From positions 62,001 to 126,000 of the forward strand of contig JAKQGX010000027.1 of assembly GCA_029573235.1 (NCBI GenBank): a stretch of DNA of 64,000 nucleotides, written 5' to 3'. A model generated the notes under the pieces. It saw nothing but the letters and a program-made list of their open reading frames with translations, made no database searches and was not told the origin of the DNA. This document shows positions 1 to 64,000 of this stretch, piece by piece (positions within the stretch are counted from its first letter, which is position 1; each line of letters opens with the position of its first letter). The position numbers and the translations under genes are program-made. Source of the DNA: Bacteroidota bacterium (GTDB lineage: Bacteria > Bacteroidota > Bacteroidia > Chitinophagales > Chitinophagaceae).

Positions 1-1
1 T

Positions 2-1138
2 GCAGCAAAGCAAGCCGCAAAGAAATTTGAAGTACCTATGGTGCCGGGCACCGAAGACCCGATTACTTCTTTAGATGAAGCACGCACTATAGCTCAGCGT
101 ATCGGATTTCCCATATTGATAAAAGCCTCTGCCGGTGGTGGAGGAAAAGGAATGCGAGTAGTAAATAGTGATGACCAACTGGAAGAGCAGATACGCACCG
201 CCAAAAGTGAAGCCATGAGTGCCTTTGGCGATGACGCTGTTTTTATGGAAAAGTATGTAGCCGCACCCAAGCATATCGAAATACAATTGTTGGGCGATCA
301 ACACGGCAATTATGTTTATCTATTCGAACGAGAATGCTCTATACAGCGTCGCCATCAAAAGCTCATTGAAGAAGCACCATCCAGTTGCCTGACTCCCGAT
401 ATCCGCAAGGCTATGGGGGAGAGTGCTGTAAACGTTGCACGCAGTTGTAAGTATCATGGTGCGGGTACGGTAGAGTTTTTGGTGGACGAGCAATTGAATT
501 TTTATTTTCTCGAAATGAATACCCGTTTACAAGTAGAGCACTGTGTAACGGAGATGATTACCGGAATCGATTTAGTAAAAGAACAAATACGCATTGCCCG
601 TGGTGAAGCCCTCTCTTTCACACAAGAAGATCTTGAAATAAGAGGCCACGCTATAGAATTACGAATTTGTACCGAAGACCCTCATAATAATTTCTTGCCC
701 GACACCGGTAAACTGGAAATGTATATACCACCTAAAGGCCCCGGTATTCGTGTGGATGATGGCTATGAGCAAGGTCAGGAAATTCCTATTTTTTATGATT
801 CGATGATAGCCAAATTGGTGGCACATGCTCCTACGCGTCAAGAAGCAATAGAGCGCTTGTGTAGAGCAATGGAGGAATATCAGATAAAAGGTATTAAAAC
901 AACCTTACCATTTGGCAAATGGGCGGTCAAGCAGCCGGCATTCATGGAAGGAAAATTCGATACCAAGTTTATCGAACAATATTTTAAACCGGAGTATTTA
1001 TCCATAGAAGACAACCCATCAGAACAAATAGCAGCATTGCTGGCAGGCTATATTTGGACGAAAGAAAAAAATACCGGAAATCCTATATCGACCCAAACAA
1101 CAGCTGGTAGAAACAATTGGAAGCTGCGTAGAGGATAA
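2..1138 (+). CDS. accC: Acetyl-CoA carboxylase biotin carboxylase subunit, 5'-truncated by window edge
   Basis: This is the C-terminal 378 residues of the biotin carboxylase that carboxylates carrier-bound biotin with ATP and bicarbonate, the first step of fatty acid synthesis. The reading frame is open from base 2, so the start and roughly the first 115 residues lie outside the window. The ATP-grasp glycine-rich loop (ASAGGGGKGMR) and the signature EMNTRLQVEHCVTEM, which matches the MNTRIQVEH signature of E. coli AccC, are intact. The C-terminal biotin carboxylase domain follows. Its partner accB would be expected upstream, outside the window. A propionyl- or pyruvate-carboxylase subunit of the same fold is possible, but the compact length favours AccC. 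Confidence 0.93.
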   Translation, partial: AAKQAAKKFEVPMVPGTEDPITSLDEARTIAQRIGFPILIKASAGGGGKGMRVVNSDDQLEEQIRTAKSEAMSAFGDDAVFMEKYVAAPKHIEIQLLGDQHGNYVYLFERECSIQRRHQKLIEEAPSSCLTPDIRKAMGESAVNVARSCKYHGAGTVEFLVDEQLNFYFLEMNTRLQVEHCVTEMITGIDLVKEQIRIARGEALSFTQEDLEIRGHAIELRICTEDPHNNFLPDTGKLEMYIPPKGPGIRVDDGYEQGQEIPIFYDSMIAKLVAHAPTRQEAIERLCRAMEEYQIKGIKTTLPFGKWAVKQPAFMEGKFDTKFIEQYFKPEYLSIEDNPSEQIAALLAGYIWTKEKNTGNPISTQTTAGRNNWKLRRG

Positions 1139-1234
1139 TGTGTACGTTCTGAATGACAGACTGCAAACGGTTTTCAAATAACTATTGATAATTACAAAAC
1201 AAAATTGTTTTTTGTGATACAATAATTCGTACCC

Positions 1235-1588
1235 ATGCAAGACCCGATAGATTTTAGTTATCTGGAAAATATGGCAGAAGGCAATGAAGCTTTTTTTAAG
1301 CAAGTACTTGTCATATTCATGGAAAATGCCCCCAAAGACTTGAAGCAATTAAAACGCTTAATTTTAGACCAAGCCGAATATGATGCTATAAAAAAACAAG
1401 CACACGGATTAAAATCAAGTTTCGGAATTGTAAGGGTAAAAGATGTCTTGCCCTGTCTTCAACAAATAGAAGACCTTGCAGCTACCGAAGGAGACAGAGA
1501 TAAGATAGAAGAATTACTGCGTCAGATTATCGATAATTACAACCAAGCTAAAAGTATCATTAGAGCCTTGATTGCGGATGCTTCATAG
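1235..1588 (+). CDS. Hpt domain phosphotransfer protein
   Basis: This 117-residue protein consists of a single histidine-phosphotransfer (Hpt) four-helix domain. The motif AHGLKSSFG, with candidate phospho-His57, matches the Hpt consensus HxLKGSS. It has no signal peptide or membrane segment, so it is cytoplasmic and should shuttle phosphate between a hybrid kinase and a response regulator. No kinase is adjacent; the nearest two-component genes start at 8.1 kb and use a NarX-like kinase that does not need an Hpt, so its partner is unknown. It lies 96 bp after accC and is closed by a hairpin terminator. Confidence 0.85.
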   Translation: MQDPIDFSYLENMAEGNEAFFKQVLVIFMENAPKDLKQLKRLILDQAEYDAIKKQAHGLKSSFGIVRVKDVLPCLQQIEDLAATEGDRDKIEELLRQIIDNYNQAKSIIRALIADAS

Positions 1589-1624
1589 TCCTCAACTAAA
1601 AGGTGATTCTGAAAAATTTATTAA

Positions 1625-1660
1625 CTAAAAGAGGTCTGCAGCAAATGCGACCTCTTTTAG
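1625..1660. terminator. Bidirectional hairpin terminator
   Basis: The arms CTAAAAGAGGTC and GACCTCTTTTAG form a perfect 12-bp stem around a 12-nt loop. It sits between the convergent Hpt gene (+) and the beta-barrel gene (-) and has A/T-rich flanks on both sides, so it can serve both. Confidence 0.75.
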
Positions 1661-1672
1661 CTTTAACGCGAA

Positions 1673-2377
1673 CTATAGCCCCGAAATGCAAATACCGATA
1701 GAGTAGGGTGTCACGTCAGGACCTTTAGTGTCTTTGAAAACTCCACCCAAGTTATAGGCTCCAATGACGGAGAAATTGCCCCAGCCCAGTCTTACGGTAG
1801 CAGCATAGCGCCACGTATTATAAAACCGTTTCGTATTGATCTTGTCTGCAAATTTTGAGCCCTCCATTGTATATTTCCCTTTGGTGTGAGCCGCAATCAA
1901 CGTACCTACGCGGATGCCTATGGCTGCTTTGAAACCTACATTTCTATTGTCTTTGTTTCCGAAATAGCGAATTTCGAAAGGGGCTTCTACAAACGCACTG
2001 GAAAACTTGAAGGTCTTATAATCTTTTGTTTCTGCAATAAATCTTGCGGTGGCAGCTGCACCGGTATCTGTTAACACAAGCTCTTGGTTTTTGAGATACA
2101 GCGACGTGGTACCGATACCGATACCGGCAGCAAAACTAAAATTCGACTTGTTAATGGGAAAGTCGTAGCAGACATAAGCATTAGCCCCATGTCCAAACCC
2201 GGTAAGGTTGATGCTATCCGGTTTGTTCAACCAACTATCGTAGGTTAGTTGCAACATCACAAAGTCCCTTGAAGGCTTTTGAATAATGGATTTGTTGGTG
2301 CTACCGTTATCTTGTGCTGATGTAGTAGAGGCTGATAAAAATAGGATTGATAAAAATACCAAAATGCGAGTATGCAT
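1673..2377 (-). CDS. Outer-membrane beta-barrel protein, PorT-like
   Basis: This 234-residue exported protein has an N-terminal signal peptide (MHTRILVFLSILFLSASTTSAQ, cleavage after about residue 21). Alternating hydrophobic strands separated by short charged turns follow, and it ends in a strand (YSIGICISGL) as small Bacteroidota beta-barrels do. Family resemblance is to the PorT/OmpA-like 8-strand barrels annotated as outer membrane beta-barrel proteins. The substrate is unknown. It appears monocistronic, with a -7 box 46 bp upstream and a shared terminator downstream. Confidence 0.7.
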   Translation of the reverse strand: MHTRILVFLSILFLSASTTSAQDNGSTNKSIIQKPSRDFVMLQLTYDSWLNKPDSINLTGFGHGANAYVCYDFPINKSNFSFAAGIGIGTTSLYLKNQELVLTDTGAAATARFIAETKDYKTFKFSSAFVEAPFEIRYFGNKDNRNVGFKAAIGIRVGTLIAAHTKGKYTMEGSKFADKINTKRFYNTWRYAATVRLGWGNFSVIGAYNLGGVFKDTKGPDVTPYSIGICISGL

Positions 2378-2422
2378 AAGTTGAAATTATTTGATGGAGA
2401 TTAGCCAAGTGCTAATGGGCAG

Positions 2423-2430
2423 CAAATATA
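2423..2430 (-). promoter_or_regulatory. -7 promoter element of the beta-barrel gene
   Basis: The minus strand reads TATATTTG, a perfect match to the Bacteroidota -7 consensus TAnnTTTG, 46 nt upstream of the start at 2377. No clear TTG -33 element is seen. Confidence 0.5.
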
Positions 2431-2570
2431 AGCTCAGGGTCAGGTATATTTTTGTTAAATAAAAAATATTTGTTTGGTAGGATTGCATGTAGGCAACTTA
2501 TACCTGAAAGGTTGATGACTGCTGTAGTGTAGCAATATGACATCAAAACAAAAAACATTTATAAAGGAAA

Positions 2571-2601
2571 TTTGAGAATTTGGAATTCGCACTTATCTTT
2601 G
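2571..2601 (+). promoter_or_regulatory. Bacteroidota promoter of tRNA-His
   Basis: A -33 element TTTG (2571-2574) is followed after 19 nt by the -7 element TATCTTTG (2594-2601). The tRNA begins 20 nt downstream, so both spacing and position fit the Bacteroidota primary sigma-factor consensus TTTG-N19-21-TAnnTTTG. Confidence 0.8.
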
Positions 2602-2620
2602 CAGTCCTTTAAAAACAAAC

Positions 2621-2695
<75 letters not shown>

Positions 2696-2868
2696 CTTCT
2701 TTACAAATAGTTCCTTTTTTATTCTTTCAGACATAACGCTGCGCTGCATTTACGAAGGCAACATTCGTCCTGTATCCTACAAGAATATGCCTCTACAGGC
2801 CGAGTTTTATGATTGGGTGATACCAATGGGAAATTCGATACAGCCTAAAAATAAAAATCTGAATAGAA

Positions 2869-2901
2869 TTTGGAAAATTGATAGTCGCAATTATATATTT
2901 G
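2869..2901 (+). promoter_or_regulatory. Bacteroidota promoter of tRNA-Gly
   Basis: TTTG (2869-2872), a 21-nt spacer and TATATTTG (2894-2901) make a full consensus promoter that ends 26 nt before the tRNA. tRNA-Gly therefore has its own promoter, separate from tRNA-His. Confidence 0.75.
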
Positions 2902-2927
2902 CACTCCCAAAAGTTCTTAAACAGTAT

Positions 2928-3000
2928 GCGGAAGTAGCTCAGTTGGTAGAGCATCACCTTGCCAAGGTGAGGGTCGCGGGTTCGAGTCTCGTCTTCCGCT
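2928..3000 (+). tRNA. tRNA-Gly (anticodon GCC)
   Basis: The acceptor stem GCGGAAG/CTTCCGC, D-arm AGCTCAGTTGGTAGAGC, anticodon stem TCACC/GGTGA with loop TTGCCAA (anticodon GCC), and T-arm GCGGGTTCGAGTCTCGT are all present. The discriminator is T73 and CCA is not encoded. Confidence 0.95.
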
Positions 3001-3007
3001 CTAAGAG

Positions 3008-3040
3008 ATTCCATCCAATGCTACCGGATGGAATTTTTTG
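3008..3040 (+). terminator. Terminator after tRNA-Gly
   Basis: ATTCCATCC (3008-3016) pairs with GGATGGAAT (3026-3034) around a 9-nt loop. A T-rich run TTTTTTGTTTTT follows, so this is a typical intrinsic terminator 7 nt after the tRNA. Confidence 0.8.
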
Positions 3041-3117
3041 TTTTTGCAGTGTCGGTTGTTTTGTTTTGAGAAAACTTCATTGTTTTTCTATAAAACATAA
3101 ACGGATAAAGCATAGTT

Positions 3118-3203
3118 GCCCTGGTGGCGAAATTGGTAGACGCGCAGGACTTAAAATCCTGTTGGCAGCAATGTCAGTGCGGGTTCAAGTCCCGCCTGGG
3201 GCA
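3118..3203 (+). tRNA. tRNA-Leu (anticodon TAA)
   Basis: This is a class II tRNA with a long variable arm. The acceptor is GCCCTGG/CTGGGGC, the anticodon stem is CAGGA/TCCTG, and the loop CTTAAAA contains anticodon TAA. The T-arm is GCGGGTTCAAGTCCCGC, with discriminator A73 and no encoded CCA. Confidence 0.95.
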
Positions 3204-3210
3204 CACAAAA

Positions 3211-3241
3211 AAGCCACTTCGAGAGAAGTGGCTTTTTTTTT
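3211..3241. terminator. Terminator after tRNA-Leu
   Basis: AAGCCACTTC, loop GAGA and GAAGTGGCTT form a perfect 10-bp stem followed by nine T residues on the plus strand. The complement is also followed by a T-rich stretch (TTTTTTGTG), so it may also stop the convergent gene ending at 3257. Confidence 0.9.
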
Positions 3242-3256
3242 AGTTACTTACATCAC

Positions 3257-5422
3257 TCACCTTACCACCGTCACATCCCCTTTTTTGTAAAAGAAATCTT
3301 TATCCACACCTTTTATGCGGTATTTCAATGCCCAAAAATATACACCTATTTCTACCGGCTTGCTATTGAAGGTGCCGTCCCATCCTACATTTTCGTTGGT
3401 GCCATGGTAAATGCGTTGCCCCCAGCGGTTATAAACCGATAAGCTGTACAACAGAAAATTCGGGTTGTCTGTGAGTACGCTAAATGTTTCATTCTTGCCA
3501 TCGCCATTGGGGCTAAAAGCCGTAGGCAAATACACGTCACTTGGGATATCATAAACAGATACTTTGTAAATACAAGTATCGCTGCAAACACCATCTGCAT
3601 TTTCGGCTACACAATAGTAAACGCTTTTCCAATCCTTCGCTTGAAAACGATACACCGGACAATCGTTACAAACAATACTATCTCCGCGATACCAATATAC
3701 ATGTTGCGCATCTGCACAGGCTTTTAAGTTTAGTGTTGTTTTGTACGGAACGTTGATGGTTGTGTCTGCAAATCTTCCTATTGGTATGGGCAATACGTGC
3801 ACAGATGAAGTGAAGGTATCATTGCCACCATTATTTGAAGCAACGAGTGTAATATCAAAATCACCGACATTGTTGTAGCAAACAGACGGCGGATTTTCAC
3901 CCGTGTAGGTATTTGGCGTAGCACCTTCAAACGTCCAATGCCACACCTGCGGATAGTTCGTGGTTTGTGCAGCTATAGTAATGCATTCTCCTACACAAAT
4001 AGTTTGGGAAGAAAGATGGATATTGTTGATTACAGGACTGCAAAAACTTACACGAATAGTATCGGATAGTGTACCACACGGACTTTCGGCAGTTACATAG
4101 TATAGCCCGGGCGCCGTGATAGTTATGGAGGTAGTTGTTGCTCCGGTACTCCATACGATATGGGTAAGTGATGAGGGTATGGATAGTTGCACGCTCATCG
4201 TTTCATTGCACACAGTTGTATCATTACCCAAATTGATTTCGGTTACCGCATCGAAGGCTTCAAAGGTATCTCTGTAAATAGCTCCACAATTATCCAGAAC
4301 TTCTAAAGTATATAAACCGGGAGTTGAGACTAAAATTGTAGCTGATGTCTGACCTGTGTTCCAGAGATAGCTTATATAACCAGAGTCTGCTGTCACAAAT
4401 GTTCCATTGGTGTTGCAAATATAAATATCAGGTAATGGCGTTAGCGGTTTACTTGTGTCGTTTATTGCAATAACCGTAATAGTATCGGCATAGGTATTGC
4501 ATCCAAAATCTACTGTACACCAATAGGTTCCAGGTTGAGTAATATTAATAAATCGTGTAGTGTCACCCGTATTCCACCAATAATGAAAAAAATCAGGTTG
4601 CCCGCCTATGGTAAGTGTTTGATCGTAACAAAGTGTTACGGTATCATTTCCTAAACTAAACTCCGTAAGACTAATTGTAGGCTGTAAGGTATCTTTTACT
4701 ACAACAATATCATCAATCCAGATGTCAGAAATAATACCAAAAAAAGTTGTATTGGGTGAAAGTGCCGCAAAATTCATCTTAGTGAAATAATCGAAGTTCC
4801 CAATTGTGAGGAATAGTTCTCCACCTGTTGCTATAAAGTTTCCTGATAGTTTTTGATAATAAAAGGTGTCAAAAGTATTCAGTTGCCATGATGGAAAATT
4901 TACTTGAGGAGTAAGGTTAAGTCTGCCTCTGTTATTATAATCCCGTATTTGGCTATTAGAGAAATAGGCACCTATATTAGCAATAACAAAATTGTTAGTC
5001 CAATTTGAATGCTTATATGAGGCAACATTCATTGAATAATAGTAGCGAGTGTTTGGTAATAGCGGCTCTAATAACTTTGTTTGGTAGTAACTCCTAGCTA
5101 CATTTTCTGTGTCACTAAAACCGACATTTGGCTTATAAACTCCAAATACATCTTGCACCGTAACTACACCAAAAGATTTGCCTGTTTTAGCTATTAAATT
5201 TAGAGGGTTATATACAGGTGTTGGATTTTCATGATAGATAGCTGAAGCAATACCATTTGCTTTAATCCAACAAAGCTTACTATTGGCAAAGCTTGTATCT
5301 AAAAAACTAAAACGGTTATGTTCAAAACTTGGATTAGGTACTAAATTAAAATTAGCAGGCAATTGTGCTTTTGCATTAAAATAGATAGAAAAAATAACTA
5401 AGAACAATGCTAAGGTTTTCAT
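3257..5422 (-). CDS. Secreted protein with PKD domain and T9SS type B sorting domain
   Basis: This 721-residue exported protein starts with a signal peptide (about residues 1-19, ending NAKA). A first part with the phrase NLVPNPSFE, as in carbohydrate-binding jelly rolls, spans about residues 20-250. Ig-like units marked by repeated LGNDT...C phrases follow (250-470), then a PKD-like domain (about 470-560). The C-terminal type B sorting module (635-721) reads LPTAFSPNGDGKNE, YNRWGQRIYHG and GWDGTFNSKPVEIGVYFW. This gliding motility-associated C-terminal family directs T9SS export. Function is probably cell-surface or extracellular binding. It lies downstream of the 7929 gene with a hairpin between. 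A remnant copy exists at 11987-12180. Confidence 0.85.
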   Translation of the reverse strand: MKTLALFLVIFSIYFNAKAQLPANFNLVPNPSFEHNRFSFLDTSFANSKLCWIKANGIASAIYHENPTPVYNPLNLIAKTGKSFGVVTVQDVFGVYKPNVGFSDTENVARSYYQTKLLEPLLPNTRYYYSMNVASYKHSNWTNNFVIANIGAYFSNSQIRDYNNRGRLNLTPQVNFPSWQLNTFDTFYYQKLSGNFIATGGELFLTIGNFDYFTKMNFAALSPNTTFFGIISDIWIDDIVVVKDTLQPTISLTEFSLGNDTVTLCYDQTLTIGGQPDFFHYWWNTGDTTRFINITQPGTYWCTVDFGCNTYADTITVIAINDTSKPLTPLPDIYICNTNGTFVTADSGYISYLWNTGQTSATILVSTPGLYTLEVLDNCGAIYRDTFEAFDAVTEINLGNDTTVCNETMSVQLSIPSSLTHIVWSTGATTTSITITAPGLYYVTAESPCGTLSDTIRVSFCSPVINNIHLSSQTICVGECITIAAQTTNYPQVWHWTFEGATPNTYTGENPPSVCYNNVGDFDITLVASNNGGNDTFTSSVHVLPIPIGRFADTTINVPYKTTLNLKACADAQHVYWYRGDSIVCNDCPVYRFQAKDWKSVYYCVAENADGVCSDTCIYKVSVYDIPSDVYLPTAFSPNGDGKNETFSVLTDNPNFLLYSLSVYNRWGQRIYHGTNENVGWDGTFNSKPVEIGVYFWALKYRIKGVDKDFFYKKGDVTVVR

Positions 5423-5770
5423 AGAATATTATTTCAATAAGAACGAAAAATGTAGCGATGGGTGTCCTAACCACATCGCTACAAATTAAAGATTAGAAAT
5501 CAGTTTTTTATCAGCTTACCGTCATATTTAATACCATCTATAGTGATATGGTAGATGTACACACCAGAAGCAAGTTTACTAATATCAAAACTGAGCTTAT
5601 CCGATTGTATTAGTTGCTTAATGATAACTTGTCCAACACTATTCGTTACAACAATATCTCCTTCACTCCAATCAAAAGGAATAGAAATTTCAAACCTATC
5701 CATTACAGGATTAGGATACAATAAGACTTTCTTACTCAATTCTTCATTCATGCCTTCTTCACCATCACTA
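5388..5770. repeat. Repeat A, intact copy
   Basis: This segment covers the 5' end of the type B gene, the intergenic hairpin and the C-terminal sorting domain of the type A gene. It is closely similar over its length to 12148-12500 in the same orientation. A 35-bp stretch at 3252-3286 is likewise identical to 11987-12021. Confidence 0.85.
5446..5483 (-). terminator. Hairpin between the two T9SS genes
   Basis: On the minus strand, TGTAGCGATG and CATCGCTACA form a 10-bp stem with a 13-nt loop, followed by TTTTTCG. It lies just after the stop of the 809-residue gene and before the start of the next gene, so it probably ends or attenuates transcription. The same hairpin is preserved in the decayed copy at 12205-12242. 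Confidence 0.7.
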
Positions 5771-7929
5771 CTGTATCTAGCATTTGCTCCATTATTAACT
5801 CCACTACAAATTCCATTATTCGCTATTCTAAAATAACTTTTATTGGTAGCTACACAATTAAATGGAGAAGGTGTTGTTACTTCAAAGTCAACACAATATA
5901 CTCTGCTGCTGTAGTCTGACAATTGACTGTTATTACAAGCCCAAGTGTAAAAATATCGAAAGTAATCTACGTCATCTCCTGCCACACCAGATGCATAGAA
6001 TGGAGGTGCAGTAGGGTCGAAGATTACAGTAAAATTATTAAAATCCAAATTACCTGATGCAGAACCGCTACCGCTTGCTGTAAAAAGATCTGGAGCAGAG
6101 ACGCTCGAAATAACTATTCGTTCACCTGTATTTGGATCAACTTGATATACCTTTATTTGATACGTTCCATAAGTAATAATAGCTCTTATTCCCATTGTAG
6201 AATTCGCCCCATACCAACCAACGGCATTATCAATAGATGTGCGAAAAGCAGCCAGCGTGCTACCTGAAGGCATAGTAGATGTTATAGGTAAAGTTGTTTG
6301 TAAATTTTTATCACTAGGTACTCCGGGAGAATTTAATTTTATTGCCTTATAATTTGCCAAGGTCGTTGTTGAACCTGCTACATTAAAAAGCATAGGACTT
6401 GGCACATTGCTACAACCATTTACAGTTATAGTAACTCGGATTGCCCCTGTATAAGTATCTAACCATGGAAAAGAACTTATCAAATTTGTAGAATTGGTTG
6501 TAGCAGACCCGTTTATAGTTAACGGACTTGGGCTAAATTGAGTACCGCTTGCTGTAAACGTATAAAAAGGTGGGGTGATTGTACCATTCTCAACTATAAT
6601 ACTAAAAGACGTGTGGTAACTATTTATTAATGCATTGAGCATTAATACACCGTCACAAATGTAGAGATTGTTTATCGTTGACCAATTGGGTTGTATCACC
6701 CCTTCAATATCCCACTGCGCCGCCGAAACAGAATAATCCGTTACATCATAATTCTCTCCATCAATCTGCCTTTGAATATAATACCCCCAATTATAATAGG
6801 TGGATACTTCTCCGCCGCTTGCTGCTTGTACCGGGGAAGAACTGCTTGGCAACGACGGGTCAAAATAATATAAATTTCCCGCCCCGCTTACAAAGCCTGA
6901 AGAATAACTCGGATTGTAAGCAAAATATAATAAGCCATTTTTTGCAAGTTCTATTTCGGTGAAGCCAAATACAGACGGTACACCATACGTATAAGGTGTA
7001 GTAGGACCAGATCCTGAATGAAAATCATAGTATGTAATACCGCCTGCGTAAGGTGAGGTGGCATTATGGCTGCTTACATACAAGCGGTCATTGCTACCTG
7101 TAATACTGGCGGGTACATATTCATAGCCGGCTATGATTTTTCCAACAGATATCAACCTCACATTAGGAGCACCATGCATTGGGAAAAGGTCGTATATCAT
7201 CACACCTTGGTATCCACAGGGGTTCATCAGAACATGATTGCCATCTGATGTAACCTCCATACGCACCTGATGATTGACTGGATAAGGCAGCGTAGCCAAT
7301 AATCCGTTATACACTACGTTTCCGTAAGGGTCTATTGTCCAGCTTATCAGTCCACTACCCCATACTGCATATATAGTTCTTGAGCCATCACTTGCCAAAG
7401 GTGCTACTGCCACATCCCAACTTCCTGTAGCACCACACCCGCCTTCCGGTATATCGCTAGGGTTTGGAGTTAGGTCAACCTCCTCAATAAACTCCATATT
7501 TTCTGGATTTTCTCCATTATATTTTACTATACTAAGCTTTACGGAATGGGGCTTTCCCCCAACGTATTTCCATGACACCTCCCAGTAGTCATTGCAAAGA
7601 CCGGGTACGGTAAATAAAATATCTGCTCCTGCATTACTAGGATTAATGTTTGTGCCATTAGCATCATAAATGCTACAAAGGTTAAAAGCTTTATAAATGG
7701 AGCCTCCACCGGTAGAAAGTACGCCTTGTTGCGAGCCGGCAGTTGTGCAGAATGTGATGTCCGCTCCTCCGGAGAAATTGGAGAAAGCCCCGCTGTTGGC
7801 ATTCATCTTAATGTTGGGTGGAAAATACCAATCGTTAGCTTGAGCGAATGAGGAGGTAACCTTTAGCAGCAGGCAAGCTGATACTACCAAACCGCATATA
7901 AATTTTTTAAACAATAGTGGTTTTTTCAT
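5500..7929 (-). CDS. Secreted protein with T9SS type A sorting domain
   Basis: This 809-residue protein has a signal peptide (MKKPLLFKKFICGLVVSACL through SSFA-Q, about 29 residues). The large N-terminal part has recurring W/Y-D-P and G-rich strands (DWYFPP, YYFDPSLP) that could fold as a beta-propeller; I cannot assign a known catalytic family. The C-terminal ~75 residues are a type A sorting domain: LLYPNPVMDRFEISI, SVGQVIIKQ, LASGVYIYHI and terminal GKLIKN. T9SS should move it to the cell surface. Its promoter region carries two palindromic operator-like sites and a -7 box that match the layout upstream of the neighbouring two-component operon, so it is a candidate target of that system. 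Confidence 0.8.
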   Translation of the reverse strand: MKKPLLFKKFICGLVVSACLLLKVTSSFAQANDWYFPPNIKMNANSGAFSNFSGGADITFCTTAGSQQGVLSTGGGSIYKAFNLCSIYDANGTNINPSNAGADILFTVPGLCNDYWEVSWKYVGGKPHSVKLSIVKYNGENPENMEFIEEVDLTPNPSDIPEGGCGATGSWDVAVAPLASDGSRTIYAVWGSGLISWTIDPYGNVVYNGLLATLPYPVNHQVRMEVTSDGNHVLMNPCGYQGVMIYDLFPMHGAPNVRLISVGKIIAGYEYVPASITGSNDRLYVSSHNATSPYAGGITYYDFHSGSGPTTPYTYGVPSVFGFTEIELAKNGLLYFAYNPSYSSGFVSGAGNLYYFDPSLPSSSSPVQAASGGEVSTYYNWGYYIQRQIDGENYDVTDYSVSAAQWDIEGVIQPNWSTINNLYICDGVLMLNALINSYHTSFSIIVENGTITPPFYTFTASGTQFSPSPLTINGSATTNSTNLISSFPWLDTYTGAIRVTITVNGCSNVPSPMLFNVAGSTTTLANYKAIKLNSPGVPSDKNLQTTLPITSTMPSGSTLAAFRTSIDNAVGWYGANSTMGIRAIITYGTYQIKVYQVDPNTGERIVISSVSAPDLFTASGSGSASGNLDFNNFTVIFDPTAPPFYASGVAGDDVDYFRYFYTWACNNSQLSDYSSRVYCVDFEVTTPSPFNCVATNKSYFRIANNGICSGVNNGANARYSSDGEEGMNEELSKKVLLYPNPVMDRFEISIPFDWSEGDIVVTNSVGQVIIKQLIQSDKLSFDISKLASGVYIYHITIDGIKYDGKLIKN

Positions 7930-8007
7930 GTTGCATTTTTATGTTGTTAAGAAAATTGATGTCTCGCTACTTTCGGCATAATAGAAAACCATCAATAGCG
8001 GATTCAT

Positions 8008-8075
8008 CAAAAATATCTTGACATTGGAGCTATTCTTACCGTTATAAACGGCAAATGCTACCGTTTAAAAACGGT
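8008..8075 (-). promoter_or_regulatory. Activator-type promoter of the 7929 gene: -7 box plus two palindromes
   Basis: The minus strand carries TATTTTTG (8015-8008), a perfect TAnnTTTG box, without a TTG at the -33 position. Starting 22 bp upstream of the box is site 1, ACCGTTATAAACGGC (8038-8052, core arms CCGTT/AACGG). Starting 22 bp further is site 2, ACCGTTTAAAAACGGT (8060-8075, 7-bp arms). Two sites two helical turns apart next to a -33-less promoter is the usual layout for an activator. The motif is shared with 10774-10881. Confidence 0.65.
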
Positions 8076-8115
8076 GCGTAATACCAGATGATATTTGTAT
8101 AGATTGGAAATACTC

Positions 8116-8763
8116 TTAGTGCGTGTACAAGCCCATGTTGATAGCAAAAACCACCAAGCCCGAACGGCTGCGAACCTTTAGTTTATCAAGCAATGCGTCA
8201 CGATAACCTTCTACAGTTCTTTGGCTGAGTTCCATCTTCACACCAATTTCTTTGTAGGTCATATCGGTGCAGCAATAGGAAAGGAATTCCATCTCCTTTT
8301 GAGATAGATTAAATTCATTTTTTTTATTGGTATGTATGGCATTGAATAATCTGCCGGAGACGAAGTTAGAATGATAGTATTGTTGTTGCGAAACTTGTTG
8401 CAAAGCATCCTTTAATTCTTCTGGTTCCATGCCCTTCAAAATATAGCCATGTGCCCCATTGCGCAGCATCTTGATGATACTGTATTCATGGTCATGCATA
8501 GAAAGCGCAAGCATTTTTATATCCGACCACTCTCTCTTTATGATTGCAGCCGTTTCAAAGCCGTTTAATTCCGGCATGTTTATATCCAACAAAACAATGT
8601 TAGGGAGTTGTTCAGCAGTTGTTATTTTCTCAATCAATTCTTGTCCATTAGCCGCTTCTATTATTACTTTGAAATTTCCAAAATTGTTTATCAGTTCGAT
8701 AATTCCTTTTCGAACGATTGCATGGTCATCAGCTACTGCAACTAATATAGTTTTATCAGCCAT
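8116..8763 (-). CDS. LuxR/NarL-type response regulator
   Basis: This 215-residue regulator has a receiver domain (residues 5-122): acidic pocket D12/D13, phospho-acceptor D60 in VLLDINMPELNG, S88 and K110. A C-terminal LuxR-type helix-turn-helix follows (152-215; LSQKEMEFLSYCC, YKEIGVKMELSQRTVEGY). An upstream in-frame ATG at 8806-8808 exists, but the ATG at 8761-8763 starts exactly at the conserved receiver sequence MADKTILVAVADDH. That start overlaps the kinase stop by 8 nt (ATGGCTGA), indicating translational coupling. It should be phosphorylated by the kinase encoded just upstream. The palindromes upstream of this operon and of the 7929 gene are its candidate binding sites. Confidence 0.92.
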   Translation of the reverse strand: MADKTILVAVADDHAIVRKGIIELINNFGNFKVIIEAANGQELIEKITTAEQLPNIVLLDINMPELNGFETAAIIKREWSDIKMLALSMHDHEYSIIKMLRNGAHGYILKGMEPEELKDALQQVSQQQYYHSNFVSGRLFNAIHTNKKNEFNLSQKEMEFLSYCCTDMTYKEIGVKMELSQRTVEGYRDALLDKLKVRSRSGLVVFAINMGLYTH

Positions 8764-9550
8764 TGGAGGGTGGTTTTTTAGGTATATGCAACAAGATTTC
8801 TGTCCCATTACCTATTGTAGAGGATATCTTCAATTCGCCTTTTAAGAGCTTTGCACGATGCAGCATATTCCTCAATCCTAAACTATTGTAATTTAGTTTT
8901 TCTATTTCAAATCCCTTCCCGTCATCTGTAATTTTTACATCCACAGTGTCCGTACTATTATTTAGTATGATGCTTACCTCTGTAGCTTGTGCATGTTTCA
9001 ATACATTTTGAATGCTTTCTTGAATAACACGATACACCAATAAATTTTGTTCTTGTGTTAATGGCAATTCATCATCACCTATCACTTGAAGGTCAAATTT
9101 TAAACCCAAGGAATTTGTAATGTGTTCAAAATCTTTTTCTAAAAATGAGATAAGACCCATTTCAGAAATCATCTTGCCGTTTAGGCTATGGCTTATGTGT
9201 CGCAAGTCTGTTACGGCTTGCGATATCATTGTAAACGAACGGTCAATCAAGCTTTGACTGCTTTCATTGTTATCCTGCTTTTTCAATATGGATAGATATG
9301 TCCGCGACATGGTAAGTAGTTGCCCTACATTATCATGTATCTCTTCAGAAATTAAAGCCATTGATTGTTCCTGCACTTCCAATCTTGTAGAAAGCAAATC
9401 GTTTTGATAGCTGATTTCTAAATTTTTTTTCTCAAATTGATGATTGAGTTGCCTGCGTCTTTGTAGAATTAAAACGCCGGTTAATGAAACCGCAAATAGT
9501 ACTAATACTATAGAGCCAAACAAAAACAGTGGAAGTAAATATTCATTCAC
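8756..9550 (-). CDS. NarX/DesK-type sensor histidine kinase without an obvious sensor domain
   Basis: This 264-residue kinase has one N-terminal membrane helix (about 5-29), a short coiled linker, and a HisKA_3 dimerisation domain with H72 in SEEIHDNVGQLL. The ATPase domain has an N-box (ESIQNVLKHA, N182), a G1 box (DDGKGF, 209-214) and a G2 region (SLGLRNM). There is no periplasmic or PAS/GAF input domain, so signal perception probably comes from another protein. The 7-TM protein encoded just upstream (8-nt overlap, 9543-9550) is the obvious candidate. It phosphorylates the response regulator at 8116-8763. Confidence 0.92.
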   Translation of the reverse strand: MNEYLLPLFLFGSIVLVLFAVSLTGVLILQRRRQLNHQFEKKNLEISYQNDLLSTRLEVQEQSMALISEEIHDNVGQLLTMSRTYLSILKKQDNNESSQSLIDRSFTMISQAVTDLRHISHSLNGKMISEMGLISFLEKDFEHITNSLGLKFDLQVIGDDELPLTQEQNLLVYRVIQESIQNVLKHAQATEVSIILNNSTDTVDVKITDDGKGFEIEKLNYNSLGLRNMLHRAKLLKGELKISSTIGNGTEILLHIPKKPPSNG

Positions 9551-10190
9551 GTATGGCAGCTATTTTTTTATAGAATAAGAAAATTATGGCAAATCCTAAA
9601 TACGCCAAAATATTCACCATCCATAGCATGTATGTTGCAGGACGCATATAGCTAAATAGCTCCTTCAACAACACATTATACATACCCCAGTATGAATATA
9701 AACACGACCAATAAATAAGAAAAATTGTCGTAACCCAAAAATGAACATTAGAAACAATAGGTTGTCTATGCAGCATGAGCTGATAGTATGAAAACACACA
9801 TAAGCTGATTATTATAAAGCCCTCAAAAAGAAGAAAGATAGAGTTAATAGTATGTATGGGTTGCAAAAAAGCAATGTTGCATACGGCAAAAACGGCACCT
9901 ATGATGCCGATATACACACCCATTTTTCTTCTTTGCAGCCAGTCTATTCGCTTTTGAAAATATAATACCACTAAGAAAAGTTCAATAGGGCTGAAAACAT
10001 TGTACACGTACATGTTGTTTTTATAAATATTCATAAAATATACCGCAGTAAGTTCTACTATTATATTACCAAGCAATAAATAACGTAAGTATTTATCTGC
10101 AGGATGTAAGAATTTTCGATTTACAATTCCACCAATTAATCCACATGCAACAAGACATATATATATACTAAGTGCTGAAAGAATATTCAT
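9543..10190 (-). CDS. 7-TM membrane protein of a two-component operon
   Basis: This 215-residue protein is almost entirely hydrophobic, with about seven predicted helices (near residues 3-20, 34-53, 62-78, 89-108, 118-136, 150-168 and 190-207). Short polar loops separate them and the C-terminus is basic (KKIAAIRE). I do not recognise a transporter or enzyme motif. It overlaps the kinase start by 8 nt and begins 3 nt after the lipoprotein gene, so it is translated with them. By position and topology it is a candidate input module for the short kinase; this is inference. Confidence 0.7.
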   Translation of the reverse strand: MNILSALSIYICLVACGLIGGIVNRKFLHPADKYLRYLLLGNIIVELTAVYFMNIYKNNMYVYNVFSPIELFLVVLYFQKRIDWLQRRKMGVYIGIIGAVFAVCNIAFLQPIHTINSIFLLFEGFIIISLCVFSYYQLMLHRQPIVSNVHFWVTTIFLIYWSCLYSYWGMYNVLLKELFSYMRPATYMLWMVNILAYLGFAIIFLFYKKIAAIRE

Positions 10191-10193
10191 TTT

Positions 10194-10712
10194 CTAATGG
10201 CTTAATGTTGCATTTCCTAAACAGGTAGTAGGACAAGGATTCATATAATCATACACTTGGTTGTTCCTATTGTAAACGTAGTTATTCTGCTCGTCTAAAC
10301 CAACCACCACCAACGTAATAGCTGCTGCATGCAATCCGGCATTGATTCCGAAGTTTCCATTTGCAAGATAATTAGGTGTGTGAGCTAACATGAATTTGAG
10401 GGTAACAATTTTTCCATGTGATGTGTCATTAAGATAGGCGCGTAATGTATCTGCATCAAAAGTAAGAGAACGTAATGTAGTATCATTTTCTGCATAGTTG
10501 ATGCTGGATAGGTAGCTGCCAATCATTTGATTTGCTTCCGATATGGATATCGCCTACGAATAATCTGATTCGCTATATCGCACCATTGATGAGATGTTGC
10601 TTTTGGACGAGATTGTTGGAAGTGATGGTGTGGAAATGCCTTCAATTGTTTTTTCTTTTTTGCAAGCAAGCAGGAATACACTGAAAACGATGCTAAAGAT
10701 TGTTCTCTTCAT
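10194..10712 (-). pseudogene. Lipoprotein gene interrupted by an in-frame amber codon
   Basis: Reading from ATG at 10710-10712 gives a lipoprotein signal (MKRTIFSIVFSVFLLAC, lipobox LLAC). The frame stays open to the stop at 10194 except for one TAG at 10554-10556 (codon 53). The frame on both sides of the stop is the same, and the downstream part (LRSLTFDADTLRAYLNDTS and onward) looks like normal protein. Without the stop it would be a 172-residue lipoprotein, the first gene of the operon with the 7-TM protein, kinase and regulator. Explanations are a recent nonsense mutation, a sequencing error or amber readthrough. Downstream reinitiation at ATG 10524-10526 would give a 110-residue protein without a signal. 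Confidence 0.7.
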
Positions 10713-10743
10713 AAAATAGTTTTTTAGCGGTTATTTGATGCGC

Positions 10744-10751
10744 CAAAACTA
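10744..10751 (-). promoter_or_regulatory. -7 box of the two-component operon
   Basis: The minus strand reads TAGTTTTG, a perfect TAnnTTTG, 31 nt upstream of the lipoprotein start at 10712. The 22 bp between it and the first palindrome contain no TTG -33 element, which suggests activator dependence. Confidence 0.6.
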
Positions 10752-10773
10752 TTTTTGAGTAGGTGGGTTGCTT

Positions 10774-10881
10774 AACGTTTTAAAACTGTATCAGCAACCG
10801 TTTTTCACTCGTGAGAATTTCCATTTTTAATCGGTATTTATGCCCGTTTTTTAACGATAATGTTTATCGTTTTTAGCCCCA
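10774..10881. promoter_or_regulatory. Phased array of degenerate palindromes upstream of the two-component operon
   Basis: Four 16-bp sites start at 10774, 10797, 10820 and 10843, exactly 23 bp apart: AACGTTTTAAAACTGT, ACCGTTTTTCACTCGT, TCCATTTTTAATCGGT and CCCGTTTTTTAACGAT. A fifth copy at 10866 keeps only the left half (ATCGTTTTTA). The column consensus is close to ACCGTTTTTAAACGGT, which matches the perfect site at 8060-8075. A 23-bp period is close to two helical turns, so bound dimers would line up on one DNA face. The array ends 22 bp upstream of the -7 box. Confidence 0.6.
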
Positions 10882-11105
10882 ACTACTATATCCGGTGCAG
10901 CATCTACATCTTTATGAAAAAATGTTGCCAGATATCCTAGTGGTAGAGATATGGTGGTGCCTATACAACGTTTACACAAGTAGTATCGGTGTCTTTTCAC
11001 ATGAAATATTACCGAACGGGATGTTTCGCAACACCCTATAGAGATAATATGGCTAAATGCCTTTTGTGCTGCATCGTGATTTTGTTTGAACATCAGAGCG
11101 CTCAC
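10851..11105 (-). CDS. Small cysteine-containing hypothetical protein
   Basis: This 84-residue reading frame is not confidently recognised. It contains GCCETSRSVIFHVKRHRYYLCKRCIG followed, after the break, by a hydrophobic stretch (TTISLPLGYLATFF). That order, R-S plus G/H-x-x-x-x-L-C-x-R-C-x-G before a membrane helix, recalls the start of small DUF2085-type membrane proteins, but the rest of such a protein is missing. Its 3' end overlaps the last sites of the palindrome array. It is divergent from pyrH. It may be a truncated gene or chance. Confidence 0.35.
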   Translation of the reverse strand: MSALMFKQNHDAAQKAFSHIISIGCCETSRSVIFHVKRHRYYLCKRCIGTTISLPLGYLATFFHKDVDAAPDIVVGAKNDKHYR

Positions 11106-11198
11106 TACACGATAAAAAAAGAAGTGCTAACTTGAAATAACATCTGATTACCGTAAGTTTTTTCTTTCTTTGCAGTTGAAACAACAGTTCATCTCAAC

Positions 11199-11909
11199 AT
11201 GCTTCCAAAATACAATCGAGTTCTACTAAAACTATCCGGCGAATCGCTCATGGGTGACCGCAATTTCGGTATTGACCCTAAAATGTTGGAGCAATATGCC
11301 ATAGAAATAAAGTCTATTACGGATATAGGCGTACAAGTAGCAATCGTCATTGGAGGAGGAAATATTTATCGCGGGATGAACGAGTCGGAAACCGGTATAG
11401 AAAGGGCGCAGGGAGATTATATGGGTATGCTTGCCACCGTTATCAATGGTATGGCACTACAGGCAGCCTTAGAAAAAGTGGGTGTGAAAACCCGCTTGCA
11501 AAGCGCCATTGAAATGGAGCAAGTAGCCGAGCCTTACATTCGCAGACGCGCTATTCGCCACCTCGAAAAAGGACGTGTGGTTATTTTTGGAGCAGGCACC
11601 GGCAACCCCTATTTCACCACCGATACTGCCGGCTCGTTACGTGCCATTGAAACCAATGCGCAAGTGATATTAAAAGGTACAAGGGTAGATGGCATTTATT
11701 CTGCCGACCCTGAAATTGACAAATCGGCACAGCGCTATGATAAACTTGGATTCAGCGAAGTGATTGCAAAAGGGTTGAAGGTGATGGATATGACGGCTTT
11801 CACATTGTGCCAGGAAAACAACCTCCCCATTATTGTATTTGATATGAATAAACCGGGCAATCTGCTTGAAGTGATTTCCGGTAAGCCTATTGGTACTTTG
11901 GTCAGTTGA
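11199..11909 (+). CDS. pyrH: UMP kinase
   Basis: This 236-residue enzyme phosphorylates UMP to UDP with ATP in pyrimidine nucleotide synthesis. It has the usual length and the amino-acid kinase fold features: N-terminal [15 protein letters not shown], the GGGNIYRG loop, and DTAGSLRA followed by the [16 protein letters not shown] segment typical of bacterial PyrH. It is hexameric and cytosolic in known bacteria. A TTTCTTTG sequence (11165-11172), one base off the -7 consensus, precedes it, and a terminator overlaps its stop. The 3' part of the gene and its terminator recur in decayed form at 19177-19568. Confidence 0.97.
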
Positions 11910-11975
11910 TGATGACGAGAAACGTATCATCTTTTTACCCCATTGATGAGGCATTGAAAAGCTATCCGAATCGAT
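11450..11975 (+). repeat. Repeat B, intact copy (3' part of pyrH plus terminator)
   Basis: The sequence from 11450 to about 11975 recurs at 19177-19568 in direct orientation, with a net 137-bp loss before the stop in the second copy and scattered substitutions. Similarity ends about 65 bp beyond the stop codon in both copies. Confidence 0.85.
11908..11936 (+). terminator. pyrH terminator overlapping the stop codon
   Basis: GATGAT(g)ACG pairs with CGTATCATC around loop AGAAA, with one bulged G, followed by TTTTT. The first stem bases are part of the TGA stop. The same structure is conserved in the decayed copy at 19498-19526. Confidence 0.75.
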
Positions 11976-11986
11976 TTCCACGGTAT

Positions 11987-12200
11987 ATCACTCACCTTAC
12001 CACCGTCACATCCCCTTTTTTCGTATAAGCATCCATCCTATTTTGGGTAGGTTGCTCTCTAGCAGAGCCTACGTCCTCTTCGGATTGGCAAAGCCATTGT
12101 GCAAATTAAAACGGAGAAATCCGCCAACCATTTTTGATTACATTACCGAAAAAAAATTAGGTACTATGCTAAGTTTTTCATAGAAGATCAATTCAATAAA
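11987..12200 (-). pseudogene. Remnant of a T9SS type B gene
   Basis: Bases 11987-12021 are identical over 35 bp to 3252-3286, which holds the last codons and stop of the 721-residue type B protein. Bases about 12148-12180 match the start of the same gene (around 5388-5420, signal-peptide region and ATG). Nearly all of the coding sequence between has been lost. The stretch 12022-12147 shows only weak similarity. No open frame remains. This also accounts for most of the gene-free interval after pyrH. Confidence 0.7.
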
Positions 12201-12204
12201 AATG

Positions 12205-12242
12205 AAAAATGTAGCGATGGGTATCTTAACCACATCGCTACA
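12205..12242 (-). terminator. Preserved hairpin of the decayed duplicate
   Basis: TGTAGCGATG (12210-12219) and CATCGCTACA (12233-12242) form the same 10-bp stem as at 5451-5483, again followed on the minus strand by a run of T. Both arms are unchanged although the flanking genes are broken. Confidence 0.6.
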
Positions 12243-12258
12243 AGTTAAAGATAATAGA

Positions 12259-12630
12259 TTAGTTTTTTATCAGTTTACCGTCATATTTACACCATCTACA
12301 GTAATGTGGTAGATATACATACCAGAAGCCAATTTTTTAATATCGAAACTAAGTTTATCAGGTTGTATGGGCTGTTTAATAATAGCTTGTCCTACACTAT
12401 TCGTTACAACAATATGCCCTTCATTCCAATCAAAAGGAATAGAAATTTCAAACCTGTCCATTACAGGATTAGGGTACAATAACAGTTTTTTGCTCAATTC
12501 TTAGATAGTTGCTGAAGAAGTAGCCTCACAACTAGCACCACCGGCAATTATTTTATAATAAGAATAATTGCTTACATCGTCGCAACCAGCCCCTGCATTC
12601 GGTACGAAAAGCGTAGTGAATGGCGGTTTT
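12259..12630 (-). pseudogene. Decayed C-terminal part of a T9SS type A protein
   Basis: This is a truncated copy of the C-terminus of the 809-residue protein. LLLYPNPVMDRFEISIPFDW and SVGQAIIKQPI are clearly recognisable. It has three lesions. There is no start or N-terminal region. An in-frame TAA lies at 12501-12503, just before the ELSKK segment. A one-base deletion near 12289 replaces the expected end (DGVKYDGKLIKN) by NMTVN and a stop. Upstream of the TAA the frame still encodes a weakly matching segment ending CEATSSATI. The sorting signal is thus non-functional. Confidence 0.8.
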
Positions 12631-12714
12631 TTTATAGAAAAACAAAAAAATGAAAAAGAATGGGGGTAAAACGAGATTGAGTTGTATTAGTATAAAATAT
12701 AGATAGCAAGCGAT

Positions 12715-12722
12715 TATTTTTG
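12715..12722 (+). promoter_or_regulatory. -7 element of the ECF operon
   Basis: TATTTTTG is a perfect TAnnTTTG, 20 nt upstream of the sigma-factor start. No TTG lies at the expected -33 distance. Confidence 0.45.
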
Positions 12723-12742
12723 ATACTAATTATCAATACCCT

Positions 12743-13306
12743 ATGGCAGAAATATCGGTCATTTCAAAAAATGAAACCGTAGAAGCTCAGTTTGAAAATA
12801 TTTTTAAATCTCATTTTAAGAGACTGCATCTCTATGCACTCACTATTGTAAAAGAAGAAATGGTAGCAGAAGAAATGGTGCAAAATGTGTTTTACAAATT
12901 ATGGGACAAAAACAGAGATGTCTTGAGTGGACAACCGATAACTTCTTACTTATATAGAGCTGTGCACAACGAAAGTTTGAATTATTTAAAACATCTGAAA
13001 GTGAAAGAAGCGTATCAAAAACATGCTATGACAAAAGGGGAAGCAGCTACTAATGGTTCTCAAGAAATGAGGTATAAAGAATTAGAGAAAAAATTAGAAG
13101 ATAGCTTACGGGAATTACCGGAACAATGCCGAACTATTTTTCAGATGAGCCGTTTTGAGGGGCTGAAGTACAGGGAAATTGCGGATCAGATGAATCTTTC
13201 TGTGAAAACAATAGAAAAACAAATGAGTAAAGCATTAGGAATACTTCGGTTGAAACTGGCAGATTATTTACCCACTGCATTGTTCATGTTATTACTAACG
13301 TATTAA
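12743..13306 (+). CDS. ECF-type RNA polymerase sigma factor
   Basis: This 187-residue sigma-70 family protein has region 2 at about 18-87 (FKSHFKRLHLYALTIVKEEM, then AEEMVQNVFYKLWDKN) and region 4 at about 125-178 (LRELPEQCRTIFQMSRFEGL, YREIADQMNLSVKTIEKQMS). No region 3 is present, as in ECF factors. It belongs to the Bacteroidota group that pairs with FecR-type anti-sigma factors. The anti-sigma gene follows 11 nt downstream. When released it should transcribe its own operon and the surface-receptor genes behind it. Confidence 0.93.
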   Translation: MAEISVISKNETVEAQFENIFKSHFKRLHLYALTIVKEEMVAEEMVQNVFYKLWDKNRDVLSGQPITSYLYRAVHNESLNYLKHLKVKEAYQKHAMTKGEAATNGSQEMRYKELEKKLEDSLRELPEQCRTIFQMSRFEGLKYREIADQMNLSVKTIEKQMSKALGILRLKLADYLPTALFMLLLTY

Positions 13307-13317
13307 ATTAAGAGGCG

Positions 13318-14286
13318 ATGATGAATGAAAAGTACATTGTAGAAGATTTGTTGGTGAAATACCTTTTGGGTGAGGCAAACCCGGAAGAAGAGCAAAAAGT
13401 GTTGCACTGGATCAGCCAAAGTGAACAGAATAAAAAACATTTTGAGCAGCTTAAACTTATTTGGGAAACCAGCCAAAACCTTAACATCAAAACAGCTATC
13501 AGTGAAGAAGATGCATGGCGCAGATTGCAGCAACGAATACAACAAGAACAGGCTATTCAACAAAAGAAAAGCATTCTTTTACCTTCCTCCCTAAGAATTG
13601 CGGCAGGGGTTCTTTTATTCATCAGTTTAGGCGTATTTTATTTTTTATGGAGCCGTTCTTCGCAATTAATCACCATGGCTTCTGCTGACACGGTGCTTGT
13701 TGATACGCTTTCTGATGGAACTGTCGTTACCTTAAATAAGCACGCTACCTTAAAATATCCTGAACATTTTTCAGGAGCAACACGTAAGGTGGTGTTACAT
13801 GGCGAAGCTTTTTTTGAAGTAGCTCCTAACAAACAAACCCCCTTTGTTATTACTACTCAACAATCTAAGATAAAGGTTGTAGGAACTTCATTTAATGTCA
13901 AAAGCTTTACAAAAACTACAGAAGTAATAGTGGCTACAGGCATAGTTGAAGTTTCTAAAAATAATAAAGCGGTACTGTTACATCCTAACGAGATGGCAGT
14001 AGTGCATAACAATGAAGCAGGAATTGTAAAGCAAACTATAACCGATAAATTGTACAACTACTATCAATCGAAAGAGTTTGTTTGCAATGGTACTCCTCTA
14101 AATAGATTGGTAGATGTACTAAATCAGGTTTACGATAAAGAAATTATTATAGAAAACCCTCAACTAAAAAACCTCCCTCTAACAGTTACTTTTCGTAACG
14201 AATCGTTAGACAATATTTTGCTTGTTATCAGTGAAACATTCAATATCAATATAACGAGAGAGGATAAGAAAATAATTTTAAGATAA
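13318..14286 (+). CDS. FecR-family transmembrane anti-sigma factor
   Basis: This 322-residue protein has a cytoplasmic N-terminus (1-90; LLVKYLLGEANPEEEQKVL, WISQSEQNKKHF) that binds the sigma factor. A single membrane helix spans 92-111. A periplasmic FecR domain follows (about 120-215; LSDGTVVTLNKHATLKYPEH, LHGEAFFEV), then a C-terminal DUF4974 domain (about 250-320; LNRLVDVLNQVYDKEIIIE). The DUF4974 part is built like an STN domain and is expected to contact the STN domain of an outer-membrane partner. That domain is encoded by the next gene, 5 nt downstream. Two adjacent ATG codons (13318, 13321) could start it. Confidence 0.93.
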   Translation: MMNEKYIVEDLLVKYLLGEANPEEEQKVLHWISQSEQNKKHFEQLKLIWETSQNLNIKTAISEEDAWRRLQQRIQQEQAIQQKKSILLPSSLRIAAGVLLFISLGVFYFLWSRSSQLITMASADTVLVDTLSDGTVVTLNKHATLKYPEHFSGATRKVVLHGEAFFEVAPNKQTPFVITTQQSKIKVVGTSFNVKSFTKTTEVIVATGIVEVSKNNKAVLLHPNEMAVVHNNEAGIVKQTITDKLYNYYQSKEFVCNGTPLNRLVDVLNQVYDKEIIIENPQLKNLPLTVTFRNESLDNILLVISETFNINITREDKKIILR

Positions 14287-14291
14287 TAAGT

Positions 14292-15995
14292 ATGACACGT
14301 TATTACGCTTCTCTTCTTCTAATCCTTAGTGTTTATTTCGCCCCTGCTGTTTCTGCACAAAATTATCTCAATAAGCCGGTAACGCTCAGCGTGCAACAAC
14401 AACCATTGGAATCTGTTTTAGCAAGTATCAGCAAACAAACGGGAGTTGTTTTTTCGTACCATACAAACATCATTTCGAAAGACAGTTTAGTAACGATAAT
14501 CGCAAATAGGAAAACACTAAAAGCAGTGCTGAATCAGTTGTTGGGTAGCAAATGTACTTTTAAAGAAAAGGGGCATTATCTTATCATTCAGTCGTCAGAA
14601 AATGCTCGCTATTGGTATGTGAGTGGTTATGTGCGAGACGGTGCAACGGGGGAATTGTTGAGTAATGTTAGTATTTACGAAACAGAACAGTTGGTAGCAA
14701 CTCTTACAAATGAGGATGGCTATTTTAAGATTCGTTTTAAAGAATCTAAACCCTCTATGAATATCAACGTGAGCAGAATGGCTTATAATGATCTTACCTT
14801 TTATATTAAGCCGGGACAAGATCAGGAAGTAAATATAAAAATCACCTCTAAAGACTATGGTTTAGATACGGTGGTGGTTACAAATCGTCAGGGTATTGAA
14901 AATTCTCTTTTGGGACGTTTGTTCTTGTCTTCTAAGCAAAAATTACAAAGCATGAATGTGGGTAAGTTTTTTGTAAATAAACCCTTTCAAGTATCGTTGG
15001 TGCCGGCATTAGGTACTCATGGGAGTATGAGTTCGCAGGTTGTGAATAAAGTGTCACTTAATGTTCTGGGAGGATATAATGCAGGTGTGGATGGCGCAGA
15101 AGTGGGAGGTCTTGTCAATTTGATAAAGAATGACATAAGCGGAGTGCAACTTGGTGGCATATATAACATGGCGGGGGGCAATGTGAAAGGCGTTCAAATA
15201 GGCGGTATTTCAAATTTTGTAAGCAACAACACAGAAGGGGTGCAAATAGCCGGTATTCATTCTCATGTCGGTGGTGCGCTGGAAGGCACTCAAATAAGTG
15301 GCATCAGTAGTTATACCGATAGCAGTTTGCTGGGATGGCAAGTGGCGGGTATTGCTAATTTTACAAAGGGTAATACCAATGGAATGCAAATATCCGGTGT
15401 TGCAAATGTGGTGGGTGGAGAGATGAATGGTGCGCAAATAAGTGGCATATTTAATTACGCTAAAAAACTGAAAGGCGTGCAAATAGGATTGATTAATATT
15501 TGCGATACTTCTGACGGGTATAGCATTGGCTTGATCAATATTTCAAAAAACGGGTATCATAAATTTTCAATTTTCAATACAGATATAGCACATGTCAATG
15601 TCGGACTCAAAACAGGAAGCAAGAAGATTTACACCATTCTTTTCGCAGGTATGAATGCGGGTGTTTCGCAACCCCTATGGACATTTGGTGGCGGTATCGG
15701 TGCTGCTTATACGCTTGGTAAAAAACTCACCATAAATCCTGAATTAACGATGCAACATTTGTATTTGGGTGATTGGGACCATTATAATTTGTTGAATCGA
15801 ATTAGCGTGCAATTAGAGTATCAGTTTGCGCCGTTTATTGCGGCATTTGCAGGTCCTGTTTATAATGTTTACACGTCTAACCAAACCGTTTTCAAACAAC
15901 ATTTTCATTCCCCTATTCCCAATAGCGGTGTAACTAATTATGGACAAGAAACCAACGGCTGGTTAGGATGGAGTATTGGGGTTAGTCTATTTTAG
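14292..15995 (+). CDS. STN plus CarboxypepD_reg protein with 16-residue repeats
   Basis: This 567-residue exported protein has a signal peptide (1-22, ending SAQ) and an STN (secretin/TonB short N-terminal) domain at about 27-101 (LESVLASISKQTGVVFSYH). A carboxypeptidase-regulatory-like domain follows at about 107-185 (DGATGELLSNVSIYE). From 268 to about 400 there are eight or so repeats with a strict 16-residue period built on G-x-Q-I-x-G-I-x-N (GVQLGGIYN, GVQIGGISN, GVQIAGIHS, GTQISGISS, GWQVAGIAN, GMQISGVAN, GAQISGIFN). These resemble the LA_2272-type surface repeats and probably form a beta-solenoid. The C-terminus has beta-barrel-like strands. It lacks the TonB plug. It sits between fecR and the TonB receptor, so it is the likely signal-transfer partner of FecR. 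Confidence 0.8.
   Translation: MTRYYASLLLILSVYFAPAVSAQNYLNKPVTLSVQQQPLESVLASISKQTGVVFSYHTNIISKDSLVTIIANRKTLKAVLNQLLGSKCTFKEKGHYLIIQSSENARYWYVSGYVRDGATGELLSNVSIYETEQLVATLTNEDGYFKIRFKESKPSMNINVSRMAYNDLTFYIKPGQDQEVNIKITSKDYGLDTVVVTNRQGIENSLLGRLFLSSKQKLQSMNVGKFFVNKPFQVSLVPALGTHGSMSSQVVNKVSLNVLGGYNAGVDGAEVGGLVNLIKNDISGVQLGGIYNMAGGNVKGVQIGGISNFVSNNTEGVQIAGIHSHVGGALEGTQISGISSYTDSSLLGWQVAGIANFTKGNTNGMQISGVANVVGGEMNGAQISGIFNYAKKLKGVQIGLINICDTSDGYSIGLINISKNGYHKFSIFNTDIAHVNVGLKTGSKKIYTILFAGMNAGVSQPLWTFGGGIGAAYTLGKKLTINPELTMQHLYLGDWDHYNLLNRISVQLEYQFAPFIAAFAGPVYNVYTSNQTVFKQHFHSPIPNSGVTNYGQETNGWLGWSIGVSLF
15115..15520 (+). repeat. Tandem 48-bp coding repeats
   Basis: About eight 48-bp units encode the 16-residue GxQIxGIxN repeats of the STN protein. 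The units are conserved mainly at the protein level (GVQ/GMQ/GAQ + I + SG/GG/AG + I) with many synonymous changes, so this is an old, protein-selected repeat and not a recent slippage array. Confidence 0.8.
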
Positions 15996-16072
15996 AAAAA
16001 AATAGAGAATGAAGGTAGGGTAAAGCCTAAGGAAGGTGTATTAGTAGTATCAACAAAAAAATACACTTTTCA

Positions 16073-18445
16073 ATGAAACTAAACTATTGGCTTTTTTTCT
16101 TACTTCTCGCATTTTCAAAAATAGCCGTATCGCAAACAGCGTTAACACAAAATGTAAAAGGTCGCGTGTTGGATGCCGCATCTAACCAACCACTTGCAGG
16201 CGTGGTGGTGCTTATCGAAGGAAACAATCAACTGGGAGCTACCACCGATGAAAATGGTTATTACCTGATTGAAAATGTACCTATCGGAAGACAAACAGTT
16301 TTGTACACGTACACCGGTTATGAAAATCAAACAGCATCGCAAGTGATGGTCATTTCCGGTAAAGAATCAGAGTTGAATATATGGATGAGAGAAGACTTAC
16401 ACTCGCTCAATGAAATAGTAGTAAGTGCCAATAAAGACCGAGCGAAGCCATTGAATGAAATGGCTAACGTGAGTGCCCGTTCTTTTTCAGTAGAAGAAAC
16501 AAGAAGGTATGCGGCATCGTTTGCAGATCCGGCACGAATGGTTATGAATTTTCCCGGTGTGTCTAATGGTGGTGATCAAAGCAACGGTATTGTTGTTCGT
16601 GGCAATTCGCCTATGGGGGTTTTGTGGCGATTAGAAGGTATTGAGATTCCTAACCCTAATCACTTTGGTGGATTAGGATCAACGGGAGGTGCCATCAGCA
16701 TGATTAATGCCAACGTCTTAGGTACCTCTGATTTTTACACAGGAGCATTTCCGGCAGAAATGGGTAATGCTTTATCGGGTGTTTTCGACTTGAATTTTAG
16801 AAACGGTAATTCGGATAAACGAGAGCATGTTTTTCAAATAGGGGCATTGGGCATAGAAGCCGCAACAGAAGGGTATTTCAAAAAAGGAAGTAAGGCTTCG
16901 TATCTGATCAACTATCGCTATTCTACCTTGGCGTTATTAGGTAATTTTTTAGATATTGGTGGCGCGCATCCGGCGTATCAAGATGCTTCATTCAAACTTT
17001 TTTTCCCTACTAAAAAAGCTGGCATATTCTCTGTCTTTGGGTTAGGCGGGTATAATACGGTAACGCGAGAAACCAAAAAAGACAGCACCGTTTGGAATAG
17101 TGAAACAGATTATAACCTAGATTTTAAAAATAGTGCAATGATGGGCGTTGTGGGGCTGTCACATCAGTATAGTCTTAGTAAAAAATCGTACATCAAAACT
17201 GTTTTATCTGCTTCTTATGACGATTCAAAAGAGCAGGCAGACACACTCAACAACAGCGATGGATACAAGAAAATCCCTGTTAGTAATTCGCAATTTTCAA
17301 ACACTGCCTACCGATTGTCTGTATTGTACAATAATAAAATAAATAGCAGCAATACGATACGAACAGGTGTCGTTGCTCAAAATTTAAGTTACAATCTTGG
17401 CTATAATTATTTTGATGACAATGAAGATGTTTGGAAAAATGTTTACTCCAGCAACGGAGAGACGCAATTTTACCAGGCATATATTCAATGGAAGAAACGA
17501 CTTTCCGAAAAGCTTACACTTAATACAGGTTTGCATGGATCCTACTTGGCTTTAAACAATACTTACAGCATCGAACCTCGCGCTGCCATCAATTATGAAG
17601 TAGGGCGTAATAGTTTTTCTTTAGCAGCAGGATTGCACAGCAAACCGCAACAACTTTCCACGTATTTCTATCAGTTAAAAGACCAAAATACCGTTGCTGC
17701 CTACTCCAATAAAAATCTTGATTTACAAAAAGCATTTCATGGAGTGTTAGGATATACTACCGTATTGCCGTTAAAACTTCGTTTTAAAACTGAGTTGTAT
17801 TATCAGTGGCTATATAACATAGCTGTTGAGCAAGACAATACATCCGGTTTTTCAATGCTGAACGCAGATGCCGCCTATTCTCTTTTGGATACTAAAAAAC
17901 CATTAGCAAGTACCGGAACAGGAGAAAATTTTGGTATAGATGTGAGTATTGAACGACCCTTTAATGATGGCTATTATTTTCTAATTACAGGTTCTGTTTT
18001 CAAATCTACTTATAAAGACTATGCGGGCAATGTTTATAACACGCGTTACAACAGAGGTTACCAGCTCAATGTGATCAGTGGTAAAGAATTTAAATTGAAC
18101 ACCAACGGAAGAAAAACTATAGGTCTTAACGGGAAAATAATGACAAGCGGGGGCATGAGGGAAACGCCGATTAATCTGCAAGCATCCATAGCAGCTAATG
18201 AAACCGTATATATGCCCAACAGTTTTTATTCAGTAAAAAACAAACCGTATTTCAGGTTAGATATGAGTGTGTATTACAAATGGAACAGAAGAAAATCGAC
18301 ACAAAGTATATTGTTTGAAGTACAAAACTTAACGAACAATAAAAACCCGTACAGTTCCTATTTCGATGCAAGAAATGCAACAGTTAAAACCGCATATCAA
18401 CTTGGATTTTTTCCCAACATAAGTTATAGAATAGAATTTCATTAA
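16073..18445 (+). CDS. TonB-dependent receptor without STN domain
   Basis: This 790-residue outer-membrane receptor has a signal peptide (1-20, AVSQ), a CarboxypepD_reg-like domain (27-112; GRVLDAASNQPLAGVVVLIE, TTDENGYYLIENVPIGRQT), and a TonB plug (about 130-240; VRGNSPMGVLWRLEGIEIPN). A long beta-barrel ends in the strand NISYRIEFH. It imports an unknown ligand driven by TonB. Receptors that signal through FecR normally carry an N-terminal STN domain; here that domain is absent and is encoded on the preceding gene 77 bp upstream. The GN-rich plug is like those of receptors annotated for organic or siderophore ligands, but the substrate cannot be read from the sequence. Confidence 0.9.
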   Translation: MKLNYWLFFLLLAFSKIAVSQTALTQNVKGRVLDAASNQPLAGVVVLIEGNNQLGATTDENGYYLIENVPIGRQTVLYTYTGYENQTASQVMVISGKESELNIWMREDLHSLNEIVVSANKDRAKPLNEMANVSARSFSVEETRRYAASFADPARMVMNFPGVSNGGDQSNGIVVRGNSPMGVLWRLEGIEIPNPNHFGGLGSTGGAISMINANVLGTSDFYTGAFPAEMGNALSGVFDLNFRNGNSDKREHVFQIGALGIEAATEGYFKKGSKASYLINYRYSTLALLGNFLDIGGAHPAYQDASFKLFFPTKKAGIFSVFGLGGYNTVTRETKKDSTVWNSETDYNLDFKNSAMMGVVGLSHQYSLSKKSYIKTVLSASYDDSKEQADTLNNSDGYKKIPVSNSQFSNTAYRLSVLYNNKINSSNTIRTGVVAQNLSYNLGYNYFDDNEDVWKNVYSSNGETQFYQAYIQWKKRLSEKLTLNTGLHGSYLALNNTYSIEPRAAINYEVGRNSFSLAAGLHSKPQQLSTYFYQLKDQNTVAAYSNKNLDLQKAFHGVLGYTTVLPLKLRFKTELYYQWLYNIAVEQDNTSGFSMLNADAAYSLLDTKKPLASTGTGENFGIDVSIERPFNDGYYFLITGSVFKSTYKDYAGNVYNTRYNRGYQLNVISGKEFKLNTNGRKTIGLNGKIMTSGGMRETPINLQASIAANETVYMPNSFYSVKNKPYFRLDMSVYYKWNRRKSTQSILFEVQNLTNNKNPYSSYFDARNATVKTAYQLGFFPNISYRIEFH

Positions 18446-18468
18446 TCAACCTTAAAAACATAAATACA

Positions 18469-19131
18469 ATGATCGCTAGAATCTTAATTTTCATTACTAC
18501 TATTGGCTGCTTCTTGTTCTCAGCTTGTTCTAAACACTTGATACAGGGCGAAGGGCGTGTTTTAACCGAAAAGAGAGCCTTACCTCACTTTGACGCAGTC
18601 GAACTGAATGGAAGCGAAAACATAGAAATCGTTTCTTCAACAGAAAATAAAGTAGAAATTACCGGTTATCAAAATCTAATAATAATTTATAGAACGGATG
18701 TCATAGATGGGAAGTTAGTCTTGGAAATGGATAAAGAGTATTACAACATTAAGAACAATAATTTGCGTATTAAGCTTTTTACAACAGGTATAAATGCCTT
18801 GCAAATGAACGGTTCGGGTAATGCTGTTGTAAGAGAAAATATAGGTATAAGGATGAACTCTTCAATAAATGGTAGCGGATCAATTACGATTGGAGAAAAT
18901 TATTTTTCTGAATTTAAAGCTACTATTAACGGCTCAGGGAACATTAATGCCCGATCGGCTCAGGCTGAAATAGCCGACACAAAAATTAACGGCTCAGGCA
19001 ATATAAGTGTTACCGTAAAAAATTATTTGAGCGTGAAAATTTATGGATCGGGGATTATAGATTATTGGGGAGAACCAATCAATGGAGTTTCTATCAAAAT
19101 AGAAGGTTCAGGGAAAGTGAGAAAGCATTAA
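18469..19131 (+). CDS. Head-GIN (DUF2807) lipoprotein
   Basis: This 220-residue lipoprotein has a lipobox ending at C20 (LFSAC). It is almost wholly a DUF2807 'head GIN' domain, a beta-helix rich in recurring NGSG turns (NGSENIEI, NGSGNAVV, NGSGSITI, NGSGNINA, NGSGNISV, YGSGIIDY). Such proteins are putative surface adhesin-like modules with no established reaction. It begins 23 nt after the TonB receptor and ends the ECF operon, so it is probably part of the same surface system. Confidence 0.88.
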   Translation: MIARILIFITTIGCFLFSACSKHLIQGEGRVLTEKRALPHFDAVELNGSENIEIVSSTENKVEITGYQNLIIIYRTDVIDGKLVLEMDKEYYNIKNNNLRIKLFTTGINALQMNGSGNAVVRENIGIRMNSSINGSGSITIGENYFSEFKATINGSGNINARSAQAEIADTKINGSGNISVTVKNYLSVKIYGSGIIDYWGEPINGVSIKIEGSGKVRKH

Positions 19132-19176
19132 TGTTTACTCTTGTAAAGGTACTTTCAAGAGTCCAAATAGTATTGC

Positions 19177-19568
19177 TATGGCACTACAGGCAGCCTTAGA
19201 AAAGCAGGTGTGAAACCCCGTCTGCTACGTGCCATTGAGATCAATGCACAAGTGATATTAAAAGGTACAAGGGTAGATGGCATTTATTCTGCCGACCCTG
19301 AAATTGATAAAACTGCCCAGCGCTATGATAAGCTTGGCTTCAGCGAAGTGATTGCAAAAGGGTTGAAGGTAATGGATATGACGGCTTTCACCTTGTGTCA
19401 AGAAAACAACCTCCCCATTATTGTATTTGATATGAATAAACCGGGGGCAATCTGCTTGAAGTGATTTCCGGTAAGCCTATTGGTACTTTGGTCAGTTGAT
19501 GATGACGAGAAACGTATCATCTTTTTACCCCATTGATGAGCCATTGATAAAGTAATCCGAATAGATTA
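19177..19568 (+). pseudogene. Decayed partial copy of pyrH and its terminator
   Basis: Bases 19177-19499 match pyrH from 11450 to its stop, and the match continues through the terminator hairpin (19498-19526) to about 19568. Lesions are loss of the first ~250 bp of the gene, an internal deletion joining the equivalents of about 11499 and 11636, a frame disruption before it, and one extra G in the GGGGG run near 19443 that shifts the last codons. The conserved [18 protein letters not shown] segment is intact. It cannot encode UMP kinase; the functional copy is at 11199-11909. Confidence 0.88.
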
Positions 19569-19591
19569 CGGCATAATAGTCTGTGAAAAAT

Positions 19592-19629
19592 AAAGCCTGT
19601 AATTTCTTTTGAAAGAGTTTACAGGCTTT
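19592..19629 (-). terminator. obgE terminator
   Basis: AAAGCCTGTAA (19592-19602) pairs with TTACAGGCTTT (19619-19629) around a 16-nt loop. On the minus strand the stem is followed by a T-rich run (ATTTTTC), 21 bp after the obgE stop. Confidence 0.75.
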
Positions 19630-19649
19630 TGGATATGTGTTGTTTTTGT

Positions 19650-20666
19650 TTATGCCGTCACTGAGTCGCTGTCCGTTTCTGTCAAGGCATTCCATAGCAT
19701 ATCTTTCAATGCGGTAATACCCATATTGCTTACTGAAGAGATGAATAGATGAGGTATATCGGTTGGTAGTGATTGTGCAATTTCTTGTTTTAAATCATCA
19801 TCCAGCATATCGCTTTTTGAAATGGCTATCAGCATTTTTTTGTCCAGCAATTCTTCGTTATATGCAGCCAATTCATCCAAGAGTATTTGGAGTTCTTTAG
19901 CGTGGTCGTTGCTATCGGCAGGTATCAAGAATAAGAGTACAGGGTTTCTTTCGATATGGCGAAGGAAACGATGCCCTAATCCCCTGCCTTCAGCAGCACC
20001 TTCTATGATGCCGGGCAAATCGGCAACAGCAAACGAGCGGTTGTCACGATAGGGCACCATGCCCAGTTGTGGGGTAAGGGTGGTGAAAGCGTAATCGGCA
20101 ATCTTGGGTTTAGCCGCACTAATCACGGACAACAACGTCGATTTGCCGGCATTGGGGAAGCCCACCAATCCTACATCTGCGAGTATTTTTAGTTCTAAAT
20201 ATTTATACCCTTCTACACCCATTTCGCCGGGCTGTGCATATTCGGGAGCTTGGTTGGTAGGGGTAGCAAAATTGCTATTGCCTAAACCGCCACGCCCACC
20301 CGCCAGCCAAATCACTTCTTGCCCATCGTGCAGTACCTCAGCTTCTATATCGCCACTCACCTCGTCTCTGGCAATGGTACCCAGCGGTACTTCGATGATG
20401 ACATCTTTGCCAAAGCGCCCGGTACATTTGTTTTTGCTGCCGTTCTCTCCGTTTTCTGCCAATACATTCTTGTGATAGCGAAGGTGCAAGAGCGTCCATA
20501 GTTGGGAGTTTCCTTTTAGGATTATGTGTCCGCCACGCCCACCATCACCGCCATCGGGTCCGGCTTTGGCATTAAACTTTGTACGAGCAAAATGTGAACT
20601 GCCCGCACCGCCCTTGCCACTGCGACAAAATATTCGAATGTAATCAACAAAGTTTCCTTTCTCCAC
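19650..20666 (-). CDS. obgE: Obg-family GTPase
   Basis: This 338-residue ribosome-associated GTPase has a glycine-rich Obg fold at residues 1-160 ([27 protein letters not shown]). The G domain has G1 GFPNAGKS (169-176), G3 DLPGIIEGA, and a G4 motif reading SKSD instead of the standard NKxD. The start codon is GTG (20664-20666); it shares one base with the adk stop TAG, so the two genes are translationally coupled. Obg proteins act in late 50S assembly and stress responses. Confidence 0.95.
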
Positions 20667-21247
20667 TATGCTGGTTGTATATATTTTTCGATGCTTTTTC
20701 CTAAGGTATTAAAGATATCTTCAATGCTACCAATGCCTTTAATGCGTTCTAATTTTCCTAAGGCATCATAGTGAGCAGCTACGGCTTCTGTTTTAGCATA
20801 GTACTCTTTGATGCGCTTGGCTATTACTTCTTCATTGTCGTCGCTTCTGCCACTGGTGGCACCGCGGTGCAGCAATCGTTTTACCAATTCTTCTTCGGGT
20901 ACCTCCATTGCCAGCACTTGGTGTATCTCGGTATGTTTAGCTTTTAGCATGGCATCTAGTGCCACTGCTTGTCCTTGTGTACGGGGAAAGCCATCAAAGA
21001 TAAACCCACGCGCATTGGGGTTTTCGTCTATTTTGCCACTAATCATACCTATTACTACAGCATCCGGTACCAATTGTCCTGCATCCATATATTGTTGTGC
21101 TTCTAAACCCAAGGGCGATTTTTTACCAACTTCTTCACGTAGCAGGTCGCCAGTAGAGATGTGGTGCAGTTGGTACTTGCGGGTAATATTGGCAGATTGC
21201 GTACCCTTTCCACTGCCCGGTGGGCCAAATAAAATAAGATTATACAT
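20666..21247 (-). CDS. adk: Adenylate kinase
   Basis: This 193-residue kinase interconverts ATP+AMP and 2 ADP. The Walker A loop is GPPGSGKGT (residues 8-16), the AMP-binding segment is [21 protein letters not shown] is present, and the LID is the short form ([21 protein letters not shown]). Earlier in-frame ATGs reach 21331, but the ATG at 21245-21247 gives the canonical start [15 protein letters not shown] and lies 23 nt after a -7 box. It overlaps the obgE start by one base. Confidence 0.96.
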
Positions 21248-21270
21248 AAAGGAAAATGCGTTAAACCAAA

Positions 21271-21278
21271 CAAAGATA
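21271..21278 (-). promoter_or_regulatory. -7 element of adk-obgE
   Basis: The minus strand reads TATCTTTG, a perfect TAnnTTTG, 23 nt upstream of the adk ATG. Its position supports the short adk start, because an earlier start would lie upstream of the promoter. Confidence 0.55.
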
Positions 21279-21344
21279 ATCATCCGGCAATATCTAATGA
21301 TAAATAATAAAAGATAATTGCCTCGACTCATTGATAGGCGTTAT

Positions 21345-22076
21345 CTATTCAAAAGCGATGCCCAATAAGGAGCGAATAGCCACCGATGCCGATACAGCAC
21401 CGAAGGTGGCCGGCAGGTAAGAAATAGTGCCATAGGCAGATTTTTTATAATTGCGTCCATCGGTGTGCATTAATGATTCTTTGATAATGTTTTCCGGAGA
21501 GAAAACTGTTGTGATGCCTTTGTAGATTCCATAAGCTTTCAAATTTTTACGAATCTGTTGTGCAAAAGGACAATTGTAGGTCTTGCTGATATCCACTACA
21601 CGCAGGCGGGTAGGATCTAGTTTGGCACCTGCTCCCATACTGCTCACCATCGGAATTTGCAGGGCATAAGCCTGCACCAAAAATTGTACTTTGGGAGTAA
21701 TGCTATCAATGGCGTCAATGATAAAGTCGTGTTGCGAAGCAAGACATTGAGCAACCATTTCGGGTTCTATAAAAGCCTGTACCGCCGTAAGGTCTATTTC
21801 CGGATTGATTGCTCGCAATCGTTCTGCCATTATTTGCACTTTTGGCTCACCTATATTGGTACTCAACGCTGGCAATTGTCGGTTACGGTTGGTAGTATCT
21901 ACTACATCACCATCTATAATAGTCATTTTGCCCACACCGCTACGGGCAATAAATTCGGCAGCAAATGAGCCCACACCTCCCATGCCTACGATTAATACAT
22001 GTTTACGGCTTAGTGCTTTCAATGGTGCTTCGCCTATTAGCAATGCGGTGCGAGACAACCAGCTAAAATCATTCAT
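21345..22076 (-). CDS. tcdA: tRNA threonylcarbamoyladenosine dehydratase
   Basis: This 243-residue ThiF/E1-like enzyme has a nucleotide-binding GMGGVG at residues 31-36 and the segment IIDGDVVDTTNRNRQLPA followed by PKVQIMAERLRAINP. These are typical of TcdA (CsdL/YgdL), which cyclises t6A37 of ANN-decoding tRNAs with ATP. The start at 22074-22076 (MNDFSWLSRTALLIG) is preferred over an ATG 21 codons upstream because it overlaps the stop of tatD by ATGA. A MoeB/ThiF-type activating enzyme is less likely, as no thiamin or molybdopterin genes are near. Confidence 0.9.
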   Translation of the reverse strand: MNDFSWLSRTALLIGEAPLKALSRKHVLIVGMGGVGSFAAEFIARSGVGKMTIIDGDVVDTTNRNRQLPALSTNIGEPKVQIMAERLRAINPEIDLTAVQAFIEPEMVAQCLASQHDFIIDAIDSITPKVQFLVQAYALQIPMVSSMGAGAKLDPTRLRVVDISKTYNCPFAQQIRKNLKAYGIYKGITTVFSPENIIKESLMHTDGRNYKKSAYGTISYLPATFGAVSASVAIRSLLGIAFE

Positions 22077-22720
22077 GATATAAAAATGCTTCTGAAGTTT
22101 TGGGTTATTTCTTGTATGGTTTGATCGATAGATTGGCACCGATAAGTTGCAGCAACGGCATATATTTCTTGAATGGTGACGGTAGCATCATCATCTGTTT
22201 CTAAAAAATAACTGTCGGCAGCAACATGCTGAATGGCTTTGCTGGCTTCGCTCTTGGGGTTTAATAAGGCTTTCCCGAAAGAGACGAAATGCCCGGCACT
22301 CCATAACGAGTCAATTCCTTTATGATTGACACCGTGAAAAATAACCGCTTGTTGATGATGGTACTTGCGAAGCCATTGTAATACCTCTTGATGACTGCGT
22401 ACAGCATGTATCAATAGCGGCTTTTTTAATTCGTTGGAAAGGGCAATATGCATTTGAAAGGCTTTTTGTTGCAGCGACCATTCGGTTTCACACACACGGT
22501 CTAAACCACACTCTCCAATAGCCCACACGTATGGCATAGCCGCCACTTGACGCACGGCAGCCATTGCTTCTTCCAGTGTATGAGCATCTAAGTGCCAAGG
22601 ATGCAGCCCGACGCTATAATGCTTGGAAGAAATAGGTATAATCGTTGCAGGGTTGGCGTTGACCAACGACCATACCTCCTTACTTTCTATTTCAGAATGC
22701 GTATGGATATTATAATACAT
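22073..22720 (-). CDS. TatD-family metal-dependent hydrolase
   Basis: This 215-residue amidohydrolase-fold protein has the TatD metal-ligand series: HTH near the N-terminus (YYNIHTHSE), GLHPWH, GECGLD, LLIHAVRSH and C-terminal LETDDD. It is somewhat shorter than the 250-260 residues of typical TatD nucleases. Start ATG 22718-22720 puts the first HxH at the N-terminus, as the family requires. Known members are 3'-5' exonucleases or D-aminoacyl-tRNA deacylase-like; the substrate here is unproven. It is coupled to tcdA by a 4-nt overlap. Confidence 0.88.
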   Translation of the reverse strand: MYYNIHTHSEIESKEVWSLVNANPATIIPISSKHYSVGLHPWHLDAHTLEEAMAAVRQVAAMPYVWAIGECGLDRVCETEWSLQQKAFQMHIALSNELKKPLLIHAVRSHQEVLQWLRKYHHQQAVIFHGVNHKGIDSLWSAGHFVSFGKALLNPKSEASKAIQHVAADSYFLETDDDATVTIQEIYAVAATYRCQSIDQTIQEITQNFRSIFIS

Positions 22721-22800
22721 CGTTGGTAAAGATAGCTTGTGGAGGGATTTTTTGAAAAGTATTAATTCACCACTCGCTTTTGTCTGCATGAAAAGCCAAT

Positions 22801-22819
22801 TTCCCCCTCTAAGGGGGAG
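22801..22819. repeat. CCCCCT-AGGGGG mini-hairpin
   Basis: TTCCCCCTCTAAGGGGGAG forms a 7-8 bp stem with a 3-nt loop in the divergent spacer between tatD and the prolyl oligopeptidase gene. It is far more GC-rich than its surroundings. The form looks like a dispersed repeat element, but only one copy is in this window. Confidence 0.4.
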
Positions 22820-22886
22820 CAGTATAAATAGCTATACCGATTTTTGAAAGGGTATTATGGCTATTTTTGAAGCATTAATTCAGGTT

Positions 22887-25004
<2,118 letters not shown>

Positions 25005-25027
25005 TAAAAAAGAAAGTCCAATCATGT

Positions 25028-25062
25028 ATTCGGGAAGGTGTTACTCCACTTTCCCGAATTTT
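25028..25062 (+). terminator. Hairpin after the prolyl oligopeptidase gene
   Basis: ATTCGGGAAGGTG pairs with CACTTTCCCGAAT (one G-T pair) around TTACTC, followed by TTTTC on the plus strand. It overlaps the last codons of the convergent SRPBCC gene. Confidence 0.55.
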
Positions 25063-25514
25063 CGTTCAAGGGTTTCCCTTCTGTATTCAAAGATATGTCC
25101 GAGTTTGTTTCGGATAAAAGCAGCATTGGCAATACTGCCTAAGAAGCCGTAAGGTGGCTGGTAAGTTACCACATCGCTCATCAATACATAGTCATCGCAT
25201 GGAGTGAGCTTGTGCAAATGATGCCATAATTTGTAGGGCCCGGCACGTTGTTCATCTACAAAATATTCATTCTCCTTCAAGTGTTTTACTTCGGTAAGCC
25301 ACAAGGTATTGATGCCCCACACCGGGCGAATGGTATAGCTGATGATTAAACCCGGATGTATGACAGGAGGTAAATTTTTGGAGATGATTTCCATGTGCAA
25401 GTCGGGTGGGGTAATCAACCGAAGGTTGCGCGGGTCGGCAATAAAATCCCAAATGACCTCGACGGGCTGCGGAATTTTTTGTTCGAAAAACAAATTGTAA
25501 ATGGCCATCAACAA
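25041..25514 (-). CDS. SRPBCC-family ligand-binding protein
   Basis: This 157-residue cytoplasmic protein has the SRPBCC (START-like) fold pattern. It opens with FEQKIPQPVEVIWDFIADPRNLRLITPP and ends with IFEYRRETLERKFGK, as in proteins annotated as cell-division inhibitor-like or polyketide-cyclase-like. They bind hydrophobic ligands; no catalytic residues can be assigned. A second possible start (M3) lies two codons in. It is convergent with the peptidase gene. Confidence 0.75.
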   Translation of the reverse strand: MLMAIYNLFFEQKIPQPVEVIWDFIADPRNLRLITPPDLHMEIISKNLPPVIHPGLIISYTIRPVWGINTLWLTEVKHLKENEYFVDEQRAGPYKLWHHLHKLTPCDDYVLMSDVVTYQPPYGFLGSIANAAFIRNKLGHIFEYRRETLERKFGKVE

Positions 25515-25650
25515 AGGTATTTATTCAACGGAATCAAGTACCAATTAATATCATAAAAATAACAGATAGTAATCATCTGCTTACAAGGGGTGTTCGTATG
25601 GAAATGCCCCTCATTTTTTCCTACCTTTAGCCTCTAAAATAGTACTCATA

Positions 25651-26808
25651 ATGCCACATTATCATTCTCTTGGTCAGATACCTCATAAGCGCCACACGCA
25701 ATTTCGCAAGCCGGACGGTGGCTTATATGCCGAAGAGCTTTTTAGTACCGAAGGCTTTTCTTCCAATTACTCATTGCTTTATCACATCCACCCGCCAACG
25801 CAAATTATTCGTTGTGATGAGCCCATAGATGTGTCGCCCAAACCAGCCAATGATAATATTTTGAAACACAGGAGCTTTGAAGGTTTTCAAGTGAAGCCTG
25901 AAGCTGATTATCTGAAAAGTCGCAAGATTATCTTGTACAATAACGACGTAAACTTGTCGTTGGCAGCACCACAAAAAAGCATGACCGATTATTTTTATAG
26001 AAACTCGGATGCCGATGAAGTTCTGTTTGTGCACGAAGGAAACGGTATCTTGCGCACCCCCTATGGTCAGTTGGAGTTTGGTTATGGCGACTACTTAATT
26101 ATTCCCAGAGGCACCGTTTATCAAATACAATTTAGTACCGAACAAAACCGCCTGTTGGTAGTAGAAAGTTTTAGCCCCGTTCGTTTCCCCAAAAGATACC
26201 AAAGTCGCTATGGGCAATTGTTAGAGCATTCTCCTTTTTGTGAAAGAGATATTCGCAAACCGCAGAATTTGGAAACGATAGACCAAACCGGAGAGTTTTT
26301 AATCAAGTCCAAAAAGAAAGGGCTGATGTATGATATTTGGTATGCTAATCATCCATTTGATTTGATTGGTTGGGATGGTTATGAATATCCATTTGCTTTC
26401 AGCATTCATGATTTTGAACCCATCACCGGAAGAGTGCACATGCCGCCACCGATTCATCAAAATTTTGAAGGCAACAACTTTGTGATTTGCTCTTTCGTAC
26501 CAAGAATGTATGACTACCACCCCGATGCTATACCTGCGCCCTACCACCATAGCAATATTGATAGCGATGAACTGTTGTATTATGTAGATGGTGAATTTAT
26601 GAGCCGCAAGCATGTGACCCGTGGCATGATTACACTGCATCCGGCGGGTATTCCGCACGGTCCACATCCCGGTGCGGTGGAAAAAAGCATTGGTCAAAAA
26701 GAAACCAAAGAATTGGCCGTGATGGTAGATACCTTCCATCCGCTCATCATGACACAAGAGGCAGCGGATATCGAAAATCCTAATTACGTAATGAGTTGGG
26801 CGGAATGA
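25651..26808 (+). CDS. hmgA: Homogentisate 1,2-dioxygenase
   Basis: This 385-residue iron enzyme opens the ring of homogentisate to maleylacetoacetate in phenylalanine/tyrosine catabolism. Double cupin features are seen. Fe ligands are expected in PYHHSNIDSDELLYY (H299/H300, E307) and in the HPAGIPHGPHP segment (H330-H339). It is shorter than the ~440 residues of the human enzyme but similar to bacterial short forms. A TACCTTTA box (25622-25629, one mismatch) precedes it. Its stop overlaps the truA start (ATGA). The FAH-family gene at 58951 could act later in the same pathway. Confidence 0.92.
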   Translation: MPHYHSLGQIPHKRHTQFRKPDGGLYAEELFSTEGFSSNYSLLYHIHPPTQIIRCDEPIDVSPKPANDNILKHRSFEGFQVKPEADYLKSRKIILYNNDVNLSLAAPQKSMTDYFYRNSDADEVLFVHEGNGILRTPYGQLEFGYGDYLIIPRGTVYQIQFSTEQNRLLVVESFSPVRFPKRYQSRYGQLLEHSPFCERDIRKPQNLETIDQTGEFLIKSKKKGLMYDIWYANHPFDLIGWDGYEYPFAFSIHDFEPITGRVHMPPPIHQNFEGNNFVICSFVPRMYDYHPDAIPAPYHHSNIDSDELLYYVDGEFMSRKHVTRGMITLHPAGIPHGPHPGAVEKSIGQKETKELAVMVDTFHPLIMTQEAADIENPNYVMSWAE

Positions 26809-27557
26809 TCCGATATGTATTGGAAGTGATGTATGATGGTACCCATTTTCATGGATCACAGCTACAAGGCAATACTCCTACCGTGCAGTTGGCGCTCAAT
26901 AAGGCGTTGAGTACGCTGCTGCGAGAGCCCATCGTTACCTTTGGTGCCAGCCGCACGGACGAGGGAGTACACGCACTTGCCAATTATTACCATTTTGATA
27001 CTGCTACGCCCATTAGTGCTACCTTTTGCTATAACCTTAATGCTTTGCTGCCGGCTGCACTTGCCGTAAAGCAGCTATACCAGTCGGTTCAGCCGGAGTT
27101 TAATGCTCGCTTTGATGCCATTAGCCGAACGTACCGCTATAAAATTTACAAAGGCAAAAATCCCTTTTATCACCAAAGAGCGTTGTATTATCCCTTTGCC
27201 TTACAGGAAGACCTATTGCACCAAACGGCAGATTTGCTAAAACAATACACCGACTTTGAAAGCTTTAGCAAAAGGAATACGCAAACCTATACCTTCAAAT
27301 GCACCCTTTGGGATAGTTATTGGGAGCATCAAGGCGACCAATTGCATTATGTAGTACGTGCCAATAGATTTTTGAGAGGCATGGTACGTGGCTTGGTAAG
27401 TACACAATTGCAAACAGCAAGAGGGCGTTTTTCATTGGATGATTTCAAAGCTATTATCGAAGCGAAAAACTGTACCCGTGCCGATTTCAGCGTTACAGGG
27501 CACGGTTTGTATTTAGAGCAAATTGCTTATCCCGAAGGCAGTTTGTTGCCGTTATAA
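26805..27557 (+). CDS. truA: tRNA pseudouridine synthase A
   Basis: This 250-residue enzyme makes pseudouridine at tRNA positions 38-40. The catalytic Asp is D52 in GASRTDEGVHA; YDGTHFHGSQLQ and the C-terminal RANRFLRGMVRGLV are typical. ATG 26805-26807 overlaps the hmgA stop by four bases (ATGA); a TTG nine bases earlier is also in frame but less likely. The coupling to hmgA is positional, not functional. Confidence 0.95.
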   Translation: MIRYVLEVMYDGTHFHGSQLQGNTPTVQLALNKALSTLLREPIVTFGASRTDEGVHALANYYHFDTATPISATFCYNLNALLPAALAVKQLYQSVQPEFNARFDAISRTYRYKIYKGKNPFYHQRALYYPFALQEDLLHQTADLLKQYTDFESFSKRNTQTYTFKCTLWDSYWEHQGDQLHYVVRANRFLRGMVRGLVSTQLQTARGRFSLDDFKAIIEAKNCTRADFSVTGHGLYLEQIAYPEGSLLPL

Positions 27558-27584
27558 TCCACCTCATCATTTCTATAAAAACCA

Positions 27585-28691
27585 TTAGGGTATTTTCAAA
27601 GGAGTGTTTTTACGTTTTTTTCGTTGCTCTTCTAATGCCCATGCCGTGTATCCCACTTTGGTATAGCTGTGGATGCCTTCGTGTTGCTGGTGTAGTTTTA
27701 AATACTCATCATATACATCCGATGAGTAATCTCCGATGGCAGATGAATACTGCTCCCGCAATCGCTTCAACGTATCCACATGAGCTATCGTAATGGGGTT
27801 TAAAGCAGCCTTCAATTGATTGGCTAACAATGAATCTTTCCTTCGTAGTTTTCGATGTGTGTAAAGCCATACATTAAAATAGGCAGCGTATCGAAAAGCT
27901 GTATCTGTACAAGAAGTACTGACAGCATAGGCTAAGAGATTGGCGTCGTCTTCGGCGGCAATACCTTGCTGGTGCGCCATTTCATGACAGACTACAAAAG
28001 GTAGCAGAAAGTTCGGTAGCTGCTTGTTTACTTGTGCCTCGCCGGTAAAGGGATTGTAATATCCTTGAATGCCGGCGTACTGCAAACTATTGCCTAAAAG
28101 CGAAGGTTTGGTGTAGGGTATGGGTATGCCCTGTGGAAGGTATATTTTGTAATACTGTTGCGCCCGATGATTGATAATTGTAAATGAATAGGTATTCTGT
28201 TGGGATACGTATTTGTTCAATTGCTGAATAAGGAAAGAGTCAAATTGGTATAAAGTGGAATCGCTCATGCCGTTGGAGTCGAGCGGTAATGCCCAATATC
28301 GGCTCAATGTTGGCTTGTAATAATTGCCGCCCCAGCCTGCAAAGAAAAGTATATATAATATACCGATACAGGACAAGGTGCGCATTATGGATATTACGAA
28401 GGAGTGGTAATTTGTTTTGATTTTTATTAGATAATAAACCCATTTACCCAGCAGAACCCCAACGCCAATAACGCCCACAACGTAGAGTACATCACCCAGG
28501 CTGAAAGGCAACAAATTCATCAACCTGTTTCGCAGTTGTTGGAAGGGACGAAATACATACTGCCCGTAGTAAGTAGTGAGCAAAGAATGATCAAAAAACA
28601 ATACTTGTAAGGCTACTAATAGGATTACCAACAGCCCCACCACTATTAACTTATTTCTATAGCATCTTAGCAACTTTCCATCCTCGTTCAT
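27585..28691 (-). CDS. DUF3810 membrane metalloprotease-like protein
   Basis: This 368-residue protein has membrane helices at about 13-33, 66-90 and 103-120. A large extracytoplasmic part carries a zinc-protease motif HEMAH (H236-E237-x-x-H240) followed by QQGIAAEDDANLLAY, the DUF3810 signature. Family members are widespread in Bacteroidota; no substrate is known. It is convergent with truA and divergent from the RND adaptor gene. Confidence 0.85.
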   Translation of the reverse strand: MNEDGKLLRCYRNKLIVVGLLVILLVALQVLFFDHSLLTTYYGQYVFRPFQQLRNRLMNLLPFSLGDVLYVVGVIGVGVLLGKWVYYLIKIKTNYHSFVISIMRTLSCIGILYILFFAGWGGNYYKPTLSRYWALPLDSNGMSDSTLYQFDSFLIQQLNKYVSQQNTYSFTIINHRAQQYYKIYLPQGIPIPYTKPSLLGNSLQYAGIQGYYNPFTGEAQVNKQLPNFLLPFVVCHEMAHQQGIAAEDDANLLAYAVSTSCTDTAFRYAAYFNVWLYTHRKLRRKDSLLANQLKAALNPITIAHVDTLKRLREQYSSAIGDYSSDVYDEYLKLHQQHEGIHSYTKVGYTAWALEEQRKKRKNTPLKIP

Positions 28692-28715
28692 GACGGCTGT
28701 CTATTTCTTTATAGG

Positions 28716-28723
28716 TATCTTTG
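28716..28723 (+). promoter_or_regulatory. -7 element of the RND adaptor gene
   Basis: TATCTTTG is a perfect TAnnTTTG, 31 nt upstream of the ATG at 28755. No TTG is seen at the -33 distance. Confidence 0.5.
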
Positions 28724-28754
28724 CCCTTTCTAAAGTAAATCATTTACCAATATC

Positions 28755-29807
28755 ATGCTCAATAGCAGAATGCGTTTTATTATATTATTTGGGTTAATGG
28801 CAGTGGCTGCCGGTTGTGGTTCCGATAATAAAGAAATGGCAAAAGGCGGGGGAGGAAGACCGAAAGACATAAAAGCAGAGGGTTATGTCTTGACTCCTGC
28901 TTCATTTCAACAAGACTACTTAGCATCGGGTACATTATTGCCCAATGAAGAAATAGAAATTCATCCTGAGATGACGGGGCGTGTTACGAAAATTCATTTC
29001 AAGGAAGGTAGTTTTATCAAGAAGGGTCAGCTCTTGATTTCTTTATATGATGCCGACATTCTTGCTCAAATTCAAAAACTGAAAAAGCAAAAAGCATTGC
29101 AACAAAAATTGCAAGAGCGGCAAAAAGAATTACTATCTATTGGGGGTATTAGCCAACAAGATTTTGAAAGCACAGAGACCACTATTGCTACATTGGAAGC
29201 CGATATCGCTACCCAAGAAGCACAGTTGCGTCGCACTAAAATACTAGCTCCCTTTGATGGAGTTGTGGGTATTCGTAACATCAGCGAAGGGGCGGTGGTT
29301 TCCCCCACTACCACCATTGCCTTGCTCAAACAGGTACATCCCTTAAAGATTGATTTCACCCTTCCGGAACAATATTATTCGTACGCAAAACCGGGACTGG
29401 AAGTTACCTTCAAGGTTGCCGGAATCGAAGGTCGCCACTCCGGAAAGATAAGCACCATTGAGCCCGGTGCCGATGTGACTACGCGCACCATTCGTGTACG
29501 TGCCATTGTACCCAATACCGACCGCTCCTTAGTTGCCGGTACCTTTGCCGAAGTGACCCTTCCTCTTCAAAGTAGCAGCCAAGCCTTGCTCATCCCTACG
29601 CAATCGGTTATACCTACTACGCGCGATAAAAAAGTAGTGTTAGTAGCAAAGGGTAAGGCATCTTTGATAACTGTAAAACTGGGTATGCGCAGCGAGGACA
29701 AAGTAGAAGTAATTAGTGGATTGAAAAGCGGGGATACTATCTTGACCACCGGACTCATGCAAGTGAAGGAAGGAATGGACGTGACCATCACAAAAACAAA
29801 CGGATAA
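28755..29807 (+). CDS. RND efflux periplasmic adaptor (membrane-fusion lipoprotein)
   Basis: This 350-residue lipoprotein (lipobox ending C21, VAAGC) has the adaptor layout: a lipoyl half-domain (GRVTKIHFKEGSFIKKGQLL), a coiled-coil hairpin (about 95-155, rich in K/Q/E), the second lipoyl half (KILAPFDGVVGIRNISEGAV), a beta-barrel, and a membrane-proximal domain (GDTILTTGLMQVKEGMDV). It would link an inner-membrane RND pump to an outer-membrane channel. Unusually, no pump or TolC gene follows; the next gene, 13 nt on, is ispH. Confidence 0.9.
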   Translation: MLNSRMRFIILFGLMAVAAGCGSDNKEMAKGGGGRPKDIKAEGYVLTPASFQQDYLASGTLLPNEEIEIHPEMTGRVTKIHFKEGSFIKKGQLLISLYDADILAQIQKLKKQKALQQKLQERQKELLSIGGISQQDFESTETTIATLEADIATQEAQLRRTKILAPFDGVVGIRNISEGAVVSPTTTIALLKQVHPLKIDFTLPEQYYSYAKPGLEVTFKVAGIEGRHSGKISTIEPGADVTTRTIRVRAIVPNTDRSLVAGTFAEVTLPLQSSSQALLIPTQSVIPTTRDKKVVLVAKGKASLITVKLGMRSEDKVEVISGLKSGDTILTTGLMQVKEGMDVTITKTNG

Positions 29808-29820
29808 AAGTTCCTGAAAC

Positions 29821-31056
29821 ATGAAATCATTTAACGTACCGCTGCAATATACCAGTCCACTTGTTACCGCTATCAAACAACAACGAAAAGCGGCAGACAA
29901 CTTAAAAAAAGATTTCTCGCCCACGATATTATCCATAGGCAATTTAGAAGTGATATTGGCAAGACATTTCGGATTTTGCTATGGAGTGCAAAATGCTATT
30001 GAAATTGCCTTTAGAGCCGTAGCAGAAAATGAAGGGAAGCGTATTTTTTTATTGAGCGAAATGATACACAACCCCGGTGTGAATGCCGACTTGCAAGCGT
30101 TAGGAGTACAATTTCTCATGGATACTTCGGGGAAATGGTTGATTGATTGGGATGAACTGCGTGAAGATGATATCGTAATCGTTCCGGCATTCGGCACAAC
30201 CTTAGAGATGGAAGCAAAGCTAAGAGCCAAAAATATAGAGCCATCACACTACGAAACCACTTGTCCGTTTGTAGAAAAAGTATGGAACCGGGCAGAGAAG
30301 ATAGGCAAAGAAGGCTACACCGTTATTGTCCACGGCAAGCCCAAACATGAAGAAACTCGTGCTACCTTTTCACATAGCAGAGCGCATACGCCCACCGTTG
30401 TAGTGAAAGACATGGAGCAGACCATACTCTTAGCGCAATACATGACCGGTACGCTACCCGCACAAAATTTTTACAACGATTTCAAAGGGCAGTATTCGGA
30501 TGGTTTTGATGTCGAAAAAGATTTGCAACGCATTGGTGTGGTCAATCAAACGACTATGCTTGCCAGCGAAACGCAAGGCATTTCAGACTACCTAAAGTCG
30601 GTTATGATTACACATTACCAACTCACTGCTGACACACTGTCCACGCGCTTTGCGGATACCCGCGATACGTTGTGTTATGCTACCAACGACAATCAAAGCG
30701 CAGTTCAAAAAATGCTGCAAGTAGATGCGGATTTGGCGATGGTGATAGGCGGTTACAATAGCTCCAATACTTCGCATTTGGTGGAGTTGTGTGAAGAGAA
30801 ATTACCCACTTATTTCATCAAAAACGAAGAATGTCTTTTGTCGAGAGAGCGTATTTCGCATTTCGATTTGAAATCCCACAAAGAGTTAATCACAAAGGGG
30901 TATCTGCCCAATAAAGAACCCTTAAAAATCATTATTACCTCCGGGGCTTCTTGTCCGGATGCTTTGGTAGAAAGGCTTATAGAGCGCCTCGTACTATTTA
31001 CCGGCAATGAAAAAGAATTGCTGGCATTAAAAAACAACTGGGAAGAAGAAGCCTAA
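29821..31056 (+). CDS. ispH: 4-hydroxy-3-methylbut-2-enyl diphosphate reductase
   Basis: This 411-residue [4Fe-4S] enzyme forms IPP and DMAPP in the last step of the MEP isoprenoid pathway. The three cluster cysteines are C53 (HFGFCYGV), C148 (ETTCPF) and C378 (SGASCPD). The protein is about 95 residues longer than E. coli IspH, with a long N-terminus and an inserted stretch around 205-290. This is the long form, and all catalytic motifs are present. It follows the RND adaptor by 13 nt. Confidence 0.95.
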   Translation: MKSFNVPLQYTSPLVTAIKQQRKAADNLKKDFSPTILSIGNLEVILARHFGFCYGVQNAIEIAFRAVAENEGKRIFLLSEMIHNPGVNADLQALGVQFLMDTSGKWLIDWDELREDDIVIVPAFGTTLEMEAKLRAKNIEPSHYETTCPFVEKVWNRAEKIGKEGYTVIVHGKPKHEETRATFSHSRAHTPTVVVKDMEQTILLAQYMTGTLPAQNFYNDFKGQYSDGFDVEKDLQRIGVVNQTTMLASETQGISDYLKSVMITHYQLTADTLSTRFADTRDTLCYATNDNQSAVQKMLQVDADLAMVIGGYNSSNTSHLVELCEEKLPTYFIKNEECLLSRERISHFDLKSHKELITKGYLPNKEPLKIIITSGASCPDALVERLIERLVLFTGNEKELLALKNNWEEEA

Positions 31057-31079
31057 CGTTGCGTATCGGAAAATCATTT

Positions 31080-31631
31080 TTAGAATCGGTACACGGCATC
31101 GGCAAATAGGGGTTGCACCAGGTCTTTCTCAGATACTAATGCTTTTGATATATCTATTTTCCAATCTATTGCCAGTGCCGGGTCGTTGTATAATACGCCA
31201 CCTTCGTCTTGCTTGCTGTAAAAATTATCGCATTTGTAAAACACTTCAGCTGTTTCGCTTAATACCGAATAGCCGTGTGCAAAGCCGCGGGGTATCAGAA
31301 ATTGCCTTTTGTTTTCAGCAGATAACTCTACTCCATACCATTGCCCAAACGTTTTGCTGTGGATGCGCAAGTCCACCACTACATCCCATATCGCACCTTC
31401 TAAGGCGCGGATAAGTTTTGTTTGTGCGTTGGGAGCATTTTGATAGTGCAGTCCTCGCAACACACCATAGGTTGAACGGGCTTGGTTGTCTTGCACAAAA
31501 CGATTATTAAAGCCGGTTGCGCTTTCAAAGTTGCGTTCGTTGAAGCTTTCAAAGAAATAACCCCTATCATCATTAAATACTCGAGGTTCTATTATCATCA
31601 ACCCTTCAAAAGGGGTTTCAATCACATTCAT
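31080..31631 (-). CDS. rfbC: dTDP-4-dehydrorhamnose 3,5-epimerase
   Basis: This 183-residue cupin enzyme epimerises dTDP-4-keto-6-deoxyglucose in dTDP-rhamnose synthesis. It has the expected length and motifs: DDRGYFFESF, VLRGLHYQ with catalytic H62, IPRGFAHGYSVLSETAEVFY and the Y-K-C-D segment. It starts 1 nt after the DegT aminotransferase gene ends, so the two are one operon. No rfbA, rfbB or rfbD lies in the window, and a related 3-epimerase role cannot be excluded. Confidence 0.88.
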   Translation of the reverse strand: MNVIETPFEGLMIIEPRVFNDDRGYFFESFNERNFESATGFNNRFVQDNQARSTYGVLRGLHYQNAPNAQTKLIRALEGAIWDVVVDLRIHSKTFGQWYGVELSAENKRQFLIPRGFAHGYSVLSETAEVFYKCDNFYSKQDEGGVLYNDPALAIDWKIDISKALVSEKDLVQPLFADAVYRF

Positions 31632-31632
31632 C

Positions 31633-32775
31633 TTATTTAGTGCGCAGGTTTTCTATGACTTCAATAAAGTTGGTCGCAATGAATGATAATTCTTCTTCTG
31701 TAAACTCGGTGTGTATGGGTAAGGAAATAACACATGGGTTTAAGAAGTCCGTTACCGGCAAGGATAAGTTGCCCAGGTCAATACCGTTAAACATATTTTG
31801 CTTATGGCAAGGTACCGGGTAATAAATCATGGATGGAATACCGCGTTCTGCCAATGCCGACACAACAGCATCTCTATCTACATTTTTTAGCTGCAAGGTG
31901 TATTGGTGAAACACATGTTTGCTATACGGGGCACGGTAGGGGGTTACAATATTTGCATGATTGGCAAAAGCCTTATCATAATAGTCAGCAACCGCAATGC
32001 GTGCGGCACAATATGCATCCAATTCGCACAATTTGATACGAAGAATAGCTGCTTGGATAGTGTCGAGGCGACTGTTGCAACCTACCATCTCATGATAGTA
32101 ACGAACTTTTTGTCCGTGGTTGGCAATCATTTTCATTTTATCGGCAAGGGCATCATCGTTGGTAAACATGGCACCGCCATCGCCATAACATCCCAAGTTT
32201 TTGGAAGGGAAGAAGGAGGTACATCCGGCAGTTGCCATCGAGCCGGTTTTTACTGTTTGTCCGTTGGAGAAAGTATAAGTACCGCCAATGGCTTGGGCAT
32301 TATCTTCAATGATGGGAATATTGTATTCTTTGCCTATAGCTAAAAGCTCTTCCATGGGAGCGCATTGCCCGTATAAGTGAACGGGGATAATAGCCTTTGT
32401 TTTGGGAGTTATAGCTTTCTTCAAGCTATCCAGATTCATGGTATAGGTATCCGGATCTACATCTACAAAAACAGGTTTTAACCTTAGCAAAGCAACCACT
32501 TCTACAGTGGCAATATATGTAAAAGAAGGTGTGATGACTTCATCGCCGGGTTGCAGCCCGAGTGCCATGAGGGTTATTTGCAAAGCATCGGTACCATTCG
32601 CACATGGGATGACATGCTTAACACCAAGATATTCTGCCAGCTCTTGTGCAAAGGCTTGTACATCGGGTCCGTTGATGAAAGCGGTTGAGTCGATTACTTG
32701 TTGTATAGCTGCGTCAACGGCTGGTTTTATACGGTTGTACTGGCGTTTCAAGTCCACCATTTGTATCTTCTGCAT
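31633..32775 (-). CDS. DegT/DnrJ/EryC1/StrS sugar aminotransferase
   Basis: This 380-residue PLP enzyme transaminates a nucleotide-linked keto sugar. The PLP lysine is K192 in FFPSKNLGCYGDGGA, and the cofactor-binding GTDALQITLMAL and IIEDNAQAIGG segments are intact. Partner rfbC follows directly, so the product is probably an amino-deoxyhexose for lipopolysaccharide or capsule. A minus-strand TAACTTTG box lies 47 nt upstream of the start. Confidence 0.92.
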   Translation of the reverse strand: MQKIQMVDLKRQYNRIKPAVDAAIQQVIDSTAFINGPDVQAFAQELAEYLGVKHVIPCANGTDALQITLMALGLQPGDEVITPSFTYIATVEVVALLRLKPVFVDVDPDTYTMNLDSLKKAITPKTKAIIPVHLYGQCAPMEELLAIGKEYNIPIIEDNAQAIGGTYTFSNGQTVKTGSMATAGCTSFFPSKNLGCYGDGGAMFTNDDALADKMKMIANHGQKVRYYHEMVGCNSRLDTIQAAILRIKLCELDAYCAARIAVADYYDKAFANHANIVTPYRAPYSKHVFHQYTLQLKNVDRDAVVSALAERGIPSMIYYPVPCHKQNMFNGIDLGNLSLPVTDFLNPCVISLPIHTEFTEEELSFIATNFIEVIENLRTK

Positions 32776-32821
32776 GGCAAATTTTTTTCGGCTGCAAACC
32801 TACACTTTCAAGTGCATTCTG

Positions 32822-32829
32822 CAAAGTTA
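32822..32829 (-). promoter_or_regulatory. -7 element of the DegT-rfbC operon
   Basis: The minus strand reads TAACTTTG, a perfect TAnnTTTG, 46 nt before the DegT start. A TTTG 14 nt further upstream is too close to be a regular -33 element. Confidence 0.5.
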
Positions 32830-32897
32830 TATATGAGCCTATTCAAAGAAAATAATAAACACTTACCTTCGACGTTCTTTCCTTTTGATTCCGTTTT

Positions 32898-33665
32898 ATG
32901 AAGCAGTTATTATTGTTGTTGCTGGCAGGATGTTGCATTTGTACAACAGCCTTCGCACAAGATGATTTGTTTGGCACCGCAAAGAAACCACCTAAAAAAG
33001 GTTTGATAATAGCCGCTAATGGCAGTGTGGATTTTCCAATGGCATCCATGGCAAAGCGCTTTGGACAAAGCTTTCGACTGGGTCCATCTTTGGAATATAA
33101 AACAGCTTCTAATTGGATATTGGGTATCAAAGGAGATTTTATCCTTGGTGGAAAAATAAAAGAAGATTCTTTGATGATTAATCTGTCTTCGAATGGTCAG
33201 GGCATGATTGGTCTCAATGAACAACGCAATTCTATTTACATCTACGAACGTGGATACCTGCTGGGGGTACAAGCAGGCAAGATTATTAACCTTTCAAAAT
33301 ACAATAGCGACAACGGCTTGTACCTAAAGATGGCAGCGGGTTTTATGCAGCACAAAATATTAATACAAGATAAGTCGGAACAAGTGCCACAAGTAGCCGG
33401 TGCATACAAAAAAGGCTATGATCGTCTTGCTAATGGCTTGTTCATAGAGCCGTATGTGGGGTATGTTTATTTTGCTAAAAACAATCTGCTCAATTTTCAT
33501 ATTGGTATAGATGCCGTTTTGGGCTTTACGCAAGGACGTCGCACCTATTTGTATGATGTACGTCGGTCGGGCGAAGACAAACGTTTTGATGTATTGTTTG
33601 GATTGCAAGGCGGCTGGTTCATTCCGGCTTTCAAAAAGAAATCGGAAGAATACATTTTTGAATAA
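32898..33665 (+). CDS. Exported beta-barrel-like hypothetical protein
   Basis: This 255-residue protein has a clear signal peptide (MKQLLLLLLAGCCICTTAFAQ). A strand-rich body with repeated glycine/aromatic alternation follows (SNWILGIKGDFILGGKI, YLKMAAGFMQHKILIQDK, LLNFHIGIDAVLGFTQG). It ends in WFIPAFKKKSEEYIFE, so an outer-membrane barrel is likely. The cysteine pair in the signal peptide is not a good lipobox. No specific family is recognised. It is divergent from DegT and 54 bp before ftcD. Confidence 0.65.
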   Translation: MKQLLLLLLAGCCICTTAFAQDDLFGTAKKPPKKGLIIAANGSVDFPMASMAKRFGQSFRLGPSLEYKTASNWILGIKGDFILGGKIKEDSLMINLSSNGQGMIGLNEQRNSIYIYERGYLLGVQAGKIINLSKYNSDNGLYLKMAAGFMQHKILIQDKSEQVPQVAGAYKKGYDRLANGLFIEPYVGYVYFAKNNLLNFHIGIDAVLGFTQGRRTYLYDVRRSGEDKRFDVLFGLQGGWFIPAFKKKSEEYIFE

Positions 33666-33719
33666 TTTCAATTCTGCTTCGGCGAAAGGTCTTCCTCATG
33701 TACCTCAAACACGAATACG

Positions 33720-34760
33720 ATGAAAACGAAGGCGCCATTATTGGAATGCGTACCCAACTTTAGTGAAGGGCGCGATGCCACTACCATCAATGCGATTGCT
33801 GCTGCTATTCGCAAGACACCCCATGTAGATCTATTGCATATCGATACCAGTCCGGCTGCAAACCGCACGGTAATGACTTTTGCCGGTGCTCCGGAAGCTG
33901 TAGTTGAAGCTGCTTTTAAAGCCATCGCAACGGCATCCGAACGCATTGATATGTCGCAGCAAGAAGGGGTGCATCCGCGTATTGGCGCTACGGATGTATG
34001 CCCCTTAGTGCCTTTACATGAAGTGACGATGGATAGTGCGGTACAGTACTCCCAACTACTGGGAGAGCGTGTAGGAACTGAGTTGGGGATACCGGTGTTT
34101 TTGTACGAACACAGCGCTACCGAACCACATCGGAAATCGCTTCCGCAAATACGGAAAGGACAATACGAAGGCATGGCAGAAAAGATGAAGGACAATCGTT
34201 GGCAGCCCGACTTTGGACCACATACTTTTAATAAACAAACCGGTGCTACTGTCATCGGTGCACGCGATATATTGGTAGCTTTCAATATTGCATTGCGTAC
34301 AAAAGACGTTTCTATTGCACATGAAATAGCACAAGCCATTAGAGAAAGCGGCTATCGAAAACAAGAATGTGATAGGGTAGTGAAGGTGCCCGGCAGCTTG
34401 CCCAAACTGAGGGCTATTGGTTGGTATATGCAAGATTATGAGTTGGCGCAAGTGTCTTTTAACTTATTGGATTATCGAATTACCTCACCACTGAAAGTAT
34501 GGCTGGAGTGTCAACGGCTGGCGCAAGAGCGAGGTGTGGATTTAGTAGGCAGTGAAGTCATTGGGCTGTTGCCGGAGCAATGCTTGTTGGAAGCTGGTGC
34601 TTATGCTATGAATCTTGAGCCGATTGCCTCTACGGGACAGCCACCCAAACAGTTGCTCCTTCAACGAGCTATATCATTCATGGGATTGGAGGCTTTAAAG
34701 TTATTTGACCCTCAAGAAAAGGTATTGGAATATGCCTTGCAAAAAGTGGGTTGGGAATAA
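33720..34760 (+). CDS. ftcD: Glutamate formimidoyltransferase
   Basis: This 346-residue enzyme transfers the formimino group from formiminoglutamate to tetrahydrofolate, a step of histidine catabolism. It has the family opening LLECVPNFSEGRD, the motifs GVHPRIGATDVCPLVPLHEV and PVFLYEHSA, and the C-terminal subdomain. There is no fused cyclodeaminase domain, unlike vertebrate FTCD. No hut genes are adjacent. Confidence 0.93.
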   Translation: MKTKAPLLECVPNFSEGRDATTINAIAAAIRKTPHVDLLHIDTSPAANRTVMTFAGAPEAVVEAAFKAIATASERIDMSQQEGVHPRIGATDVCPLVPLHEVTMDSAVQYSQLLGERVGTELGIPVFLYEHSATEPHRKSLPQIRKGQYEGMAEKMKDNRWQPDFGPHTFNKQTGATVIGARDILVAFNIALRTKDVSIAHEIAQAIRESGYRKQECDRVVKVPGSLPKLRAIGWYMQDYELAQVSFNLLDYRITSPLKVWLECQRLAQERGVDLVGSEVIGLLPEQCLLEAGAYAMNLEPIASTGQPPKQLLLQRAISFMGLEALKLFDPQEKVLEYALQKVGWE

Positions 34761-34828
34761 TAAATTAAGAATAGGTTGCCGGGTTCATCTATTGGGTACA
34801 TGCCCTGACGATTCTAATTTTTATCCCC

Positions 34829-34836
34829 TACTTTTG
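34829..34836 (+). promoter_or_regulatory. -7 element of lpxK
   Basis: TACTTTTG is a perfect TAnnTTTG, 20 nt upstream of the ATG at 34857. No clear -33 element is seen. Confidence 0.5.
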
Positions 34837-34856
34837 AACTTCTTTCAACGAAACAG

Positions 34857-35996
34857 ATGTCGGAACGTAACGGAATTTACTATGCTTTTGCAGTGGTGAG
34901 AATATTGTTGTATCCCCTTACACTTATTTATGGTGCTGTAGTGTGGATGCGCAATCGGCTTTACGATAGCGGCTTTTTTTCTACTATTTCATTTAGTGTA
35001 CCAGTTATTTCAGTAGGCAATTTATCCGTCGGAGGTACCGGCAAGACTCCTCATGTGGAATACCTCATACGCTTGTTGCAATACCAATATCAAGTAGCTA
35101 CCATGAGCAGGGGTTATAAAAGACGTACACAAGGATTTCAACTGGCAGATGAGCAAACGAATGCCTTACGTATTGGAGATGAGCCCATGCAGTACCACCT
35201 CAAATACCCGGATGTTACGGTATGTGTAGCTGAAGAGCGTATTACCGGCATTCCACGTTTGTTGCAACTGCGCCCGGAGGTAGATGTAGTATTGCTCGAT
35301 GATGCCTACCAGCACCGCTCGGTAAAACCGGGGGTGAATATTTTGATTACCGATTTCAATCATCCTTTTTACGAAGACTACATCTTGCCCTACGGACGGT
35401 TGAGAGAGGGAAGAAGTGCCTATAAACGAGCGGACATTATTATTGTTTCTAAATGCACTCCTCAATTATCCGAGCAGGAAAAAGCTACAACAATTCAAAA
35501 GATAAATCCGGCTAAGTGTCAATCGATTTTCTTTACCACCATTCAATACGATGCTCCGAGAATGATGTTTACGGATGAAGCTGTGAATTTGAATGGGAAA
35601 CAGGTAATATTAGTTTGTGGTATTGCAAAGCCGGATACCTTAATTGCCCAAATAAAACAACAGGCATCTGCCGTACATGTGCTATCGTATCCCGATCACC
35701 ATTATTTTATCACCAAAGATTTGGAAGAGATAAAAGCGGCATTTGCTCATTGGAATAATGCTGACACGATATTGGTAACTACCGAAAAGGATGCTGCCAG
35801 ATTGCACCTTCATGCAGATAAAATAAAAGAATGGCAATTACCCATTGCTATACAACCTATAAAAATAGAATTCTTATTTAACGAAGCCCCTCGCTTTGAC
35901 ACCATCATTCAACAATATGTTTCGGAGGCTATTCAAGAGCATTGGGACATCCATCATCCGGCACCACCCGATGATATGCAGTTTGAGGAACTGTAA
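34857..35996 (+). CDS. lpxK: Tetraacyldisaccharide 4'-kinase
   Basis: This 379-residue inner-membrane enzyme phosphorylates the lipid A disaccharide precursor at the 4' position. An N-terminal membrane-associated helix (about 8-30) precedes the P-loop VGNLSVGGTGKTPH (53-66). DVVLLDDAYQHRSVKPGVNI and the later ILVTTEKDAARL segment are typical of LpxK. Its presence confirms a Gram-negative outer membrane. The gene is preceded by its own -7 box and is monocistronic. Confidence 0.94.
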   Translation: MSERNGIYYAFAVVRILLYPLTLIYGAVVWMRNRLYDSGFFSTISFSVPVISVGNLSVGGTGKTPHVEYLIRLLQYQYQVATMSRGYKRRTQGFQLADEQTNALRIGDEPMQYHLKYPDVTVCVAEERITGIPRLLQLRPEVDVVLLDDAYQHRSVKPGVNILITDFNHPFYEDYILPYGRLREGRSAYKRADIIIVSKCTPQLSEQEKATTIQKINPAKCQSIFFTTIQYDAPRMMFTDEAVNLNGKQVILVCGIAKPDTLIAQIKQQASAVHVLSYPDHHYFITKDLEEIKAAFAHWNNADTILVTTEKDAARLHLHADKIKEWQLPIAIQPIKIEFLFNEAPRFDTIIQQYVSEAIQEHWDIHHPAPPDDMQFEEL

Positions 35997-36218
35997 CTAG
36001 GTTATTTGAGGGATACTGTTACCGGTTATTAGGTAGAAAAACTATTCCATTAGTGTATCTATTTACAATTCCCTTTTTGGGATAGCACCTTTATTTGTTC
36101 TCATGTCTTTAGCTCAAAAATAATAACGCTAATTTTCTATAGCGTACAGATGTTGTTTTCAGTATGAAAAACTAAAGCGTTTTTTTATCTTTATTTCTCA
36201 TCCTAAAAAATACCAATT

Positions 36219-38534
36219 ATGAAACGACTTATTTTAGCAATCGCCTTGCTAAACCTCTTTCCATTTATGAATATGCAGGCGACTGTTTGGTATGTTAATC
36301 AAGCGGCAACTGGTAACTCGCTCGGCACTAGTTGGAACAATGCATTTAAAGACTTACAAGCCGCTATAATGGCAGCCGGTAGTGGAGATACTATTTGGGT
36401 AGCTAAAGGAAACTATATGCCCACACAACCGGCAGATGGCAGTAGTGCCAATAATAGAGATAAGGCATTTGTGCTAAAAAATAATGTACATCTTTACGGT
36501 GGGTTTGCAGGGACGGAGACTGCACTATCTGCGAGACTTAACGATTCTACATCTTTATTTGTTACAAATGCTACTGTACTCAATGGAGATTTGGGTACAC
36601 CGAATGACTCTACCGATAATGCGTACCATGTGGTAATCTCTAGCACTTTATCCGCATTTACAATGGACGGTTTTTCCATTACCAATGGGAATGCGAATGG
36701 TACTACACCAATCACCGTAAATGGACGAACGATATATAGACATTACGCCGGAGGTGTGTACAACGATTCTACAACAGGGGTTTATAAAAATGTTTTGATA
36801 TTGAAAAACGCTGTACGAAGTTTTGATGACGAAGAAGGTGGAGGCGGTGGAATGTATAATTACAAGGGAAGTGTGACGGTTCAACAAGCTACATTTAGGA
36901 ATAATCATGCAGAAGATTGTAATGGAGGTGCACTAAAAAACTACAATAGCAGCGCTGTTATTGCACAATCTACTTTTGTTGGTAATACCTGTATTAGCGA
37001 TGATGAAGGGGGAGGTGCTGTTAATAATAAGGAGCAAAGCAATGGCTCTTTTATAGATATTCTTTTTGACGGGAATTACACTAATGCTTCTGGTGGTGCC
37101 ATTTATAATGACAATAGTAGTGCTCAGTTTACGAATGTGGTATTTAATAACAATACTGCTGAAGGCTCCGGTGGTGGTATGGATACCGATAATTTTAGCC
37201 ACGCAACACTTACCCATGTAGTTTTTTCAAACAATCATTCTGGTGATGATGGTGGTGGGCTATTTGGTTGGAAGAGCAATGTGACTCTTACTGATGTTTC
37301 GTTTCATAATAATTATGCTGCAAACAACGGTGGAGGGATGTATAACTATAACACCTGTAATCCCAAAATTACTGATGCCCAATTTTATTATAATAGTGCT
37401 GGCAATCACTATGGTGGATTTGGCTTAGAGCGCAATGGAACGGCAACGCTCACCAATGTCGTTTTTGCAAGAAATATTGCAGTAAATAATGGAGGCGGTA
37501 TGGGCTGTCATGACAATCATGGATCAGCAGCCACTGCCATCCTTACCAATGTAACTATTGTGAATAATAAAGCCTCTAATGCAGGTGGTAATTATGATTT
37601 GGGAACTACATCGCAATTACGCAACTCTATTATCATTGGCAATTATCCAAATGATGTTGCTATTAGTACGTCACTTGTTTCCAATACCAGACGATTGATT
37701 ACCACGAATGCTTCTGCGGCTCCTATATGGATTGTCAGCGGCAATACGGCTCCTGCCGGCACCCCAGTGTCTTGGCCGTTTTTCATTGATACGGCTACTT
37801 CCAATTATCAATTGATAACCGGCAGCCCTGCTATTGATGCCGGAGATAGTAGTTTTTATGCGGTTACTGCAATGCCGAACCTATCAATGGTCACCACAGA
37901 CATTCGAAAAGCTAAGCGTATCATGGGGAACAATGTGGACTTGGGTGCTTTTGAGTATTGTACACAAACTGTTTTCCCTAGTGCTTCTTTGATAGCATTA
38001 CCGGGCACAACAGTCTCCAATGGGACGTCGATAACCTTTACCGTTCAATCCAATAATGTAGGCAATGCCCCACGCATTGAATGGTATAAAAATACCACGA
38101 AGATTATGGGCGCCGGTGGTGTATCATATACAGGAGTTGCCGGAACTGATTTTGTTAATAATGATACTATTTACGCTATCGTATATGCTTCAGAGGCGTG
38201 CGCCAGTCCGGATAGTGTCATTTCCAACAAACTGACTATTCACATAACCGTTACCGGAGTGCCGTCCATTGGCAACGACCCTTATCAATTGTCGTTATAT
38301 CCGAATCCCAACAAAGGAACCTTTGTAGTAAGTGGAAAACTGGAGAATAACCAAAAATATGAAGTGACCATTACAAGCATCACCGGGCAGCGTTTGATGC
38401 AGGATATACGGACGCCTCAAAACAATGTTATAGGGCTGCAAATGCCTGCAGCAATTAGCTCAGGACTGTACATCTTATCGGTGAAAGAAGAAGGTCGTAT
38501 CTCACAAATTCTCCGCTTTATGGTAGAAGAATAG
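36219..38534 (+). CDS. Beta-helix surface protein with choice-of-anchor Q and T9SS type A sorting domain
   Basis: This 771-residue protein has a signal peptide (about 1-21). A right-handed parallel beta-helix spans roughly 25-480, built on repeats such as GGGMYNYKGSVTVQQATFRNN, broken by GGAIYNDNSSAQFTNVVFNNN-like turns. A closing segment GSPAIDAGDSSF / VDLGAFEY is characteristic of 'choice-of-anchor Q' proteins. An Ig-like stretch (about 585-685) and a C-terminal sorting domain (LSLYPNPNKGTFVVSG, SSGLYILSVKEEG) follow. T9SS should export it to the surface. Similar proteins are polysaccharide lyases or adhesins, but no lyase residues can be assigned. A TATCTTTA box (36186-36193) precedes it. 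Confidence 0.85.
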   Translation: MKRLILAIALLNLFPFMNMQATVWYVNQAATGNSLGTSWNNAFKDLQAAIMAAGSGDTIWVAKGNYMPTQPADGSSANNRDKAFVLKNNVHLYGGFAGTETALSARLNDSTSLFVTNATVLNGDLGTPNDSTDNAYHVVISSTLSAFTMDGFSITNGNANGTTPITVNGRTIYRHYAGGVYNDSTTGVYKNVLILKNAVRSFDDEEGGGGGMYNYKGSVTVQQATFRNNHAEDCNGGALKNYNSSAVIAQSTFVGNTCISDDEGGGAVNNKEQSNGSFIDILFDGNYTNASGGAIYNDNSSAQFTNVVFNNNTAEGSGGGMDTDNFSHATLTHVVFSNNHSGDDGGGLFGWKSNVTLTDVSFHNNYAANNGGGMYNYNTCNPKITDAQFYYNSAGNHYGGFGLERNGTATLTNVVFARNIAVNNGGGMGCHDNHGSAATAILTNVTIVNNKASNAGGNYDLGTTSQLRNSIIIGNYPNDVAISTSLVSNTRRLITTNASAAPIWIVSGNTAPAGTPVSWPFFIDTATSNYQLITGSPAIDAGDSSFYAVTAMPNLSMVTTDIRKAKRIMGNNVDLGAFEYCTQTVFPSASLIALPGTTVSNGTSITFTVQSNNVGNAPRIEWYKNTTKIMGAGGVSYTGVAGTDFVNNDTIYAIVYASEACASPDSVISNKLTIHITVTGVPSIGNDPYQLSLYPNPNKGTFVVSGKLENNQKYEVTITSITGQRLMQDIRTPQNNVIGLQMPAAISSGLYILSVKEEGRISQILRFMVEE

Positions 38535-38562
38535 GATGTCCTATAAATAGTAGAAAAAATAA

Positions 38563-38600
38563 AACACTCCGTCTGTATTGCAATCAGGCGGAGTGTTTTT
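38563..38600 (+). terminator. Terminator after the beta-helix gene
   Basis: AACACTCCGTCTG pairs with CAGGCGGAGTGTT (one T-G wobble) around a 9-nt loop, followed by TTTTT. Confidence 0.85.
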
Positions 38601-38666
38601 GTTACGGTTATATAGATAATGTAGAGTGCAAATTGGTATAAGCAGCAATTACAGTGTGTAACGTTC

Positions 38667-40103
38667 TTACATAAAAAGGTGGTAGATAAAATATATCAGT
38701 GCGGCAAAGCAACCACTTACCGGTATCGTTAATACCCAAGCCCATACTAAACTTACGGTGACACCCCAACGAACGGCTGATAAACGTTTAGTTGCCCCTA
38801 CACCCACTATAGAGCCGGTGATGGTATGCGTGGTACTCACCGGTATCTTCAACTGTTCGGTAATAAATAGGGTAATAGCACCGGCGGTTTCGGCAGCTAC
38901 TCCTTCAAATGGGGTTACTTTGGTAATGCGGGTGCCCATTGTTTTAATAATTTTCCAACCGCCACTAAGCGTGCCTGCTGCAATGGCAGAATAGCAAGCC
39001 AAGGGTACCCAAACTGGCATCTGGTCAAAATGCTCAATCTGTTTTCCGGCAATCAATGCTGCCGTAATAATTCCCATTACTTTTTGAGCATCATTGCCAC
39101 CATGTCCTAAGCTGAAGGCGGCAGAAGATACCAGCTGTAAGCGTTTAAACCATCGTGTGGCAGGCTCTGCGGCGAGGTTGCTCAGAAATATGGTGAACAC
39201 CGCCATCACTAATACTATAAATGACAGGAGTATCCATTTGAAATTTTCACCGTAGAAAAAGACATCCCAAAAATCAGACTTGTGGCGGGTGATAAAGGTT
39301 TGAGAGAGGCTTTCAAAACTGTCTTTTCTAAGAAGGGTGTATTTGATATTGTCGTTAGATTTGTGATGAAGCAATATTTTATCCAACTCTTTTATGTTGT
39401 TTACCTTCATGCCATCTACTTCCAAGATAATATCGTTTTTCTTTAGCCCCATTTTCTGAGCCGGTGAATTATTAAATACATCGGTTATCAGCACTCCTTC
39501 TTTTACGCCATCAGTAGTTACTTTCAACCCATTGATACGAGAGGTTTCCGTTACGATGACGCTGGCCAAGAGTACAACGTTTAAGGAAATAACAATAAAA
39601 GCGATGATTTTGGGTATCCATCCTTTCCGGAAGGCATTAATAAACCAGATAGAAATGATGAAAGCAGCCACCATACCTACCAAGGGTGCCAGTACAATAA
39701 AGCTCACTGTTTTAATAACCGGTTCGGGGTTGATACTATTAAAACCCGCATGTGCAATAGCTGCTCCTGCAAAGCCACCGATAAGGGTATGCGATGAGGA
39801 AGAGGGGATGCCAAACCACCATGTCAGCAAGTTCCATCCGATGGCAGCCAATAGTCCGGAAGTGATAACGGGTAATGTAATAAACTCTTCTTTAACCGTT
39901 TTGGCAATCGTATTGGCCACACCATGGTCTTTGAAAATAAAAAAGGCAGCAAAGTTGAAAACAGCCGCCCATACTACTGCTTGGAAAGGAGTTAATACTT
40001 TGGTGGATACAATCGTTGCAATGGAATTTGCAGCATCATGAAATCCATTAATATAATCAAAAATGAGTGCTAAGATGATAATCGTAATAAGCAGCCCCGT
40101 CAT
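38667..40103 (-). CDS. PiT-family inorganic phosphate transporter with an internal PDZ domain
   Basis: This 478-residue cation-coupled phosphate transporter of the inner membrane carries both PiT signatures: FDYINGFHDAANSIAT (15-30) and SLGHGGNDAQKVMG (331-344). Between the two halves, about residues 190-272, is an insertion that reads as a PDZ domain (GVLITDVFNNSPAQKMGLKK, NDIILEVDGMKVNNIKEL), flanked by membrane helices at 162-184 and 288-310. The DUF47 (PhoU-like) partner gene lies 20 nt upstream on the same strand, a standard PiT pairing. Confidence 0.92.
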   Translation of the reverse strand: MTGLLITIIILALIFDYINGFHDAANSIATIVSTKVLTPFQAVVWAAVFNFAAFFIFKDHGVANTIAKTVKEEFITLPVITSGLLAAIGWNLLTWWFGIPSSSSHTLIGGFAGAAIAHAGFNSINPEPVIKTVSFIVLAPLVGMVAAFIISIWFINAFRKGWIPKIIAFIVISLNVVLLASVIVTETSRINGLKVTTDGVKEGVLITDVFNNSPAQKMGLKKNDIILEVDGMKVNNIKELDKILLHHKSNDNIKYTLLRKDSFESLSQTFITRHKSDFWDVFFYGENFKWILLSFIVLVMAVFTIFLSNLAAEPATRWFKRLQLVSSAAFSLGHGGNDAQKVMGIITAALIAGKQIEHFDQMPVWVPLACYSAIAAGTLSGGWKIIKTMGTRITKVTPFEGVAAETAGAITLFITEQLKIPVSTTHTITGSIVGVGATKRLSAVRWGVTVSLVWAWVLTIPVSGCFAALIYFIYHLFM

Positions 40104-40123
40104 AAGCTAATATTGTCGTTGGA

Positions 40124-40771
40124 TTATGAATACTTGATAATAATGGTCTCGATAACATTCGAAGCATCTTCACATTTATCGGTGACTATCTCGAGTACTT
40201 CATACAAGTCTTTTTTCTTTATCAATTCTTTGGGGTCAATGGATGAAGAGAACATATTCACCATCGCTTTGTCTAGTAATTCATCACCTTCATTTTCCAC
40301 ACTGTTTATTACCACGCAGGCATCCGTGATGGATTGCAAGTCTTTCATATCGCGCAAGCCATGAACCGCCTTATCCAGTGCTTTTACGGCTTTAAGAATG
40401 ATGTGCCCATACTCTGTGGTGACGACATCATCATGCTCAATATTGTACATCACAATACGCTTTCCCGCAGCCCACATATAGTCAGCCACATCATCCAGCG
40501 CTGTTGCTAAGGAGTGAATGTCTTCTCTGTCAAACGGGGTGATGAAGTTCTTGCCTAATTCAACAAATATCTTGTGCGTTGTATCATCGTTTTTGTGCTC
40601 CAAATCTTCTAGTTTTTTAAGAAGATTATCTGCTTTTTCGCTTTCTGCTTTTAAAGTAGCTTTTTCAAAAATCTTTGCCATCTCCAATAAGGTACCGGAT
40701 ACTTCTTCAAAAAGATTGTAAAACACCTTGTCTTTGGGTAGAAAAAGTTTTATAAACGATGCAAACGCCAT
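40124..40771 (-). CDS. DUF47 (PhoU-like) partner of the phosphate transporter
   Basis: This 215-residue all-helical cytoplasmic protein of the DUF47/YkaA family is distantly related to PhoU. KKLEDLEHKNDDTTHKIFVE and TPFDREDIHSLATALDDVADY match the metal-binding E/D-x-x-x-D helices of the family. It regulates PiT transporters in studied bacteria. Start ATG 40769-40771 (MAFASFIKLFLPKDKVFY) is preferred over one 21 codons earlier because a -7 box lies at 40795-40802, inside the longer version. Confidence 0.9.
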   Translation of the reverse strand: MAFASFIKLFLPKDKVFYNLFEEVSGTLLEMAKIFEKATLKAESEKADNLLKKLEDLEHKNDDTTHKIFVELGKNFITPFDREDIHSLATALDDVADYMWAAGKRIVMYNIEHDDVVTTEYGHIILKAVKALDKAVHGLRDMKDLQSITDACVVINSVENEGDELLDKAMVNMFSSSIDPKELIKKKDLYEVLEIVTDKCEDASNVIETIIIKYS

Positions 40772-40794
40772 GATGCTAATGTTTAAAATTTTGA

Positions 40795-40802
40795 CAAATG
40801 TA
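40795..40802 (-). promoter_or_regulatory. -7 element of the DUF47-PiT operon
   Basis: The minus strand reads TACATTTG, a perfect TAnnTTTG, 23 nt upstream of the preferred DUF47 start. TTG elements at 14 and 23 nt spacing are both off the optimum. Confidence 0.5.
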
Positions 40803-40974
40803 TTTTTATCTTTTGACAAATTGGACAACTTCAACCCGATGTAATAAATTTAATATAGCCTATATGAAATCTGTTTTTTTTTGAAAATGGATGATAGTGC
40901 ATAAGCAGGATGGCATCACTCAATGCAATTGAATGGTAAGTGGACTTTTGTTGTTAAGATGATTGATAAATCTG

Positions 40975-40986
40975 TTTTCATGAAAA
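40975..40986. promoter_or_regulatory. Palindrome TTTTCATGAAAA upstream of the AraC gene
   Basis: A perfect 12-bp palindrome, 48 bp upstream of the -7 box at 41035. A related half (TTTTTATGAAAG) follows at 40992. It could be an operator, but AT-rich palindromes of this size also occur by chance. Confidence 0.3.
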
Positions 40987-41034
40987 AGAGGTTTTTATGA
41001 AAGGGTTATCATATGAACTGCATCGCCGGCATAC

Positions 41035-41042
41035 TATCTTTG
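41035..41042 (+). promoter_or_regulatory. -7 element of the HMA-AraC gene
   Basis: TATCTTTG is a perfect TAnnTTTG, 22 nt upstream of the ATG at 41065. Confidence 0.5.
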
Positions 41043-41064
41043 TTATTATTGACATTTATGAAAG

Positions 41065-41631
41065 ATGCAACTTCAGATAAAAAATATGGTTTGCGATCGT
41101 TGTATTGCTGCCGTACAAGCCATATTAACACATAACGGATGGCATCCTTTGCAGGTTACGCTTGGCGAAGCTATCATTCAAGAAGAAGAAATGAGTGTAG
41201 CAGATGCCGATCGTCTGAGAAAAGCGCTGCAATTGCAAGGTTTTGAATGGATATTAGACCGACATGCCATGTTGGTGGAAAAAATAAAGAACATCATCAT
41301 TACACAAATTCATCATCGTAATACGCGAAGCAACAAAAACTTCAGTACTCTTATCAGCGAAGCTCTACATTTGGATTATACCTACCTCAGCAAGTTGTTT
41401 TCCGAAGCGGAAGGCATCACTATAGAGCAATACATTATTCTTCAAAAAATTGAACGGGTAAAGGAGTTGATAGTGTATGATGAACTGTCGCTGACACAAA
41501 TTGCTGACGAACTGCATTACAGCAGCATTGCTCATTTGTCCAATCAGTTTAAGAAAGTAACCGGTATAGCGCCCTCTGCTTATAAGAAAGAGCAACACAA
41601 ACAACGAAAACCTTTGGATAAAATTGGATAG
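41065..41631 (+). CDS. AraC-type regulator with an HMA-like N-terminal domain
   Basis: This 188-residue protein has an N-terminal ~70-residue segment with the heavy-metal-associated pattern NMVCDRCIAAVQAIL (C-x-x-C at 10-13) and the strand-helix order of HMA domains. A C-terminal AraC helix-turn-helix pair follows (about 90-178; LTQIADELHYSSIAHLSNQF, KVTGIAPSAYKK). Similar HMA-AraC proteins are common in Bacteroidota, often beside metal-handling genes. Here no copper or zinc genes are adjacent. Metal sensing is inferred from the CxxC only. Confidence 0.85.
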   Translation: MQLQIKNMVCDRCIAAVQAILTHNGWHPLQVTLGEAIIQEEEMSVADADRLRKALQLQGFEWILDRHAMLVEKIKNIIITQIHHRNTRSNKNFSTLISEALHLDYTYLSKLFSEAEGITIEQYIILQKIERVKELIVYDELSLTQIADELHYSSIAHLSNQFKKVTGIAPSAYKKEQHKQRKPLDKIG

Positions 41632-41693
41632 TCTGAGCTCCCCTTCCCATAGTGAGTATTATACCCAAGATTGCATTAGTGTTAATAATGAAA

Positions 41694-41724
41694 TGAGGCT
41701 GCCGGAACATCACCGACAGCCTCA
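41694..41724. terminator. Terminator between convergent AraC and pyrophosphatase genes
   Basis: TGAGGCTG (41694-41701) pairs with CAGCCTCA (41717-41724), continued by CGG/CCG after one mismatch, around loop AACATCA. T-rich sequence follows on both strands. Confidence 0.7.
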
Positions 41725-41769
41725 CTCTCTATTTTTGATATGCTAAGAGCTATTCTTTAAGCTCGTTAC

Positions 41770-44007
41770 CTATTGCATATTGATTGCATCTTTGGTGTTA
41801 GCGGGAGTAGCTTCCGTTTGGTGGCTCACTGTTTCTTCAGTCCCAAAGTTGGAAAGCATTTCGATTTTATTTTTTCTATCTTCTTCTATTTGATCTTTGA
41901 ATATATCACTCAATGTAGGTGCAATTACTAATGATACGATTGACATTAGTTTGATAAGAATGTTCATAGAAGGTCCTGAAGTATCCTTAAATGGATCGCC
42001 CACGGTATCGCCGGTTACAGAGGCTTTGTGCGGCTCTGATTTTTTATAGTAAGTTTCACCGTTTATTTCAACCCCTTTTTCAAAAGATTTTTTAGCATTA
42101 TCCCATGCACCTCCTGCATTGTTTTGGAACATCCCCATCAACACACCACTTACGGTAGCACCGGCTAAGAAACCTCCCAACACTTCCGGTCCGAATAAGA
42201 AACCGATGATCACGGGAGTAATGATGGCTATAGCACCCGGCAACATCATCTTTTTAATAGATGCTTGTGTTGAGATGGCTACACATTTGTCGTATTCCGG
42301 TTTGGCTTTCCCTTCCATAATACCGGGTATTTCACGAAACTGGCGACGCACTTCCTCTACCATGGACATTGCGGCTTTCCCTACGGCAGTAATAGCCAAT
42401 GAAGAGAAGATAAAAGGTATCATCCCTCCGATAAATAAACCTGCCAATACATCAGCTTTGTAAATGTCTATGCCGTCTATTTTGGCAATGCCCACAAAGG
42501 CAGCAAATAAAGCTAATGCGGTTAATGCGGCAGAGGCAATGGCAAATCCTTTTCCGGTGGCAGCGGTAGTATTGCCTACTGCATCCAGAATATCTGTTTT
42601 TTCACGTACTTCTTTGGGTAGTTCGCTCATCTCTGCAATACCACCGGCATTGTCAGCAATAGGTCCAAAAGCATCGATAGCTAATTGCATAGCGGTAGTT
42701 GCCATCATACCGGCAGCTGCAATTGCCACACCGTATAATCCGGCACAAAGGTAAGAGCCATAAATACCCGAAGCTAAGATGATGATAGGTATCAAGGTAC
42801 TTTCCATACCTACAGATAGCCCACCAATGATATTGGTAGCATGACCGGTAGAAGATTGGCGAACGATAGATAACACCGGACGCTTGCCCATAGCCGTATA
42901 ATATTCGGTAATGATGCTCATTAGTGTACCTACAACCAGCCCTACTATAATAGCTCCGAATACACCACCTTTGGTAAACTCAAGTCCACGTAGTGTCATG
43001 GTATCAGGTAGTATGTAGTTCACTAAAAAGTAAGAGGCAACAGCCGTCAAAACGATAGAACCCCAGTTGCCCATGTTTAGTGCAGATTGTACTTTGGCAG
43101 TGCTTAATCCTGCACTTTCACTAATGCGTACGAACCATGTACCCATAATGGAGAAAATAATACCGGTGCCTGCTATCAGCATCGGTAATAATATGGGCGC
43201 CATTCCGCCAAATGCGTCTGTAGAAAGCGTTTCGCGACCGAGTACCATAGTTGCCAATACAGTTGCTACATACGAGCCGAATAAGTCGGCACCCATACCG
43301 GCTACGTCACCCACATTGTCGCCCACATTATCAGCAATGGTAGCCGGGTTGCGAGGGTCATCTTCCGGAATACCGGCTTCTACCTTTCCTACTAAGTCGG
43401 CACCTACGTCTGCTGCTTTGGTGTATATACCGCCACCCACACGAGCAAACAGCGCTATGCTTTCTGCTCCCAATGAGAAACCGGTCAATACTTCAATCAC
43501 GCGTTCCATTTCGAGCGAGCTAACACTGCCCGGTGCAAAAGCAGTATATAATATGATGAATACGGCGCCCAGACCCAATACGGCTAAACCGGCAACGCCC
43601 ATTCCCATTACAGAGCCTCCTGTAAAGGAAACTTTCAATGCTTTGCTTAGGCTTGTTTTTGCTGCTTCTGCGGTACGTACATTAGCTTTGGTGGCAATGC
43701 GCATCCCAATAAAACCGGCTAATGCTGAGAATACGGCACCCACCACAAAGGCTAAGGCAATAGACCAATGGGAGTTTTGATGAGTACTGCCCATGATGCC
43801 TAATAAGATGGCGGCAATAATCACAAAGTAGGTCAGGATTTTGTATTCTGCCTTCAGAAAGGCCATGGCACCTTCCGCAATGTATTTTGAAATTTCTTTC
43901 ATCCGGTCGTTACCGGCATCTTGCTTGCCTACCCAAGAGCCTTTGATAAAGGTGTAAAGCAATGCTACGATTCCAAAGCATGGAACCAAGTAGAATAATG
44001 AATTCAT
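41770..44007 (-). CDS. hppA: Membrane-bound ion-pumping pyrophosphatase
   Basis: This 745-residue integral membrane enzyme with about 16 helices couples hydrolysis of pyrophosphate to export of Na+ and/or H+. The catalytic region has [20 protein letters not shown] and [20 protein letters not shown]. The sequence [17 protein letters not shown] has Ala where K+-independent enzymes have Lys (GNTTKA), so it belongs to the K+-dependent class, which includes Na+ pumps. Start 44005-44007 ([12 protein letters not shown]) lies 27 nt after a TATATTTG box; an earlier ATG at 44037 would overlap that box. Confidence 0.95.
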
Positions 44008-44034
44008 ATAAATGATGCTATTAAAAAAGTGGCG

Positions 44035-44042
44035 CAAATATA
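44035..44042 (-). promoter_or_regulatory. -7 element of hppA
   Basis: The minus strand reads TATATTTG, a perfect TAnnTTTG, 27 nt upstream of the hppA start. The remaining ~190 bp toward pcm show no further structure. Confidence 0.5.
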
Positions 44043-44233
44043 GGAGTTTCGCTTTAAAAAGTTAAAGAATGTAAAAAGGAGATTCACACCTATTAAAGGT
44101 TTGCGTACAAGGGGGCTGTGTAATTAATTCACACGCATCCATTGCGAAAATATGAATCATAGCGATACAGCACATTGGTAGAATACTACACCGATACTCA
44201 TGCATCAGCCGGATATATGATGAAAATTACTGC

Positions 44234-44265
44234 TTGCATCTAATGTGCTACTCGTGCTATCTTTA
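44234..44265 (+). promoter_or_regulatory. Promoter of pcm, ending 5 nt before the start codon
   Basis: TTG (44234-44236), a 21-nt spacer and TATCTTTA (44258-44265, one mismatch to TAnnTTTG). The ATG at 44271 is so close that the transcript would be leaderless or nearly so. Confidence 0.4.
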
Positions 44266-44270
44266 CGCAC

Positions 44271-44933
44271 ATGTTGCAAAGCGTTTTACAAGAAGATAAT
44301 TATAAGCACAAGGGGCTTCGTGAAAAGCTCGTGGACTTGCTCGCAGAGAAAGGCATCAAAGACAAAAAAGTATTAGAAGCCATTGGTAAAATACCCCGTC
44401 ACTTCTTTTTAGACACAGCTTTTGAGCATCGTGCTTATGAAAATACGGCTTTCCCGATAGCTGCTGGGCAAACCATTTCACAGCCCTACACCGTAGCATT
44501 CCAAACTGAATTGTTGCAGGTGAAAAAATTTGATAAAGTATTGGAGATTGGTACCGGTAGCGCCTACCAGTCTTGTGTGTTAGCAGAGATGGGTGCTTCT
44601 GTTTTTTCTATAGAACTGCAGCGCCCTTTATACGATTATATCAATACCTTTTTCTTCATAAAAAAATACCCCAGCATTCGTCGTTTTTGGGGAGATGGTT
44701 ATCAGGGGTTGCCTACCTATGCACCTTTTGACAAGATATTAGTAACGGCAGGTGCCCCATATCTTCCCCCCAAATTAGTAGAGCAACTTAAACCTGGTGG
44801 CATTGCGGTTATTCCGGTGGGTGGTGGTGAAGGGCAAAAAATGCTTCGTATTCGCAAAAATGAAGATGGCAGCATTACCGAAGAAACATTTGGTGATTTT
44901 ATGTTCGTTCCCATGCTCGAAGGAAAAAGATAA
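44271..44933 (+). CDS. pcm: Protein-L-isoaspartate O-methyltransferase
   Basis: This 220-residue SAM-dependent enzyme starts repair of isoaspartyl residues in aged proteins. It has the PCMT features GIKDKKVLEAIGKIPRHFFL, the AGQTISQPYTVAFQTELL substrate region, the SAM motif VLEIGTGSAYQ (an Ala replaces the usual Gly of GTGSGYQ), and the later LVTAGAPYLPPKLVEQL. It is cytosolic. It is followed by a strong terminator. Confidence 0.93.
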   Translation: MLQSVLQEDNYKHKGLREKLVDLLAEKGIKDKKVLEAIGKIPRHFFLDTAFEHRAYENTAFPIAAGQTISQPYTVAFQTELLQVKKFDKVLEIGTGSAYQSCVLAEMGASVFSIELQRPLYDYINTFFFIKKYPSIRRFWGDGYQGLPTYAPFDKILVTAGAPYLPPKLVEQLKPGGIAVIPVGGGEGQKMLRIRKNEDGSITEETFGDFMFVPMLEGKR

Positions 44934-44981
44934 ATATTCTATCGATATTCCGGTAGCATAAAAAAATATGTTCAGATTGTT

Positions 44982-45004
44982 GCAATCTCTAGATTGCTTT
45001 TTTT
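44982..45004 (+). terminator. pcm terminator
   Basis: GCAATC, loop TCTA and GATTGC are followed by seven T residues. Confidence 0.75.
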
Positions 45005-45108
45005 ATCTTACGGGGGAAAATTAACTGCATGGCAGGAGTGTAGGTTTTTGCCTAACCACATTGCTGCTGATTTGAAAAAAATTAGTCATTAAAAATTGAA
45101 ACGCTTTT

Positions 45109-45807
45109 ATGAACAAAAATGAAATCTTCTCTGAACAGCCATCCGAAGAAATACTGCCGAAAGGGCATTCTCGTCGCAGTTTTCTAGGACTTGCGGGAGG
45201 GCTTCTGGCAGTAGGCTCTTTATTCAATGCCTCTTGCGATAATAAAGATAACAACCCCAATCCCGAAGGTGTGCTATTGACGCAAGATGATATCGGTATT
45301 TTGAATTATGCATATGCACTCAAGCAACTGGAAGCCGCCTTCTATCAAAAAATATTTGACACAGGAGTGTACAATACAGCTACATCAGAAGAAATAGCTT
45401 TGCTGACGGATATTCGCGACCATGAAGTAGCGCACAGAGAATTGTTGAAAGCTATTTTGGGATCAAAAGCTATTGATGCTTTAAGTTTCAATTTTGCCGG
45501 CATCAATTTTAAAGATAAAAAAGCCGTATTGGATACAGCAAAATTGCTGGAAGATATTGGGGTCTCCGGTATCAATGGAGTAGCGGTACATGTTGTAAAC
45601 ACCGATTATCTGAAATTGTTAGGAAAGATAGCATCTGTAGAAGCGCGCCATGCAGCGTATATAAGAGATTTGTTGATTGATGGCACCTTTGCCAGTGGCG
45701 ATGCGCAAGTAGGAATGAATGGTTTAGAAATGTCTAAAAATCCATCCGTAGTATTAGCTGCCGCCAGCACATTTATCACTACTCAAATCATCAATCGATT
45801 GCCATAA
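45109..45807 (+). CDS. Tat-exported ferritin-like protein (first of pair)
   Basis: This 232-residue protein has a twin-arginine-like signal, HSRRSFLGLAGGLLAVGSLF, followed by NASC, which could be a lipobox. The mature part is a ferritin-like four-helix bundle: ILNYAYALKQLEAAFYQKI (first helix with E), DIRDHEVAHRELLKAIL (E and H), and KIASVEARHAAYIRDLL (E-x-x-H). Members are annotated as ferritin-like or desiccation-related. A diiron site outside the cytoplasm is inferred from the E/ExxH residues. It is followed after 18 nt by a paralogue. Confidence 0.85.
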   Translation: MNKNEIFSEQPSEEILPKGHSRRSFLGLAGGLLAVGSLFNASCDNKDNNPNPEGVLLTQDDIGILNYAYALKQLEAAFYQKIFDTGVYNTATSEEIALLTDIRDHEVAHRELLKAILGSKAIDALSFNFAGINFKDKKAVLDTAKLLEDIGVSGINGVAVHVVNTDYLKLLGKIASVEARHAAYIRDLLIDGTFASGDAQVGMNGLEMSKNPSVVLAAASTFITTQIINRLP

Positions 45808-45825
45808 TCCAAAAAAGAAACTAAC

Positions 45826-46677
45826 ATGAATCTCAAACATATATTACAAGAATTATCCCAAACGGACAACACCGATTTTGATAAAAGCGAACAGCGTCGC
45901 GATTTGTTGAAAAGCGTAACACGCAAGCTTGCCTTAACAGCCATACCATTTGCTGTAGGTGCCAGCACCGAAAAAGCCGCAGCGAAAACAACCAACACCA
46001 GTTTGGATACGCTTAATTTTTTATTAGCCTTTCAACACATGGTGGCAGCCTATTATAAAGCCGCCGTTACTGCCGGTATTAATAATAGCTTGTTCCCTTC
46101 TACGGATGCACAACGAGCATTTGAAACCATTCGTGATTATGAAGCCGCTCACGCTGCATTCTTGACGCAAACCATTAATGCCGCCAGCCCCAATGCTGCC
46201 GTGCTTCCCAATGCCAATGGGTATGACTATACATTAGACGGTGCTTTGCTTACCTTTAATGATTATAAAACCATGTTGGCAGTAGCGCAAGTGTTAGAAG
46301 ATACAGCCATTCGGGTTTTTAAAGGACAATTGGATAGCTTCGTAAGAAACAATATCGTTACTGATTTGCTCAACATTCAGTCGGTGAAAGCCAGATGTGC
46401 TGCACATATTCGACAAATGCGTACCACAATAGCCGGTGGAAGTGCAAAGGTAAAACCTTGGGTTACGTTGAATCAAAGTGGCGTTGCCAATACCGTATTT
46501 GCCGCTGGCTATGCCGGAGAAGAAGCAACCATGCAATACGGTATTAACATTACAGGTATTGGCGGACAAGCCGTATCGGCTACTGCTGCCAGTGAAGCCT
46601 TTGATGAACCACTGACCCAACAGCAATCGATGGATATTTTGAACATGTTCCTTTACCAATCACAATCACGATCGTAA
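45826..46677 (+). CDS. Ferritin-like protein (second of pair)
   Basis: This 283-residue paralogue of the preceding gene has a signal-like segment with RRDLLKSVTRKLALTAIPFA and AAAKT that may be a divergent Tat signal. The bundle helices are TLNFLLAFQHMVAAYYKAAV, TIRDYEAAHAAFLTQTI, and LNIQSVKARCAAHIRQM, in which the E-A-R-H of the first protein has become K-A-R-C-A-A-H. The ligand set therefore differs and this subunit may have lost a metal site. A C-terminal extension of about 70 residues (GEEATMQYGINITGIGGQAV) is absent from the first. The two may form a hetero-oligomer; this is inference. Confidence 0.82.
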   Translation: MNLKHILQELSQTDNTDFDKSEQRRDLLKSVTRKLALTAIPFAVGASTEKAAAKTTNTSLDTLNFLLAFQHMVAAYYKAAVTAGINNSLFPSTDAQRAFETIRDYEAAHAAFLTQTINAASPNAAVLPNANGYDYTLDGALLTFNDYKTMLAVAQVLEDTAIRVFKGQLDSFVRNNIVTDLLNIQSVKARCAAHIRQMRTTIAGGSAKVKPWVTLNQSGVANTVFAAGYAGEEATMQYGINITGIGGQAVSATAASEAFDEPLTQQQSMDILNMFLYQSQSRS

Positions 46678-46761
46678 GGAAGATACCCCTAGACTACCTA
46701 ATATTTCCATTTTGGATAATAGCGGTCAAGATGGTTTGGAAGGAAACAGTTGCTAAAAAAT

Positions 46762-46788
46762 AGAGAGTAGTTGTCTGCTCTCTTTTTT
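46762..46788 (+). terminator. Terminator after the ferritin-like pair
   Basis: AGAGAGTAG, loop TTGT and CTGCTCTCT form a 9-bp stem (one T-G wobble) followed by six T residues. Confidence 0.8.
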
Positions 46789-46835
46789 CGTAATAAACAA
46801 TACAAAGATAAAATAGCTCCTATTGTTTGGGCTGT

Positions 46836-48173
46836 ATGATACGGATGCCAATACTAAGAATTGCATATGGGTTTCATGGAGCAGTTGTAGGCTTGCATCT
46901 AGTATATTTTCTATTGGCGTTGCATTACGGACATATTTATAATGGAGATAGCTTTGAGTATATTCATGAAGCAATAAATATTAAAGACCATTTCTTTTTT
47001 TATAGCGGCAATCCGGCATTACCCATTACGGAAGAGTATATGACACTGCGCCCGCCCGGTTATCCTTTGTTTTTATTGCTTACGTATATATGGGGCATCA
47101 ATAATTGGATGGTATTGGCTTGGCAGAGTGCTATTTCGGTACTCAATATCTTCTTGTGCAGAAACACTTTTATGCTATTGGGGTATGATAAAAAGTATGA
47201 TGGTTGGCTGTTTTTATGCTTGCTGTTTTATCCCAGTCAATTGATTTATGCCCACCTCATGGCGCCCGATATTTTGTTGCAAACATTTACCCTGCTATAC
47301 ATTAGGTATATGGTGCTCTTCTTACTTAAAAAGGATAGCCGATACGTGTGGTGGATGTCTTTGGCACTAATAGGCGGTTTGTTTATGAAGCCGGTATTAT
47401 ATCCTTATGCCTTTATTCATTTCCCATTGATAGCGATATTGAGCCTGCGGCAAAAAACAATGACACATACCTTTGCAGCATTGCTACCATTGCTATGTAT
47501 TGTAGCCTATAGTTTGGTCAATAAAGCTAGAACCGGGAAATATCATTTCTCCAGTATTCAATCTTTTAATGCTATCTATTATTATCAACGATATTATACC
47601 GACAAGGTAAGCAAGGAAAAGGGACAAACATATATTCAACTAGAACGAGCCGCCATTGTAGCCCTTCCTACCTTTGCGCAACGGTATGATAAAGCGAATG
47701 AGCGTGGAATAGAAATATTGAAAGAAAATTTCTTTAGTTATATGCCCTACCATTTGGGAAAGAGCGTTTTATTTTTTTTGGAAACAGGACGTGGTGAATT
47801 AGAAGAGTTTACCGGTAGGCTCACCCTTAGAAGCATATATGCCGGAGAGGCAAGGAAATTTTCTACAGTGCTAAGAGAAAGTAGCTGGAAGGAATTGGGT
47901 GCGTATATTAAAGTAAATATTACAGTAGTGATTGCACTTATCACACTGCTTACAAATGTGCTGAAGTTGATAGGGTTGTTTCTTTTTGCTCGTTATGCAT
48001 CGGTGCCTTCATTAGTAAAATGGTTTTTGTTTTTGTTCTTTGCTTACTTTGCTTTGCTCACCGGACCTATATCCAATGCGCATTATGTGATGCCGGTATC
48101 GTTAGCTATTATGTGTGGAGGTATCACCGGCTATATCGTAACCTTCAAAAGAAGAACGTATCTTGCCCACTAA
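46836..48173 (+). CDS. Polytopic membrane protein, GT39/ArnT-like
   Basis: This 445-residue protein has about ten membrane helices. After the first helix comes a periplasmic loop NGDSFEYIHEAINIKDH and then ITEEYMTLRPPGYPLFLLLT. The acidic D in GDSFEY plus RPPGYP is the pattern of GT-C glycosyltransferases of the GT39 (PMT/ArnT) kind, which use lipid-linked sugars. The start is uncertain: ATG 46836 is chosen, with ATG 46845 and an upstream TTG as alternatives. A second protein of the same kind follows directly. Acceptor and sugar are unknown. Confidence 0.72.
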   Translation: MIRMPILRIAYGFHGAVVGLHLVYFLLALHYGHIYNGDSFEYIHEAINIKDHFFFYSGNPALPITEEYMTLRPPGYPLFLLLTYIWGINNWMVLAWQSAISVLNIFLCRNTFMLLGYDKKYDGWLFLCLLFYPSQLIYAHLMAPDILLQTFTLLYIRYMVLFLLKKDSRYVWWMSLALIGGLFMKPVLYPYAFIHFPLIAILSLRQKTMTHTFAALLPLLCIVAYSLVNKARTGKYHFSSIQSFNAIYYYQRYYTDKVSKEKGQTYIQLERAAIVALPTFAQRYDKANERGIEILKENFFSYMPYHLGKSVLFFLETGRGELEEFTGRLTLRSIYAGEARKFSTVLRESSWKELGAYIKVNITVVIALITLLTNVLKLIGLFLFARYASVPSLVKWFLFLFFAYFALLTGPISNAHYVMPVSLAIMCGGITGYIVTFKRRTYLAH

Positions 48174-49770
48174 TAAGAAGGCTGTGAAGCATTCGTCATT
48201 ATACATTATCATATTGCCGTTGCTCCTGTTGCTTGTAGCAACCCTATCGGTCTTTCCTTTTTATCAGTATTATATAGACCCGGACGCTGTTGGTTACTTG
48301 TCAGTGGCAGAGCGCTATGCAAAAGGAGATGGGTATCATGCCATTAATGGTTACTGGAGTCCTTGGAGCTGTTGGCTCACAGCTGTATTAATAAAAGGTG
48401 GCATGGCTTCTTTTAAAGCCGGCATATTGATTAATACCCTTGGTGCCTCGGGTTTTCTCATTGCTTCTCATTTTCTATTTCGTAAGTTTTTATCGAATAC
48501 GACACTAATAGGATTGCTTAATGCCACCCTGGCGTTGTTCTTAGTATATGCTATTTTCAAGCAGAGTTTTGCCGACTTGTGGAGTTTCTTTTTTCTATTA
48601 GTAATTGTTTTGAGTTTGATGCACCCTCGTTTCTTCCAAAGAACGTGGTTGTGGTGCTGTGTTGGCATTTTGGGAGCTTTGGCTTTTATGGCAAAGGCTT
48701 ATGCGTTCCCTTATGTTATACTATTGGTATCTACTATTACAATAGTAATCATCCGGAAAGAACAGCCGGCTTTTGCCCTAAAGACTGGGTTGAAAGTGGT
48801 GGCTACCACATTGGGCACAATGCTGCTTTTCAGCCTCCCCTGGTTGGTGGCGTTGCATCAAAAGTATGGAATGTGGACTACAGGCACTGCCGGTACGCTG
48901 AACCTTTCTTGGTATTTAATTGGTCATCCGTATTATAAAGAAGGCATCCAACTATTAGTGCCTCCTAATTCTGTAGATGCCCTTATGTATTGGGAAGACC
49001 CTTATTTATCTAATGGGGCTACACCGCATTTTTGGAATTCCCCATCCTTGTTCTTTCTGCAGATAGTACGAGTGGGTTACAATGTTCTGAAAGCATTTAT
49101 GAGCATGAATGAAATCAGTGCTTTCTTTTTGCCTACAGCCTTGATGTATGTTTTTGTGCTAAGCAAAAAGCATCAAAGCGACAGCATTTGGTCGCCACTC
49201 ATCATTCCTGCATGGGCATTCGTATTATTTCCCTTGGGTTATATTCTCATCCATTTCGAATCACGATACTTGTGGTTCTTGCTTCCATTCAGCTTGTTGA
49301 TGGTGGGTATAGTGTATGAGTACTATGGGCATCAATGCTCACGATTATTGCGGAATGTATTTCTCTTGGTGGTCTGTCTTAGTTATTGGTCGTTTCCTGT
49401 TTGGGAGATGAAAGCACTTTACCGCTCCGGTGAGCCGGAATACCAACTATCCAAACAGTTGCGTGAGGCGGCTATCAATGGCAGTTTTGCTACGAATATT
49501 TCACAAAGCAAAGACATGCAAAAAGTAATGCGGCTGGCTTGGTTTTCAAAAAATCCCTATTACTATATGCCCACACAGCCTTTGCATTCAGAGCTATTGC
49601 TACAAGAGTTAGAACGCTACCATATCAAGTACTACTTTCATTTTGACGCACCTGGTACTATTGCCAACTATCAGTTGTGCGATAGACAAGGGAAACCTTT
49701 CCCTACCGTATTCATAGATAGCACTAAAATGGGTTTGCAAGTCTTTCAATTGCATGATGAGCCCCGTTAG
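48163..49770 (+). CDS. Polytopic GT39-like membrane protein (second of pair)
   Basis: This protein of about 535 residues and 10-12 helices has a first periplasmic loop YYIDPDAVGYLSVAERYAKG and GYWSPWSCWLTA, again the GT-C pattern with an Asp pair after helix 1. The C-terminal ~110 residues are soluble. There is no good ATG: TTG at 48163 overlaps the preceding stop by 11 nt, and GTG at 48184 is an alternative with purine-rich sequence in front. The overlap implies co-translation with the preceding gene, so the two proteins may act on one glycan. Confidence 0.72.
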   Translation: MPTNKKAVKHSSLYIIILPLLLLLVATLSVFPFYQYYIDPDAVGYLSVAERYAKGDGYHAINGYWSPWSCWLTAVLIKGGMASFKAGILINTLGASGFLIASHFLFRKFLSNTTLIGLLNATLALFLVYAIFKQSFADLWSFFFLLVIVLSLMHPRFFQRTWLWCCVGILGALAFMAKAYAFPYVILLVSTITIVIIRKEQPAFALKTGLKVVATTLGTMLLFSLPWLVALHQKYGMWTTGTAGTLNLSWYLIGHPYYKEGIQLLVPPNSVDALMYWEDPYLSNGATPHFWNSPSLFFLQIVRVGYNVLKAFMSMNEISAFFLPTALMYVFVLSKKHQSDSIWSPLIIPAWAFVLFPLGYILIHFESRYLWFLLPFSLLMVGIVYEYYGHQCSRLLRNVFLLVVCLSYWSFPVWEMKALYRSGEPEYQLSKQLREAAINGSFATNISQSKDMQKVMRLAWFSKNPYYYMPTQPLHSELLLQELERYHIKYYFHFDAPGTIANYQLCDRQGKPFPTVFIDSTKMGLQVFQLHDEPR

Positions 49771-49855
49771 TGATTATTTCAAAAGTATGTGGAACGACAT
49801 AGTTGATGGCAAAATATGCCCATCATTTTTGCTGCCATAAGATGTAGTATAGAAA

Positions 49856-49881
49856 AAGCCGACTTTTTTGTAAGCCGGCTT
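49856..49881 (-). terminator. Terminator of the porin-like gene
   Basis: On the minus strand AAGCCG and CGGCTT close a hairpin with an A-rich loop, followed by TTTC, 27 bp after the stop at 49908. Confidence 0.6.
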
Positions 49882-49907
49882 GGTTGCATTGTAACTTTTA
49901 TTGCTAT

Positions 49908-50558
49908 TTAGAATTGGTACTTCAATCCTATTTGAAGCCCCACATTCATATTGTAAGTTTTGGCTCTGTTGGTTGGGTAGAAGATATAATCTTCATCTTC
50001 TGCATTAGTGAAGTCGGTATCAAAATAGATTCCTGTTTGTAAAGAAAGGTTGTCAATTAATCTGAATTGAGCACCTACATTAGCCATCATACCAAAGGTA
50101 GTAGATTGGTACTTGTCTTTATTCTCGATTGTTTTCCCATTGGTAGTTGCTTCAGATTTTGATAAGAAACTCAGTTGAGGTCCTATTTTACCATATAATC
50201 CCACAGCGTTTGATACATCGCTGCTGTAAGACAAGTACAATGGAACCTTTACGTAGCCTAGCTTTTGGTCAACATCTCCTAATAAAATCACGTTCATTTT
50301 TTGTCCCTGTAAGCTATAAAGCACATCAATACCTACACCTACATTGTCGGTAAAGTTGTACCCAACACCGGCGCCAATGTTGGTGCGGAAAGTGGTTTCT
50401 TTATCAATTGCTTTATTGTCTTTGTCGTCTGCGTTTTGTAGTGAGCTAAATTGAGGAGTCACTTTCACGCTTACATTTAATCCTTTTTGAGCGTTGGCTT
50501 GGGTTGTTGTTCCGATCAATAGTGCTACAACGGCGGCACTCATAAGATACTTTTTCAT
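49908..50558 (-). CDS. Outer-membrane beta-barrel protein, porin family
   Basis: This 216-residue exported protein has a signal peptide MKKYLMSAAVVALLIGTTTQANAQ. Eight or so amphipathic strands follow (NIGAGVGYNFTDNVGVGIDV, YVKVPLYLSYSSD, VGLYGKIGPQLSFLSKSE), ending in YNMNVGLQIGLKYQF with a terminal aromatic typical of BAM-inserted barrels. The ATG at 50556-50558 is preferred because it starts the signal peptide; one 11 codons upstream is possible. It is of the PorT/outer membrane beta-barrel type, with unknown role. It is transcribed divergently from nothing nearby, with an AraC regulator just upstream on the same strand. Confidence 0.78.
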   Translation of the reverse strand: MKKYLMSAAVVALLIGTTTQANAQKGLNVSVKVTPQFSSLQNADDKDNKAIDKETTFRTNIGAGVGYNFTDNVGVGIDVLYSLQGQKMNVILLGDVDQKLGYVKVPLYLSYSSDVSNAVGLYGKIGPQLSFLSKSEATTNGKTIENKDKYQSTTFGMMANVGAQFRLIDNLSLQTGIYFDTDFTNAEDEDYIFYPTNRAKTYNMNVGLQIGLKYQF

Positions 50559-50671
50559 TTTGTATACTTTTTTTGTTTCTGAAATGTTCACTCGTATTGA
50601 GTGATGATTAACGATGCAAAATTCTATACAAAATATTCAGTTGAATAAGTCAGTTTTGGAACATTATATGT

Positions 50672-51529
50672 CTAAATGGTATGAACTTGCCCGGCACGTT
50701 TCCGAAATTGAGAGGGTGTTTGTTGCAATGTTTTTTTGAAAAATTTAGAGAAAATAAACTGGTCGGCAAATCCAAGATCAAAAGCAATATTGGCAATGCT
50801 GTTTTCGTAAATCATCAGTCGTTTACAAGCTTCTTCTACTAATAATTGTTGTAGAAAAAATGTAGGAGTGTTGCCGGTTATTTCTTTTACGCAAATAGAA
50901 AGGTATTTGATGGATATGAATAGTTTTTCAGCGTAAAATTTTAGCTCTCTTTCCTTCAAATAATGTTGGGCGGCAAGTTCTAAAAATCGCACTGAAATAA
51001 ATTCTTTGCGCGAATTGACCGTCAGTGTGGGAGTATTGGATTTGAACTGTGCCTCCAGAAAGCTGACAATGGTATAGGCAACGGCGCTAAATGAATACTT
51101 GATTATTTCCTTTTGATAAGTAGTTTTTGTTTTCTGGTGAATGGTGTGATGTATATGTTGTAACACGCCCCAGACGCTATTAAAGTCATCTTTAGGAATA
51201 GGGACGCTGTTATTGGCACCGGCTTTGAGTGCTTGATATACATTGAATCGATTGAAATTGTAGTTGAAAAAATTTTTACTATCGGGCAAGAGTACTGCAA
51301 TAAATATTTCTACTGAAGCAGATATGGACTTCATTTCATAAATGTTCCTTGGCGAAATAAATAGAATACTATTGGACGTGTAATGATGCAATTGCCCATT
51401 CACGAGAAAATCAGCTTTCCCTTTTTTTATAAAAATAATAGCAAACTCCTTTGCATGGAATGCTTGGGTATCTTTCATCAGCGCCAAAAGATATTGCTCG
51501 TCAAAAAGTAATAAAGGGACTTCTTGCAT
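50672..51529 (-). CDS. AraC-family transcriptional regulator
   Basis: This 285-residue regulator has a cupin-like N-terminal sensing domain (about 1-150; NGQLHHYTSNSILFISPRNI) and a C-terminal AraC double helix-turn-helix (about 185-280; LYAEKLFISIKYLSICVKEI-like first half with ELKFYAEKLFIS, then IANIAFDLGFADQFIFSKFF, KKTLQQTPSQFRKRAG). The ligand is unknown. Its closest downstream neighbour on the same strand is the porin-like gene, 113 bp away, a possible target. Confidence 0.9.
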   Translation of the reverse strand: MQEVPLLLFDEQYLLALMKDTQAFHAKEFAIIFIKKGKADFLVNGQLHHYTSNSILFISPRNIYEMKSISASVEIFIAVLLPDSKNFFNYNFNRFNVYQALKAGANNSVPIPKDDFNSVWGVLQHIHHTIHQKTKTTYQKEIIKYSFSAVAYTIVSFLEAQFKSNTPTLTVNSRKEFISVRFLELAAQHYLKERELKFYAEKLFISIKYLSICVKEITGNTPTFFLQQLLVEEACKRLMIYENSIANIAFDLGFADQFIFSKFFKKTLQQTPSQFRKRAGQVHTI

Positions 51530-51662
51530 AATAGAAAAGGTAATAACAATTTGTGCCGGATACCATTGGCGTTCTCAACTGGAAAACTAAAACGTACAGC
51601 AAGTTTATAAAAAATTTTTATTGGCAAACAGGCAAAACATATAAATGCAACTGTAAATGCAT

Positions 51663-51670
51663 TACCTTTG
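51663..51670 (+). promoter_or_regulatory. -7 element of the aldolase gene
   Basis: TACCTTTG is a perfect TAnnTTTG, 28 nt upstream of the chosen ATG at 51699. An in-frame ATG at 51657 lies upstream of the box and is therefore unlikely to be used. Confidence 0.6.
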
Positions 51671-51698
51671 CCCAACTTTTTTAAAAATAGTACCCATC

Positions 51699-52757
51699 AT
51701 GGCATCAAACAAAATACAAGAGTTACTGGGTGACCAAGCCGAATTTTATCTGGGTCATCAGTGTAAAACAATTGACAAATCTGCTCTTCACACCCCTACG
51801 GCAGAAACTGTAAACAACGTGTGGATGCAAACGAACCGTAACACGCAAACATTACGTAGCATTCAAACCATTTTAGGCAACGGGCGTCTTGCCAATACCG
51901 GTTATGTATCTATTCTTCCGGTGGATCAAGGTATCGAACACAGTGGCGGTGCTTCTTTTGCTCCTAATCCTATATATTTTGATCCGGAAAACATTGTGAA
52001 ATTGGCAATAGAAGGTGGTTGCAATGCTGTTGCTTCTACATATGGAGTATTAGGTGCTACTGCTCGCAAATACGCACACAAGATTCCTTATATCGTAAAA
52101 ATTAACCACAACGAATTTATTTCATATCCCAATCGTTTTGACCAAATCATGTTTGGAACCATCAAAGACGCGTGGAATATGGGTGCTGCCGCTGTAGGTG
52201 CTACTATCTACTTTGGTTCGGATGAAAGTGCTCGTCAAATTGTTGAAGTTGCTAAAGCTTTTGAATACGCACACGAATTAGGTATGGCTACTGTATTGTG
52301 GTGCTACCTTCGTAATAGTTCCTTCAAGAAAGATGGTGTAGATTACCACACTGCTGCCGATCTTACCGGACAAGCCAATCATCTTGGTGTGACCATCCAA
52401 GCCGATATTATCAAGCAAAAATTACCTACGAACAATGGAGGATACAATGCTTTGAATTTCGGTAAAACACATAAAAAAGTGTATGAAGAACTAACCACCG
52501 ACCACCCTATTGATTTGTGCCGCTACCAAGTAGCAAACTGCTATATGGGTAGAGTAGGGTTGATAAACTCCGGTGGAGAATCCAAAGGAGCCTCCGACTT
52601 ATCAGAAGCCGTAATGACTGCTGTAGTAAACAAACGCGCTGGCGGTATGGGGCTTATCAGTGGACGTAAAGCTTTCCAAAAAGATATGAAAGTGGGTGTG
52701 GAATTATTAAACACCATTCAAGATGTTTACTTAGACGACACGATTACATTAGCGTAA
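51699..52757 (+). CDS. fbaB: Class I fructose-bisphosphate aldolase
   Basis: This 352-residue DhnA/FbaB-type aldolase cleaves fructose 1,6-bisphosphate in glycolysis and works in reverse in gluconeogenesis. Recognisable segments are [73 protein letters not shown] and the phosphate-binding [15 protein letters not shown]. The Schiff-base lysine is expected in the barrel, but I do not assign its number. It is monocistronic with a strong promoter box and a strong terminator, consistent with high expression. Confidence 0.92.
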
Positions 52758-52779
52758 TCCATCAAACTTGATTAATCAG

Positions 52780-52816
52780 CAAAGGCTGCCTTATTCGGGC
52801 AGCCTTTGTTTGTTTT
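52780..52816 (+). terminator. Aldolase terminator
   Basis: CAAAGGCTGCC and GGCAGCCTTTG form a perfect 11-bp stem with a 7-nt loop, followed by TTTGTTTT. Confidence 0.9.
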
Positions 52817-52943
52817 CCTACTTCGTTAAACGAGTAACGCAAAGGTATTTTTCCTATACTTAATCGCTTTGTACACCTAACTTTTGTCGATAAAGGGCTG
52901 TCTATAATAAGGATTAAAGTTTTACATTTACGTATCTAAACTG

Positions 52944-55900
52944 ATGATTTCGAAAATGCGGTATTTCTATTCCTTTTTATTCCTTTTGGGTGGCTTGTTT
53001 TTCTCATGGAACTCATTTGCACAGTATAAGACGCTAGAGTTTATAGAAAATAAAGGACAGTGGGAAGGCCCGCATCAATACCTCGCCTCCACAGAAATTG
53101 AAAACATCTATTTAGAAAAAAATGCCATTACCTATTCTTTGTCCGATGCGAAAAACCTGGAATATATAAAAAAACTGAAAGATGGCGGACTCAAAGACGG
53201 TACGGTTTTTAAATACCATACATACAAAGTGACCTTTACCGGTGCCAATACGCAATGCGAAATTACCCCCGGGAAGAAAGAACGACATTACTATAACTAT
53301 TTCCTCGGCAGTAATCCTGAAAAATGGCAAACCGAAATACACCCCGCTCGTGTATTGGATTATAAGGCAATCTACCCCGGAGTGGACATGCACATCTCAT
53401 CCGAAAAGCAACAATTAAAATATGAATTTATATTGGCTGCCGGTGCTGACCCGAGTCAAATAATCATGCGGTATGATGGGCAAGAGCAATTGTTGCTTAG
53501 TAAAGGGAATTTGATCATTAAAACATCTGTAGGAGAAGTAAAAGAGCTAAAACCATATACGTATCAACTCATTAACGGAGAAAAAAAAGAAATTGCTTGC
53601 CACTACCAAGTAAAGGGGAATGAAGTAAGTTTTTTTTTCCCGAAAGGTTATGATAAGAGCAGCCTTTTAGTCATCGACCCAACCGTAGTCTTTGCCACAT
53701 TCACCGGTGCCACGGCCGACAACTGGGGCTTTACCGCCACGTATGACCAGTCCGGAAATTTTTATGCCGGAGGTATTGTCAGCTATATCCAACCGACCAA
53801 CAGTTTTCCCACTTCGCTAGGTGCTTTTCAAACAGTGTATAACGGAGGCAGCACTACTACCAATACACAGTACCCATGCGATATTGTTGTGTTTAAATAT
53901 AATGCAGTGGGCAATGCCTACTTGTTTGCAACCTTTTTAGGAGGCACCAACAACGAGCAGCCTCATAGTTTGGTGGTGGATGCCGCCAATAACCTCATTG
54001 TTGCTGGCCGCACTTACTCTGCCAACTATCCTGTAAAGTCAGACTCTTATGATACCTCCTATAATGGTGGTGCCGACATTATAATAACCAAACTGAATGC
54101 TACCGGTACCGCCCTGTTAGGTTCTACTTATATTGGTGGCTCCGGCGATGATGGGGTGAACGAAAATGCAGGGGCTTTTGTACAAGGCGTATTAAAACAC
54201 AACTTTGGCGATGATGCACGTAGTGAAGTAATAATTGACAATGCTGCCAATGTGTATATGGCTGCTTCTACTGTTTCTGCCAATTTCCCCATTACATCTA
54301 ATGCTTTTCAATCATCCTTACAAGGAGGGCAAGATGGTGTAGTAATAAAATTAAACAACAATCTCTCCAACCTAATATGGAGCACCTATTTGGGAGGCTC
54401 TAGTAACGATGGTGCTTATGTGCTGGCGCTTAATAAGCAACAGTCACATTTGTATGTAGGAGGTGGTACTCGCAGTGCTAATTTCCCAATTACATTGGGC
54501 ACCCTCAACTCTACGTACATTGGTGGCACGGTGGATGGATTTATTTGCCGTTTTAATAACAGTGGTACTTATGGGCTAGATAAAACTACCTTTATAGGCA
54601 CCACCAATTACGACCAATGTTATGGGCTGCAAATAGATGATGAGAATAGTGTGTATGCGATGGGACAGACATTGGGTGGCACCTTTCCGGTTACACCTGG
54701 AGTATATAGTAATGCGGGCTCCAGCCAGTTTGTAATAAAACTTGACAGTTTGTTAGCTACTAATGTTTACTCAACCGTCTTTGGCTCTAGCAATAGTACA
54801 CAAACCAATATATCTCCTGTTGCCTTCTTGGTGGATACTTGCCAAAACGTATATATTTCCGGTTGGGGAGGTAATTTGGGAGGTGCTACTTTTACCGGTA
54901 TCGGCACAACTTTAGGCATGTACACTAGCAGTGGAGCTATACAAACGGTAACCGACGGAAGTGATTTTTACTTTTTTGTATTGGCGAAAAATGCCATCTC
55001 GCCACTATACGCAACCTTTTATGGAGGTAATGGAGCCGGCGAGCACGTAGATGGAGGTACCAGTCGATTTGATAAAAATGGTGTCGTTTATCAAGCTATC
55101 TGCGGTGGCTGTGGTGGCAATTCTAATTTTCCAACCACGGCAGGGTCTGTAAGTACCATCAATGGTAGTGCTAACTGTAATATCGCAGCTATTAAGATGG
55201 CGTTTGAATTAGGTGTCGTAAATGCGTTGGCTATAGCCAATCCGGATACGGTGGGTTGTGCGCCCTTTCTTGTCAATTTTAGCAACGGCTCTACCAATGC
55301 CACAAGCTATAGTTGGGATTTTGGTGACGGTGGCAGCAGTACACTTGCTACACCCTCACATACCTATCTCAATCCGGGAAATTATACCGTACGCATGATT
55401 GCTAACAACCCCAATGCCTGCAAAGTAAGCGATACTGTGTACCTGCAAGTAGTTGTTATCAACAATTCCATTGTGCCGGCATTCCAGTTTTCTAAAGTAG
55501 ATAGTTGCTCTCCTTATAGTGCATTACTTACAAACACGTCTATCATTCCACCTGTAGGCACCACTACTTTTCACTGGGACTTTGGTGATGGCACTACCTC
55601 AACGCTTCAAAACCCGCCACTGCATACCTTTCCGGATACCGGATGTTATACCGTTCGTTTGATATTGACCAACCCTCAAGCTTGTAAATCACCGGATACG
55701 ATTATTCATAAAATCTGCTATCAGGTGACTACTGTAACAGCCGCTATGACTGTACCGGATACGCTTTGTATCAATATGCCCGGACAGTTTAGCAGCAACG
55801 CTATTAATGCACAATCCATTCAATGGGATTTTGGCGATGGTACTTCAGGCACTATGCCCAACACGTCGCATACCTATAGTGCTCCCGGGCTTTATACGGT

Positions 55901-57011
55901 TCGGTTAATAGCTACTAATTTGCAGGCTTGTATTCCTAAAGACACCGTAACCAAACAAATTTATGTATCCAACAATATCATCCATGCCGATTTTCAATTC
56001 ACGAAAATAGATACCTGCAAACCGTTTACGGCAACTTTCCAAAATACTTCTTCTTTTGGTACTACCACCGGTGCGCAAGTATTCACTAAGTTTTACTGGG
56101 ATTTTGGCGATGGCACCACCTCAACGTTGCAGCATCCACCATTTCATGCGTTTCCGGATAGTGGCTGTTATGACGTACGGTTGATCATGGTGGATACTAC
56201 TGCTTGTAATACACCAGATACCGTCATTAAACGAATTTGCTTCGATGCTACGATTGTGGTCGCTGACTTCTTAGCACCCGACACGATTTGTCAAAACAAT
56301 GGTGTACTGTTTGCCGATAGATCAAAAAATGCAACTTCTTATCAATGGATTTTTGGCGACGGTCAAACATCCAATGCTACATCCCCCGTTCATGCATTTC
56401 AAGCTGCAGGTACTTACTTGGTTACTTTGATAGTGGGTAATCCGAATAGCTGCAATAAATTTGATACCATTACCTATAGCATTACCGTAAGAAAGTTGCC
56501 GGTAGCAGATTTCATTCATCGCCCCTTGGTGCCGGTGGGTAATGAACTGACTGTGTTTACCAACCGATCTAAAGATGCCATATCGTATATATGGGATTTT
56601 GGCGATGGTACCGGCAGTAATGAAAAAGATCCTTCTCATCAATATAAGAGAACAAAAACCTATTTGGTATGCCTTACAGCAATAGACGACAAAGGCTGTG
56701 CGGATACCATTTGCAAAAGTGTAGATGCCTTGGTAATACCGGCCATTGGTGTTCCTACTGCCTTTAGCCCCAATGGTGATGGTGCCAATGATATACTATA
56801 TGTATATGGAGCCGCAGTAGAGTCCTTTACATTCAAGCTATACAATCGTTGGGGTCAGTTGTTATTCGAAACGACTGACCTTACCAAAGGTTGGGATGGG
56901 TTATACAAAGGAAAACCGCAAGAGATGGATAGCTATGCCTATACGCTGCAAGCCAATTTCTATGATGGAACTACTGCCAGCAAAGAGGGAAATGTAACCT
57001 TGCTACGGTAA
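52944..57011 (+). CDS. Giant surface protein with SBBP repeats, six PKD domains and T9SS type B sorting domain
   Basis: This 1355-residue protein has a signal peptide (start ATG 52944 or, four codons later, ATG 52956; cleavage near SFAQ). The N-terminal DUF7948-type domain opens LEFIENKGQWEGPHQY (about 30-245). A beta-propeller of SBBP-like repeats (about 250-770) is rich in FLGGTNNEQPHSLVVDAANN-type units. Six PKD domains (about 780-1250) each have a W-D/I-F-G-D-G motif (YSWDFGDGG, FHWDFGDGT, IQWDFGDGT, FYWDFGDGT, YQWIFGDGQ, YIWDFGDGT). The C-terminal gliding-associated type B sorting domain (1265-1355) reads PTAFSPNGDGANDILY, YNRWGQLLFET and GWDGLYKGKPQEMDSYAY. It is likely a secreted adhesin. 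The PorP/SprF partner gene follows after 39 nt. Confidence 0.9.
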   Translation: MISKMRYFYSFLFLLGGLFFSWNSFAQYKTLEFIENKGQWEGPHQYLASTEIENIYLEKNAITYSLSDAKNLEYIKKLKDGGLKDGTVFKYHTYKVTFTGANTQCEITPGKKERHYYNYFLGSNPEKWQTEIHPARVLDYKAIYPGVDMHISSEKQQLKYEFILAAGADPSQIIMRYDGQEQLLLSKGNLIIKTSVGEVKELKPYTYQLINGEKKEIACHYQVKGNEVSFFFPKGYDKSSLLVIDPTVVFATFTGATADNWGFTATYDQSGNFYAGGIVSYIQPTNSFPTSLGAFQTVYNGGSTTTNTQYPCDIVVFKYNAVGNAYLFATFLGGTNNEQPHSLVVDAANNLIVAGRTYSANYPVKSDSYDTSYNGGADIIITKLNATGTALLGSTYIGGSGDDGVNENAGAFVQGVLKHNFGDDARSEVIIDNAANVYMAASTVSANFPITSNAFQSSLQGGQDGVVIKLNNNLSNLIWSTYLGGSSNDGAYVLALNKQQSHLYVGGGTRSANFPITLGTLNSTYIGGTVDGFICRFNNSGTYGLDKTTFIGTTNYDQCYGLQIDDENSVYAMGQTLGGTFPVTPGVYSNAGSSQFVIKLDSLLATNVYSTVFGSSNSTQTNISPVAFLVDTCQNVYISGWGGNLGGATFTGIGTTLGMYTSSGAIQTVTDGSDFYFFVLAKNAISPLYATFYGGNGAGEHVDGGTSRFDKNGVVYQAICGGCGGNSNFPTTAGSVSTINGSANCNIAAIKMAFELGVVNALAIANPDTVGCAPFLVNFSNGSTNATSYSWDFGDGGSSTLATPSHTYLNPGNYTVRMIANNPNACKVSDTVYLQVVVINNSIVPAFQFSKVDSCSPYSALLTNTSIIPPVGTTTFHWDFGDGTTSTLQNPPLHTFPDTGCYTVRLILTNPQACKSPDTIIHKICYQVTTVTAAMTVPDTLCINMPGQFSSNAINAQSIQWDFGDGTSGTMPNTSHTYSAPGLYTVRLIATNLQACIPKDTVTKQIYVSNNIIHADFQFTKIDTCKPFTATFQNTSSFGTTTGAQVFTKFYWDFGDGTTSTLQHPPFHAFPDSGCYDVRLIMVDTTACNTPDTVIKRICFDATIVVADFLAPDTICQNNGVLFADRSKNATSYQWIFGDGQTSNATSPVHAFQAAGTYLVTLIVGNPNSCNKFDTITYSITVRKLPVADFIHRPLVPVGNELTVFTNRSKDAISYIWDFGDGTGSNEKDPSHQYKRTKTYLVCLTAIDDKGCADTICKSVDALVIPAIGVPTAFSPNGDGANDILYVYGAAVESFTFKLYNRWGQLLFETTDLTKGWDGLYKGKPQEMDSYAYTLQANFYDGTTASKEGNVTLLR

Positions 57012-57050
57012 CAAATGCTTTTTTGCAGGAAGTAAAAACAATGATTCTTT

Positions 57051-58079
57051 ATGAAAAAATTATTCTTCTATATAGTTGTCCTTTTGACCTTCATCACTGT
57101 TTCTACTAGGCAGCAGATTTGGGCGCAAGGCATTCATTTCTCGCAATATTATCATGCACCTTTGTTGTTGAATCCGGCTAATACCGGATTGTCGCCGGAA
57201 AATGACTATCGGGTAGGTGTGAATTATCGTAAGCAATGGGCTTCCATTCCCGTGCCTTATAACACCTTCTCGCTTTACGGCGATTTTCAACTCATGCGAA
57301 ATAGAAATGAAACCAACTGGATGGGAGTAGGTTTTTCTTTTTGGAATGACAAAGTCGGTGACGGCGATTTAAAGCTCACTAAGTTTGATGTTCAGCTGGC
57401 CTATCATGTACAAATGGGTGAATACAGCATGTTGTCGGGTGGTGTATCGGTGGGCTATGCAGAGCGCTCGGTGGATTTTAGCAAGTTCTCCTTTGGGCAA
57501 CAATGGGATGGCTTTATTTTTAATCAATCCATACCCAGTGGTGAGAGTGGTTATTTTGCTAAAAGCCGGTATGCAGATATATCAGTGGGTATCAATTATG
57601 CCATCTTTCCCAATGAAAATTTATACTTGAAAATAGGATTAGGAATGGCGCATATTAATCAACCCAAAGAAAGTTTTTATGGACAGCAAAATAAAGTAGG
57701 CGCCCGCCCCACGGCTAATATTGACGCCTTGATAAAGCTGAGTGAATATGTGGTGTTAAATCCTTCGTTGTATTATACGACACAGTCGGGTGCTTCCGAA
57801 TTATTGTATGGCACCTTGTTTGGCGTTTCTATTGGTGGCGGACAAGAGAAGAACGCTAAGTTATTAGTAGGTGCCTTTCATCGATATGGAGATGCTGCAG
57901 TGGCTGCTTTGGGGCTAAAATATCAACAATGGAAACTGATGACGAGCTACGATATTACCATGTCAACATTAGCACAAGCCAACAAAGGACGTGGCGCTTT
58001 TGAAATGGGATTTGTATTTGAGGCACTATACAACAGCTTTTCTAAAGACCGAAGAACCTATAACTGTCCTCGCTTTTAA
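57051..58079 (+). CDS. PorP/SprF-family T9SS outer-membrane partner
   Basis: This 342-residue protein has a signal peptide ending IWAQ. The family hallmark after it is GIHFSQYYHAPLLLNPANTG, then NDYRVGVNYRKQWASIPVPYNTFSLYGD. The remainder is a 14-strand type barrel sequence. SprF-like proteins sit at the outer membrane and are needed for surface display of a particular type B substrate. The location 39 nt after the 1355-residue type B protein fits that role exactly. Substrate pairing is inferred from position. Confidence 0.93.
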   Translation: MKKLFFYIVVLLTFITVSTRQQIWAQGIHFSQYYHAPLLLNPANTGLSPENDYRVGVNYRKQWASIPVPYNTFSLYGDFQLMRNRNETNWMGVGFSFWNDKVGDGDLKLTKFDVQLAYHVQMGEYSMLSGGVSVGYAERSVDFSKFSFGQQWDGFIFNQSIPSGESGYFAKSRYADISVGINYAIFPNENLYLKIGLGMAHINQPKESFYGQQNKVGARPTANIDALIKLSEYVVLNPSLYYTTQSGASELLYGTLFGVSIGGGQEKNAKLLVGAFHRYGDAAVAALGLKYQQWKLMTSYDITMSTLAQANKGRGAFEMGFVFEALYNSFSKDRRTYNCPRF

Positions 58080-58089
58080 CAAACATTTG

Positions 58090-58121
58090 TTGCCGCCGTC
58101 TTTATTAATCGGTTACTTTTG
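58090..58121 (+). promoter_or_regulatory. Promoter of the OmpR-type regulator gene
   Basis: TTG (58090-58092), a 21-nt spacer and TACTTTTG (58114-58121) match both Bacteroidota promoter elements. The start codon is 19 nt downstream. Confidence 0.7.
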
Positions 58122-58140
58122 AAATACATATCAATATTAT

Positions 58141-58842
58141 ATGGAAAAAGAAAAATTGAAAGTATTACTTGTAGAAGATGATAGCAACTTCGGGCAAGTA
58201 CTTAAAAACTATTTAGAACTCAACGATTACATTGTCGAATTGGCGCGTGATGGCATCTTAGGATTAGCCGCTTTCCGCAGAGAAAAGTTTGACATCTGTT
58301 TGTTGGATGTCATGATGCCTAATATGGACGGCTTTACCTTGGCGGAAGAAATACGCAATGTCGATTTAGATGTTCCCTTGTTTTTCCTTACAGCAAAGAG
58401 TACAAAAGAAGATATTCTACAAGGGTACAAGTTGGGTGCCGATGACTACATCAACAAGCCTTTTGACAGCGAAATTCTTTTGCAAAAAATAAAAGCTATT
58501 CTGAAACGCAATCAGGATATGCAAGAGAAGCAACATGCGCAAATCGAGTTTAATATTGGCAAGTACCATTTTAATAGCAAACTGCGCATTTTGGAGCATG
58601 AAGGAGAGTCCATCACTCTTTCACCCAAGGAGAACGAACTATTGACGATGTTGGCGGAGTATAAAAATGATTTGCTGCCTCGCGAAACAGCACTGAAGCG
58701 CATTTGGGGCAGTGATACCTACTTTAACGGACGGAGTATGGATGTGTACATTGCCAAGCTACGCAAATATTTAAAAGCCGATAGCAGTGTGGAAATTGTG
58801 AATATTCACGGAAATGGTTTCAGACTGGTAGTGCCGGAATAG
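58141..58842 (+). CDS. OmpR/PhoB-type response regulator
   Basis: This 233-residue regulator has a receiver domain (5-120; E12-D13-D14, phospho-D56 in CLLDVMMPNMDG, T84, K106 in DDYINKPF) and a winged-helix DNA-binding domain (about 135-230; LSPKENELLTMLAEYKN, RSMDVYIAKLRKYLKAD). No histidine kinase is adjacent, so it is an orphan in this window. It has its own full promoter. Confidence 0.94.
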   Translation: MEKEKLKVLLVEDDSNFGQVLKNYLELNDYIVELARDGILGLAAFRREKFDICLLDVMMPNMDGFTLAEEIRNVDLDVPLFFLTAKSTKEDILQGYKLGADDYINKPFDSEILLQKIKAILKRNQDMQEKQHAQIEFNIGKYHFNSKLRILEHEGESITLSPKENELLTMLAEYKNDLLPRETALKRIWGSDTYFNGRSMDVYIAKLRKYLKADSSVEIVNIHGNGFRLVVPE

Positions 58843-58865
58843 GAAGTAAAGGGAATAAGTTATTA

Positions 58866-58914
58866 TAGTTACTATTACGGTCGCGGTGAAGCCGCGACCG
58901 TAATAGTAACTATT
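58866..58914. repeat. Perfect 22-bp inverted repeat with 5-nt loop
   Basis: The left arm 58866-58887 and right arm 58893-58914 are perfectly complementary over 22 bp, with loop TGAAG. The inner half is GC-rich (ACGGTCGCGG) in an AT-rich context. It lies between convergent genes but neither side has a T run, so it is not a standard terminator. It may be a REP- or MITE-like palindromic element, or a stable transcript-end structure. Confidence 0.7.
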
Positions 58915-58950
58915 CAATATGACCTACTTGGCGCTCCGTCAAAAGGGCTT

Positions 58951-59958
58951 CTACTTCTTCTTAATACTTAACAGACTCCAATCCGTTTGCTCTGCAACAA
59001 TCGTATTGGTGAGAGTCCCCAATCCGTCTATCGTCATTTCTACCACATCATTGGGTTGCAGCCATTGCGGACGGTAATTGGCATCATGCAACAATCCGGT
59101 GCCGTTTAATTCTAAGAAACAACCGGTGCCCACTGTGCCGCTACCTATCACTTCGCCTGGGTGAACCTCTACACCATAGGCGCAGCGCTCAATGATTTCG
59201 GCAAAGGTCCAGTCCATATCGCCCATGTTGCCCTCGCTCACTTGAATACCGTTTACTTTACAGGTCATTTTTAATTGGAAATTATTACCTGTATGCCCTT
59301 GTTTGGGAGCCGTTTTGTAAGCTTCTAATTCGTCCGGTGTCACCAGCATTGGGCCAATAACGGTACTAAAATCTTTTCCTTTAGCTGGTCCAAGATTGAG
59401 CAACATCTCTTCCATTTGCAAGGTGCGTGCACTCATGTCATTCATTATCATGTATCCGGCTATGTAGTCATCCGCATGTTCTGCTTTAATGTTCTTTCCT
59501 TTTTTTGATGTAATGATGGCGGCTTCCAATTCAAAGTCCAATTTATTGAAATGATCCGGCATGCAATGCACTGCTCCTGGACCTTGAACGGCTAAATGGT
59601 TGGTGAAATAAAATATTGGATACTGATCGAACTCGGGTATCATATCTACTTTTCTATTACGACGTGCTGCAGCTACATGCTGACGAAAAGCGTAGCCATC
59701 ACGACAAGAAACAGGACGTGGCAATGGAGCCAAAATGGTTGCTTGCTGGTAAGGAGTAGGTTGTGGAATGGATATTTTTCCGGAGCGCAACGCTTCTTCT
59801 GCATTTCGGGCAATATCAGCATATCGATCCCAATCTTGCAGCATCTCCAACAGCGTTGTAGGGAGGCTTGCATGAAGTTCGTTGGTGGGGTATAAATAGT
59901 CGTTGTGCAACAAAGCGAGTTGCTCTTTCCCATTATTCGAATAAGTGACTAGTTTCAT
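58951..59958 (-). CDS. Fumarylacetoacetate hydrolase family protein
   Basis: This 335-residue enzyme has the FAH fold. An N-terminal FAH_N-like part spans about 1-75. The catalytic part has PVSCRDGYAFRQHV, FYFTNHLAVQGPG, the metal ligands in DFELEAAIITSKKGKNI, YMIMNDMSARTLQ, and GTVGTGCFLELNG. In Bacteroidota such genes serve tyrosine breakdown (fumarylacetoacetate to fumarate and acetoacetate), which fits hmgA at 25.6 kb, but related 2-keto-acid hydratases share the fold. It is monocistronic. Confidence 0.85.
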   Translation of the reverse strand: MKLVTYSNNGKEQLALLHNDYLYPTNELHASLPTTLLEMLQDWDRYADIARNAEEALRSGKISIPQPTPYQQATILAPLPRPVSCRDGYAFRQHVAAARRNRKVDMIPEFDQYPIFYFTNHLAVQGPGAVHCMPDHFNKLDFELEAAIITSKKGKNIKAEHADDYIAGYMIMNDMSARTLQMEEMLLNLGPAKGKDFSTVIGPMLVTPDELEAYKTAPKQGHTGNNFQLKMTCKVNGIQVSEGNMGDMDWTFAEIIERCAYGVEVHPGEVIGSGTVGTGCFLELNGTGLLHDANYRPQWLQPNDVVEMTIDGLGTLTNTIVAEQTDWSLLSIKKK

Positions 59959-60099
59959 CTTTATTAGATTGTGTTAATGAATAATTCTTGTTGTAGAATG
60001 ATACAGTCCAAATTCCTTCTTCAGTGTGGATACACACCAAAAAAGTAGTTCGGCGTTGCAAATGTAAAAGAAATAATTAGTGCTGTGAAGTAGGCACTA

Positions 60100-60450
60100 T
60101 CATTGACGTGATTGAATGCTTTTCACGTTGCCAATATAGTATAAGCGTTGTAGATTGTCGGGTAGGTTAAGGGCCACTGTTTTCAACGTGCTGCCTTCGT
60201 AATATAATGACACTTGGTTTTTCTTGCGCTCCTGATGTTTGTACCAATAGCGTTCCCCATCAATGGTAATAAATTTCTTGTTGACGAAAAGAATGCCGGT
60301 TTCTTCTGTGGTGCTTACTTGTTCCTGCCCATCAGGACGGTACGATATGGTGCTTACCTTCGTATAGCCATAAGGTTTCTCTTGGCTATTAAGCATTTTG
60401 AACAGAATGATACTTAAAGCAAAAATTACTATAATAAAGACAATACCCAT
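60100..60450 (-). CDS. Small single-pass membrane protein of unknown function
   Basis: This 116-residue protein has one N-terminal membrane helix (MGIVFIIVIFALSIILFKML) and a soluble, strand-rich tail (TGILFVNKKFITIDGERYWY). No family is recognised. It lies 130 bp after the upstream CorC-like gene on the same strand and 141 bp before the FAH gene, apparently independent. Composition and frame are normal for a real gene. Confidence 0.6.
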   Translation of the reverse strand: MGIVFIIVIFALSIILFKMLNSQEKPYGYTKVSTISYRPDGQEQVSTTEETGILFVNKKFITIDGERYWYKHQERKKNQVSLYYEGSTLKTVALNLPDNLQRLYYIGNVKSIQSRQ

Positions 60451-60580
60451 TTCGTAAAATCTTTCAAATGTGTACGGTCAGATATCCTGACTCGATTTCC
60501 AGATAAAAAAGATGTTTAGCTGATAAAGATAGGTTTTATAGATTAGTATTACAAGCCCGAAAAAAAATGCTTCGAAGAAG

Positions 60581-61891
60581 CTAAATATCGTCATCATCTT
60601 TCGACACTATTTCCAACTCTACTGTTTCAGCAGAATTGCGGTACATCTTCTTAATGCGTACCAAATAAGGGTCTACATTAACTATATCTCCTTCTTGTAA
60701 TTCTTGAGGATACATAAAGGCTATCAAGCCGGATAGTGTCTCGTATTCTTCACTTTCATCCAACCGGTAAGGCAAATATTTGTTGATGTCCGACAGTTTT
60801 CGATGGGCACTAACCAAAAATGTATTCGTTCCAATTTTTTCTACATAGGGTTTCTCGTTGTCGTATTCATCTTGTATCTCGCCTACCAGCTCTTCCAAAA
60901 TATCTTCCATGCTCACGATGCCGGATACTTCGCCAATCTCATTAGTCACTATTGCCATTTGCATCCGTTTTTTCTGAAATTCTTTTAAGACATCTTTTAT
61001 TTTTTTACTCTCCGGAATAAAGTAAGTTTTACGAATCAGTGGCTCTAATGTATCCGGTTTTTTAACTGCCATCATCGTGCGCATCAAATCCTTTGTGTAA
61101 ATCACGCCAATGATTTCGTCCAAAGAAGTAGTATAAACCGGATAGCGAGAATAACCTTCTGAAATAGCGAAGTTGATAGCTTGCTGCAACGTGAAATCCG
61201 CTCGCATAGCTGTAATGTTTTTCCGTAAGGTTTGAATATCGCTTACGCGCCGATCGTCAAAGTCGAATACATTTCGTATCAAATCTCTTTCGGTTTCCTC
61301 AATAGCGCCACCCTCATGGCTTTCAGAGATTATCATTTTCAATTCCTCCTCAGAATGTATTTCACTGCCATGCAATGATTGGATGCCGATAAGACGAAGA
61401 ATGAAATTGGCAAAACCATTGAGTAACCAAATAAAGGGACGAAAAACAAAGTAAAACATTCGTAGTGGCAACGACACTGCAAAGGTGGTGCTGGTAGGAT
61501 AACGAATAGCGAGCGACTTAGGCGCCAATTCACCAAAAGTGATATGCAAAACCGTAATTAACGCAAAGGCAATGGGCACCGCTAAGGCGTGTGCTGTTTC
61601 CTCGGTCAGGTTAAAATTGAAAAACTCAAAGAATTGCAGTAGCAGATTGGTAACCACGCCTTCACCTACCCAACCTAATCCAAGACTGGCGAGGGTAATG
61701 CCTAATTGCGTTGCTGCTAAGTATGCGTCTAAGTTGTTGACAATATTTTTTGCTGTATTAGAGAGGGTTTTATTCACGTCATCGCGGACTTCGATTTGCG
61801 ATGTACGCACTTTTACAATTGCGAATTCTGCTGCTACAAAAAATCCATTCAGCAATACAAGAAACAGTGTTATAAATAGATCAAATGCCAT
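60581..61891 (-). CDS. CNNM/CBS/CorC-type membrane protein (hemolysin family)
   Basis: This 436-residue protein has a DUF21/CNNM transmembrane domain (about 1-190; FITLFLVLLNGFFVAAEFAI, GITLASLGLGWVGEG). A CBS pair follows (about 205-330; RVSDIQTLRKNITAMRADFT, GYSRYPVYTTSLDEIIGVIY, MAIVTNEIGEVSGIVSMEDI), then a C-terminal CorC_HlyC domain (about 350-430). These proteins are linked to Mg2+ or other divalent cation transport; the hemolysin name is historical. A TAGTTTTG box precedes it. Confidence 0.93.
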   Translation of the reverse strand: MAFDLFITLFLVLLNGFFVAAEFAIVKVRTSQIEVRDDVNKTLSNTAKNIVNNLDAYLAATQLGITLASLGLGWVGEGVVTNLLLQFFEFFNFNLTEETAHALAVPIAFALITVLHITFGELAPKSLAIRYPTSTTFAVSLPLRMFYFVFRPFIWLLNGFANFILRLIGIQSLHGSEIHSEEELKMIISESHEGGAIEETERDLIRNVFDFDDRRVSDIQTLRKNITAMRADFTLQQAINFAISEGYSRYPVYTTSLDEIIGVIYTKDLMRTMMAVKKPDTLEPLIRKTYFIPESKKIKDVLKEFQKKRMQMAIVTNEIGEVSGIVSMEDILEELVGEIQDEYDNEKPYVEKIGTNTFLVSAHRKLSDINKYLPYRLDESEEYETLSGLIAFMYPQELQEGDIVNVDPYLVRIKKMYRNSAETVELEIVSKDDDDI

Positions 61892-61904
61892 GGTGGCGGG
61901 GCAT

Positions 61905-61912
61905 CAAAACTA
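61905..61912 (-). promoter_or_regulatory. -7 element of the CNNM/CorC gene
   Basis: The minus strand reads TAGTTTTG, a perfect TAnnTTTG, 13 nt upstream of the ATG at 61891. The leader would be very short. Confidence 0.4.
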
Positions 61913-61957
61913 AAACCCCAATTAGTATTTTTTTGTTTAGGGTGGAAAGATACAGTA

Positions 61958-63904
61958 TTATTTTTTTATAAGAGTAAGAGACAGTGCAATATTTCGCTCC
62001 GGCATAGGGCGATAGGCTACTACGGTATAGCTTTCTGAAAGGATATTGTTCACCCCTATTGCCGCCCGAAAACAATAGTCGCCACAATAAAAATCTTTTC
62101 CTAAACGTGCACTCCCAAGGGTAAAGGAGGGTAAATAACCCGTTTCGTCCGTATTGTAATATCGAGCTCCGGTAAAAGTATGGGTATAGTGTAGGCTATA
62201 GCCGCAATAGGTTATGCTGGCTTGCGCAATGTTTATCCACTGTGGGGTATAGGGTATTTGTTTGCCAATACTTCCATCATTGGGTAAATAACTTTTCGTA
62301 GTAACGGCACTTGTATAGGCTCCTTTCCATCCAAGTTCAGCACGTAGATTGCCTTTCCGGTATATGAGACGACAATCGGTTTCGGCACCGGTACTGCGTA
62401 CAGTGGCAAGATTATGCGGTGTCCATATTGCACCACCAAACCAAGCAATCCAGTCGTTTATTTCTCGGTAATAATAAGCCAAGTCACAGGAAAAAAGTAG
62501 CTGCTTTGAAATGGGGATGTTTAGATTCCATCCCATATCAACCGCCCAACCTATTTCCGGTTTTAAAGTGAGATTGCCACCCGGTTCAAAATACTGCTCA
62601 TTCAATGTGGGGTTACGATACGTTCGTTGGGCATTGGCACGTAGTTGTAAGTCTTTCGTAAGAGAATAATCGATACCCATGCCGGGTAAGAACACGAACT
62701 TACCATCAATCACCTCTTCTCTCGTATGAAGGCTGAGGTGTCCATTGTTGTTATTAAGGGTGTAAGTATATGCTACCGCCAGTGCATATTTCGTTTGCCT
62801 TGCCATGCCGTTACGAAGGGGCATTTGTGCTACTTGAATGGGTGCAAATACCAATATCTTACGATGGGGCGATAAGGATTGTCGCCACCCGGCTTCTGCA
62901 AAATATTGCTGGGAGGTATTGGTAGTAAACATATGAATGGCGCTGTCTTGATAGTCTAGTATATCTTTCAGATAAGCTATGCGGAAATATTGTTTTTGCA
63001 ATTGAGCATCTCTGTTCCATTCTGCCATGATTCTGGTAGCTCTATCTTTTCTTTTCTTAGTTGATATATTTTCAAACAATGCAGGAGGTATGTCCCTTTG
63101 ATATTGCTGGTGCCAAGCCACTACACGCAATGTGTTTTTATTATTTACTTGATAAGCGGTTTGCAACATGCTCGAAGCACCGGATAGTTGCGCATGTTCA
63201 TTGGTGCGCTGCGTACCGTTTTGATGGTAGGTAAAATTATTCGCTGCAGTTTGCGCCATGCCATTGACTTGAATAAAAAACTTTTTGTGCGAAAGTGCTA
63301 CTTGCGCTATTCCCTGATATTGACGATAACTACCCATGCCTATTGCTGCTTCTGCCATCCAGTGGGTTGCCGTATCAAAGCGGGGCTTTAGGCTTTCTAA
63401 CAGCAAGGCACCACCCACATTACCACTTCCCAGTAGGGCAGCTGAGCTTCCATAAAGTATTTGCAGTTGGTGAATAGCAGATACAGGTAGGTTTGAAATA
63501 TCCGTAATACCTAAAGCCGCATTTTGAATAGGGATACCATTCCAATACACTTGCGATTGTGCCGCAGAGGAGCCTCTGAAATTTAACGTAGCCATACTAT
63601 TAATACCTGATGACCTTATGAACACAGGAAACTGTTCTTGTAGTAATTGCGTGACTTGTTGGGTTTGGTATTGACGCAAGAGGGCACTGTCGATGGTCAC
63701 GAGGCGTTGCCCTGTTGCAAATTCTTTAATGCGCAGGTCTTGCGAAATATTCTTTTCTTTTTTGTCTTGGATATTTATTTCACGAAGTGTATCGGCAATA
63801 GGCTGGGCAAGCCCCATTTGCGTTTCTATTGATAGTGCGACTATCAGCATCATCAGAAAGAATGAAATGGAAAAACAGGGAAGCCTCATGTTGATTGGTT
63901 TCAT
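61958..63904 (-). CDS. TonB-dependent receptor, BtuB-like architecture
   Basis: This receptor of about 648 residues has a signal peptide (ending near GLAQP), a TonB box-like region (DTLREINIQ), and a plug (about 65-175; LLQEQFPVFIRSSGINSMAT, FRGSSAAQSQVYWNGIPIQN, LYGSSAALLGSGNVGGALLL). A 22-strand barrel ends in RNIALSLTLIKK. There is no N-terminal carboxypeptidase-like domain, as in the vitamin B12/siderophore group and unlike the SusC group. Start is ATG 63902-63904 or, five codons later, 63889; the frame stays open further upstream, but that region encodes another gene's end. The partial gene 22 nt upstream may encode its surface partner. The ligand is unproven. Confidence 0.88.
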   Translation of the reverse strand: MKPINMRLPCFSISFFLMMLIVALSIETQMGLAQPIADTLREINIQDKKEKNISQDLRIKEFATGQRLVTIDSALLRQYQTQQVTQLLQEQFPVFIRSSGINSMATLNFRGSSAAQSQVYWNGIPIQNAALGITDISNLPVSAIHQLQILYGSSAALLGSGNVGGALLLESLKPRFDTATHWMAEAAIGMGSYRQYQGIAQVALSHKKFFIQVNGMAQTAANNFTYHQNGTQRTNEHAQLSGASSMLQTAYQVNNKNTLRVVAWHQQYQRDIPPALFENISTKKRKDRATRIMAEWNRDAQLQKQYFRIAYLKDILDYQDSAIHMFTTNTSQQYFAEAGWRQSLSPHRKILVFAPIQVAQMPLRNGMARQTKYALAVAYTYTLNNNNGHLSLHTREEVIDGKFVFLPGMGIDYSLTKDLQLRANAQRTYRNPTLNEQYFEPGGNLTLKPEIGWAVDMGWNLNIPISKQLLFSCDLAYYYREINDWIAWFGGAIWTPHNLATVRSTGAETDCRLIYRKGNLRAELGWKGAYTSAVTTKSYLPNDGSIGKQIPYTPQWINIAQASITYCGYSLHYTHTFTGARYYNTDETGYLPSFTLGSARLGKDFYCGDYCFRAAIGVNNILSESYTVVAYRPMPERNIALSLTLIKK

Positions 63905-63926
63905 TACAATACCGCAAAGGAATAGG

Positions 63927-64000
63927 CTACTCAGCAAAGTGAAATTGCGCAGGTCCCACACCGGTTTTAAACTCCTGTAGTTTTTGTCCGTCTTGACGAT
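63927..64000 (-). CDS. C-terminal end of an exported YncE/DUF5074-like protein, cut by window edge
   Basis: The minus strand has an open frame from the window end to TAG at 63927-63929, encoding 24 residues (RQDGQKLQEFKTGVGPAQFHFAE plus a partial codon). The phrase DG-x-K-x-x-E-F-x-T-G-x-G-P is typical of the C-terminus of YncE/DUF5074 beta-propeller proteins that accompany TonB receptors in Bacteroidota. It is too short to be certain. It ends 22 nt before the receptor gene, consistent with one operon. Confidence 0.45.
   Translation of the reverse strand, partial: RQDGQKLQEFKTGVGPAQFHFAE

Follow-up and report, generated by a model that had tools for sequence, protein, structure and literature searches.

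Introduction

Response regulators of the NarL/FixJ family combine a receiver (REC) domain with a GerE domain, have HisKA_3 histidine kinases as partners and bind inverted-repeat sites of about 16–18 bp, often several per promoter. The operators of NarL itself are 7-2-7 pairs of heptamers with the consensus TACYYMT. At class II activator promoters the site of the activator is found near −41.5. LytTR-type sites consist of direct repeats with a period of roughly two turns of the helix and have no inverted-repeat symmetry. In Bacteroidota, two-component control is tied to type IX secretion by the PorY-PorX-SigP system, which is reported to act on secretion-machinery genes via a sigma factor. The primary promoter of Bacteroidota contains the motif TAnnTTTG at −12 to −5 (PMC9723704, PMC7366714).

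The locus reported here is situated in a stretch of 64,000 nucleotides (the window; contig JAKQGX010000027.1, positions 62,001 to 126,000, assembly GCA_029573235.1) from a member of the Chitinophagaceae, whose assembly has a size of 2.15 Mb in 43 contigs and is 81% complete. A row of palindromes ahead of a two-component operon shares the general features of NarL/FixJ-family systems, but the half site ACCGT with a 6-bp spacer differs from the heptamers of NarL, and further differences from the known systems of the family are the composition of the operon, whose four genes include one for a lipoprotein-like product and one for a membrane protein (MEM), and the rows at steps of 22–25 bp. As in class II activator promoters, the proximal site is centred at about −42.5 from the predicted start and a −33 element is not visible; unlike these, the promoter is of the Bacteroidota TAnnTTTG type and further sites are present upstream. 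LytTR tandem operators, too, have half sites that recur about every two helical turns; however, the array described here is palindromic with a fixed 6-bp spacer, and no LytTR gene occurs in the operon. With PorY-PorX-SigP the system would have in common the connection of two-component control to type IX secretion, with the difference that a cargo-type gene is the predicted direct target. Judged by titles and the beginnings of abstracts, no paper on an ACCGT-N6-ACGGT motif was found.

The array and its operon

The array lies between a plus-strand gene of the amino-acid kinase family at 11199, presumably pyrH, and a minus-strand operon of four genes. A first-pass annotation of the window had reported four palindromic sites and a half site in an exact 23-bp register, and these are present as described. 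Sites were scored at the 10 positions of the core ACCGT-N6-ACGGT. The chain, assigned to the minus strand, consists of the proximal palindrome AACGTTTTAAAACTGT (10774–10789; score 8/10), followed at steps of 23 bp by ACCGTTTTTCACTCGT (10797–10812; 7/10), TCCATTTTTAATCGGT (10820–10835; 7/10) and CCCGTTTTTTAACGAT (10843–10858; 8/10), and of the left half site ATCGT in the same register (10866–10870; no strand assigned). The centres of the four palindromes are at about −42.5, −65.5, −88.5 and −111.5, respectively, from the predicted transcription start.

The total of 30/40 is the highest for any four-site chain with step 23 in the whole window. Scores of at most 24 were obtained with steps of 18–22 and 24–30, with 59 permuted half sites and with 100 dinucleotide shuffles of the window, none of which equalled the array (0/100). 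The five left halves alone scored 39/45, with a shuffle maximum of 31. The opinion that such a register is hard to obtain by chance was borne out by these controls. The term palindromic needs a qualification: the right half of site 2 is a poor match to the core, and palindromy is a property of the set more than of any single site. The suggestion of two helical turns per step, which would place dimers on one face of the DNA as in a filament, is not supported: with 10.5 bp per turn, a step of 23 bp amounts to about 2.2 turns and rotates each site by about 70 degrees relative to the preceding one, and steps of 22–25 bp occur in relatives.

The 3' end of a weak minus-strand ORF of 84 amino acids (10851–11105) overlaps the array on its distal side; the match of this ORF to DUF2085 is below threshold (20.1 bits, cut-off 25).

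The operon contains, in this order and all on the minus strand, the lipoprotein-like gene (10194–10712; ATG at 10712–10710), the gene for MEM, a hydrophobic membrane protein of 215 amino acids with neither a Pfam nor an NCBIfam match (9543–10190), a histidine kinase gene with HisKA_3 and HATPase_c domains (8756–9550; HisKA_3, PF07730, 3e-07), and the adjoining gene for a NarL/LuxR-type response regulator (8116–8808). The latter protein contains a receiver domain (Response_reg, PF00072, 7.2e-23) and a GerE helix-turn-helix domain (PF00196, 2.9e-13). These domains, together with the HisKA_3 partner, place it in the NarL/FixJ (LuxR-type) family, and the array precedes a NarL-type two-component operon, as had been noted in the first-pass annotation. 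An assignment as NarL or NarP orthologue was rejected, since both scores are below the curated NCBIfam cut-offs (NarL model, 131 bits, cut-off 250; NarP, 98, cut-off 343).

Relatives possess similar first genes, and LIPO_C matches were found in those of loci L070–L072 and L074. In the window, an in-frame TAG (10554–10556) divides the first gene into the lipoprotein-like signal and the part which is conserved in relatives; it may be a sequencing error or a true stop codon, or the gene may be broken. In another group of operons (L080, L083, L155–L159, L165–L168 and L170), the first gene codes for a conserved protein of 160–174 amino acids, not a lipoprotein, which starts with KSLKVGKYV...; the divergent neighbour is often the same in this group.

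Promoter geometry and a second promoter

A predicted −7 box of the operon, TAGTTTTG, is located at 10744–10751 on the minus strand, and transcription is predicted to begin near 10739; a −33 element is not seen at the proximal site. Two further sites, 22–23 bp apart, lie ahead of the next gene after the operon, which encodes a protein of 809 amino acids with a type IX sorting domain (5500–7929, minus strand) and is a second predicted target. The distal site (8060–8075, minus strand; centre at about −64.5) is a perfect palindrome (10/10) and literally the consensus ACCGTTTTTAAACGGT of the first-pass annotation; in the proximal site (8038–8053, minus strand) the inner spacing is one base short. 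A predicted −7 box of the TAnnTTTG type, TATTTTTG, follows at 8008–8015 on the same strand. Of the six sites mentioned in the first-pass annotation, four are, like the half site, ahead of the operon, and two belong to the promoter of the secreted-protein gene.

At both promoters of the window TTTG begins 27 nt past the proximal site, and both palindrome centres are therefore at about −42.5. This offset was counted in a set of 18 proximal sites, which included two G123 loci and left out the site L219 within a coding frame; which site was taken as proximal, and on which strand, was decided by the genes on either side, and this choice was ambiguous for L215, L224 and L227. TTTG occurred at 27 nt in 8 of the 18, with 10 misses and no other offset above 2, a count which is not an independent test, since the offset had first been noticed by eye on 16 of these 18 sites. 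By genome the values were 2/2 for the window, 3/4 for G078, 3/10 for G097 and 0/2 for G123; both operons of G030 have the offset of 27, too. In 32 operon arrays, only four exact TAnnTTTG boxes were no further than about 100 bp from the last site, and each of them was 29.5–30.5 bp from the site centre. In a wider operon set of 38 regions, offsets of 4 and 28 were found six times each, 50 five times and 27 four times, and anchoring to the −7 box is thus not general; with looser criteria, T-tracts blur the offset in the operon set.

Scans of the assembly for CCGTTT-N17-CCGTTT yielded a single place without mismatch (8046–8074 in the window) and 22 places at one mismatch, of which the array contributes four. 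Exact ACCGT-N6-ACGGT occurs at two places, 8060–8075 and a site on contig C20. With at most one mismatch, the single palindrome is present at 38 places versus 96 for the backwards control; since it is rarer than the control, it is the array and not the single motif which stands out. In the host genome the array is therefore the mark of two promoters and not a widespread repeat.

The exact palindrome on contig C20 (L002:1416–1431) stands alone in the intergenic region that separates a LytTR regulator gene from a gene for a tRNA_anti-like protein of 138 amino acids, and no TTTG is found there at 27 nt. Its occurrence is probably due to chance, or else it may represent a third target of the regulator. 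In the same region (L002:1400–1480, ahead of the 138-aa gene and just past the LytTR gene), two copies of TTACCATTTCAG are spaced about 24 bp apart.

Recurrence in relatives

Loci of relatives were obtained by a regulator search and by a MEM profile search, which had matches in 124 of 147 genomes of the family. The first set comprised 77 distinct MEM loci, i.e., those with the better-scoring MEM matches, 61 of which have a regulator gene downstream on the same strand. The 1500 bp before each of the 77 MEM genes were scanned, with 59 permuted half sites as controls. This revealed 23 perfect ACCGT-N6-ACGGT (permuted: mean 0.12, maximum 2), 40 sites with scores of ≥9 (mean 1.86, maximum 7) and 43 site pairs at 22–24 bp (mean 0.59, maximum 4); a spacer of 6 was the only one with more than one perfect palindrome.

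Three-site arrays were considered significant at p ≤ 0.01, using 400 shuffles per region. Such arrays were detected in 27 of the 77 MEM loci; 26 of these belong to the 61 loci that have a regulator, and one belongs to the 16 that lack it. About 0.6 of the 61 regulator-bearing operons would be expected by chance. The other 35 of the 61 have no array at this level. Steps ahead of the relatives' MEM operons are 22–25 bp, and 21 of 30 neighbour spacings between sites scoring ≥8 in their arrays are 23–25 or 46–48 bp. The strongest array of a relative (L132) contains three perfect sites, 24 bp apart. Both half sites are equally kept in 32 relatives' sites scoring ≥9, a set which had been chosen by palindrome score.

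A search of the 147 family genomes for exact ACCGT-N6-ACGGT-N6..8-ACCGT gave 34 matches (backwards control: 12), spread over 20 genomes. These correspond to 25 separate places, 12 of which are ahead of an operon of this kind: 11 precede a MEM gene, and one precedes a kinase-regulator operon in G097. On the level of the class, the three-half-site pattern was found in 1 of 395 genomes and MEM in 102 of 395. A strict restriction of the motif to the family was rejected, since an operon of Mucilaginibacter flavidus (L280) is preceded by a three-site array and sites with 9/10 occur in L269 and L275. In L164/L180 (G089:C49) an array is positioned directly past a regulator gene of the same family and before a gene for a protein of 297 amino acids, which has no Pfam match above cut-off.

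Conservation of the array across relatives is patchy. No significant array was found in L067, one of two MEM matches in a genome of the same genus (p = 0.095), nor in L114, a paralogue on contig C7 of the own genome with a second MEM and a downstream regulator (p = 0.99); G020, of the same genus, had no match in the MEM profile search. When loci were chosen by regulator similarity (80 loci, one too short to count), arrays at p ≤ 0.01 were present in 1 of 19 labelled Chitinophagaceae from their titles, in none of 10 unplaced loci and in 3 of the 50 remaining ones. In this set 2 of 42 MEM genes reached a three-site score of ≥20; for the first set the figure was 30 of 77. The recognition helix is shared by some operons without an array.

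Candidate regulon

Four genomes chosen for having arrays contained 12 (G097), 5 (G078), 3 (G028) and 3 (G123) exact ACCGTTNNNNAACGGT sites, with 0, 0, 3 and 0 for the backwards controls, respectively. In G097 the regulator has one close match (1.4e-81; the next is 1.4e-48), and the operon that encodes it is preceded by an array. Other sites in G097 precede genes for a sorting-domain protein (L216), a REC-PAS-kinase (L217), a patatin (L225) and proteins without Pfam match; in L221 a sorting-domain protein is the second ORF after the site, and in L219 the site is inside a coding frame. Sites in G078 precede an M43-peptidase/sorting-domain protein (L228) and a MEM operon (L229). Sorting-domain proteins are thus among the predicted targets in the window (5500–7929), L216, L221 and L228. 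Type IX cargo as a target class is only suggestive, because these genomes encode such proteins in large numbers (at least 150 in G097, 114 in G078 and 63 in the own assembly).

Discussion

The array would be an operator array for a LuxR-type response regulator, with clear sequence rules, and autoregulation by the adjacent regulator is its best-supported interpretation. It is considered probable that this NarL/LuxR-type regulator activates its own operon together with a small regulon. Autoregulation had been put forward in the first-pass annotation as the simplest explanation and still appears so, as relatives have the motif and the 22–25 bp register before operons of this kind and a promoter-like spacing separates the array from a −7 box. 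The patchy conservation, with operons, a locus of the same genus and the own paralogue lacking a significant array, speaks against it. The array would be the operator of the minus-strand operon that follows. The adjacent kinase would phosphorylate the regulator, whose dimers could then bind the palindromes. A proximal dimer at about −42.5, where no −33 element is visible, would aid RNA polymerase in class II-type activation; dimers upstream may raise occupancy cooperatively and lead to positive feedback. Via its two sites, the gene for the downstream type IX-secreted protein would be activated by the same regulator, and in some relatives the targets may comprise about ten loci. We infer the identity of the binding protein, its phosphorylation, the cooperativity and activation over repression.

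Activation appears more likely than repression. If the same regulator acted as a repressor, a dimer at −50 to −35 would block RNA polymerase and cause negative feedback, and the proximal site indeed overlaps the usual −33 region. The lack of a visible −33 element, the constant spacing from the −7 box at several promoters and the three further sites upstream, where activators usually bind, make repression unlikely. A different regulator on the array, for example one of the three LytTR proteins of the host genome, seems rather improbable: in its favour, the left halves in the window are better kept than the right halves, but relatives keep both halves equally, with a fixed 6-bp spacer, and their arrays precede an operon for a LuxR-type regulator. 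A LytTR operator was rejected, since both halves are conserved in the 32 sites chosen by palindrome score and only the spacer of 6 is enriched.

That the palindromes are intrinsic terminators or RNA hairpins is very improbable. Short stems followed by T runs occur in some relatives' palindromes, and the weak minus-strand ORF ends within the array; these points are outweighed by the regular spacing of at least three sites in a row and by central bases which are often not complementary. A location at the 3' end of genes was not found: arrays are between divergent genes in L080, L158 and L166, and in the window only the weak 84-aa ORF ends there. Chance periodicity in AT-rich intergenic DNA, in spite of degenerate single sites and a single motif which is not enriched in the host genome, is hardly credible in view of the whole-window shuffles, the permuted half-site controls and the recurrence across genomes.

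Following autoactivation by the operon's own regulator further, one could tentatively think of an undescribed code of Bacteroidota, a possibility to which we give less than even weight. It would consist of a phased row of dimers on ACCGT-N6-ACGGT, anchored at −42.5 to TAnnTTTG, and a system of lipoprotein, membrane protein, kinase and regulator which would sense the cell surface and control its own synthesis and that of surface or type IX-secreted proteins; its distribution would be in the Chitinophagaceae, with traces in the Sphingobacteriaceae.

For a LuxR-type regulator of Bacteroidota, the array would provide a concrete geometry of operator and promoter, from the palindrome centre to the −7 box. 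The partners of the regulator, a lipoprotein-like and a membrane protein, would be unusual, and the sequence rule could be used for the prediction of targets in related genomes.
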